From NCBI GenBank assembly GCA_019912845.1, contig JAIOHU010000004.1:1-40740 (forward strand): DNA of 40,740 bases. The letters run 5' to 3'. This document shows positions 1-40,740 of this stretch, one piece after another. How positions within the stretch are numbered: the first letter of the stretch is position 1; the number at the start of each line of letters is the position of its first letter. The position numbers and the translations under genes are program-made. The notes beneath the pieces were generated by a model. The model had not been told where the DNA came from. It saw nothing but the letters and a program-made list of their open reading frames with translations, and ran no database searches. Source of the stretch: a bacterium. GTDB taxonomy: Bacteria; Electryoneota; Electryoneia; Electryoneales; Electryoneaceae.

Positions 1-47
1 ATCCTGAAGTAGACCACCGGCTCTATCAAAGTCAAGAGTACTTTTTC

Positions 48-965
48 TCACCCAACCTTTTTTGCCATCACGATATTTTTCATGAAGACTGGGATCAAGA
101 CAAGGTTACGTTTGCTATCGTACCCGATATCCGCAGGGGATTCGATATCTGAGAACAGGGGTTCAATCGTTTTATCCTCATCCATCACGTAAACCGCCTT
201 GCCTTCCCAGCTCGACCAAACAAACCTGCCATCTTTCAAAACAATCAGTCCATCCAATCCACCCATGGGCGACTCGGCAACCGACTCAAAACTCCCATTC
301 ATGCTAATTCTAAACAGGCTTTTTCCACCATAAGGTACCATAAAGATACCTGCAGCAGTTTCATAGACACCATTTGGCATCTGCAAAGCCTGATCACGTA
401 CCACTGTTTTTACCATCGGTTCGCCATGCCCTTCAAGTGCAATAGCGTAAAGAGCACCACCTTTATCTGTGCCAGTATCTGTGACATAAATAATCCCTTT
501 TCCAGCCCAGACATCATTGGCGAAGGTGGCATCAGGCAACGGAATATCCATCAGGTGCTCGCCAGAATCTGCGGCATAAACACGCAGGACATCGATATCT
601 GAAACCAGGAGCATGTTATGATAACGCGCCATACCTTTGGGAGCGTGTAATGGTTTTTCTTCGCTACCACTGATCCATTTCAAATTCATCAATTTGCCAT
701 CATTTCCGATTTTGGAAATGAAACCATTATTGTCCTTATCCAATGGCTGCGGCCCACCCAGGTTTGATACCCAGTAAACATCCTCCACTGAATCCCAGAA
801 TACCGATTCGGGTGTCTCAAATCCCGCATCAGCGAGCGTCCATTCCTTTTGCGTTTCTGTAGTCATAGCTGCTGATTGTTCATTATTCTGGTTAGATTTT
901 CCACAACCAGCGATTAGAATCAATAATATCACCCCAAACAATACTACTCCCTGAACAGCTTTCAT
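48..965 (-). CDS. SMP-30/NHL-like beta-propeller lipoprotein
   Basis: The product (305 aa) starts with a hydrophobic signal segment and a lipobox ending at Cys21 (LIAGC), so it is probably a lipoprotein. The remainder has the repeated pattern of SMP-30/gluconolactonase or NHL propellers: segments such as FWDSVEDVYWVSNLGG, GIIYVTDTG and GLIVLKDGRFVWSSW are blade-like. These families either hydrolyse lactones or only bind ligands; no metal-site residue could be assigned with confidence, so an enzymatic role is uncertain. The reading frame extends 7 codons upstream to a TTG, but the ATG at 965 is preceded by a good AGAGGAG ribosome site that lies inside that extension, so 965 is preferred. It is a single gene on the minus strand, with a hairpin repeat upstream of it. 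Confidence 0.75.
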   Translation of the reverse strand: MKAVQGVVLFGVILLILIAGCGKSNQNNEQSAAMTTETQKEWTLADAGFETPESVFWDSVEDVYWVSNLGGPQPLDKDNNGFISKIGNDGKLMNLKWISGSEEKPLHAPKGMARYHNMLLVSDIDVLRVYAADSGEHLMDIPLPDATFANDVWAGKGIIYVTDTGTDKGGALYAIALEGHGEPMVKTVVRDQALQMPNGVYETAAGIFMVPYGGKSLFRISMNGSFESVAESPMGGLDGLIVLKDGRFVWSSWEGKAVYVMDEDKTIEPLFSDIESPADIGYDSKRNLVLIPVFMKNIVMAKKVG

Positions 966-1010
966 CCATAACTCCTCTTTAGTCAAATTTCAATAGTCTG
1001 TCCCACATGC

Positions 1011-1055
1011 TCTGGATGATGGCTTTGGATTTATCCAAAGTCTAAGAAATCCAGA
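1011..1055. repeat. Palindromic repeat, partial copy of the 74-bp family
   Basis: Contains a perfect 8-bp hairpin CTTTGGAT/ATCCAAAG (1023-1040) nested within outer arms TCTGGAT (1011-1017) and ATCCAGA (1049-1055), followed by TCTAA. It matches the left half of the dispersed element seen complete at 7294-7367 and 35997-36070. Confidence 0.6.
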
Positions 1056-1165
1056 CGATGCTCTCATTGCATTATTCCAGTATGGTTTTAACTGAAAACC
1101 AGAATATTTAAACAAAAGCAAGCTATTTCCAAAATGATCAAACTAAATAGCATCCTTTTAAAACC

Positions 1166-1582
1166 CTATTCCACTGCAGCCTCTACCTGGTGATAATCCA
1201 CGATATTGTTGAGAACCTTGTAGAAATCGCGCATGTTGTCATTACTGCTGATCTCGAATCCGATTGTTCCTGTTGCGCAACGGAGGCGAATTTTCGTGTC
1301 GCCCTTGTTGCCCTTCCGATAGACCAGCGCGGTAAATCCATTCAGATAGAGCGTTGTCAAACGGCTTCTTGAATTAAGTGAAGTGTTGATCAAAATCTGA
1401 ATCAATCGCCGATTCGTCACAACGTAAAATTCATCTTCTTTGACACTCGGATCTGGTGCAACTTTGTAGAAAAAGACCATACGTTCATCCGGTGAGAGCA
1501 TTTCACTGAGTAGCTCAAGCATATCCTGGTTTGCTTCATTGACCTGAGAAGCAATCTCTTCGAGTGATTGTAATGCTGGCAT
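1166..1582 (-). CDS. Small protein with PH-like fold, function unknown
   Basis: This 138-residue protein has no signal peptide. An N-terminal helical region (LQSLEEIASQVNEANQDMLELLSEM) is followed by a beta-rich part with EFYVVTNRRLIQI, a pattern typical of bacterial PH-like (bPH) domains, and a C-terminal helix. Such domains occur in small cytosolic or membrane-associated proteins without a general assigned function. The frame opens at a TTG at 1594, but the ATG at 1582 sits five bases after a GGGGG ribosome site and is the better start. It is flanked by non-coding DNA and is probably transcribed alone. Confidence 0.65.
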   Translation of the reverse strand: MPALQSLEEIASQVNEANQDMLELLSEMLSPDERMVFFYKVAPDPSVKEDEFYVVTNRRLIQILINTSLNSRSRLTTLYLNGFTALVYRKGNKGDTKIRLRCATGTIGFEISSNDNMRDFYKVLNNIVDYHQVEAAVE

Positions 1583-1935
1583 GAGAACCCCCAAGACTGG
1601 TTAAAATCCAATAGGGGCAAGGAGTATACGTGCACGTTCGAGCCGGTGAAACAGTTAAAGTTTTTCACGACCCCTGTTCTAACTTTCACAAGATAAGTTT
1701 TTGAACGAATTGTATCAAGCGAAATTGTGAAATTATTTTATTTTGTTTTACGCCCATATCCAGTAAGGGATTTATATTATTGATTTCAGGACTATTTGGA
1801 GAGCGGTAATCAGAACAACAATATCATTTAGCTGTTTAATATGAGACAATAATTCCAAGAACCAGTATCAATGAAGAAATTGGCTTGAGAATCAAGTCCC
1901 AAGCCAATTCGCAAAAGCATATTATTTCGCAATTA
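1583..1935. other. Intergenic, 353 bp, mostly AT-rich
   Basis: Separates two minus-strand genes. Apart from the terminator hairpin at 1878-1909 and presumed promoter sequence for the gene ending at 1166, no coding region or RNA gene is seen. The short frames here have neither ribosome sites nor protein-like composition. Confidence 0.5.
1878..1909 (-). terminator. Hairpin terminator after the DUF4249-like gene
   Basis: A perfect 10-bp inverted repeat AATTGGCTTG (1878-1887) / CAAGCCAATT (1900-1909) lies 26 bases past the stop codon of the minus-strand gene at 1936. In that orientation it is followed by TTCTTC, so it is a plausible rho-independent terminator with a weak T-tract. Confidence 0.55.
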
Positions 1936-2943
1936 TTACTCTTCCAGAGCTTCCATATTCAGATAGAACGATTTCTTTACTGTACCACCAAAGACACCCA
2001 TTCCACCATTGATATTGGAATCGTATCGCGGTTTATCGCCGCTGGGATCACCGAACATCAGGTTTGTGATCATGTAACGATAAAGTTCTTTTGAAGATGC
2101 GATGACATCCACACGATGCGGACCAGCCCAATCAAAATATATCCAAACAATCTCAATTGTAGCCATGTAGTCCGGTGCGAATGTCCATCCAAGCCGCCCT
2201 TTATCCTCTGGATCAATGACATCATCCGGGTCATCCGGATCCCAACTCGGGTCGAGAGGGACGAGGTCAACTGTGTCTGTGAGCGCAATTATATTCAACA
2301 GATACCCGACCTCAGGCTCCGCAAAATAACTCGGATCAGGCCAGGCATCCGACCACCATGATCTCAAGACTGGATCATTACGGTTGTACGTCGGAAACAC
2401 ATCAGCGTACTCTTCGATTTCCAGCGTATCTGACGGTTCATATCCTATCAACGTGTCTGGATATTGATCACTCAATGCAAGAGTGAACGTATCAGGCATG
2501 GTTGTTTCAGCCCAGAGACTCAGGCTCTCACCATCACTCGCTTCGATTCGATACCGCCAGCCAGTACGAATGGTATCCGGATTATCAGGTAGATAATGCC
2601 CTGGGAAGGCTGGGTCTTCGCTGAAGGTGATCATTTCTGCGTAAGGAGGATTACCCGGTTCATTGATATATGCGCCATCGTGAAGATCATCAAACAACGG
2701 ATAAAGAATTACTGTCGCATCAGAAATCCCGGTTTCAGTTTCTGAATACTGGGAATAGATGTTCTTATTTACCCATTGCAGATAGACATCCGCAGTCGGT
2801 TCAAGTGCTTCCTGGAAGGAGAACAATACTGCTTCCGGTTCATAATCCTCCACCTCAGTTGGTGTATTATCGCACCCCATAATGAAAAGGAGTGACAATG
2901 CAATCAGTGTAACGATTGATGTTATTTTATTCAGCTTCTTCAT
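1936..2943 (-). CDS. DUF4249-like lipoprotein paired with TonB receptor
   Basis: This 335-aa protein has a signal peptide and lipobox (LLFIMGC, Cys24). Beta-sandwich-like segments follow, including SDATVILYPLFDD and WRYRIEASDGESLSLWAETTMPD. Lipoproteins of this kind (DUF4249 in Bacteroidota) are usually encoded beside a TonB-dependent receptor and are thought to assist it at the outer membrane; the substrate is unknown. It lies 17 bp downstream of the receptor gene with its own strong AGGAGGAGA ribosome site, so the two form an operon. The family assignment rests on composition and context, not on a diagnostic motif. Confidence 0.7.
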   Translation of the reverse strand: MKKLNKITSIVTLIALSLLFIMGCDNTPTEVEDYEPEAVLFSFQEALEPTADVYLQWVNKNIYSQYSETETGISDATVILYPLFDDLHDGAYINEPGNPPYAEMITFSEDPAFPGHYLPDNPDTIRTGWRYRIEASDGESLSLWAETTMPDTFTLALSDQYPDTLIGYEPSDTLEIEEYADVFPTYNRNDPVLRSWWSDAWPDPSYFAEPEVGYLLNIIALTDTVDLVPLDPSWDPDDPDDVIDPEDKGRLGWTFAPDYMATIEIVWIYFDWAGPHRVDVIASSKELYRYMITNLMFGDPSGDKPRYDSNINGGMGVFGGTVKKSFYLNMEALEE

Positions 2944-2960
2944 TTTATCTCCTCCTTTCT

Positions 2961-5261
2961 TTAGAAGCGCACTTCATAGCTTACGAGTGGAACGATCGGA
3001 AGTAGTTTGACATCACTTACTTCCACAACTGGATCAGTGGTCAGGTTTGAATTATCAAAATTACGGAACCAGATAGCACGTCTGCTGTAAACATTGTAAA
3101 CGCTGAGAATTAATTTTGCATCTTTCTTCAAAAACTTATGCTTATAGCTTGCTGTCAGATCGAGACGATGATCTGCCGGCAGACGGTAATTGTTCTTGTC
3201 GCCGTAGACCAATGCCGAGTTTCCATTGGGGAAGAAGTCATTGTCGACATGGGGGAATCGATTGACATAATAACCGACCGCTTCGGTATATCCCTGACCG
3301 GTGTTATAGCGCCAACTTGTGGAAAAATCCCACTTCTTGTTGATCTGGTAGTTGGAAACCGCCACGAAGTCGTGCCTTCTATCCCACTTCGGATAGTACG
3401 GGTTACCATTATTGATATAAGTATCCGGGAATTGACGTTCTGTCCAGGAAAGTGAATACCCCAGCCATCCCTGAAGCCTGCCTGTCTTCTTACGCAACAG
3501 CCACTCAAAGCCGTACGCATACCCTTCACCCTTCACAAAGGCACTCGCCATGTCGGTGCCACGCTCGATCAACATGTTGAAGGTGTTCAAGTCGTTATAT
3601 TTGTTGTAATAGGTTTCAAATGTAAGCTCCAAGCCGGGCGCAGGATCATGTTCCACGCCAAAGACGATCTGGTCAGCGTACACAGGATCAAGTGACCCAT
3701 CATTTGGTACCCAGATATCAAAGAAACTGGCAGCATCACCGGCGGTCATCACATCGATGAACTGATGGTAACGACCTCCAGCTAGTTTGAACCGTGTGCG
3801 CTCATCATAATGGTACATCATTGCCAGACGTGGATCGAAACGGACCATGTCCCCATCCTGATGCCAGTACCAGCGCAGTCCCGGAATCATCTCAAAATTA
3901 GAACCGATTTTCCAGCGATCCTGTATATAATGAGCAACATTCCAGGTAGTCGTATCGATGTTTACATAATCGATATCTTCGTTGTATTGACGAACTTCCA
4001 CGGAATACCGTCTCGCTTCAATACCAGTTTTGATTTGATGGTTAGCAGCACCATAATATTCGTAGTCTGTACGAATCGCCGTATCACGGAAACGGTTTTT
4101 GAAGTTGTTCAGGAGGACATCTTCATTATAAAGTTCAAAACCTGAACGGTAGCGGCTGTAAGCGACACCAAAGGTCAGGAAGCTGTTTGAGCCGATAACA
4201 TGGCGGAGACGTGATGTTAAGGTCTGATTTCCCCAATACGTTCCTATGGTAACTTTGCTGTCGCTTGGACCAACTTCTGCATCCAGCTTGTCCAACCCCA
4301 TGTAGCCACCGAGTGTCAGAGTCGTCTTGGGTGAAATATCAATATTGACTTTTCCATTTCCATCGTAGAAAAAATAGTCCGGAAGATCTGAAAAGTTTTC
4401 ATTTTTTCTCAGCGCGGACAAGATCGGATCCATATAGGTACGCCTACCCGAAACTGCATACGATCCTTTAATTCCGCCGGGCAGCGGTCCTTCTACTGCC
4501 CCACGTGCCGCGACAATGCCAACAGAAACGACTCCCTCGGTCTCTCGACGGTTGCCATCGTTGGTGACCACTTCGAGTACACTTCCAGACCGTCCACCGT
4601 ACTCAGCAGGGAAACCGCCTTTCATCAACTCGAGATGCTTAACCGCATCCGCATTGAAGGTGGAAAAGATTCCGAAAAGATGGGACGGATTGTAAACTGT
4701 ACTCTGATCCATCTGGATCAAGGTCATATCCGAGCTGCCACCTCGTACATAGAGTGCGCTGGAAAGTTCTGAGCTGGCTTTTACTCCAGGCATAGCTTGC
4801 AGAGCACGAAGCACATCCACCTCAGCACCCAATGATGGCATAGCACGCAAAGTGTTGGCATCCACAGGGATTGTGGAGACACGTGCGCTTTGACGTTTTT
4901 CATTATCCGTATCGTCCGAATCAAACTCGAAAACCACTTCATTCAGGGAAACAGATTCAGGAAGCAGTTCGATCTTTATCGGATCCATTGCACCATCAGT
5001 CACCTGCACAACAACTTCAGTGGACTGGTAGCCGATATAACTGACCTGGAGAGTTATTTCACCGACTTCCAGGTGGGGGATAGCGAAGAAGCCATCCAGA
5101 TTTGTTGATGCGCCACGTGGTTGTCCTTTGACTGATACATTTGCTACAGGCAGTGGTTCACCTGAGGTAGCGTCAATGACGAAGCCACGGATATTCTGTT
5201 GCGCGAATGCTGCAGTGATAAAGAGAATGATCATACCTACAGCTATAAGACGTTTTTTCAT
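2961..5261 (-). CDS. TonB-dependent receptor with regulatory-like N-domain
   Basis: A 766-aa outer membrane receptor. A signal peptide (cleavage near AFAQQ) is followed by a carboxypeptidase-regulatory-like domain (about 22-90; GFVIDATSGEPLPVANVSV, STNLDGFF). A plug domain covers about 130-230 (LRALQAMPGVKASSELSSAL, YVRGGSSDMTLIQMDQ, GGFPAEYGGRSGSVLEV), and the rest is a beta-barrel with aromatic strand ends terminating in VSYEVRF. This is the SusC/FecA-like arrangement of the FCB group, importing ligands with energy from TonB. The ligand cannot be read from the sequence. The start is preceded by GGGAGGAG. It is the first gene of an operon with the lipoprotein at 1936-2943. Confidence 0.88.
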   Translation of the reverse strand: MKKRLIAVGMIILFITAAFAQQNIRGFVIDATSGEPLPVANVSVKGQPRGASTNLDGFFAIPHLEVGEITLQVSYIGYQSTEVVVQVTDGAMDPIKIELLPESVSLNEVVFEFDSDDTDNEKRQSARVSTIPVDANTLRAMPSLGAEVDVLRALQAMPGVKASSELSSALYVRGGSSDMTLIQMDQSTVYNPSHLFGIFSTFNADAVKHLELMKGGFPAEYGGRSGSVLEVVTNDGNRRETEGVVSVGIVAARGAVEGPLPGGIKGSYAVSGRRTYMDPILSALRKNENFSDLPDYFFYDGNGKVNIDISPKTTLTLGGYMGLDKLDAEVGPSDSKVTIGTYWGNQTLTSRLRHVIGSNSFLTFGVAYSRYRSGFELYNEDVLLNNFKNRFRDTAIRTDYEYYGAANHQIKTGIEARRYSVEVRQYNEDIDYVNIDTTTWNVAHYIQDRWKIGSNFEMIPGLRWYWHQDGDMVRFDPRLAMMYHYDERTRFKLAGGRYHQFIDVMTAGDAASFFDIWVPNDGSLDPVYADQIVFGVEHDPAPGLELTFETYYNKYNDLNTFNMLIERGTDMASAFVKGEGYAYGFEWLLRKKTGRLQGWLGYSLSWTERQFPDTYINNGNPYYPKWDRRHDFVAVSNYQINKKWDFSTSWRYNTGQGYTEAVGYYVNRFPHVDNDFFPNGNSALVYGDKNNYRLPADHRLDLTASYKHKFLKKDAKLILSVYNVYSRRAIWFRNFDNSNLTTDPVVEVSDVKLLPIVPLVSYEVRF

Positions 5262-5727
5262 TCTTTACTACTCCTCCCAGATAAGTTTTCTCGATTTCAT
5301 CATTAGGATGCCATTCGTGGTGACTGAAAATCGAGTATTCATTTTATGAAAGCAAGTACTTTTTTGAATTCAGTCAGCCTTGAGCAAAACTGAAGCCAAA
5401 AAAATTCTGGTGAGAATTTATCTTTGAAACTACCTTGCTCAAGCTAAACTCAAGTTGGAAAAGTGAGTGCACCGATTTGAGGGAATATCAAAAGTAATTC
5501 ATAAAATCTATGCCGGAGCTTGCTAAAGATAACCCAATAGCAGTACACTCCAAGAATCTTTTCGCAACGCTGCCATTCATTCCTGTGGCGCACCTTAATT
5601 TGATCAAATGTAAAGAGGTCTCCTGGTGGATTTGGAGCTATGAGAATTCAACTTTGTACTCGAATTCTTGTTTTAGTTCAACACACGGGATGACATTCAC
5701 TGTTCATATCAACACACAGGTGTATTC
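5262..5727. other. Divergent intergenic region, 466 bp
   Basis: Lies between the minus-strand TonB receptor and the plus-strand transporter, so promoters for both should be here. An 8-bp inverted repeat TTGAGCAA (5380-5387) / TTGCTCAA (5435-5442) could be an operator. The only sizeable open frame (5510-5731) overlaps the transporter start, has no protein-like features and is not called as a gene. Confidence 0.45.
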
Positions 5728-7224
5728 GTGAATTCACTCGAAGAGAAAAAAGCATTTACCCTGTTTGGATTTAAATTCGGCTACTGGATGCTCTGCTCCA
5801 TAGAGATGTGGGAGCGTCTGGCATACTTCACTGTGCGAAGTGTGGTTGCGATTTATATCCTGCAGGCGGATGATCCGAATGGTCTCCATTTTACTGCGGC
5901 ACAAAAGGGGACAATTTACGGTCTCTGGTTCATTTTCCAATCCCTTCTGCCAATGGTTACAGGTGGATACGCGGACAGGTATGGTTACAAGAAGATTATC
6001 TTGTTTTCTGTGACGATGAACATCGCTGGTTATGTGATGATGGCGTACCTGCGCACCTACTTCGGCTTTACAATGGGTATTCTGGTGTTGGCAACGGGTA
6101 CCGCATTCTTCAAACCCGGATTACAGGGATCTCTCGCACAAAATCTTACCAAGAATAATTCATCCCTGGGCTGGGGTATATTCTACTGGATTGTAAATGT
6201 TGGGGCGATGCTCGCACCGCCGCTTGCAGGATTTTTACGTACTGGTTTCGGCTGGAAATATGTATTCCTCACATCAGCCGCAGTAACATCCTTAAACTAC
6301 CTGATGCTGCTTACTTTCAAAGACTTTGAATCCGGTGCAGACAAGACAGAAAACCCATGGCAGGTTTTCGCTCGCACCATGAAAAATATTGTCGAACCAC
6401 GATTGATTGCCTGGTTGTTGATTATGTCCTGTTTCTGGTTGATGATGTATCAACTTTGGGACCTGCACCCGAACTTTATCACAGACTGGGTGGATAGTTC
6501 AAAGGTTGCCTCAACCCTTCCAGTTCCCAAGATGTGGTTGCATGAAACCCCACGTGGCATACAGGTTTTGCAGGAAAATCTCCTGAATCTCAATGCAGCA
6601 TTTATTGTATTGATGATGATTCCGGTATCATGGCTGGTTAGACGTATGCGTACCCTCGAAGCGATGATTATCGGTATGCTGGTGGCGACTGGTGGAATAC
6701 TTATCGCTGGTCTCACACAGAATGGTTGGTATTTCCTGCTGGGCGTCATCTTCTTCTCTACAGGTGAAATGCTTACCGGTCCAAAGAAAAACGAATACCT
6801 GGGCTTGATCGCACCTCCCGGAAAGAAGGGCCTTTATCTTGGTTATGTGAATATACCCATCGGTATCGGTGGTTTTGTTGGATCAAAACTGGCGGGCTAC
6901 CTTTATGGTCATTATGGCGAGAAAGCAGTTCTGGCGCAACGTTATCTCATTGAGCATACAGATTTGGGTAAAGGTGTTCTGAGCCAATGGAGTGGTAATC
7001 CCACTGAGCTTGGTGAGGTGCTGGGAGTTCAACGTACTGAGGCGATGGATGTCTTGACCCGCACACTTAACATGGATAACGTGGAGACCACTCAACTCCT
7101 CTGGAACACCTATAATCCTCATATGCATGTCTGGTTGCCGTTGGCAGCGATTGGCATTGTTGCTGTAGTTGCGTTGGTGATATTCAGTCAGATGGCTAAA
7201 AAATGGACTGATATGAATGCTTAA
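5728..7224 (+). CDS. POT/PTR-like major facilitator transporter
   Basis: A 498-aa polytopic membrane protein. The N-terminus has EMWERLAYFTVRSVVAIY, related to the E-x-x-E-R-F-x-Y-Y region of proton-coupled oligopeptide transporters. GGYADRYGYKK is the MFS loop 2-3 motif, and GIFYWIVNVGAMLAPPLAGF resembles the PTR2 signature. About 12 hydrophobic segments are seen. POT members bring in di- and tripeptides with protons; this protein is divergent and has extended loops around residues 245-290 and 390-450, so the substrate is uncertain. The start is a GTG six bases after AGG, with no better ATG nearby. It is monocistronic and ends in two hairpins. Confidence 0.75.
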   Translation: MNSLEEKKAFTLFGFKFGYWMLCSIEMWERLAYFTVRSVVAIYILQADDPNGLHFTAAQKGTIYGLWFIFQSLLPMVTGGYADRYGYKKIILFSVTMNIAGYVMMAYLRTYFGFTMGILVLATGTAFFKPGLQGSLAQNLTKNNSSLGWGIFYWIVNVGAMLAPPLAGFLRTGFGWKYVFLTSAAVTSLNYLMLLTFKDFESGADKTENPWQVFARTMKNIVEPRLIAWLLIMSCFWLMMYQLWDLHPNFITDWVDSSKVASTLPVPKMWLHETPRGIQVLQENLLNLNAAFIVLMMIPVSWLVRRMRTLEAMIIGMLVATGGILIAGLTQNGWYFLLGVIFFSTGEMLTGPKKNEYLGLIAPPGKKGLYLGYVNIPIGIGGFVGSKLAGYLYGHYGEKAVLAQRYLIEHTDLGKGVLSQWSGNPTELGEVLGVQRTEAMDVLTRTLNMDNVETTQLLWNTYNPHMHVWLPLAAIGIVAVVALVIFSQMAKKWTDMNA

Positions 7225-7232
7225 TCACTCCA

Positions 7233-7256
7233 CATCAACATCTTCGGATGTTGATG
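7233..7256 (+). terminator. Perfect hairpin with UUCG tetraloop
   Basis: CATCAACATC, loop TTCG, GATGTTGATG: a perfect 10-bp stem closed by a very stable UUCG loop, starting nine bases after the transporter stop codon. There is no T-tract, so it may act as a 3' end stabiliser rather than an intrinsic terminator. Confidence 0.5.
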
Positions 7257-7293
7257 AATCTGGAAATGATGTTATTGAATTTCAAATAGCTGA

Positions 7294-7367
7294 TTGGCCC
7301 TGGATTTATCCGGGGTCTAATATATCCATTACTTGAATCATTAAACATTGGACGAGTCCAATGCCAA
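7294..7367 (+). repeat. 74-bp palindromic dispersed repeat, full copy
   Basis: Begins TTGGCC and ends TGCCAA, with an internal hairpin around TGGATTTATCC on the left and a CATTGGAC/GTCCAATG hairpin on the right. It is nearly identical to the reverse complement of 35997-36070, which has the same length. It lies 3' of the transporter gene in sense orientation. Confidence 0.8.
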
Positions 7368-7410
7368 CACGCAAAGCCTGTGAGTAAGACCACTGAAAGT
7401 GTTATGTATT

Positions 7411-7441
7411 AAGGGTTATCCTGTATAGGGTGACCCTTTTT
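7411..7441 (+). terminator. Rho-independent terminator of the transporter gene
   Basis: Stem AAGGGT (7411-7416) / ACCCTT (7433-7438), extended by ATCC/GGGT and followed by a run of five T residues ending at 7441. It abuts the stop codon of the convergent PAP2 gene. Confidence 0.65.
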
Positions 7442-8301
7442 CAGTTATTCAATGGTATGGTGATCGTATAGCTGAATGTCGGATTTGTTTTTCCGCTGAA
7501 TCCGGTGTATTCGAGGTTATCCCTTTCATGCAGTTTAAGCACTAGAAAACTCACAGCACTACCTACAATCGCACCTGTCAGAATATCTGTGGGGAAGTGC
7601 CAGCCGGAGTGATAACGTAAAAAGCCGACAGTTGCAGCTCCTGCCAATGTTACTCCCCAGACATAAGGGACATTGGCGTCGTTAATATCATAAGCATCAT
7701 AGGTCATGGAAGTGAACACCGCCGAAGCGAATGCATTGGAGGTGTGCCCGGAAAAGAAGGATCGACGAGTGATCATCTTTTGTTTTTGCTCCAGCGAAAT
7801 TCGGGGATCGTCATTATAGGCGTAGGGACGGTTTCTTGCAATTGTACCCTTGAACAGCGAATTGATGGTGGTGATCGCCAGTGCAGTTTCGAGGTATAGA
7901 ACGCCATAATGTTCGATATCGTTCCTAACCCCTGCATCATAAGCCAATGCAAGTGGTAATGCGTTGAAGGTATACAAAAGAACATCGCTGGCAGTCGCAC
8001 AGGAGGGCGACCAGTTGTTTGTAGCTGTTCTATCCAACCAGTTGATTTTAGACCTGTCTAATCTATTGATCTGATCGCTTGAAAGTTCATCATGGTTGTT
8101 TCTGGTAAGCCAGTGGGTGTAGATGACTGTGGCAGTTCCTCCCAGAATGAAGGGTAGATCAATGTTTTCATTCTTCGAGTAAGGGCTGTTTTCATCTGAA
8201 TAAGACGCACCTGAGTCCAGAGGGGTTGTCCCAAGAGTAAATGATGGTGTGCTGATAATAAGAATAAGGGTTAGAAGTGGGAAAACAATAGACTTTTCCA
8301 T
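7441..8301 (-). CDS. PAP2-family membrane/periplasmic phosphatase
   Basis: This 286-aa protein has a signal peptide (cleavage near residue 24) and all three parts of the PAP2/type 2 phosphatidic acid phosphatase signature: Lys151 with Arg158-Pro159 (KGTIARNRPY), Ser184-Gly185-His186 (SGHTSNAF), and Arg229 with His235 and Asp239 (RYHSGWHFPTD). The family removes phosphate from lipid phosphates such as undecaprenyl pyrophosphate or phosphatidic acid through a phospho-histidine intermediate, on the periplasmic side of the membrane. About four to five hydrophobic segments are seen. The ATG start is at 8301, with GGAG about 12 bases upstream. It is transcribed alone and is convergent with the transporter. 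Confidence 0.85.
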   Translation of the reverse strand: MEKSIVFPLLTLILIISTPSFTLGTTPLDSGASYSDENSPYSKNENIDLPFILGGTATVIYTHWLTRNNHDELSSDQINRLDRSKINWLDRTATNNWSPSCATASDVLLYTFNALPLALAYDAGVRNDIEHYGVLYLETALAITTINSLFKGTIARNRPYAYNDDPRISLEQKQKMITRRSFFSGHTSNAFASAVFTSMTYDAYDINDANVPYVWGVTLAGAATVGFLRYHSGWHFPTDILTGAIVGSAVSFLVLKLHERDNLEYTGFSGKTNPTFSYTITIPLNN

Positions 8302-8421
8302 GCCTTTTTAGTGCTCCTCAATGTCTGAATTAAATTTCACCAATGTAATCCCTGAAAACAGGCTTCCCAATATACTATACTCCTGAGACTTGAATTTTTT
8401 TACTCAAAACGAATTTACGTA

Positions 8422-8451
8422 TTGACTAGTTCTCTTCAGCAAGTCTATTAT
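8422..8451 (+). promoter_or_regulatory. Possible sigma-70-type promoter for C25 peptidase
   Basis: TTGACT (8422-8427) and TATTAT (8446-8451) are separated by 18 bp, about 130 bp upstream of the peptidase start. FCB bacteria often use a different -33/-7 consensus, so this is tentative. A small hairpin ATGCTTC/GAAGCAT (8520-8541) lies in the presumed leader. Confidence 0.35.
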
Positions 8452-8579
8452 AATCAAGATTGTTGCTGAAATCGTGATTTTCACTTAAGTGTAAATACAA
8501 ACTGTTTTCACCCGAAACGATGCTTCTGTTCTTTGAAGCATAATGGTTCCTTTGCACGGTTTTTAAAAGGAGATTGTAA

Positions 8580-11500
8580 ATGAGATTGCTGACTTTTGCC
8601 ACCGTACTACTTCTCTGTTTCGCGGTATGTACCCCTTCTATTGCCGCCTCGACACCCCAACGAGAAGCCTCACTTGATTTACCTGTTACTGTAAGTGAAC
8701 GAATTGACCACGACAATGGCTATACCTTAACCCTCGATTTCGCCGAGCCGGAGTGGAATGAGGAAGAGATTGCTGGTCAACAGCTTAGCACCGCCGAATT
8801 ATCAATGGGTGGTATGATGATGCAGGATGGTATGCCGATGGTACCTACTGCTGGAAGGATGTTCCGAATTCCGCCGAGAAGTGGAGTACGAGTGGAGGTA
8901 ACCTCCGCGGAATACGACACTTATAGCGATGTAGAATATGCAGCACTCTATGGTGACTATATGGACTCTGAAACAGGTCTCCTTGAAACACGAGAAGATG
9001 CCTGGTATCCCGGCAACCTGGTTCAGGCTGGAGATCCTGCAATTATGCATGATTTCCGTGTCTGCAACCTGATAACCTTTCCCGTACAGGTAAACACAGC
9101 CAGAAATGAGGTTCGAGTTTATCGTAATATACAAGTTTCAGTTGATTTTGAAGGCGAAGACCTTCGTAATGCACTCCCCGCACCACCTGATAAAATCAGT
9201 GAAGTCTACCTTCCCTATTATCGCATGTTTCTTGACTGGGATGATGCAGAATTGGATGAGTACACCCTGTACCGTGGGCATGTACAGGTCGTCATGTTGA
9301 ACAATGATGCCCTTATGAATCTGATGGCACCCTGGTTTGAGTGGAAACGGCAAAAGGGTTGGATTTTAGATTTGCTGACAGACGATGATGTAAACAATTG
9401 GTCACACACTGCAATTGCTAATGAACTAGAGGATCGATATGAAAATGCCGAAACCAAATTTGATTTTGTTGTAATTATCGGTGATGACACCGGTCCCTTT
9501 GCGGTTCCTGCATCCAATGGTGGTGGAGGTGGTGGTGGAGACCATAACTACGCGCTTGTGGCAGGGAACGATCAATTGATTGACGTTGCAGTTTCACGTA
9601 TCAGCATCGAATCAAACGCTCATGCGCAAACCTATGTCAACAAAGTGCTGAGTTATGAACGTGACGTTGATTTTGACAACCTCGAATGGTATGACAGAGG
9701 TTTCTGTGTTTCCCATACCAACTATGGTATTTCTACTGTTTTCCTGGGACGATATCACAGACGCAATATGCTGGCAATCGGATATGAGTCGGTGGACACA
9801 TCCTGGATTGCACCCTGGGGTAATGGTAACACTTTCGCTGAAGCGTCCAGTGCTATAAATGAGGGGATCAGCTTTTTTGCTTCACGTGGTCACGGTCTTG
9901 GGACTGCGCAAATAGAACAGCTCAATAACCCACACATGACTCCGGTTGTTCACCTTGCTACGTGTTTCACTGGCGACTGGGCAGGTCAATATAGCAAAAC
10001 AGAAGCCTGGATTCGTGCAGGGACAGCCAATTCACCTAAAGGTGGGATTTGCGCTTCTGGAAATGCCACTGGTGGAACAAACCCACGTTTCAACCAGATA
10101 CTCAGTTATGGTGGTGGACATTCTGCAATCACCATGAGAAACCGACATGCTGGCGATGTTTACTTTGGTGCTAAGATCAACATGTATAACTGCATGAATG
10201 GTCTGGATGGTGGTATTACCAGTTTCAATATGTGGTATAACCAAATGGGTGATCCAACTGTCTGGATATGGACAGATACTCCCCACGTATTTGAAATTGA
10301 TGCTGCTGAAACTTTTGAACTGGGTCTAAATAGTTATACGGTGACAGTCGGTGAAGCAGCGGGTGGACCAGTTGCCAATGCATGGGTAACACTCTACAAA
10401 GTTGATGATGACGAAGAAGTAATCGCGCGAGGTATTACGGATTCAAACGGCTTGTGCATCCTCGAAACACCCCTTCGCCATACTGGTGAAGCGATGTTAA
10501 CTGTTACTCAGCAAAATTTTGCGCCAGTTCAAATAGAAGTTGATGTGGTCAGCCCCGATAACAGGGTTGGTTACAATGAAATAACCTTCCAAGACGATGG
10601 TGAAGACGGCACCATTGGCAATGATAACGGCATTCCTGAAGCTGGTGAAACGGTCGGTCTTGTGGTTGAAGCTGGCAATTTCGGCACAAATGATGCGACT
10701 GGGATTTCACTTACTGCTTCTTCGGATGATGCCTGGGTTGTCAGTGCTACTGGCACAATTGAATATGACGACCTTGCCGCAGGTGAAGATGGCGCAGGTG
10801 AAGGCTTGATTCTGATAGAAATTGCACCTGAAGCTCAACATGAATGGGTACTTCATCTCGACCTCGAATTCACGACTGATGGAAACACCTTCAACGATGA
10901 TTTCGCCATTGAAGTTCAGGCTGCCCATTTTGTGTTTGATCGACTTCTGGGCGGAAACAATCTGGACCCAGGTGAGACTGCCAACCTCAGGTTGGAAGTG
11001 ATGAATGTTGGCGGTAGCGATGCTCCGGCGTCAACGGCAACGATCATCTCACTCGATCCTGAACTGGGAATTGTTGATGAAACAATTCAATTTGATCCCA
11101 TGGATATTGGGGAAGATGATCTTTCGTCCATATTTGAAGTCGCTGCTCATGTGATGACCATACCCGGTCGAGTTTTGCGTGCCATGGCGATTATCGTAAC
11201 TCAAGATGGACAGGTGGATACTACCTACTTTTCTGTGCCGGTTGGGGATAAAGATTCACACGATCCCATGGGGCCGGACAGCTATGGCTATCACGCTTTC
11301 GATGATACTGATAACGGGTATGAGTTGGCACCAGAATATGAATGGGTAGAAATCAGTTCTGAAGCTGGTAATCCAGACTTTGATGGTATTGAACTTCAAC
11401 TTTCTGATAATGGAGATGATCAGGATGATGCTGTGCGGATCGATCTACCCTTCACTATCCAGTATTACGGTGAACGTTTTGATGAAGCCACTGTCTGCAG

Positions 11501-14500
11501 TAATGGCTGGATTGCGATGGGCAACCAGGCAGATGTTGGTGTTTCACGTAACTATGCAATCCCTTCTGGTGGTGGCCCCAACTATATGATCGCACCATAC
11601 TGGGATGAACTTTTCCTGAACACTGGTGGGGTCTATTCATATTACGATGAAGCAAACGGCAGATTTATCGTTGAGTGGTATCACACCACAGGTTATCAGG
11701 GTGGTGGTCCAAATACTTTCCAGGTAATCTTTTATACACAGGACGAACGACCCACATTCAGCGAGGATAATGAGTTTGTATTCCAGTACCACACGGTCAA
11801 CCATGTTCAAGGTGGACAGTTTAACACCAGTGCAGATACATACTGGTGGACAACTGGCATTGAGAATGGCAATCAGACCGATGGATTGCAGTATTCATAT
11901 TGGAACACTAATGGTCCTGGAGCTGCTCCGATCACAGAAGAACGTGCAATTTTGTTCTCGACAAATATCTATATGATTACTGGAACGATCCAGGGCAATG
12001 TTACCGACCTTGAAACCGGCGAACCGATGGAAGATGCGTTGGTTTCAACGGATAATTATGTCTACACCACTCGTACCGATGCAGAAGGAAATTACACCCT
12101 TGAAGAAGTGATGATCGGTATTGACCATATTGTAGTTGCCGAACGAATCGGGTACAATAGAACCCGTACGGATTTTACTGTCGTCTCTGAAGACGATACC
12201 ACAATTATAAATTTCAGCCTTGCACACCCTGAATTTGGGATTGATACCAATGATCTGGAATTTAACATGAATGCCGAGGATTCTCAGACTCAGCAAATAA
12301 CCATGAGCAATTCTGGAAATGGTGATTTGGAATACAGCTTCCGTGTTCTCTTCACTGACCCAGCTCAAATGAATGGCTACCGTGGTGGTGACCTTGAAAC
12401 TGGTGAGTTGGATGATCCCTGGGATCCACATTTTAATTTTGATTTGACAGATGAAGAAACTCGAAACCGTGCAGTCACATTCTATGATGGTGATTTCTGG
12501 GTTGCTGGATCAGTAAATAATGATATTGGCGACAACAAGTTCTACCGTTATTCAAAAGATGGCGAATACATTGGTGAATACATTCAGCCAGTAACGAATC
12601 ACAGCTCATCCGGTTTCTTCGATCTCACCTCCAGCGATGATTTTATGTTCGCAGGAGACCGTGGTACAATATACAAGATGGCATTCAATGGCGAGGTTGT
12701 TGAGGCTGTTGATGAAATCGATTCGCCAGTAAATAACATACGTTGCATTGCCTACGATTCCGGTTCTGATTTGCTCTGGATCAGTGGCAGGATTGATGAA
12801 ACCCTCTACGCCATTGACATGGATGGTGACATCCAGCATTCCTATGATGTCGAGGATTTGGGGATGCGAGGCTTGGGGATTCACCCGGATGATGAAGTTG
12901 GCTTCATCCTCTACTTTATCCTCGAAGATACTGATGCAAATGTTTTCAGTATCGTCAAAATGCATCCTCAAACGGGCGAAATTATTCCAGTACATGAATT
13001 AGGTTTCGATGGCTCTCCCACTGGTGGTGATCTCACAAATCGCTTTAATCCATTGATCTGGACATACATGACGGTCATGGACGAGGGCAATCAGGATCAC
13101 GTTCAGGTTTGGGAAATCGATCTGAATTCTCGTTGGATTGATATTGATCCGATGATTGGAGTTGTAGTACCCGATGGAAATGGGACAGTCGATGTAGAAG
13201 TTATTGCAAATAACTTCCCGGAAGGTGTTTTTAGTGCCTGGCTGGAACTCAATCACAATTCCATCGAACAACAGCATATTATTCCATTGACCCTGGAAGT
13301 TGGACAGGTAAATGATTTACACTTCACATCAGTTGATCCGACAGGTATTCCCTATTCGATCATCTTTGATGATGCGTTATATAATGGTGAACAACTATCT
13401 ACAGGTGATGAGATTGGATTGTTTGACGGTGAACTTTGTGTAGGTGCTTATCAGTTCGATCAGGACAGCGATTTTCCACTTCCGACAACTGCGTGGGAAG
13501 GTGATGAAGCGAACAATCTTCCCGGGTATTTGGCTGGTAATCCAATCGTTGTCAGGTTCTGGATTGCAGATGAAATGGTCGAGGTCGAAGCAGTTGTAGA
13601 GGTCGTTCAAGGAAATGGAGCTTATGGGTTTGGTCCTTATGCACAATTGAGCGCGAGTGCAGATTTCGTGGGCGAGCTGGAAATCCCTCTGCAAGCTAAC
13701 TATTTCGAGTTGATCTCATTTAACCGTCAACCTGAAAATTTAAATGTTGCAGCTATCTTTGCAGACATCGAAGCACTTTCGATTGTTTATCAGAATGACG
13801 GATCAATTTACATCCCGCCTTTCATCAACACCATCGGTGATGTCGATCTTTCTCAGGGATATCAGGTGTTTGTTGAGGAAGCGGATATTCTTGTTGTTGA
13901 TGGAGCCCCGGTTGACCCTGCGATCGATATAAACCTTATCACCAATCAGTGGAACTGGATGGGCTATCCCCTGCAGGAACCCCTGGAAGTGACAATCGGG
14001 TTGGGTCCTGTGGCAGATAACCTGGTAATCGTGCAAAATGATGATGGTCATTTTTGGATCCCGAATCTTATCAATACACTAGGCGAGATGGTTCCCGGAG
14101 AGGGTTATTTTGCTTTCGTGGACGAAGATATAACATTCCAGTATAACCTGGGTGGTATGGCACGCAACTCTGATTCAGATCACTATGTTGAGCTTCCAGA
14201 ACTTGAATCTGCACCACAATCAACAGGACTACCATACATTGTGTTGGTGAATATTGATGAACAACTCCTGGCAAACAATCCAGCCACGATAGAACTTTAT
14301 GACGGCAACACACTTGTCGGAAAATCGGTCGTGATGGACGAGTTGGAATATTCACCTGTAGTCACCTGGCAGGGTTCTGATGAGCGAGGGCTTGATGGAT
14401 TTGTGAAGAGTAATCCAATTCAGGTTGTCCTGCGTAATGAAGAGGGAGTAAAGATTCCGGTTTCAGTCGTCAATGCTGAGGATGCGCTGTTTGGAAAGGG

Positions 14501-14813
14501 TGCCTATTCCCTTCTCAATCTAGAAGGAAATGGACTTCCCACAGAATTTGCGGTCGAACAGGGTTATCCGAATCCATTTAATCCGAGTGTAACCATTCCT
14601 TATGCCTTGCCGGCATCTGGCGAGATTACCTTCGCAGTTTATAATGTTCTTGGTCAGCAGGTATATAACAATACGGTTCAGCAGCAGGCGGGCTATCACA
14701 GGTTCATCTTTGATGCTAACCAGTCTGGGCGCGAACTGGTCAGTGGGATGTACTTCCTGAAAGCTGACTTCAATGGCAAGAGTGTAACTCAAAAGCTCAT
14801 GATGTTGAAATAA
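8580..14813 (+). CDS. Giant gingipain-like C25 peptidase, T9SS-secreted
   Basis: A 2077-aa exported protein. A signal peptide (1-23) and propeptide-like region precede a peptidase C25 domain (about 230-570) with catalytic His438 (SRGHG) and Cys462 (HLATCFTG), the gingipain/caspase-fold dyad. Next come an Ig-like domain (about 575-670), CARDB-like regions, a choice-of-anchor-like domain (about 900-1130), a carboxypeptidase-regulatory-like domain (about 1133-1211) and a propeller-like region (about 1290-1515). Residues 1578-1980 are internally repeated. The last ~80 residues (GYPNPFNPS ... GMYFLK ... KLMMLK) are a type A type IX secretion sorting domain, so it should be surface-attached or released. 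The start has AAGGAGA upstream. It is monocistronic. The substrate is unknown; no Arg/Lys specificity can be inferred. Confidence 0.88.
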   Translation: MRLLTFATVLLLCFAVCTPSIAASTPQREASLDLPVTVSERIDHDNGYTLTLDFAEPEWNEEEIAGQQLSTAELSMGGMMMQDGMPMVPTAGRMFRIPPRSGVRVEVTSAEYDTYSDVEYAALYGDYMDSETGLLETREDAWYPGNLVQAGDPAIMHDFRVCNLITFPVQVNTARNEVRVYRNIQVSVDFEGEDLRNALPAPPDKISEVYLPYYRMFLDWDDAELDEYTLYRGHVQVVMLNNDALMNLMAPWFEWKRQKGWILDLLTDDDVNNWSHTAIANELEDRYENAETKFDFVVIIGDDTGPFAVPASNGGGGGGGDHNYALVAGNDQLIDVAVSRISIESNAHAQTYVNKVLSYERDVDFDNLEWYDRGFCVSHTNYGISTVFLGRYHRRNMLAIGYESVDTSWIAPWGNGNTFAEASSAINEGISFFASRGHGLGTAQIEQLNNPHMTPVVHLATCFTGDWAGQYSKTEAWIRAGTANSPKGGICASGNATGGTNPRFNQILSYGGGHSAITMRNRHAGDVYFGAKINMYNCMNGLDGGITSFNMWYNQMGDPTVWIWTDTPHVFEIDAAETFELGLNSYTVTVGEAAGGPVANAWVTLYKVDDDEEVIARGITDSNGLCILETPLRHTGEAMLTVTQQNFAPVQIEVDVVSPDNRVGYNEITFQDDGEDGTIGNDNGIPEAGETVGLVVEAGNFGTNDATGISLTASSDDAWVVSATGTIEYDDLAAGEDGAGEGLILIEIAPEAQHEWVLHLDLEFTTDGNTFNDDFAIEVQAAHFVFDRLLGGNNLDPGETANLRLEVMNVGGSDAPASTATIISLDPELGIVDETIQFDPMDIGEDDLSSIFEVAAHVMTIPGRVLRAMAIIVTQDGQVDTTYFSVPVGDKDSHDPMGPDSYGYHAFDDTDNGYELAPEYEWVEISSEAGNPDFDGIELQLSDNGDDQDDAVRIDLPFTIQYYGERFDEATVCSNGWIAMGNQADVGVSRNYAIPSGGGPNYMIAPYWDELFLNTGGVYSYYDEANGRFIVEWYHTTGYQGGGPNTFQVIFYTQDERPTFSEDNEFVFQYHTVNHVQGGQFNTSADTYWWTTGIENGNQTDGLQYSYWNTNGPGAAPITEERAILFSTNIYMITGTIQGNVTDLETGEPMEDALVSTDNYVYTTRTDAEGNYTLEEVMIGIDHIVVAERIGYNRTRTDFTVVSEDDTTIINFSLAHPEFGIDTNDLEFNMNAEDSQTQQITMSNSGNGDLEYSFRVLFTDPAQMNGYRGGDLETGELDDPWDPHFNFDLTDEETRNRAVTFYDGDFWVAGSVNNDIGDNKFYRYSKDGEYIGEYIQPVTNHSSSGFFDLTSSDDFMFAGDRGTIYKMAFNGEVVEAVDEIDSPVNNIRCIAYDSGSDLLWISGRIDETLYAIDMDGDIQHSYDVEDLGMRGLGIHPDDEVGFILYFILEDTDANVFSIVKMHPQTGEIIPVHELGFDGSPTGGDLTNRFNPLIWTYMTVMDEGNQDHVQVWEIDLNSRWIDIDPMIGVVVPDGNGTVDVEVIANNFPEGVFSAWLELNHNSIEQQHIIPLTLEVGQVNDLHFTSVDPTGIPYSIIFDDALYNGEQLSTGDEIGLFDGELCVGAYQFDQDSDFPLPTTAWEGDEANNLPGYLAGNPIVVRFWIADEMVEVEAVVEVVQGNGAYGFGPYAQLSASADFVGELEIPLQANYFELISFNRQPENLNVAAIFADIEALSIVYQNDGSIYIPPFINTIGDVDLSQGYQVFVEEADILVVDGAPVDPAIDINLITNQWNWMGYPLQEPLEVTIGLGPVADNLVIVQNDDGHFWIPNLINTLGEMVPGEGYFAFVDEDITFQYNLGGMARNSDSDHYVELPELESAPQSTGLPYIVLVNIDEQLLANNPATIELYDGNTLVGKSVVMDELEYSPVVTWQGSDERGLDGFVKSNPIQVVLRNEEGVKIPVSVVNAEDALFGKGAYSLLNLEGNGLPTEFAVEQGYPNPFNPSVTIPYALPASGEITFAVYNVLGQQVYNNTVQQQAGYHRFIFDANQSGRELVSGMYFLKADFNGKSVTQKLMMLK

Positions 14814-14857
14814 GGATTAACTGTGAATTTCAGTTGTACTATTCATGGACTGAGGGA

Positions 14858-14929
14858 TTGGCCTTGGATTTATCCAAGGTTTAACAAAGGACAAAAGGAA
14901 TTATTAGACTTTGGATAAATCCGAAGCCA
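14858..14929 (+). repeat. 74-bp family palindromic repeat, diverged copy
   Basis: Begins TTGGCCTTGGATTTATCCAA and ends GAAGCCA. The right half carries TTGGATAAATCC instead of the CATTGGAC palindrome of the full copies. It lies 45 bp 3' of the C25 gene, in sense orientation. Confidence 0.65.
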
Positions 14930-14970
14930 GAGATAAAAGCAGATGATTTGATTTTGAAATCATAAAAACC

Positions 14971-15011
14971 AAAACAGGGTTGATTCGAATTATTCGAAGC
15001 AACCCTGTTTT
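14971..15011. terminator. Bidirectional terminator between convergent genes
   Basis: AAAACAGGGTTG (14971-14982) pairs perfectly with CAACCCTGTTTT (15000-15011). An inner TTCGAA/TTCGAA stem continues it after one A-G mismatch, giving about 18 bp with a 3-base loop. T residues on the 3' side and A residues on the 5' side allow it to work for both the C25 gene and the minus-strand gene at 15042-15260. Confidence 0.75.
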
Positions 15012-15041
15012 ACATTTACACGGATAAAACAGCGGAGAACC

Positions 15042-15260
15042 TTATTTTGATGACTTACGAGGTCCTCTGCGTCTATCCTTTTTACTCTTTTTGCTGGACT
15101 CGATAGCTGCATTGAGTTGCTCGGTGTCGAACATCAATACCAGGCTATCGCCTTTGCCAATTCTTACAAAAGGTACATCCAGCCTTTTAATCAATTTACG
15201 GACGGCTTCAACTGGTAAACCTTGATCCATCGCATATTTGCGATCGGAAATATGACTCAT
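15042..15260 (-). CDS. Small excisionase/MerR-like DNA-binding protein
   Basis: A 72-residue protein with a helix-turn-helix-like segment: DQGLPVEAVRKLIKRLDVPF followed by VRIGKGDSLVLMFDTEQLNAAI. This resembles the excisionase/MerR-type winged helix in which a short helix is followed by a hairpin and a D-x-x-x-L helix. The tail is very basic (KKSKKDRRRGPRKSSK) and could bind nucleic acid non-specifically. The frame opens at a TTG at 15272, but the ATG at 15260 is preceded by GGAGG and is the start. No phage or integrase genes are nearby, so a chromosomal regulator is more likely than a true Xis. Confidence 0.5.
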   Translation of the reverse strand: MSHISDRKYAMDQGLPVEAVRKLIKRLDVPFVRIGKGDSLVLMFDTEQLNAAIESSKKSKKDRRRGPRKSSK

Positions 15261-16066
15261 GTGATCCTCCAACCTGTAACATGCAACCGTATATTATTTT
15301 ATCCAGAAAACTTTTCTTAAATCGAATGGAAGTTTGCGAAAGACTCTTGTCTGAAAAAATCAATTGAATTACAATTTGAAGATCTTTCAATAGAATGTTT
15401 CAATAACAAAAGATTCAAAAATGAAATTATCTTAAAAATATAGTGTAATTCAATTAAAAACGCAAACGAATCTTGTTTATATCCAAAATCATCTAACACA
15501 GATAAAGCAGTTTGATTAATTTCTCAAAGCACACTATATAAGCATTATTTCTTGATTCATAGCTAACTATAAAAACTCATCGCCTCAAGCAAGAATTAAT
15601 AAATCAAAACAATAATTGTCGCCTTAACTTATAAGTTTTGTATCTGAAACAAACCTTAGAGTAGTAAATTAACTCCTTAGCATTAAAATCGTCTTGCATC
15701 CGCAGCGTGGTTCAGAGAAAAATAATATCGTAAGAATTAGTTTCACTTTCAAGTAAGTTTAAGCCTCTTGACAACTTTTGTACTACCGCAAATGAGTGAC
15801 CTTGTGATTCATAAAAGCAGAGAGATGGTGTCTGAAACGTTCAATAGTCTTTGATGAAAGGATAAAGAAATGACTTTTGCAAGAAGACAAATAAGCTATC
15901 CTCGGGCTTTACAAATCGGTTCAATTAAACTGGATTCTCTACTCTGGCATAATCTTGCGAAGGATACACCTCCATCACTACACTTACAGTGAACAGGAAA
16001 GGCGAGATTTTATAACCGCTCCTGCTCTCAAATCCAATTCAGTGAATCCATTCTCAATCTGGGAAA
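15261..16066. other. Long AT-rich intergenic region
   Basis: About 800 bp between the divergent small DNA-binding gene and the sigma-54 activator gene. Most of it is strongly AT-rich and has no long frame. It contains one short open frame with a ribosome site (15870-15992) and a possible TTGACA at 15768-15773 with only a weak -10. A TGGCATAATCTTGC sequence near 15945 looks like sigma-54 but has the wrong spacing. The length suggests regulatory sites for the activator gene, but none could be identified firmly. Confidence 0.45.
15870..15992 (+). CDS. Possible 40-aa leader or small protein
   Basis: An ATG at 15870 follows AAAGGATAAAGAA, a plausible ribosome site, and opens a 40-codon frame ending with TGA at 15992, about 75 bp before the regulator gene. 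The predicted peptide begins MTFARRQISYPRAL and has no recognised domain. It could be a leader peptide, a real small gene or chance; homology is needed to decide. Confidence 0.22.
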   Translation: MTFARRQISYPRALQIGSIKLDSLLWHNLAKDTPPSLHLQ

Positions 16067-17815
16067 ATGATGTTCCGTCTTCTTTTTATCTGTTCAGGCT
16101 CCTCCGGACGCAGTCAGATGGCTGCGAGGTACGCTCGTCTCTTAGCCGATGAGACGGTGGAGGTTTTCTGTGCGGGTACGAAAGAGCTGGACATCTCGAA
16201 ATATGCAAATTTAGTAATGAACGATGTAAATCTACCCATTGAGAATGAGAGAACGCTGCCCATTTCTGAAGCCGCAAAGATGCCTTTCGATACCGTTGTT
16301 ACACTTTGTGATTCAGCGTACGAGAAGTGCCCGCTTTTCCCCGGATCCCCCGCTCGAATTGACTGGGGGCTTACAGACCCGATGAAACTTGTACCTGATG
16401 GCAAAGACCCCACTGAGTATTTTGTACGGCTGCGTGATGAGATTCGTGACCGCGTACGTGCTCTCTTTGAGCATGGATATATTCATGCGATTATGCGTCA
16501 ACGATTCACCTTTAATTCGCTCCTGAATAACATGGCGGATGGGGTGATGGCACACGACAGCAAACGAAAAATATTCTATTTCAACGAAGCTGCCAGAAAA
16601 ATCACCGGCTTTTCCTATTCAGAGGTCATTGGTAAAGACTGCCATAAAATCTTTCCGCAACCATTTTGTGGTGTAAGTTGTGGGTTCTGCACGGATAAGC
16701 CTGATGTTTCTACAAAGCTGCATTATTCAACCACTTTCCACCGAAAAGATGGTAAGACTCTTGACCTGGAAGTCTCTATGATTGCCATAGAAGACAATAG
16801 TGATGCAACTCAGCAGGGTGGTTTAATCATCTTCCGTGACCTGACCGAGATGAACAAACTCAAACGAAAGATTGAGCAGGGACGCGGGTATCATGGCATC
16901 ATCGGACGTCACGATTCCATGCAGAAAATTTTTAATTCCATTCAGGAACTGGCAGATGTAAATGTGCCCATTTTGGTTCAGGGAGAGAGTGGAACGGGGA
17001 AAGAGGTTGTTGCCAATGCACTGCATGATCTAAGCAACCGTGCAGATCAACCATTTGTGCCGGTTAATTGTGGTGCGCTTCCCGAGGGCACTCTTGAGAG
17101 CGAACTTTTCGGACATGTAAAGGGAGCCTTCACCAGCGCACATCGTGATAAAAAGGGCAGATTTGAGTTGGCTCACAATGGAACAATCTTTCTTGATGAA
17201 ATATCAGAGGTTTCTCAAGCTACCCAGGTGAAATTGTTACGAGTGCTGCAGGAAAAAAGTTTTGTTCCCGTGGGAGGTGAGAAGGAAGTAAAGGTAAATG
17301 TAAGGGTTATCTGCGCGACGAACGATGATCTTAAAAAGTTGACCCAGGAAGGCAAATTCAGGGAAGACCTTTATTACCGTCTCGTTGTAGTACCGATTCT
17401 TTTACCTCCGTTGCGTGATCGGAAAAGCGATATCCCACTTCTCGTTGATCATTTTCTCGAGCAGTATTCCAGCGAAACCGGTAAAATGGTTACAAGCGTC
17501 AATTCGGATGCTCTTGAAATTCTGGAAGCGTATTCCTGGCCTGGGAATGTGCGCGAATTAAGCAATGCTATTCAATATTCACTCATTAAATGCCAGGGGT
17601 ATACACTTCAACCTAATCATCTTCCACCCGAAGTGATCAATGAAGTGAAGAGCAGTATGAGACGCGGTCCCGGTCGTCCACCGAAGCTGAGTCGTCAAAA
17701 AGTTGAGGAAGCCCTTTCTCGAACAGGTGGAAATCTCGCAAAAGCTGCAACACTGCTAGGCGTAAGCCGTCCAACCCTCTACAGGGTGCTCAAAAAAAGC
17801 GACCCTGTAACGTAA
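16067..17815 (+). CDS. Sigma-54 activator with ArsC-like and PAS sensors
   Basis: A 582-aa regulator with an unusual sensor. Residues 1-140 are a low-molecular-weight phosphatase/ArsC fold: P-loop Cys9-x5-Arg15-Ser (CSGSSGRS), Cys81 and Cys88 (LCDSAYEKC), and Asp104-Pro105 (WGLTDP), at nearly the same numbers as thioredoxin-linked arsenate reductases. The PAS domain (about 147-265) carries Cys192, 201, 205 and 208. The AAA+ domain (about 277-510) has Walker A GESGTGKE (306-313), GAFTSA (353-358, normally GAFTGA) and Walker B IFLDE. A Fis-type helix-turn-helix ends the protein (about 540-578). It should drive sigma-54 promoters such as the one at 18039, 220 bp downstream. GGGA precedes the start; ATG 16070 is an alternative. 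Confidence 0.9.
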   Translation: MMFRLLFICSGSSGRSQMAARYARLLADETVEVFCAGTKELDISKYANLVMNDVNLPIENERTLPISEAAKMPFDTVVTLCDSAYEKCPLFPGSPARIDWGLTDPMKLVPDGKDPTEYFVRLRDEIRDRVRALFEHGYIHAIMRQRFTFNSLLNNMADGVMAHDSKRKIFYFNEAARKITGFSYSEVIGKDCHKIFPQPFCGVSCGFCTDKPDVSTKLHYSTTFHRKDGKTLDLEVSMIAIEDNSDATQQGGLIIFRDLTEMNKLKRKIEQGRGYHGIIGRHDSMQKIFNSIQELADVNVPILVQGESGTGKEVVANALHDLSNRADQPFVPVNCGALPEGTLESELFGHVKGAFTSAHRDKKGRFELAHNGTIFLDEISEVSQATQVKLLRVLQEKSFVPVGGEKEVKVNVRVICATNDDLKKLTQEGKFREDLYYRLVVVPILLPPLRDRKSDIPLLVDHFLEQYSSETGKMVTSVNSDALEILEAYSWPGNVRELSNAIQYSLIKCQGYTLQPNHLPPEVINEVKSSMRRGPGRPPKLSRQKVEEALSRTGGNLAKAATLLGVSRPTLYRVLKKSDPVT

Positions 17816-17823
17816 TTCAATTC

Positions 17824-17838
17824 TGTAAATATATTACA
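17824..17838. promoter_or_regulatory. Inverted repeat TGTAA-N5-TTACA, possible enhancer
   Basis: Lies just past the activator stop codon and about 230 bp upstream of the expected transcription start of the cytochrome cluster. It shares the TGTAA half-site with the dyad at 17918-17939, so the two may be binding sites for the Fis-type helix-turn-helix of the upstream activator. Confidence 0.35.
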
Positions 17839-17917
17839 ATGACAATTATGTGACATTTATTTTTGAGTTTAAGATATTGTTATTTATGTGTTTGAAAACA
17901 TTTTTCCTGCGTTTTCA

Positions 17918-17939
17918 GTTACATTGAGAAATCTGTAAC
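17918..17939. promoter_or_regulatory. Dyad GTTACA-N10-TGTAAC, candidate activator site
   Basis: A perfect 6-bp inverted repeat with a 10-bp spacer, centred about 137 bp upstream of the predicted start of transcription from the sigma-54 promoter at 18039. That is a normal distance for an upstream activator sequence of an enhancer-binding protein. Confidence 0.45.
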
Positions 17940-18038
17940 AAAACCTCTCCTATATGTTTTGCTTAACTAACTTTCTCCACATATTGCAAGTAACTAATTA
18001 ACAGAAACATACGAATGAAAACTCGCCGCTTATTTTTG

Positions 18039-18054
18039 TGGCACATTCATTGCT
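18039..18054 (+). promoter_or_regulatory. Sigma-54 (-24/-12) promoter of cytochrome cluster
   Basis: TGGCACATTCATTGCT matches the consensus TGGCAC-N5-TTGC(A/T) at every fixed position, with GG and GC exactly 10 bp apart. Transcription should begin near 18065, 25 bases before the ATG at 18090. It lies directly downstream of a sigma-54 activator gene. This also rules out the longer frame that would begin at 18015, upstream of the promoter. Confidence 0.85.
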
Positions 18055-18089
18055 CTATTGTGAATGAAATCGCAAATAGGTGGAGTATC

Positions 18090-18308
18090 ATGGCAGCTAA
18101 CATCTCAAATAAGAATCTGACTAAAGTACTGGAACTAACTCGGGAGATGCTTGATCTGGCTGAAGACGGCGACCGAAATAGAACAGACAGTACTTGTGGA
18201 ATTCTTTTTGGATTCCTGCGCGACAGCGCTTACAAGCTGAGGAGGATGACTGATCACGAGATCGAACTCCATCGTAAGCGTGGCGAATGGGAAGATGAGT
18301 CGGAATAA
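18090..18308 (+). CDS. 72-aa conserved-looking protein, first in cluster
   Basis: The product is a small, soluble, charged protein with no signal peptide and no recognised domain. It appears helical: LTKVLELTREMLDLAEDGD, then RTDSTCGILFGFLRDSAYKL, then a charged tail with HRKRGEWEDESE. There is a single Cys in the DSTCG segment. The ATG is preceded by AGGTGGAG and lies about 25 bases after the predicted sigma-54 transcription start; the longer frame from 18015 would begin before the promoter. The position at the head of an electron-transfer operon suggests an accessory or regulatory role, but the function is unknown. Confidence 0.7.
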   Translation: MAANISNKNLTKVLELTREMLDLAEDGDRNRTDSTCGILFGFLRDSAYKLRRMTDHEIELHRKRGEWEDESE

Positions 18309-18385
18309 CAATTTGCGATGAACTGATGTAATTGAATTTGTTTAGAGTGTAACGAAATTAATCTGGCAGCTGTAAAGGAGGTTCG

Positions 18386-19648
18386 ATGAACATAGCGAAA
18401 ACAAAAGGCATGGTTCTGATGCTGGCGATTCTGATTCTCTGCATCCTCGTACCAACCACAACCTCCCATGCTGTGCGCATTAGGGGTAGTGTAGGCGCGG
18501 ATGCTTATGGTTATCAGGATCAGCAGGGTGAAGATCACCTCTGGCTGATGCAGAAGACACGTTTTTCGTTATACCATGCGAACAATCCTCTCTCGCTGCA
18601 TTTTTCAGGTGGTTATTTAGGTGACAACCATGATGAGTTCAGCAATTCAGGACGTGGACGTTTCCTCAAGGGATACATTCAGTATGGTGGTCTCGGCAGG
18701 AATACGGATATTCGAGCGGGTCGATTCTTCCTCTATCGTGGTGTAGCATTGGGAGTTATGGACGGTATTGATATCTCCCATAACATCCTGCCTAACCTGA
18801 AGATGAGTGTGTTCGGCGGTATGATGGGTGATTATTCCAGAGATTTTGAATTTGAGGATCCAAGCGAATCGATGAGCTACGGTGCTGAAGTCAAATTCAG
18901 CTCGAAGAATTGCCCAATGCCTTATGCGACAAAAGGTACTGTAGCACTCTCTTATACTCAGCAGAATCGTGCCGATCAAACGCTGAGACATCGCTACGGC
19001 TTAAATACCAATCACAGATTCGGCAGCAATTTGAGTTGGTTCAATACTGTTCACATGCGAGCCACTGAGGCACCGCTGAGAAAATGGATCAGCAGGTTAC
19101 GTTACAACTGCACCAAATGGTCAGCAATGTTTGAGTATGGCTTAGCGTCTCCAGATGTTGCAGAATATTCCTGGTTCAGTGGATTTGCCGAAGCGAAATA
19201 CATGAGAATACGTGGAGCAGTTGATTACTGGGTAACTCCACAAAAATATGCTGTCGGATTTGAACTTCAAGAGTTGATTGCTGAGAACGGCAACGGCTTC
19301 AGAGGTGGTCCGGTGGTACATACCCCTTGGGGTCAAGCTGGATACCGTCTTGCGGGTGGAGATCAATCCAACACAACGGGTCCCTGGGTCAATGCACACT
19401 TCAAACCTGTTGATCCACTCGAACTATATGCATTTGGAGCAATGGTAAGTTACGAATGGGATGCGATGGACATTGAAACAGACGATCTCACCATGATGTT
19501 TGCGGGTGCGAGATTTAATCCCTGTCGTATGCCATCCTTGCAGTTATTTGCTGAATACCAGGTTTACCAGAACCGTGAATTTTCGGATGACAAAAGGGCT
19601 CGCGGGGGAATTACCTGGAACTTTGACCTGAAAGGAGGCGGACGATGA
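18386..19648 (+). CDS. Outer-membrane beta-barrel of porin-cytochrome conduit
   Basis: A 420-aa protein with a long signal peptide (cleavage near SHA-VR, residue 28) and alternating hydrophobic/polar strands with aromatic girdle residues, for example LSLHFSGGYLGD, TDIRAGRFFLYRGVALG and LQLFAEYQVY. It ends in ITWNFDLKGGGR, typical of an outer membrane barrel. It has no heme motif. In porin-cytochrome complexes a barrel of this kind encloses a multiheme cytochrome that carries electrons across the outer membrane; the gene overlaps the next, 12-heme gene by ATGA, which supports that role. The start has a strong AAAGGAGG site. The exact barrel family is not recognised. Confidence 0.78.
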   Translation: MNIAKTKGMVLMLAILILCILVPTTTSHAVRIRGSVGADAYGYQDQQGEDHLWLMQKTRFSLYHANNPLSLHFSGGYLGDNHDEFSNSGRGRFLKGYIQYGGLGRNTDIRAGRFFLYRGVALGVMDGIDISHNILPNLKMSVFGGMMGDYSRDFEFEDPSESMSYGAEVKFSSKNCPMPYATKGTVALSYTQQNRADQTLRHRYGLNTNHRFGSNLSWFNTVHMRATEAPLRKWISRLRYNCTKWSAMFEYGLASPDVAEYSWFSGFAEAKYMRIRGAVDYWVTPQKYAVGFELQELIAENGNGFRGGPVVHTPWGQAGYRLAGGDQSNTTGPWVNAHFKPVDPLELYAFGAMVSYEWDAMDIETDDLTMMFAGARFNPCRMPSLQLFAEYQVYQNREFSDDKRARGGITWNFDLKGGGR

Positions 19649-20541
19649 ATCGTGTATTCAATGCTAAAAGTCTGGCTCTGGTCGTAATAATGATATTGGT
19701 CGCTGTAGCGATGGTTTACAGCAAGAAGACAGAGAGCAGAGACGTACTGAACTTCGATCACCCACTTCATCTTGAAGATGCTGGTCTTGAGTGCAGTGAC
19801 TGCCATGAAGGAATAGATGGTCTTGCCGCAGGTGAACGTGCGATGCCAACACACGATACTTGTGAAGCCTGTCATGTTGTTGATGATATTGATGAATGCG
19901 GTATGTGTCATGTAAACCCTGATGATCCAGTAGCACTACCGCCAGTTAAGGGGATGTACGAAGGTTTCGCACACAATGTTCATGCGAAAGCTGAGCTTAA
20001 CTGTGATCAGTGCCACGGTGGTGCGGAGATGATAGACAGTGGCAATGCTTTCCCGACAATGAATGATTGCCAGAATTGCCATACCCTTGAATTGGCTGAC
20101 CTCGATTGTGGGATTTGCCATTTGGGTAAAGACCCTGTTCCCGCTGATCATGAAATGGTTACCTGGCACATGGATCATGGTTTGGAAGCCTCCGCCGGCA
20201 CATCCGATTGCGCATCCTGCCACACTCAACAGAGTTGTGATGAGTGCCACCAGGGAGAATTTCTGGATGGTTCGCCTCACCCAGGCGGCTGGAAATTCCA
20301 GCATTCGAGTGAAGTTTCCTTTGGCGGTGAATGCATGACCTGTCACGAAAGCAGAGATGAGTGTACAAGCTGCCATCGTGCCATGGTTCCCATCCCGCAC
20401 ACATTTGGAGTTGAATTCGCGAATCCAGTAGATGGTGGAAGCCATAAGGATGATGCGGAAGCATTTATTGAGAGCTGCATTTCATGCCACGATGTGGGAG
20501 AAGACGACCCCACATGTGCACGTTGCCATGATTACAAGTGA
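19645..20541 (+). CDS. 12-heme periplasmic c-type cytochrome
   Basis: This 298-aa protein has an N-terminal signal/anchor (about 1-25) and 12 CXXCH heme c sites (CSDCH, CEACH, CGMCH, CDQCH, CQNCH, CGICH, CASCH, CDECH, CMTCH, CTSCH, CISCH, CARCH), about one per 24 residues. Many free His residues (for example FDHPLH, FAHNVHA, WHMDHG, FQHSSE) can serve as distal ligands. The pattern resembles the cytochrome c7/c3-like or DmsE/MtrA-type periplasmic partner of an outer membrane porin. Its ATG overlaps the stop codon of the beta-barrel gene, so the two are translationally coupled and probably form one complex. Confidence 0.88.
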   Translation: MNRVFNAKSLALVVIMILVAVAMVYSKKTESRDVLNFDHPLHLEDAGLECSDCHEGIDGLAAGERAMPTHDTCEACHVVDDIDECGMCHVNPDDPVALPPVKGMYEGFAHNVHAKAELNCDQCHGGAEMIDSGNAFPTMNDCQNCHTLELADLDCGICHLGKDPVPADHEMVTWHMDHGLEASAGTSDCASCHTQQSCDECHQGEFLDGSPHPGGWKFQHSSEVSFGGECMTCHESRDECTSCHRAMVPIPHTFGVEFANPVDGGSHKDDAEAFIESCISCHDVGEDDPTCARCHDYK

Positions 20542-20551
20542 GGGGATTACG

Positions 20552-21568
20552 ATGACCAACATGACTAAAAAGCAAATTGTGCTTATCATCGCCCTGTTCG
20601 CAGCCTTGTTAATCGCAGGTGCAGGGTGTGAGAGCGAAGTAGATCCGGAATACAACGAGTTTACATCAGTGGAAAGTTATCACAATTTTGATGGTACACG
20701 TGAGCATGATGACTATCTGCTATCCCTGCCTCTGGTAAATGGAATGTATGACGTGTCCGAATGCCAGGAGTGCCATGGAGCAGATTTACGCGGTGTACCA
20801 GAAGGACCCGATGGTGGAACGCTACGCTCCTGCTATCGTTGCCATAATGAAAATCGTCACAGAATCGGTTTCGATGATGTCGATGAGCATTCAGATTATA
20901 TGGTAATGCACGAGTGGGAGATGGATGACTGCTTCCTCTGCCATACTGCAACAACCCAGGGCGGAGCATACTCCTTCGGTGGATCATGCTCAAGCACAAA
21001 TTGTCATTCGGATGGACACGGCGGACCGAACGCCTGTAATACCTGTCACGGCGATTTTTCAAAAGATCCTGGTAATCTTGACAATGCTGCACCACCACGG
21101 GATGTGAACAAAAATGTATCGACCGATTCGGTTGGAGTTGGTGCACACCAGACACATCTGAACCCGAATTCAGCTTTGTTTGCGGAAATAGAATGTTCAG
21201 CGTGCCATGTAGTACCTGATGAAGTGAATTCAGATCGTCATATTCAAGACAATATACCGCATCGCTCTGAAGTGATATTCAGCGGTGTAGCAAGCGCAGA
21301 TAACGCTAGTCCGAGATGGAACCATGATGAGGCAACCTGCTCTTCAACTCACTGCCACGGAGATGGTGCAACACCTGTCTGGACTGAAGTGGGTGAAGGA
21401 TGGGGTGACTGTGGAAGTTGCCACACCATGCCACCGAGTATACCACGTCATGATGAATATGCGATGACAGATTGTGTTGAATGCCATAGTCCAACAGTAG
21501 ATGCGAATGGCAATATTATTCATCCAGAAAAGCATGTAAATGGTGTGGTAGATTTACTGTTCCCATAA
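20552..21568 (+). CDS. 9-heme lipoprotein, CxxxxCH/CxxCH (GSu) family
   Basis: A 338-aa protein with a lipoprotein-like signal (LLIAGAGC, Cys26) and nine heme sites: seven CXXCH and two CX4CH (CSSTNCH, CSSTHCH). The C-terminal block, CSSTHCHGDGATPVW ... CGSCHTMPP ... CVECHSP ... HVNGVVDL, is characteristic of the Geobacter-type C4xC/C2xCH cytochrome domain found in OmcB/OmcX-like outer surface lipoproteins. It is therefore the likely external partner of the porin-cytochrome conduit. The frame extends 40 codons upstream into the preceding gene, but the ATG at 20552, ten bases past that gene's stop and after GAGGGG, is the start. Confidence 0.85.
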   Translation: MTNMTKKQIVLIIALFAALLIAGAGCESEVDPEYNEFTSVESYHNFDGTREHDDYLLSLPLVNGMYDVSECQECHGADLRGVPEGPDGGTLRSCYRCHNENRHRIGFDDVDEHSDYMVMHEWEMDDCFLCHTATTQGGAYSFGGSCSSTNCHSDGHGGPNACNTCHGDFSKDPGNLDNAAPPRDVNKNVSTDSVGVGAHQTHLNPNSALFAEIECSACHVVPDEVNSDRHIQDNIPHRSEVIFSGVASADNASPRWNHDEATCSSTHCHGDGATPVWTEVGEGWGDCGSCHTMPPSIPRHDEYAMTDCVECHSPTVDANGNIIHPEKHVNGVVDLLFP

Positions 21569-21621
21569 AGAACATAAAAGAAACAAAAACATAAAATCGA
21601 TTAAAGTGAAAGGGTAGAACA

Positions 21622-22179
21622 ATGCGGAAACTCATTTTGATAGCCTTGGCGCTTGGAATGATTGGGATGGTGTTGATTCCTGTTCTTGCCGAAGCGGAAG
21701 AGGGTGAAGCTGCTGGCCATGCCTATATCGGCGTGAAACGATGTGGAATGTGCCATAAGGGTGACAAGAATGGCAACATACTTGAAACCTGGGAAGCGGG
21801 TCCCCATGCAAAAGCATATGCAACTCTCGCATCTGAAGAGGCAAAAGCCGCCTATACTGAAATGGGTAAAGAAGGCAATCCACAGGAAGATCCAGCTTGT
21901 TTGAAGTGCCATGTGACCGGTCACGGTGCAGATGCAGCGTTAACTGGAAAACTCGATATGGCGAATGGCATTTCATGTGAAGCCTGTCACGGTGCTGGTG
22001 GTGACTATTGGAAGAAAAATATCATGGAAGATCGGGAACAGTCGATTGCCAATGGTATGGTTGCAGCTCCAAAAGAGCATTGTGTAAGTTGCCATAACGA
22101 AGAAAGTCCAACATTCAAAGGTTTTGAGGTAGAGGAATACTACTCAAAGATTATTCATTCGCTCCCTGAAGGCGAATAA
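21622..22179 (+). CDS. Tetraheme cytochrome, c554-like
   Basis: A 185-aa exported protein with a signal peptide (cleavage near LAEAEE) and four CXXCH sites: CGMCH, CLKCH, CEACH and CVSCH. The arrangement YIGVKRCGMCHKG, WEAGPHAKAY, PACLKCHVTGHG, GISCEACHGAGG and HCVSCHNEESPTFKGF is that of the cytochrome c554/c-prime-like family common in metal-reducing bacteria. It probably shuttles electrons in the periplasm. AGGG lies upstream of the ATG. It is the fourth cytochrome-related gene of the operon; a strong hairpin follows it. Confidence 0.87.
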   Translation: MRKLILIALALGMIGMVLIPVLAEAEEGEAAGHAYIGVKRCGMCHKGDKNGNILETWEAGPHAKAYATLASEEAKAAYTEMGKEGNPQEDPACLKCHVTGHGADAALTGKLDMANGISCEACHGAGGDYWKKNIMEDREQSIANGMVAAPKEHCVSCHNEESPTFKGFEVEEYYSKIIHSLPEGE

Positions 22180-22185
22180 TCAACT

Positions 22186-22270
22186 GGGTGGACGGCAATT
22201 CAACGAAATCAACAATAACAGTTATCCCCAATAACTGAGTAGTTAGAATTGCCGTCCTACCCTTTATTTT
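22186..22270 (+). terminator. Nested hairpin, terminator or attenuator
   Basis: Outer arms GGGTGGACGGCAATTC (22186-22201) and its complement (22246-22262) pair over 16 bp with one bulged A. Inside is a second hairpin, CAGTTAT/ATAACTG (22219-22237). The stem is followed by TTTATTTT, so it could terminate or attenuate transcription between the tetraheme gene and the selenocysteine-candidate cytochrome gene. Confidence 0.5.
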
Positions 22271-22330
22271 GCGGGGGCTTTTTCTGAAACGTTTATGTGA
22301 AATATTTACCATAACCCAATTGGGGGATAC

Positions 22331-23695
22331 ATGAGACAACTTTCAATAGCTTTTCTACTCTTTTGTCTGATAATCACTTTTGGCATGCTGATGGGATGTG
22401 CAGAAGATGACGAAGGAAATCCAGCAGATCCAATCGTACAGTCTAGCACGGAATCAGACTGTCAGGGCTGCCATACAGATCGTGTTATGTTGATGGCAAC
22501 CGCTGATCCGATTGAAGAGGTTCCACCACCAGAAGGTGGAGGTGAAGGTTGAGGCGGCTCAGTACCTGAGCTGGAAGCTTGGGAAAAAGTATTTATCGAT
22601 GTGAGTGACCCGGATCGCAGAGGCGGTCTATTTATAAATGATATTCATGGTTCTATCGGTTGCGATAATTGCCATGGTGGTATAAACGAGGTTCTTTCAA
22701 AAGCGGATGCACATGCGGGTCTGGTAAGAGACCCATCTATAATGGCAGAGGAGACTTGTGGACGTTGCCATGCGGGTATTGCAAGCACTTTCGAAAGCAG
22801 CCTTCACCGGAATTTCACCGGCTACGAGACGCTTTTTGAAGCACGTGCGGGTATTCAATTTGAAGACCATCCTGAAATTCAAGAGGAATTTGAAGCTGAA
22901 TGCGGAACGTGTCATACCACCTGCGGGCAGTGCCATGTAAGTCGTCCAAACAGTGTAAAGGGTGGTTTGGTGCAGGGGCATCGATTCATGCCAACACCAA
23001 ATCAATCGGAGCAGTGTACAGCGTGCCATGGATCACGAGTTGGCGAAGAATACACTGGTTCACGTGATGGCTATAACGCTGATGTCCATTATATCCAGGC
23101 GATTATGAACTGCATGGATTGCCATACTGGACAGGAGATGCACGGCAACGGTACCGAATATGAAACCAGGTACCACAGTGATGATATGCCTCGTTGTGAG
23201 GATTGTCATGCAGGGCAGGGTACATCGAATAATTATCACTCTCAGCATTGGGGTGAATTATCCTGCCAGGTTTGTCACAGCCAGGATTACAAATCGTGCA
23301 ATAAATGTCATGTGGGCGGCACTGGAATCAGAGAACCATCCTACATCAGTTTCAAAATTGGAAAAAATCCGATTCCAGAGCAACGTGACTACGAGTATGT
23401 CGCCCTGCGGCATATCCCCATCGCAACAGATACATACGCGCCCTGGGGAATTGAAAACCTTGAAAATTACGAGGCACTGCCGAGTTGGAAATATGCAAGT
23501 CCGCATAATATACAAAGATGGACTGCACGTACAGATACAACTGGTGGTCAAGGGTGTGCAACAGCATGCCATACAACACCAAATACTGTTGATGGATTTT
23601 TCCTCCGTGAAGTGGATATGAATGAGTTTGATACTTTGGAGGAGAAAGAAGCAAATCGTCCTTACATCGTACCGGACGGTCCACCACCCTGGTAA
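22331..23695 (+). CDS. 11-heme lipoprotein, candidate selenoprotein
   Basis: The frame 22331-23695 (454 residues) is interrupted only by a TGA at codon 74 (22550-22552). Before it come a lipobox (Cys23, MLMGC), heme site CQGCH and GGGEG; after it, GGSVPELEAW and ten more heme sites: nine CXXCH and one CX3CH (CATACH). The downstream part alone would lack a signal peptide and a ribosome site (only a GTG at 22601). Just past the TGA, CCTGAGC (22565-22571) / GCTTGGG (22577-22583) form a hairpin with loop TGGAA, 19 nt from the codon, which fits bacterial SECIS rules. TGA is a normal stop in neighbouring genes. Selenocysteine is therefore the best reading; a nonsense mutation or sequence error is the alternative. 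Start: GGGGGA before ATG. Confidence 0.78.
22565..22583 (+). promoter_or_regulatory. Candidate bacterial SECIS hairpin
   Basis: A 7-bp stem (CCTGAGC with GCTTGGG, including two G-U pairs) closes a five-base loop TGGAA, with G in the second loop position. The loop begins 20 nt after the TGA at 22550-22552. SelB-binding elements normally have the loop 16-37 nt downstream with a G in its first two positions. A competing GCTCAG/CTGAGC stem is also possible. Confidence 0.6.
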
Positions 23696-23777
23696 TGGTC
23701 TGGGGGAGTACAATACAGCAATTGATTCGTGCAATAAGCACATTTAACAAATGATTCAAACAGAAGGATGTAGAACC

Positions 23778-24785
23778 ATGAAATTTACAAAGTCTTTAAC
23801 CTGGCTGGTGATTTTAGTCGTCGCAATAGGGTTTATTGGATGTTCCGATGATGACGATGACAACCCGGCAGACAACAACTCGATGCAGAACTACTTCGAT
23901 GAGATTACAGAAATCGGAGATGCATACTACACTGGCGGAACAAAAAATGTCAGCTCTGCTGCACTTCATGAAGCACTCGGTAACGGTGAAGAATATTTCA
24001 TTATCGACTATCGTTCCGCAGAGCACTTTACTGGCGTTGGTCATATTGATGCGGATGCATATCAGAATGCCACCATCGTAAACTGGGCAGCAGGTGACCT
24101 GATGGATAACCTGGATCAGATTCCTGATGGTGTAAAAGTTGCAAACGTCTGTTACTCTGGTCAGACAGCTTCTCAAGCAACTTCAATTCTCCGGTTGTTG
24201 GGATATGATGCTTACAACGTACTATTTGGAATGTGTGGCTGGACAGCAGATACAGCAGTAAATCTTAGCAAATGGGCAAACATTGAACCGGGTGGACAAC
24301 CTTTGGAAACTGATGCAAATGAGCTTGCAACAGAAATTGCTTACCCTCAAGCCAGATCAGATGCAGGTGATGTTGACGGCGCAATCATGGAATTGGCAGA
24401 TGCATATTTTGAGGGTGGAACCCACAATGTAAGTGCAGCTGCAGTTTACGAAGCAAACTCTGATAACGATGATACAAATGACTATTTCGTAGTCAACTAT
24501 TTCCCGGAATCAAATTATCTGGCTGGTCATATTCCTGGCGCATACCGTATTCCAAGTAATGAACTTACGAAGGAATGGCTCAAGTATCTGCCGACAGATC
24601 AACCAGTCGTGATTTATTGCTGGACAGGTCAAACCTCAAGCCAGGTAACTTCATATCTGAATGTTCTTGGTTATGATGCATACAGCATGCTGTATGGTGT
24701 AAACACAATTACTGATGACCCGAATGTTAATGGTCATGAATACTCTGCCCCGGGTCAGAATTACCCGGTTACCGACCCTCAATAA
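23778..24785 (+). CDS. Tandem rhodanese lipoprotein
   Basis: A 335-aa protein with a lipobox (IGFIGC, Cys22) and an acidic linker (SDDDDDNPAD), then two rhodanese domains. Both retain the active-site cysteine loop: CYSGQTAS followed by SILRLLGYDAYNVLFG, and CWTGQTSS followed by SYLNVLGYDAYSMLYG. Rhodaneses form persulfide (or selenenyl-sulfide) on this Cys and transfer it to thiols or cyanide. Its export and location in a cytochrome operon parallel ExtH, the rhodanese lipoprotein of the Geobacter ext cluster, whose role is also unresolved. The ATG at 23778 after AAGGATG is preferred over the upstream start at 23751. The two domains look like an internal duplication. Confidence 0.85.
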   Translation: MKFTKSLTWLVILVVAIGFIGCSDDDDDNPADNNSMQNYFDEITEIGDAYYTGGTKNVSSAALHEALGNGEEYFIIDYRSAEHFTGVGHIDADAYQNATIVNWAAGDLMDNLDQIPDGVKVANVCYSGQTASQATSILRLLGYDAYNVLFGMCGWTADTAVNLSKWANIEPGGQPLETDANELATEIAYPQARSDAGDVDGAIMELADAYFEGGTHNVSAAAVYEANSDNDDTNDYFVVNYFPESNYLAGHIPGAYRIPSNELTKEWLKYLPTDQPVVIYCWTGQTSSQVTSYLNVLGYDAYSMLYGVNTITDDPNVNGHEYSAPGQNYPVTDPQ

Positions 24786-24829
24786 GGGTTTGTAAGATTC
24801 TCCCTCGTAGTTCTCTTGATGATGGTTCC

Positions 24830-24878
24830 ACACCACTTGAAGTGGGTACAGTTTTCACTGTACCCACTGAAATGGTGT
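24830..24878 (+). terminator. Large perfect hairpin after the rhodanese gene
   Basis: AGTGGGTACAGT (24841-24852) pairs perfectly with ACTGTACCCACT (24857-24868) around a TTTC loop, with outer arms ACACCA (24830-24835) and TGGTGT (24873-24878). No T-tract follows, so it may be a processing or stability element, or a factor-dependent terminator, separating the conduit genes from the membrane cytochromes. Confidence 0.5.
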
Positions 24879-24913
24879 AGACGAGAAAAGGTAGTTTGAT
24901 AGAGATATTTAGT

Positions 24914-24934
24914 GATCAGGAATTGAATCTGATC
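24914..24934. promoter_or_regulatory. Dyad GATCAG-N9-CTGATC, possible operator
   Basis: A perfect 6-bp inverted repeat 60 bp upstream of the 19-heme cytochrome b gene. A second palindrome, AACCCA/TGGGTT, sits just before that gene's start and might mask its weak ribosome site. No regulator is known for either. Confidence 0.3.
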
Positions 24935-24993
24935 GAAGTTTATGAATTTTTATTGTAGTTCAAACCCATGTTGTATTGGGTTAAGAAACAATA

Positions 24994-27582
24994 ATGCGGT
25001 TCCAAGAAACGGACAAAATCATGCAACCATCAAATTCGCGCACATCCCTTCTTGTGAAAAAAGGTATGATCTCTGTACTCTTTTTGTTGCTGTCTGGATG
25101 TTTTTTCTTCACTCCAGAGGTCGTGTACGGATCGGCAGAAGATTGTCTGATGTGCCATGCAGACCTTGAATTGGAGGCGATGGATGGCAATCTCGTCGGA
25201 GTAAACCAGGATGCATTTGAAGCTAGTGTACATGGTTTCTTCGACTGTACTGATTGCCATGAGCAAAAGGCGGATTATGATGATATCCCGCATTATGATG
25301 TTTACCAGAAAGTAGACTGCAGTTCCTGTCATTCAGATTGGTCAGCAAGTTTCAAAGGCAGTTTTCATGGGAAAGCCCTTTCTCATGGTACTCCCAACGC
25401 GCCAGACTGTTCAGCCTGTCATGGTGTTAAGAGTGATCCGCATGCGATTAAGGAACTGAATATCCGTACCGCAGAGACTGCCTGCCAACGTTGCCATGTT
25501 TCAGAAAGTCGTCAATATGATGGCAGTGTGCATCACATAGCAGCGGCAAATGGGAAAGATAGTCCTGGATGTATCAGTTGCCACCCCACTCATGATAGTG
25601 CCTTGCCGCCTTCGGCAGGTGCTGTAAACAACCTTTGCGAAACCTGTCATACTGGCGCGATGGATCAGGTGATGATGGGCGATCACAAAGCTGTAGAAAG
25701 CACCATGTCTTGTGCATCATGTCATGATGTACATGCAACAGATAAACCACATATTGATGAAAGTACAATAGAAGCGTGCAACAATTGCCACGAAGGGTAT
25801 AAAGATCAATTTGTCGGATCAGTTCACGAACCTTTATTAGCTGATGGCACAATGAATTGTGTCTCCTGCCATAAAACACATCAGGTGGAACGTGAAGATG
25901 GAAAAGTAGACCTTGGTTGTGGTGCCTGTCATAGCGACGTGGAAGAAGATTTCCGCTCTAGTGCACATCGTCTTGGCAGATTAAGAGGAGATAATGTTGC
26001 TGCTGATTGCGCAGACTGCCATAATGGTCATCATGTTCTGGCGGCGGATGATAAAGAGAGCCCGGTTAACCATTTCCAAATTCCTAATACCTGTGGAAAG
26101 TGTCACACTGATGCAACGATTATTACAACAGATTATGTTCGATTGCCTATCAGTTTACCAAGTTACCAGAAATCAGTGCATGGTACAGGTTGGGTGGAGG
26201 GCAAAAAAACAGCGGTATGTACAGACTGTCATGGCACACACGACCTTATGTCCGCTTCGAATCCGCAGAGTCGCATTGCGAAGGGCAATATCGCCACGAC
26301 TTGTGGACAGTGCCATTCGCATATCTCCGAGCAATATCTGAACTCAGTTCATGGTAGAGCTGTTGCACATGGTATTAATGATTCTCCAGATTGCACTGAC
26401 TGTCATGATGAACACCTCATCTTGAGTACCGATGACCCCAAAGCGGCAGTTAATCCCAGCAACCAGGCTTTAGATGCGTGTGGTGGGTGTCATACTGATC
26501 CGGAAATGGCTGCACGCTATGGTTTACCACCGGAAGTCGTTGAGAGTTACGTGGACTCATATCATGGCTGGGCAATCAAACGTGGTGGCGGGACTGTTGC
26601 AGTATGTGAAGATTGCCACAATACGCACGATATCAGGAGTATCCTTGATCCTCAGTCATCTATTCACCCTGACAATGTCGTATCGACATGCGGTCGTTGC
26701 CATGAAAATTCCAACCCGCAATTTGCCGCCAGTTACAATCACATTCTCGCTCGCGACAAAATGGGGATACACGACTGGGTTCGTATTATCTACATCATTC
26801 TGATAGCGCTTGTGCTGGGTGGAATGGCTGTACACAACCTGCTTATTTTCATTCACTACCTTATTCATCACTACCGTGATCACAAGAAAAAACCAGCTAT
26901 TCGTCGTATGACCAAGGACGAGCTCTGGCAGCATACTATTCTGGCGGTAACTTTCATTGGATTGTCAATCACCGGATTTGCGTTACGTTTCCCTGATTCA
27001 TGGTGGGTGGAAATTCTGGGGATGATAGGCATGGATGAATTTGTTCGTGCGCTGTTACACCGTATCCTCGCTACACTGTTGGTTGGTGCTTCAATCTATC
27101 ACGTGTTCTTCCTGGCATTCACTAAACGTGGTCACTATCAGCTCAAGGGACTTATGCCCGGGATGCGCGATGCGAAAGAAGCAATGGCAAATGTTGGATA
27201 TTATGCTGGACTGAGCAAAAAAGCTCCGGTGTTCGGGATGTACGATTATACACAGAAAGCAGAATACTGGGCTTTGATCTGGGGAACTGCAATTATGACC
27301 CTGACAGGTGCAGTGCTTCTCTTCCCCGATCTGGTAACACATTGGTTGCCAGCCTGGGTGGTACGTGTCAGCGAAACGATCCATTTCTACGAGGCGATCC
27401 TGGCAGTTGGAGCAATAATAATATGGCACTTCTTCTTCACCATTTTTACTCCGCCTGAATATCCGATGAGTTGGATTTGGATTACTGGTAGAATGCCCAA
27501 AGATCAGTGGGAGCATCACCATGGAAAAGAAGCGATTGATATGGGTAAAGAGCCAGAGGCTCTCCCACCTGTAAAGGATTGA
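24994..27582 (+). CDS. 19-heme cytochrome c fused to cytochrome b domain
   Basis: An 862-aa protein with a signal peptide/lipobox (LLLSGC) and 19 CXXCH motifs between residues about 50 and 570, interspersed with S-x-H or Y-H ligand motifs (SVHGF, SFHGK, SVHGT, SYHGW). From about 595 the C-terminus has four to five membrane helices with His residues suited to b hemes (HNLLIFIHYLIHH, LLHRILATLLVGASIYHV, ETIHFYEAI, WHFFF), as in formate dehydrogenase/hydrogenase-type cytochrome b. The layout resembles Geobacter CbcL but with about twice as many c hemes. The likely role is quinol oxidation with electron output to the periplasm. The start is uncertain: ATG 24994, ATG 25021 or a nearby GTG; none has a strong ribosome site. 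Confidence 0.85.
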   Translation: MRFQETDKIMQPSNSRTSLLVKKGMISVLFLLLSGCFFFTPEVVYGSAEDCLMCHADLELEAMDGNLVGVNQDAFEASVHGFFDCTDCHEQKADYDDIPHYDVYQKVDCSSCHSDWSASFKGSFHGKALSHGTPNAPDCSACHGVKSDPHAIKELNIRTAETACQRCHVSESRQYDGSVHHIAAANGKDSPGCISCHPTHDSALPPSAGAVNNLCETCHTGAMDQVMMGDHKAVESTMSCASCHDVHATDKPHIDESTIEACNNCHEGYKDQFVGSVHEPLLADGTMNCVSCHKTHQVEREDGKVDLGCGACHSDVEEDFRSSAHRLGRLRGDNVAADCADCHNGHHVLAADDKESPVNHFQIPNTCGKCHTDATIITTDYVRLPISLPSYQKSVHGTGWVEGKKTAVCTDCHGTHDLMSASNPQSRIAKGNIATTCGQCHSHISEQYLNSVHGRAVAHGINDSPDCTDCHDEHLILSTDDPKAAVNPSNQALDACGGCHTDPEMAARYGLPPEVVESYVDSYHGWAIKRGGGTVAVCEDCHNTHDIRSILDPQSSIHPDNVVSTCGRCHENSNPQFAASYNHILARDKMGIHDWVRIIYIILIALVLGGMAVHNLLIFIHYLIHHYRDHKKKPAIRRMTKDELWQHTILAVTFIGLSITGFALRFPDSWWVEILGMIGMDEFVRALLHRILATLLVGASIYHVFFLAFTKRGHYQLKGLMPGMRDAKEAMANVGYYAGLSKKAPVFGMYDYTQKAEYWALIWGTAIMTLTGAVLLFPDLVTHWLPAWVVRVSETIHFYEAILAVGAIIIWHFFFTIFTPPEYPMSWIWITGRMPKDQWEHHHGKEAIDMGKEPEALPPVKD

Positions 27583-27765
27583 GATAGGAACACCTAACTT
27601 TTTGCATAACAAGAGTTTAAAGTATACCTTATGGGTGAGAATTAAACTCAACCGATAGGGGGGCCGCAGCAGGTGGATGAGGGTGGAAGACGGATTCCAC
27701 CGGACATGAAAGAGAATTTCGTTGTAGCTCATCCGCAGGTAGTTGTCTAGAAGAAGGCGGTCGTG

Positions 27766-29814
27766 ATGAAAACCCTGTTTAGAGAGTTTTATACAGCCAT
27801 CTGGGAGGTATTCAAGCTCCCATTCTTTCTGATTGCTGAAGGCTTTCGCAGACTATTTGCGCTGGGTTGGCGAAAGCTGGTTATGCTTTCAGCAGCAGCG
27901 GTTATCCTCACCTTTGTCGTCCTGGGGCTGTTTTTTGAAGTAACCACACATCCTGATTTCTGTGGTAGTTGCCATCTCATGCGTCCGTATATCGCCGCTT
28001 GGGAGCATTCTTCGCACGCCGATGTATCCTGTATGAAATGCCATGCAAAACCTGGACTTACGGGCTATCTTGAGACAAAGTTCACAGCTATGTCTATGTT
28101 GGCGAATTATGCGACTGGGCTCTATAAACGGTCCAAACCGTGGGCAGAAATTGAAGATGCAAATTGTCTTACCGGGGGATGCCACCAGACACGCCTTCTC
28201 GATGGGGAGATCGAATTTACCAGGGGAATTAAATTCGATCACACACCACACCTGAGCGAAACCCGACGTGGTCGAAAACTGCGATGCACAAGCTGTCACT
28301 CGCAGATTGTTCAGGGGGAACATATTTCGGTTACAACCTCCACCTGCTTTCTTTGCCATTTTAAGAACGTCACAGTCGAGAGACGTGAAGAACTTGCCAA
28401 CTGTACACTCTGTCACCAGACCCTTCCGGGAATGGAGGGTTATGCGCCAATGCATAACCTCGATACAGAGCTGATCAGCAGTGATACGCACGGTGACGTT
28501 ACTGAACATATTGGAGCGGTAAAAAAGGAAGCTGATTGGCAGACATCACAAGATGCAGGTGCTGTACCCGCCTTATTTGATCACACAAATATCGTGGCTG
28601 ATAGTGTTGCCTGTAATACTTGTCACCAGAGGATGTGGTCAGGAAACGGTAATGTTCTTCGGGAACGATGTGGTAGTTGCCATAGCCAGGCTGAGCACAT
28701 CAACCGTATCGACGATCTCGAGTTTATTCACGAGATGCACATTGAAAAACGGAAGGTGGAATGCCAACGCTGTCATGATGCCATCACTCACCAGAATCCG
28801 CCTTTAGTAGAGCATATCGAAGGAAATTGCAATACCTGCCACGCTAATCCTCACTCACCCATGCTGGCAGTGTATAGCGGAACAGGATCACGTCTGGTTG
28901 ATGAGGTAATTCCTGATATCATGTACCAATCGGGTGTTGTTTGTGCCTCCTGCCACCGTGACTTGGAAACAGGGATGAGCGAAGCAAATATCAGCAGTGA
29001 TGTTACCTGCGCTCCTTGCCACAAGGATAATTATCTTACTCTGGCAAAAGATTGGCGAAAAGGATATCAGGCTCGTGTGGCTGATATGCAACGCGCATTA
29101 GCCCAAGCTGGAAGTCATCCTCAGATCGAATCAGTCCGTCACGATCTCGCTCTTCTTTCACGTGGTGGTAGCTGGCACAATCCAAAATTCGCGGATAAAG
29201 TCCTTGACGCAGCAGGTGAAGTGTTGGGTAGTGCAGGTGCAAAAATCAAAAAACCTGCGAATGTACCAGCAGCCTCCAGGGAATGTCTCACCTGTCATGC
29301 AGCAATACTTTCAGCAAATGTGTCATTACCGTGGTCAGATTTCGATCATCCTGCTCATATAAGTGAACGTAACCTGAACTGTACCCAATGCCACATCGGT
29401 GGAAAACCTGAAGAGCGATCACACGGGCAAAGGAAAGCATCAAGTCAAGCCTGTGTAGATTGCCACCATTCACCTGAAAACGAAGAATGTGCTACCTGCC
29501 ACTTCCCGTCTCAAAGGACATATCGTGGCGAAATACCTGAAAAACCAAGCGCACCTTCACCGATGGCAGACATGGGAATGGTTTGTACAGATTGCCATGA
29601 TGCATCTGTGAATTATCAGCCACCAGACACTGAGCAATGCCTCGGATGTCACGATCAGGAGGTCGTGGATAACCTGGAATTTGTTCGTGCTGAAATTCAT
29701 ACTCTGATTGAAGATGTGGGTAAACGTCCAAGCCGTGAGCAGCAAATTGTAATACGGGATCCTGGCAGAGCTGTTCATCACCCTGATTTGGCAAAAGAAT
29801 TATTGAAGAAATAA
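27766..29814 (+). CDS. 18-heme membrane-anchored NapC/NirT-like cytochrome
   Basis: This 682-aa protein has one N-terminal membrane helix (about 35-60) followed by the NapC/NrfH-type first heme FCGSCHLMRPYIAAWEHSSHADVSCMKCH, where Met may ligate heme 1. It carries 17 CXXCH sites and one CX4CH (CLTGGCH), 18 in all. A coiled region without hemes (about 425-500) separates two heme-rich parts. NapC-type proteins take electrons from menaquinol and pass them to periplasmic partners; this one is far longer than the usual 4-5-heme form. It lies between the two cytochrome b fusions, suggesting one membrane complex. The start is ATG 27766 after AAGGCGG; GTG 27763 is possible. Confidence 0.85.
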   Translation: MKTLFREFYTAIWEVFKLPFFLIAEGFRRLFALGWRKLVMLSAAAVILTFVVLGLFFEVTTHPDFCGSCHLMRPYIAAWEHSSHADVSCMKCHAKPGLTGYLETKFTAMSMLANYATGLYKRSKPWAEIEDANCLTGGCHQTRLLDGEIEFTRGIKFDHTPHLSETRRGRKLRCTSCHSQIVQGEHISVTTSTCFLCHFKNVTVERREELANCTLCHQTLPGMEGYAPMHNLDTELISSDTHGDVTEHIGAVKKEADWQTSQDAGAVPALFDHTNIVADSVACNTCHQRMWSGNGNVLRERCGSCHSQAEHINRIDDLEFIHEMHIEKRKVECQRCHDAITHQNPPLVEHIEGNCNTCHANPHSPMLAVYSGTGSRLVDEVIPDIMYQSGVVCASCHRDLETGMSEANISSDVTCAPCHKDNYLTLAKDWRKGYQARVADMQRALAQAGSHPQIESVRHDLALLSRGGSWHNPKFADKVLDAAGEVLGSAGAKIKKPANVPAASRECLTCHAAILSANVSLPWSDFDHPAHISERNLNCTQCHIGGKPEERSHGQRKASSQACVDCHHSPENEECATCHFPSQRTYRGEIPEKPSAPSPMADMGMVCTDCHDASVNYQPPDTEQCLGCHDQEVVDNLEFVRAEIHTLIEDVGKRPSREQQIVIRDPGRAVHHPDLAKELLKK

Positions 29815-29822
29815 AAACTACT

Positions 29823-29845
29823 TAGAGGATGAATCTACTCCTCTA
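29823..29845 (+). terminator. Weak hairpin between cytochrome genes
   Basis: TAGAGGA (29823-29829) pairs with TCCTCTA (29839-29845) nine bases past the 18-heme gene. There is no T-tract, so readthrough into the next gene is likely. Confidence 0.35.
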
Positions 29846-29907
29846 CGTCAAAACTGACTTGTGAAGTTGATATCATATTGATGATCACCCAATCGGGAGG
29901 AAGTGTC

Positions 29908-32403
29908 TTGAAAACAATCACACGAATATCCATTCTTATGTTGGCACTGTTAATAGTTGCCATCGGAAATGGATTCGCTCAGAGCGATATGTGTGAAATG
30001 TGTCACGATGACCCGAGTTTGACGGTCACCGAGAGGGGGATTCCGCACTCGCTCTATGTTAATCAGGCGATGCTTGATAGTTCTGTGCATGAAGGGTTCA
30101 GTTGTACAGACTGTCACACCAGCCTCGATGGATTTGAAGATTTTCCGCACGCTGAAGAGTTGCCGGGTGTCTCCTGTGCTGATTGTCATTCAGATGTTTT
30201 TGACGCTTACATGACGGGCTTTTATGATCATCTCGCACAACGTGGGTTTACTGGTATTCCAGGGTGTACCCAGTGTCATGGGAATCATAATATCACTGAG
30301 CAAACCAATACAAGCCAGGTTTGTGGAATATGCCACAGTGTGCAGAGAAAACAGTTTGAGCAATCGATTCACTATGAAAAATCTGGTGGAAAAGTATCTT
30401 GCACAAGTTGTCATTCCGCTCATGAAAAAGATCAACGTGGTGATATGCTTCCGGCAGACTGGCGTGAGTTTACTGTTGATAAATGCATGGAGTGTCACCA
30501 GACAGACTCTGAAAATTATCTATCCTCACATCATTTCGCAGAAGTAAAAGCTGGGAATGAGCGTGCACCAATCTGTACCGATTGCCATAGTGACCACGCC
30601 ATCCATGCAGTTGAGGATCCTCGTTCTCTGGTTCACATTGATAAACTAGACGGAACCTGCGACAGTTGCCACCCAGGGCATGAAGCCACCATCCATCGTA
30701 AAGCGGGAGTGGATGACCGCCTTGAGACATGCGCAGCCTGCCATACTGGGCATAACACAGATATGGAACGTGTAGAGTCCAAAATTTACAAAGAAGCGGT
30801 TCCGCAAGTTTGTAATCAATGCCACTCCGATGAACGCCACAAACGTGAGAATCTTGCTCACGGCAAGATTATGATCGTTGATGACAAGGGCATGGAGGCG
30901 AATTGTACACAGTGCCATATATACCATTATAAAATGGCAGACAGCGATCACCTTGGTACTGTTACCGGAAGTTCGCTGAGTTGCCAGAACTGTCATGCTG
31001 AGGAGACCAAAGATTACGAACGAAGCGCACATGGTATTGCGAGAAGGAAGGGACACACCGAAGCTCCTAATTGTCAATCCTGCCATGGCGAAGAGGATAT
31101 CGTAAAAGTAAGCGAGCAGTTCGATGGTCAGTCGATTATCAGTTTGTGCAGCTCCTGTCATGCGAATCGTGAGATAACAATGCGTTTCCAGATTAATCCA
31201 AATGTTGTAAAGGGATACCTGGGAACATACCACGGTCAGGTTTATTCACTTGGCTATCAGGGAGAGGAATTTGCGACCTGTGTCTCATGCCATGATAACC
31301 ATCTTATTCTGCCAAAGGACAATCCTGAGTCCACAATTTCACAGGGACATATTATTGAAACCTGTGGTCGTTGCCATGAAGATGCGAATGTAAACTTCGT
31401 GTCTCAACTGCAGCATTACGATCCCATGGCGCATGAGGAACAACCGATCCTGAGTTTCATTCATTTTGCCATGGTCTGGCTGTTGCGTATCACGCTTTCG
31501 ATATTTGGAATTCACACATTACTTTGGATCATGCGTAGTATCATAGATCGCATACGTCATGGTAAACATGAAAAATTAAAGGGTAAATACCGTTATCGCA
31601 GGTTCAATAAAACCGAAAGATTCCTGCATGTTCTGGTAGTCGTCAGCTTCCTTACCCTGGCGATGACTGGATTGCCTTTGAAGTACAGCCATACAGAAGC
31701 GGCATATTGGATCGCAAGCCATCTGCTTGACCTGCATACCATGGCACTAATGCATCGTATAGCTGCCGGAATCACCTTTATGTACTTCGCAATTCATATT
31801 GGTGCACTAATTGGCAAACTTTTCAAACGTCAGTTAACCTTCAAACAGATGTTCTGGGGACCCGACAGCCTTATGCCCCAGCCTGTTGATGTTGTGCAGT
31901 TTGTTCAGCATGTCGGATTCTTCCTCGGTATGGCAAAAAAACCACAGTTTGGTCGATTTGCATACTGGGAGAAATTTGATTACTTCGCAGTTTTCTGGGG
32001 AGTCGCAGTGATTGGTATGTCAGGGTTAACTCTTTGGTTCCCGGAATTCTTTACAAGATTACTGCCAGGCTGGGTGATTAATGCCGCACATATCATCCAT
32101 TCAGAAGAAGCACTTCTGGCGACTGGGTTTATCTTTACCATTCATTTCTTCAATGAACATTTGCGACCCGAAAACTTCCCATTCGATGAGGTGATCTTTA
32201 CGGGAAGTATGAGTGAACACTATCTCGTGGCAGAACGTAACATTTGGTACGAGCGACTCAAATCAGAAGGCAAGCTGGAAGAGATAAAGGTGAAACCGAT
32301 GAAAACCTTCCCGCGTGTGTTGTGGTATATCTTCGGGTTTACTGCACTGTTCGTAGGGCTTGGGCTGCTTGGTCTGATTGTGGCAGGTACCTTTGTCGGC
32401 TAA
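29908..32403 (+). CDS. 17-heme cytochrome c fused to cytochrome b domain
   Basis: An 831-aa paralogue of the gene at 24994. A signal peptide ends near GFAQS, then 17 CXXCH sites lie within the first ~510 residues. The C-terminal four to five membrane helices have paired His ([51 protein letters not shown]), plus a final anchor helix ([17 protein letters not shown]). It is predicted to be a quinol-linked b/c electron-transfer protein. The first possible starts (TTG 29878, ATG 29881) lie before a strong GGGAGGA site; that site is six bases from a TTG at 29908, giving [15 protein letters not shown], so 29908 is chosen. It is the last gene of the cluster. Confidence 0.86.
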
Positions 32404-32438
32404 ATAACAAGATCGTTCGAACTGGCTGTTATAAATTA

Positions 32439-32461
32439 AGCGGTGGGATTTTCCTGCCGCT
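32439..32461 (+). terminator. Hairpin after the cytochrome cluster
   Basis: AGCGG/CCGCT with an inner GGA/TCC stem and TG/TG mismatches, followed by TGTCTTTTC. It is a plausible but imperfect terminator 35 bp past the last cytochrome gene. Confidence 0.45.
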
Positions 32462-32470
32462 GTCTTTTCA

Positions 32471-32510
32471 TGGAGCACCACACTCCAGTGTGGCATTCTT
32501 CTGTTTTGTT
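32471..32510 (+). repeat. Palindromic repeat, CCACACT-type (copy 1)
   Basis: Contains the hairpin CCACACTCCAGTGTGG followed by CATTCTTCTGTTTTGTT. A near-identical copy lies at 36191-36230 in the opposite orientation. Each copy sits just 3' of a gene in sense orientation and is followed by T-rich sequence, so both may double as terminators. Confidence 0.7.
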
Positions 32511-32556
32511 TTCCTGATGGAGATGAGTAGCCATCTAGGAAGTATGTGCACCCCGC

Positions 32557-32598
32557 GTCATGCCAGCATGGTGTTAGCTGGCATCCAGGAAGTATGTG
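32557..32598 (+). repeat. 42-bp repeat with ATGCCAGC/GCTGGCAT stem (copy 1)
   Basis: Matches the reverse complement of 40290-40331 with three differences in 42 bases. Part of it (AGGAAGTATGTG) is also repeated directly 50 bp upstream, near 32537. Confidence 0.7.
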
Positions 32599-32652
32599 AA
32601 TTCATCCATGTAAAAAAACACAAATTATTCATGAACTGCTTGTAGCCCTGTG

Positions 32653-32838
32653 CTAATCTGGAATATCTTCCGGTTCAATACGAACAACCTCATCGTTCCT
32701 GGAAATATAGATAGGGTGACCAAGACGTTTGTGGTAGTCGTAGATACGCTTGCGAGCTTTCAGCAAAGCTTTTTCAATTTCCTTTGCTTGGACAAGCAAA
32801 TCGGATGATTGATTATTTTCAGTCTGTTTCTTATCCAT
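32653..32838 (-). CDS. Small 61-aa partner of FRG protein
   Basis: A short protein whose N-terminal half is helical and charged (KEIEKALLKARKRIYDYHKRL), followed by GHPIYISRNDEVVRIEPEDI, a beta-hairpin-like tail. Short proteins ending in a G-x-P-I ... V-V-x-I-x-P-E-x-I pattern occur widely beside toxin or defence genes. It starts 32 bp after the FRG gene on the same strand, so the two are probably co-transcribed. An antitoxin-like role is possible but unproven, and the gene order (toxin-like gene first) is the less usual one. Its ribosome site is weak. Confidence 0.55.
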   Translation of the reverse strand: MDKKQTENNQSSDLLVQAKEIEKALLKARKRIYDYHKRLGHPIYISRNDEVVRIEPEDIPD

Positions 32839-32870
32839 AATGTTTTTTGAAATGAGTTAGTCGCCTTTCT

Positions 32871-33740
32871 TCATTCCCACCTAGAGTAAATAGAGGAAAC
32901 AACCCTTCTGAATTTTCTCTCATCCTTTTCAGGAAATAGATGCTTATATGTAATTCCTTTTTCTGTTAAGATTGATAGTAATGAATCAATTTGAGAGTGG
33001 GGTAGTATAATTTTGATTATATATTCCGAAAAATCGTTATCCAAGAATCCCCCAGAGTTTCCATCATTTATATTGAAAAAGAAAACTCCCTTCTGTTTTC
33101 GAAGGTTGGGGTTTAATGCTTGAACCGGACTTATAAAATTCCAGTTGTTTTCGGGAAGCCCAAATTTTCTACTAGGAGAATACATAAGGGCGTAAATAAC
33201 TAGATCCGTTTCCCTATCAATATACGTTTTTCCAGATCGTTTAGTCGAAAAATAGGCTGCATATAGGGGATCTTTAGTGAAATCAATAAAACGAGTGGGA
33301 ATACCATAATGTTGAGCTAAAGCAATTACATCATAGTAGCGTGGATCGGACCAATTCTGATTAGGCTGGATATAACCACCTGGTAGTTCAAGTGAAAAAG
33401 GGAGATATTTGTTTTTAAATGCGGTAGTGTACCCTGGGATCAAGAGACCTTCTTCATCAACTTTTTCGCAAAATATTCTAACAATATTCCGTTCAAGTTT
33501 TTCTGAACTTATTGGATTGGTGTTTAATACATCTCTTTCTTCTCGATATATTCTTTCTAAGAGATTTTTGTTGCTGTTTCTAGATGAGCTAGACTGAATA
33601 TGCCAGTTCGAATCATTTTGACCCCTAAAATACCATTTATCGTCTTTTAACTTAGTCGGAAAATCAATTGAAAAATTGTCCAGTGCCTCCACAAACGATT
33701 CAGCATTTTCAAAATGTTTCCTCTCGCCATAGTCATCCAT
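32871..33740 (-). CDS. FRG-domain protein
   Basis: This 289-aa protein has both landmarks of the FRG domain: WYFRGQNDSNW (36-46) and ALAQHYGIPTRFIDFTKDPLYAAYF (about 146-170). There is no signal peptide or membrane segment. FRG domains are found in mobile, phage-linked and defence-associated proteins; their biochemical activity is not established. The gene is visibly more AT-rich than its neighbours, lies among dispersed repeats and shares a transcript with the 61-aa gene downstream, all consistent with an acquired module. The start at 33740 lacks a clear ribosome site; no better start is seen. Confidence 0.8.
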   Translation of the reverse strand: MDDYGERKHFENAESFVEALDNFSIDFPTKLKDDKWYFRGQNDSNWHIQSSSSRNSNKNLLERIYREERDVLNTNPISSEKLERNIVRIFCEKVDEEGLLIPGYTTAFKNKYLPFSLELPGGYIQPNQNWSDPRYYDVIALAQHYGIPTRFIDFTKDPLYAAYFSTKRSGKTYIDRETDLVIYALMYSPSRKFGLPENNWNFISPVQALNPNLRKQKGVFFFNINDGNSGGFLDNDFSEYIIKIILPHSQIDSLLSILTEKGITYKHLFPEKDERKFRRVVSSIYSRWE

Positions 33741-33855
33741 ATTTCTACACCAATTGATTTGTATATCTTAAACCTCTACTCTTACCATTGTCGATATTTG
33801 ATACCAATTTTAAAGTTGTGAGAATATTCTTTAACTCGGAGCACAGAATATTTGT

Positions 33856-35775
33856 TCAATCAGCGTTTCGAACGAGACGAAAACCAACATGCCCACCTTT
33901 AAAATTTGGATAACCAAAATCCCTATTGGCTGGACGGTAATTATTTTCGTCGCTTTTCCAACTTCCCCCTCTTAGTACTCGATACTCTCCATTAGTTTCT
34001 CCACTCGGATCAGTTGATGGTTCAATCGGGTACTTCCCATACCAATCGTAACACCATTCCCATACATTCCCACCTAAATCATACAATCCCAATGCATTTG
34101 CATTAGAATTACCAACAGGATTCGTTTTTGTGACCTTTCTCGTGAACTTTCGCACACTTTTCATTAATTTGTAGTCTTTGGCACCAGTGTTAGAAGAAGA
34201 TTCTGACCCAACCTTAGCTGCATATTCCCACTCAGCCTCCGTTGGCAAACGATAGCCTTTTCCTGGATCAAGCCTGTTAAGTTTCTCAATGAATTCCTGG
34301 CAATCATACCATGACACCATTTCCACAGGCAACTTATCGCCTTTATATCTTGAAGGATTTACTCTCATCACTTCTTTCCACATCGCCTGTGTCACCTCCG
34401 TCGTCATCATTTGGAAGGGTTTGCTGATTATCACTTGATGCAGAGTCTCATTCTCATATCGCCCTTTTTCATCAGGTGGTGATCCCATCATAAAACTTCC
34501 AGATGGAATATCCACGAAGACCATACCAGGCAAGGGTCCTTCGCTTCCAAATCCCTCCTCCAAAATTATCCGCTCCTGCAATGTCTGATCAGCAGGGAGC
34601 CTGAAGGTTCGCTTATCTGATTTGAAACCAATTGCTGATACGTTTAGTGAATAATTCCCTACAGGGATCGACTCAAAAATATGCGTTCCAGTTGCTGAGA
34701 AATGTTCCCCAGTATCACCATTAAGTTCAATTCTCGCATCCGGTGGATTTACAGAGATAGCAATTGTTCCGGTTTGTTCATCCAGGTAGAGATCAACTTT
34801 TTCATTAGCACCTCGATTCAATATCAGCGTTGTCTCAACACTTTCACATTTTGGTTTCTCAGCTCTTAATCGCAATGTTTGAGGAGACAGTTGAACATTT
34901 GATAATTGAGCAAGAAGTTCTCCGTTGAGGTAAACTTTCGCACCTGGGGTAGTATTAATCGTCAGAACACCAAAATTTGGTTCTAACACATAGTTGAATT
35001 TATTTTGATCGACTGTTTGATCAATGAAAATGGATTTTTGAACCGGAAGATATTTATCCAGAGTAACCTCAATCAGATGATTTCCATGGGTAAAAAAATC
35101 AGATAAGGGTGTAAGACCATTTAATCTTACTCCATCGATTGATACTTCCGCTCCAGGAGGATCGGTGATAACCTCCACAATACACAGTTTCGGTTTTTCG
35201 AGGGTGAACTCGAAGAAGATGTTGTTCTCGTTTACTTCGATCCTCTCCTGAATCGGGACATACCCCTCCTCGGAGATATGAACAGTGTGCTCGCCAATGC
35301 TAAGTTTGATGCCACTTGAAACATCCACCTTTTCGCCGTCTACCAACACCTCTGCGCTTGCTGGTTCGACACGGATCATCACTGGCAGACTCTCACGTAT
35401 CCCCTCCACAACACGCACATCCACAGTGACCGCATCCTTTTTCGGCATGACAATACGTTCGCCGGTAATCGCCTGGAAGCCTTCCGCACTGATGGTGAAG
35501 ACATTGGTGCCCGGCTCTACTTTTACATGGTAAACACCGTTCGCGGGTTCATCGACACGCAGAATACCCCGTGTCGAATAGAACGATAACCCCTGGACTT
35601 CGGAACGTACAATCAGCACTGACATGGAGGGATCGGTCACCACGACATTCTCCCCCGCTCCTGGTGACGCGATCACCAGTTCCATTTTGCCAAGTTGCTG
35701 GGTGAATGCGGTAATGGGAAAAACGGCAACAATAATGAGAAGTAGTATGGGTAAAAACCGTGATGCGAACCGCAT
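33856..35775 (-). CDS. Secreted PEGA-repeat protein with FGE-like domain
   Basis: A 639-aa exported protein: signal peptide (cleavage near AFTQQ), about four PEGA-type beta domains (for example VRVEPASAEVLVDGEKV, ITDPPGAEVSIDGVRL, NTTPGAKVYLNGELL, VNPPDARIELNGD), then a formylglycine-generating-enzyme/SUMF1-like domain from about residue 413 (GMVFVDIPSGSFMMGS, GYRLPTEAEWEYAA, GLYDLGGNVWEWCYDW, RVLRGGSWKSDENNYR). The catalytic cysteine pair of true FGE would lie after RGGS but is absent here, so it is probably a binding or structural protein. The open frame extends to 35946, but that part overlaps a repeat element; ATG 35775 after GGGAGGG is the start. Confidence 0.82.
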   Translation of the reverse strand: MRFASRFLPILLLIIVAVFPITAFTQQLGKMELVIASPGAGENVVVTDPSMSVLIVRSEVQGLSFYSTRGILRVDEPANGVYHVKVEPGTNVFTISAEGFQAITGERIVMPKKDAVTVDVRVVEGIRESLPVMIRVEPASAEVLVDGEKVDVSSGIKLSIGEHTVHISEEGYVPIQERIEVNENNIFFEFTLEKPKLCIVEVITDPPGAEVSIDGVRLNGLTPLSDFFTHGNHLIEVTLDKYLPVQKSIFIDQTVDQNKFNYVLEPNFGVLTINTTPGAKVYLNGELLAQLSNVQLSPQTLRLRAEKPKCESVETTLILNRGANEKVDLYLDEQTGTIAISVNPPDARIELNGDTGEHFSATGTHIFESIPVGNYSLNVSAIGFKSDKRTFRLPADQTLQERIILEEGFGSEGPLPGMVFVDIPSGSFMMGSPPDEKGRYENETLHQVIISKPFQMMTTEVTQAMWKEVMRVNPSRYKGDKLPVEMVSWYDCQEFIEKLNRLDPGKGYRLPTEAEWEYAAKVGSESSSNTGAKDYKLMKSVRKFTRKVTKTNPVGNSNANALGLYDLGGNVWEWCYDWYGKYPIEPSTDPSGETNGEYRVLRGGSWKSDENNYRPANRDFGYPNFKGGHVGFRLVRNAD

Positions 35776-35874
35776 CAGTCCCTCCCTGAACAGATGAAGT
35801 GTATCGTTATGGAATGAACCTACAGGTTGTAATGTAAGAAAGATTGGAAGGTTTGAAAAGGCAGTGAGATGGAC

Positions 35875-35950
35875 GTCATTGCGAGAAACAAAGTGACGAA
35901 GCAATCTCCTACTGACTAATAAGAGATTGCTTCGCTTCGTTCGCAATGAC
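35875..35950. repeat. Inverted-repeat element, GTCATTGCGA type
   Basis: Outer arms GTCATTGCGA (35875-35884) / TCGCAATGAC (35941-35950) and inner arms GAAGCAATCTC / GAGATTGCTTC form a long interrupted palindrome. Elements with this sequence are scattered in many unrelated bacterial genomes; their function is not known. Confidence 0.75.
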
Positions 35951-35996
35951 AGTGGTAGTACTTATGAATAGTGGATCAACTCACGTGCTTTGACTG

Positions 35997-36070
35997 TTGG
36001 CATTGGACTTGTCCAATGTTTAATAACTCCAGTAATGGACCTATTAGACCCTGGATAAATCCAGGGCCAA
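35997..36070 (-). repeat. 74-bp palindromic dispersed repeat, full copy
   Basis: Same length and near-identical sequence to the 7294-7367 copy, reversed. Ends are TTGGCA and GGCCAA; the CATTGGAC/GTCCAATG hairpin is at 36001-36018 and the CCCTGGAT/ATCCAGGG hairpin at 36049-36066. Lies 3' of the minus-strand peptidase gene, in sense orientation. Confidence 0.8.
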
Positions 36071-36161
36071 TCTGTCATTCCAGATGAATTAATCCACTAG
36101 GTATCCACGCGTACTTAATAACCAAAAACCGGATATCTTACTAACAGTATTCCATTCGCCT

Positions 36162-36190
36162 CCTGGATCCCGATCCAACTCCACCGGGGG
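36162..36190. repeat. CCTGGATCCCG-type dispersed repeat
   Basis: CCTGGATCCCGATCCAACTC followed by a CCACCGGGGG end; related copies lie at 40473-40501 and 40681-40714. A short stem can form between the CCCGG-like ends. Confidence 0.45.
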
Positions 36191-36230
36191 AATAAAACAG
36201 AAGAATGCCACACTGGAGTGTGGCGCTCCA
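36191..36230 (-). repeat. Palindromic repeat, CCACACT-type (copy 2)
   Basis: The hairpin CCACACTGGAGTGTGG lies three bases 3' of the oligoendopeptidase stop codon and, read on the minus strand, is followed by CATTCTTCTGTTTTATT. It can therefore act as that gene's terminator. It matches the copy at 32471-32510. Confidence 0.7.
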
Positions 36231-36233
36231 GGT

Positions 36234-38135
36234 TTAGAGCTTATTGATCTCAGCTTCGAGCTTATCAACTAAAACTGCCATCTGGTCAACGACCGCCTGC
36301 ACTGTTTCACGTTGCCCAAGATCAACTCCCGCTTTTTTGAGTTGGTTCATTGGGTAGTCATTACCACCGGAACGTAATAGTGTGATGTAACGATCTAATG
36401 CCGCCTGACGATCCTTTTTCTTTCCGGTCTTGATATCATTGTAAAGTTTTGCTGATGATGCGTAGCAGGTTGCATACTGATAAACATAATAGGGGCTGCG
36501 GAAAAAATGACCGATACGTGACCAGGTGATCTTATAGAGATCATCCAGGGTAGCAACATCGCCGTAATACATGGTCAGCAGATCGTAATAAATTTTATTC
36601 AATGCGTCCGCGGTGATGGGTTGTCCATTTTCCACCATGCGGTGTGCCTGCAGTTCAAAGTCCGCAAACATAACCTGCGTGTAAAAGGTGCCTACGATTC
36701 CGCTGATATGATGTTCAAGGAGGAGAATACGTTCCTTGGGGTCTTTGGTATTTTCAAGCATGTAATCCAGTAATAACGCTTCATTCAACGTGGAAGCAAC
36801 TTCTGCGACAAAGATGGTATAGGAAGAATTGATAAATGGCTGTGTTTCATGGGAGAGGACTGTGTGCATGGTGTGTCCCATCTCATGAGCGACAGTAAAC
36901 ATCTCGTTCATGGTGTCGTTATAATTGAGCAGCATGTAAGGATGGACGCCGTAAACACCCGCAGAATAGGCACCAGAACGTTTCCCCTCATTCTCGTAGA
37001 CATCGAGCCAGCGACTCTCAAATGCATGCTTGACTCGTTTCTGGTACTCCTTGCCCAGCGGTTCTACGGATCTAGTAACATGCTCAACAGCTTCATCGTA
37101 GTCATAACGGATATCGAGGTCGACCAATGGAATGGAACCATCGTAGAGGTCAATCTCATCCAAGCCAAGCACCTTCTTGCGGAGTGAGTAGTATTTTTCG
37201 AGTGGTGCACTGCCATTTTTCACAACGTCAATCAGGGTTTCAACAACTTCCGGAGGAATATCATTGCCAAACAGCTTTGCTTCAAGAGTGCTGGGATAAT
37301 TCCTCGCCTGCGCCTTGAACCAATCCTTCTGACAGACACCATTGTAGAGGGCAGCATAGGTATTGATGTTTTTATTGAAAGTCTCATAGAAGGCTTTGTA
37401 GGCAGCTTGACGGTCTTCGCGGTTACGGTTTGTTGAGAGAATTGAGTAATATGTCCCGTAAGTAATCTGGGTCTCTTCCCCATTGGATAGCGTGATGGTC
37501 GGGAAAGTGATGTCAGCGGTGGAAAGCATGCCGTAGGCATCATTGGGAGCACCACTCAACTGGCTGGAGTATGACAGAAGCCTTTCGCCATCTTCATCGA
37601 GAACGTGTTCCTGCTGACGGTATGTGTCTTCAATTGTGAAACGATAATCTGCAAGCTCGGGAGTTGAATCCAGCCAATCTTTCATAGTTTCCCAGGGAAT
37701 AGCGAGTAGCTCTGGTGTGAACCAGGCAGTTGCGGTTCCCCATTTAGAAAAGAGGATACCAACCTGTTGACGTTTGGCGTTAAACTCATTTTCACGTTGG
37801 TCTTCGTCAAACTTAAGGGAAGGGTAGTAATAAACCTTATACGCCATCTGGCTCAGTTCATCGTCCAGCTTGTACCACTCAAGGATTCTTTCGGGCCCCT
37901 GATGTAGTGTCCCTTTGAAGTTATCGAGTTTTTTCATCCCCTCTTCAAGCTCATCGTAGGTTGCCTGCCAGGCATCCCAATCTGCGAATATATCGTTCAG
38001 ATTCCACTTATAGCGGTCTTGAATCTCATCACGGTTCATGGTATTTGGTTTTGCGGATGATTGTTGGGCAGTTGAAAAAAGCATAAGTAACGCCATCATG
38101 TTAATGAGTGAAATTGAAAATCGTTTCGCAAACAT
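36234..38135 (-). CDS. pepF: Oligoendopeptidase F, exported (M3 family)
   Basis: This 633-aa zinc metallopeptidase has the HExxH site in VAHEMGHTMHTVLS (about residues 416-429) and the downstream conserved FVAEVASTLNEALL that supplies the third zinc-binding Glu. Typical family segments are YGVHPYMLLNYNDTMNEMFT and YQYATCYASSAKLYNDI. Length fits PepF, which degrades oligopeptides. Unlike most cytoplasmic members it starts with a signal peptide (RFSISLINMMALLMLFSTAQQSSA shortened here to its core), so it probably acts in the periplasm, perhaps on peptides released by secreted proteases. It is monocistronic, with the CCACACT hairpin as probable terminator. Confidence 0.88.
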   Translation of the reverse strand: MFAKRFSISLINMMALLMLFSTAQQSSAKPNTMNRDEIQDRYKWNLNDIFADWDAWQATYDELEEGMKKLDNFKGTLHQGPERILEWYKLDDELSQMAYKVYYYPSLKFDEDQRENEFNAKRQQVGILFSKWGTATAWFTPELLAIPWETMKDWLDSTPELADYRFTIEDTYRQQEHVLDEDGERLLSYSSQLSGAPNDAYGMLSTADITFPTITLSNGEETQITYGTYYSILSTNRNREDRQAAYKAFYETFNKNINTYAALYNGVCQKDWFKAQARNYPSTLEAKLFGNDIPPEVVETLIDVVKNGSAPLEKYYSLRKKVLGLDEIDLYDGSIPLVDLDIRYDYDEAVEHVTRSVEPLGKEYQKRVKHAFESRWLDVYENEGKRSGAYSAGVYGVHPYMLLNYNDTMNEMFTVAHEMGHTMHTVLSHETQPFINSSYTIFVAEVASTLNEALLLDYMLENTKDPKERILLLEHHISGIVGTFYTQVMFADFELQAHRMVENGQPITADALNKIYYDLLTMYYGDVATLDDLYKITWSRIGHFFRSPYYVYQYATCYASSAKLYNDIKTGKKKDRQAALDRYITLLRSGGNDYPMNQLKKAGVDLGQRETVQAVVDQMAVLVDKLEAEINKL

Positions 38136-38505
38136 TTTAATTTCTCCTTACTACCGGCTCAAGATTGTATTGTTCCCCCCAAATCCCGTTTGTCCGGAAC
38201 GCGGAAATGCAGGAATACTGTTTTGAATACAATATGTGCAGCGATTTTTCAGAAGGCAATGACTCCATTGGCGGAGCTCTAAAGCACTCTTTTTCACATG
38301 GAAGTTGTTGTTCATGGTGGACTTGCAATTGCAATTGTCATGGAAATGTTAATTGTACTCCAGTTAGGCTTGTCTAACTATTTGACTTTACTAGGGGTTA
38401 GAGGTAATTTAACACCTGAAGGTATTCAAATGCTCAAGTCAACAAAAAGAAACTTTTCACGAACGAATAATGGGGATGACTGAAATCATGGGAGAAGGAG
38501 GAAAG
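38136..38505. other. Divergent intergenic region, 370 bp
   Basis: Carries the promoters for the peptidase (minus) and the collagen-stalk cytochrome (plus). It contains an 8-bp inverted repeat ATTGTATT (38164-38171) / AATACAAT (38226-38233) and a possible sigma-54 promoter at 38318-38333. No gene is seen; frames crossing it are short and without ribosome sites. Confidence 0.5.
38318..38333 (+). promoter_or_regulatory. Possible sigma-54 promoter
   Basis: TGGACTTGCAATTGCA has GG and GC exactly 10 bp apart and a perfect TTGCA -12 element, but the -24 element reads TGGACT rather than TGGCAC. It lies about 170 bp upstream of the 9-heme lipoprotein gene, which suggests shared control with the main cytochrome cluster. 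Confidence 0.45.
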
Positions 38506-39996
38506 ATGGTAAAGCGATTGATGGTATTGGTGCTTGCCCTTTGTCTCGCAGTAGCGTTTTTTGGCTGTGAAGGCGAACAGGGCCCCGAAGGACCAGCAGG
38601 ACCACAAGGTGAAGCTGGCCCAATGGGTGATCAAGGACCACAAGGCGAAGACGGCAAGGATGTTCCTGAATACACTTATGGTGGAAACAGCGAACGTTGC
38701 GTAGGCTGTCATGAAAGCGCAGTTGAAGGTTGGATGCACACTCATCATGCCGAAGCCTATGAAGATTTGGTAGCGGAAGGCAACGAAACCAATTTGTATT
38801 GTGTCAAATGCCATGTAACGGGCTTTGACGCAGAAGTTGCTTATGGCGACACCGAAGTAACCACACCCGGTCCGGATATGCACGGTTTCGATGATTACTG
38901 GCCCCCGGAAACAGCAGAAGACAGCATGCGTGTAGAAATGCTGGCTGGTGTTGGCTGCGAATCTTGCCACGGTCCAATGGGAACAACCATTTATGATCAT
39001 CAACCAATGGTTTCTTATGAAACTCATTACAATGATGGTCACCCGACCACTGTCTGTGCAAAATGCCACAGTCAAGCTGGCGACGATGGTACTACAGAGA
39101 TGGAAGAGTGGGAACTTTCTGGTCACAACGCTCTTAAAGATCGTGAAGGTAATGAAGTAATGACGATCGAAGAATGGCGTGAAGAGCACTTTACCGAAGG
39201 TTCTTGCGGTGCATGTCACTCCTCTGAAGGATTTATTGCACGTTGGGATCCAGACTATGCTGGTTGGGAACCACACGAAAGAAACCTTATCGGTTGTGTA
39301 ACCTGCCACGATCCACACGAAGCGAACAACATCCATCACCTGCGTAGCGTTGATGACATGACGGTTAACTACGATGCCGAAGTTGTTGCTGATGAAGGTA
39401 CAATGACCGGTTATGGTTCAGGTCAGATTTGTGCGCAGTGCCACCAGGGACGTCGTGACACTGATAATGTGGTGGGACAAATTGAAAATGGTTATGCACA
39501 CTTTGGTCCTCATCATAGTAACCAGGGCGACATGTTCCTCGGTATTGGCAGCTACGAAATCGAAGGCTATGAGTACGAGCGTGAAGCCGTTCACCAGAAT
39601 CTTGAACGTGGTTGTGTAGATTGCCACATGACCATGCGCGGTCATGGTGATCCCGCTGGCTGGAAAGGTGGACATGATTTCTACCCGGCACTTGAAGCAT
39701 GCCAGGGTTGCCATAGTGGTACAGACACATTTGATGTTGGCGGCGGTCAGACTGAAATCGAAGAATTGATGGAACAACTCATCACTGCCATTGGTGTGAA
39801 CGCCGATGATCTTGGAGATGGCGACATCACTACACCAGAACAAAGAATGGCTGGATATGCATACGCCTTTGTTCATGATGATGGATCACACGGTGCACAC
39901 AATCCTGTATATGCACGTTCATTGCTTGAAAATGCGATTGACTTCATTAGTACCTATAATGCTGCACGCGATGCAGGAGAAATTGCAAATAAGTAA
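38506..39996 (+). CDS. 9-heme lipoprotein on a collagen-like stalk
   Basis: A 496-aa protein. A lipobox (AVAFFGC, Cys21) is followed at once by ten Gly-X-Y triplets (residues 23-52: GEQ GPE GPA GPQ ...), a collagen-like stretch, and then nine CXXCH heme sites (CVGCH, CVKCH, CESCH, CAKCH, CGACH, CVTCH, CAQCH, CVDCH, CQGCH) spread over residues about 65-410. The C-terminal ~85 residues have no hemes and are helical. The heme part resembles c554-like/multiheme reductase families. It is probably surface-anchored and may receive electrons from the conduit encoded upstream. The ATG at 38506 after AAGGAGG is preferred over an upstream frame start at 38470. Confidence 0.85.
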   Translation: MVKRLMVLVLALCLAVAFFGCEGEQGPEGPAGPQGEAGPMGDQGPQGEDGKDVPEYTYGGNSERCVGCHESAVEGWMHTHHAEAYEDLVAEGNETNLYCVKCHVTGFDAEVAYGDTEVTTPGPDMHGFDDYWPPETAEDSMRVEMLAGVGCESCHGPMGTTIYDHQPMVSYETHYNDGHPTTVCAKCHSQAGDDGTTEMEEWELSGHNALKDREGNEVMTIEEWREEHFTEGSCGACHSSEGFIARWDPDYAGWEPHERNLIGCVTCHDPHEANNIHHLRSVDDMTVNYDAEVVADEGTMTGYGSGQICAQCHQGRRDTDNVVGQIENGYAHFGPHHSNQGDMFLGIGSYEIEGYEYEREAVHQNLERGCVDCHMTMRGHGDPAGWKGGHDFYPALEACQGCHSGTDTFDVGGGQTEIEELMEQLITAIGVNADDLGDGDITTPEQRMAGYAYAFVHDDGSHGAHNPVYARSLLENAIDFISTYNAARDAGEIANK

Positions 39997-40020
39997 GCCT
40001 TCAGTCCGGTTTATTACCCG

Positions 40021-40053
40021 AGCGCATGGTCGTAATGATCATGCGCTTTTTTT
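40021..40053 (+). terminator. Rho-independent terminator after cytochrome gene
   Basis: AGCGCATG (40021-40028) pairs perfectly with CATGCGCT (40040-40047), followed by a seven-T run. It lies 25 bp after the stop codon. Confidence 0.88.
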
Positions 40054-40289
40054 CTGTCTTCCATTAAGCAGACTGACTCGACTGGCTAAATTTGCATAGA
40101 GCTGGGCGTATCACGCGGGTTTTCAATGTATTTGTCTGAACGGTATATGTGCTAAAGAACCTGATTTCCAGTTTGAGACTATGGCTTATGGTAATGATTA
40201 GTGCAAATTCCACTGGATGCCAGTGAAGAATAGAGATAAACTCAATTGAATAATCAGCGTCTCTTGTAAGATTACGACATCTACAATAT

Positions 40290-40331
40290 CAAATACTTCC
40301 TGGACGCCAGCTAACACTATGCTGGCATGAC
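40290..40331 (-). repeat. 42-bp repeat with ATGCCAGC-type stem (copy 2)
   Basis: Reverse-complement match of 32557-32598 with three mismatches; both contain GTGTTAGCTGGC and CCAGGAAGTAT. Confidence 0.7.
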
Positions 40332-40680
40332 ACGAAGAGGATAGTGCTACTGTGGAAGAATCAACACACCCCGTCCGAACCACCCTTGTAAGGGCGAAAC
40401 GAAACGGCACTGGGATAGTAAATTAGCCATGCATCTATCCGGAATTTAATAAACCTATTACTCGAATTCTGAATCCTGGTTCAACTCATCACCTGGATGA
40501 CGCAATCGGAATAAATCCACTACTGGAGTTATTCAACAATCCACCCCAGCGGGGTGAAATTTGGGTAGCCCTCAAGTGGAACGAAGAGGAACTGGGGGGA
40601 ACGGATTCCACATTACACATGTCAGCCCTGTAGGGGCGAAACTACTTCAGATTCTCCCACATCTAGAATATCAACAAATT

Positions 40681-40714
40681 CCTGGATCCCGGCTCAACTC
40701 ATCACCGGGATGGC
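40681..40714. repeat. CCTGGATCCCG-type dispersed repeat
   Basis: CCTGGATCCCGGCTCAACTC, then ATCACCGGGATGGC: an imperfect palindrome (ATCCCGG with CCGGGAT) related to 36162-36190 and 40473-40501. Confidence 0.55.
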
Positions 40715-40740
40715 ATCAAACCCGGGGATGAGTCATAAAT

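Follow-up and report, generated by a model that had tools for sequence, protein, structure and literature searches.

ExtKL of Geobacter sulfurreducens (GSU2937-2936, model NF040886) is a predicted selenocysteine (Sec) pentaheme cytochrome, a c-type protein whose gene has one in-frame TGA and lies in a cluster with the rhodanese-like protein ExtH and the outer-membrane porin ExtI (PMC1914089, PMC5877670, PMC6148476). The cluster has been tied to selenite and tellurite reduction, not to sulfur (PMC5877670). A 2026 catalogue of 119 prokaryotic selenoprotein families includes, as multiheme cytochromes, only ExtKL and a member of TIGR04315, the octaheme cytochromes of the tetrathionate reductase family; these are sulfur-linked, and according to the 2026 review one GenBank-annotated member contains Sec. 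The GSU2204 family of MtrB/PioB barrels (NF041027) is also predicted to consist of selenoproteins linked to extracellular electron transfer, with the Sec in the barrel and not in a cytochrome (PMC13188914).

The window, which is the whole stretch of 40,740 nucleotides analysed here, encodes a multiheme cytochrome lipoprotein whose reading frame is interrupted once, by TGA. Its features are as follows.

22331 to 23695, forward strand: gene for the Sec multiheme cytochrome lipoprotein, 454 residues with U74, ten CXXCH motifs and one CX3CH motif, matching Pfam Cytochrome_C7/C554
22331 to 22399, forward strand: signal peptide with lipobox LMGC (Cys23), recognised from sequence
22550 to 22552, forward strand: in-frame TGA read as selenocysteine 74, in the motif GEGUGG
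22565 to 22583, forward strand: bacterial SECIS hairpin with an 8 bp stem and apical loop GGA (22573-22575) starting 20 nt after the UGA, identified by synonymous constraint, covariation and the geometry of the selD SECIS

The initial annotation had described two frames in the same phase, split by this single TGA, the first supplying a lipoprotein signal and one heme site. Both observations hold: between ATG 22331 and TAA 23693-23695 the TGA is the sole internal stop, and the upstream part carries the lipobox, a GC at whose position is found in most members of the family described below, together with one CXXCH. The ten heme sites claimed for the second part are reached only if CX3CH is counted, nine CXXCH motifs being accompanied by one CATACH. 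This last motif (residues 409-414) is CX3CH rather than CXXCH in most members from the window's phylum. The Sec position falls in a Gly-rich loop between hemes 1 and 2. An AlphaFold model of the protein is of moderate quality (pLDDT 73.4, pTM 0.70) and unreliable in the Sec loop, where residues 64-74 have pLDDT below 50. Sequence and fold searches of the PDB with the cytochrome gave no convincing relative; the top Foldseek match, 1sp3, is not significant (E 0.27, TM 0.21). The product is best explained as an exported, lipid-anchored cytochrome with about eleven hemes and a single Sec in a flexible, Gly-rich loop.

ExtKL is the nearest known thing in kind, but profile comparison does not place the two in one family. 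ExtKL has five hemes before its Sec, whereas the window's protein and its relatives have one before and about ten after, and the 2007 work on ExtKL detected no SECIS there (PMC1914089), in contrast to the strong element described below. NF040886, whose curated cut-off is 250 bits, did not match the window protein at E <= 1 and was absent from the 25 best-matched families of the 27 members scanned. Within the window's phylum no ExtKL match exceeded that cut-off, and none had an in-frame TGA. The locus cannot be called a Geobacter-type ext cluster either: functional analogues are present, but NF040901 (ExtH) does not recognise the rhodanese, and no NCBIfam model recognises the porin. TIGR04315, with a cut-off of 375 bits, gave at most weak partial matches below threshold, in 4 of 27 members and at 16 bits; the non-significant Foldseek match 1sp3 is a further likeness to that family. 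The porin likewise differs from the GSU2204 family in having neither an in-frame TGA nor a match to any NCBIfam model. No model in NCBIfam release 20 was met by the cytochrome family in profile searches, and nothing matching it is found in the 2026 catalogue. As far as these two sources go, GenBank not being covered, it appears to be a family of selenoproteins not yet catalogued.

The family as collected has 28 members: ten from the window's phylum, 17 from Chloroflexota and one on a contig labelled Thorarchaeota. Six loci come from named metagenome-assembled genomes, nine from further genomes of the window's phylum (of 39 in all) and 13 from 400 sampled Chloroflexota genomes, the survey being limited to these two phyla. 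The Chloroflexota loci taken were those with in-frame stops, and one is from the same genome as locus L018. No cytochrome relatives were found on viral contigs. A phylogenetic tree splits the two phyla with support of 99/99 and puts the Thorarchaeota-labelled sequence (L017, SHMX01000014.1) next to a Chloroflexota sequence. Because of this position and its bacterial-type SECIS, L017 is probably a misbinned Chloroflexota contig, as judged from sequence. A remote relative (L093, G063:C30) lacks the whole Sec loop and adjoins a NapC/NrfH-like cytochrome; it may represent an ancestral, non-Sec form.

The TGA occupies the same alignment column in all 28 members, and none has Cys or any other sense codon there. 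Nearly all share the motif GxGU[GA][GA]xx[PA], one heme motif precedes the Sec in every member, and the dipeptide GU, K86 and the heme motifs are invariant. This meets the criterion for a bacterial selenoprotein, namely an in-frame UGA with homology on both sides, conserved across species. The concern that a sequencing error had created the TGA is removed by its presence in independent genomes, and a homologue with another sense codon at the site, which would have counted against Sec, did not appear among the 28.

A different view of the same arrangement is that the TGA is a true stop, the halves being separate genes or a broken one. TGA does end neighbouring genes normally, and for ExtKL, with no SECIS found, a two-gene arrangement was left open in 2007 (PMC1914089). 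Here, homology runs unbroken across the TGA, which is retained across two phyla, and the SECIS covaries. The downstream half moreover has no ribosome site or signal peptide, yet heme attachment requires export. We regard this view as very nearly ruled out. Particular starts for a separate downstream gene were rejected on the same grounds. The earliest start codon 3' of the TGA is GTG 22601, which has no Shine-Dalgarno sequence (GGGAAAAAGTATTTATCGAT) and no signal peptide, as the initial annotation had stated for the second frame. The conserved TTG at codon +7 also lacks both a ribosome site and a signal peptide; its bases belong to the loop and stem of the SECIS, and other members have CTG or GTT in its place. 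A recoded genetic code was rejected as well, since genes nearby end in TGA (19646-19648, 20539-20541 and 27580-27582), in agreement with what had been said earlier from the window.

The machinery for Sec, whose absence would have refuted the proposal, is complete in the window's genome, with selA, selB, selC and selD all present. The tRNA-Sec (selC) has anticodon UCA and scores 63.8 bits, SelB scores 358 bits, and SelA is split across two contig ends. The selD gene (L048, contig C58) has one in-frame TGA of its own, so that SelD is itself a predicted selenoprotein. A tRNA-Sec is also present in the six genomes of the named assemblies. Two genomes without a strong tRNA-Sec match, G023 and G030, have selB, in G030 as fragments only. 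Since at least 32 of the 39 genomes of the window's phylum have tRNA-Sec, its presence is uninformative as a test of co-occurrence.

A hairpin at the distance expected of a bacterial SECIS had been proposed from the window, with stem 22565-22583 and loop TGGAA. The stem is real; the loop is GGA, as UGGAA leaves the last U-A pair open. The window sequence does not by itself decide in favour of this hairpin. A competitor at 22556-22573 has a slightly lower energy (-9.0 versus -8.1 kcal/mol) and is the lowest-energy fold of this region in the window, and the dinucleotide-shuffle z of the SECIS hairpin is only -1.44. The 5' arm of the competitor lies 4-10 nt after the UGA, where by inference it is probably covered by the decoding ribosome. 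Comparative evidence is taken to settle the matter, because synonymous constraint, covariation and the invariant TGA agree. Codons +2 to +9 after the UGA show the strongest synonymous-site constraint in the gene (322 informative columns). In 23 members (register 1) nucleotides +10 to +16 pair with +20 to +26 around a loop of GUU or GGU; in the other five, the window, three members of its family and L020, +12 to +19 pair with +23 to +30 around GGA (register 2). Among the 21 distinct register-1 sequences, 95.2% of cells are paired versus 41-50% in slid controls, five of the seven stem pairs show compensatory double changes, and none of 500 shuffles reached the covariation score. The region also folds better than synonymous shuffles (mean z -1.09, negative in 26 of 28), the p-value being indicative only, as the members are related.

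The published rule for bacterial SECIS elements requires a G in the first two loop positions and a loop 16-37 nt from the UGA (PMC13188914). It is satisfied across the 28 members, the first loop base being G in every one and the loop starting 17 or 20 nt after the UGA; the spacing claimed at the outset is thereby confirmed, with a covarying stem. An Rfam scan of the region returned nothing relevant. An internal positive control comes from selD in the window's genome. If the base that follows its UGA is numbered 0, the 8 bp stem of its SECIS pairs +12 to +19 with +23 to +30, and the loop, GGU, lies at +20; the window hairpin occupies identical positions and has the loop GGA. L020, from the other phylum, carries the same +20 form as the window and its family (L072-L074); the others have the +17 form. 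With two registers in one gene family, the SECIS would be evolving while the Sec stays fixed.

Decoding of UGA 22550-22552 as Sec, at residue 74 as the initial annotation inferred, is on these genomic grounds (invariant TGA, Sec machinery and SECIS covariation) practically certain, short of biochemical proof. What the Sec does is much less clear. The role suggested in the initial annotation, that of a redox-active or acceptor-binding residue in extracellular electron transfer, is plausible as an inference. Ten histidines are conserved outside the heme motifs versus eleven heme motifs, which would fit axial ligation of one heme by Sec. A Met or a poorly conserved His could also fill the eleventh distal position, or the position could be vacant in a five-coordinate catalytic heme, and the model gives the Sec loop no geometry, so we consider such ligation highly improbable. 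Widening the idea to a Sec either ligating or docked directly on one c-type heme makes it scarcely any more probable. If true, an extracellular electron wire would end in a naturally occurring selenolate-heme site, and this would explain both the absent Cys version and the ten conserved distal histidines for eleven hemes.

The best clue to function is a conserved partner that had gone unremarked in the initial annotation.

23778 to 24785, forward strand: tandem rhodanese lipoprotein with both active-site Cys loops (CYSGQT and CWTGQT), its counterparts adjoining or fused to the cytochrome in 26 of 28 loci

In 24 loci a rhodanese is the immediate neighbour of the Sec cytochrome, and in two (L017 and L081) the proteins are fused. 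Of the two remaining loci, L022 stops 240 nt past the gene, and L091 represents a second copy of the cytochrome within one genome. The partners are mostly lipoproteins, have two or more domains, and in most cases retain intact CxxG[QH]T loops. In L017 it is rhodanese repeats that are fused to the Sec cytochrome. The remainder of the operon and its surroundings comprise the following.

16067 to 17815, forward strand: sigma-54 activator with ArsC/LMWPc-like and PAS domains (domain search)
18039 to 18053, forward strand: sigma-54 promoter-like site TGGCACATTCATTGC ahead of the operon, the only zero-mismatch match in the window
18386 to 19648, forward strand: 22-strand outer-membrane beta-barrel, porin-like (AlphaFold2 pLDDT 82.6; Foldseek matches to outer-membrane porins, E 2.9e-9)
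19645 to 20541, forward strand: periplasmic multiheme cytochrome, its gene overlapping that of the porin by ATGA
20552 to 21568, forward strand: multiheme cytochrome lipoprotein (ORF list, domain search)
21622 to 22179, forward strand: cytochrome c554-type tetraheme protein (ORF list, domain search)
24994 to 27582, forward strand: multiheme cytochrome fused to a cytochrome b domain (profile searches)
27763 to 29814, forward strand: NapC/NrfH-type multiheme cytochrome (profile searches)
29878 to 32403, forward strand: second multiheme protein with C-terminal membrane segments, probably cytochrome b (ORF; homologue in L073)

Because the porin is found also in genomes without the Sec cytochrome, the conserved core, as far as gene content indicates, is the Sec cytochrome plus the rhodanese. 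Downstream of the perfect -24/-12 element at 18039-18053 come a small ORF, itself conserved (18090-18308), and the operon of cytochromes. The N-terminus of the sigma-54 activator resembles ArsC and low-molecular-weight phosphatases; its CX5RS loop is intact, and it has a CDxxxxxCP motif. The protein may sense oxyanions or redox state for the operon.

In the explanation we propose, SelB and Sec-tRNA, aided by the hairpin at 22565-22583, decode the UGA, and the resulting selenol would serve as a two-electron chemical site. Its redox counterpart would be a persulfide, or a similar chalcogen species, carried on the active-site Cys of the partner rhodanese lipoprotein. The heme chain would carry electrons singly, in one direction or the other, between this site and the periplasmic cytochromes, the porin conduit and the operon's quinol enzymes of cytochrome b or NapC type. 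The direction we favour is reduction, of polysulfide, S0 or thiosulfate-type sulfur; there is no substrate evidence, and oxidation is not excluded. This inference rests on the Sec lying in a flexible loop and on the constant partner being a sulfur-carrying enzyme, a linkage that in itself implies sulfur or selenium chemistry only in general. Against it, the poorly modelled Sec loop yields no distance to heme or rhodanese, and the analogous Geobacter cluster is tied to selenite and tellurite instead of sulfur (PMC5877670). Taken whole and as worded, from selenoprotein to heme chain, the explanation is assigned a probability of about 0.5; rhodanese-coupled selenol chemistry, with no substrate known, is put forward tentatively.

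In the main rival view, the cytochrome acts at the cell surface on oxyanions of chalcogens or arsenic (selenite, tellurite, arsenate), reducing or detoxifying them, as proposed for ext, with the rhodanese handling the reduced selenium or sulfur product. The Geobacter cluster is alike in combining rhodanese ExtH, porin ExtI and Sec cytochrome ExtKL, deletion of extI impairs selenite and tellurite reduction there (PMC5877670), and an ArsC-like domain occurs in the activator beside the operon. However, in most family loci no ArsC-type regulator was found, and the mismatches to ext already given extend to all three proteins, the cytochrome and rhodanese failing the ExtKL and ExtH profiles and the porin any NCBIfam model. 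Such a role is possible but doubtful. We also think it unlikely that the Sec is non-catalytic and serves to bind metal or mineral, or for protection, in an extracellular electron transfer cytochrome of general function whose rhodanese linkage reflects shared regulation only. The operon genes are mostly electron-transfer cytochromes and a porin, and the Sec loop is flexible and Gly-rich, as such a role would allow; the absolute conservation of the Sec without Cys replacement weighs against it, as does a rhodanese linkage or fusion spanning two phyla, which points to specific chemistry.

Under the selenol-rhodanese explanation, the family appears to couple extracellular electron transfer to selenium chemistry. 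Homologues with cysteine exist for nearly all selenoproteins (PMC13188914). With no Cys homologue among the 28 members, Sec seems indispensable to the chemistry of this family. Because the TGA leads gene callers to cut the coding sequence in two, the distribution of the family is probably wider than is recognised. Its link to rhodaneses opens a direct test of what extracellular rhodaneses do in electron-transfer clusters. Like ExtKL, this second, apparently unrelated Sec multiheme cytochrome travels with a rhodanese, here a lipoprotein. With two apparently unrelated Sec cytochromes accompanying rhodaneses, the finding suggests a recurring solution in which a selenol wired to hemes handles extracellular sulfur or selenium.
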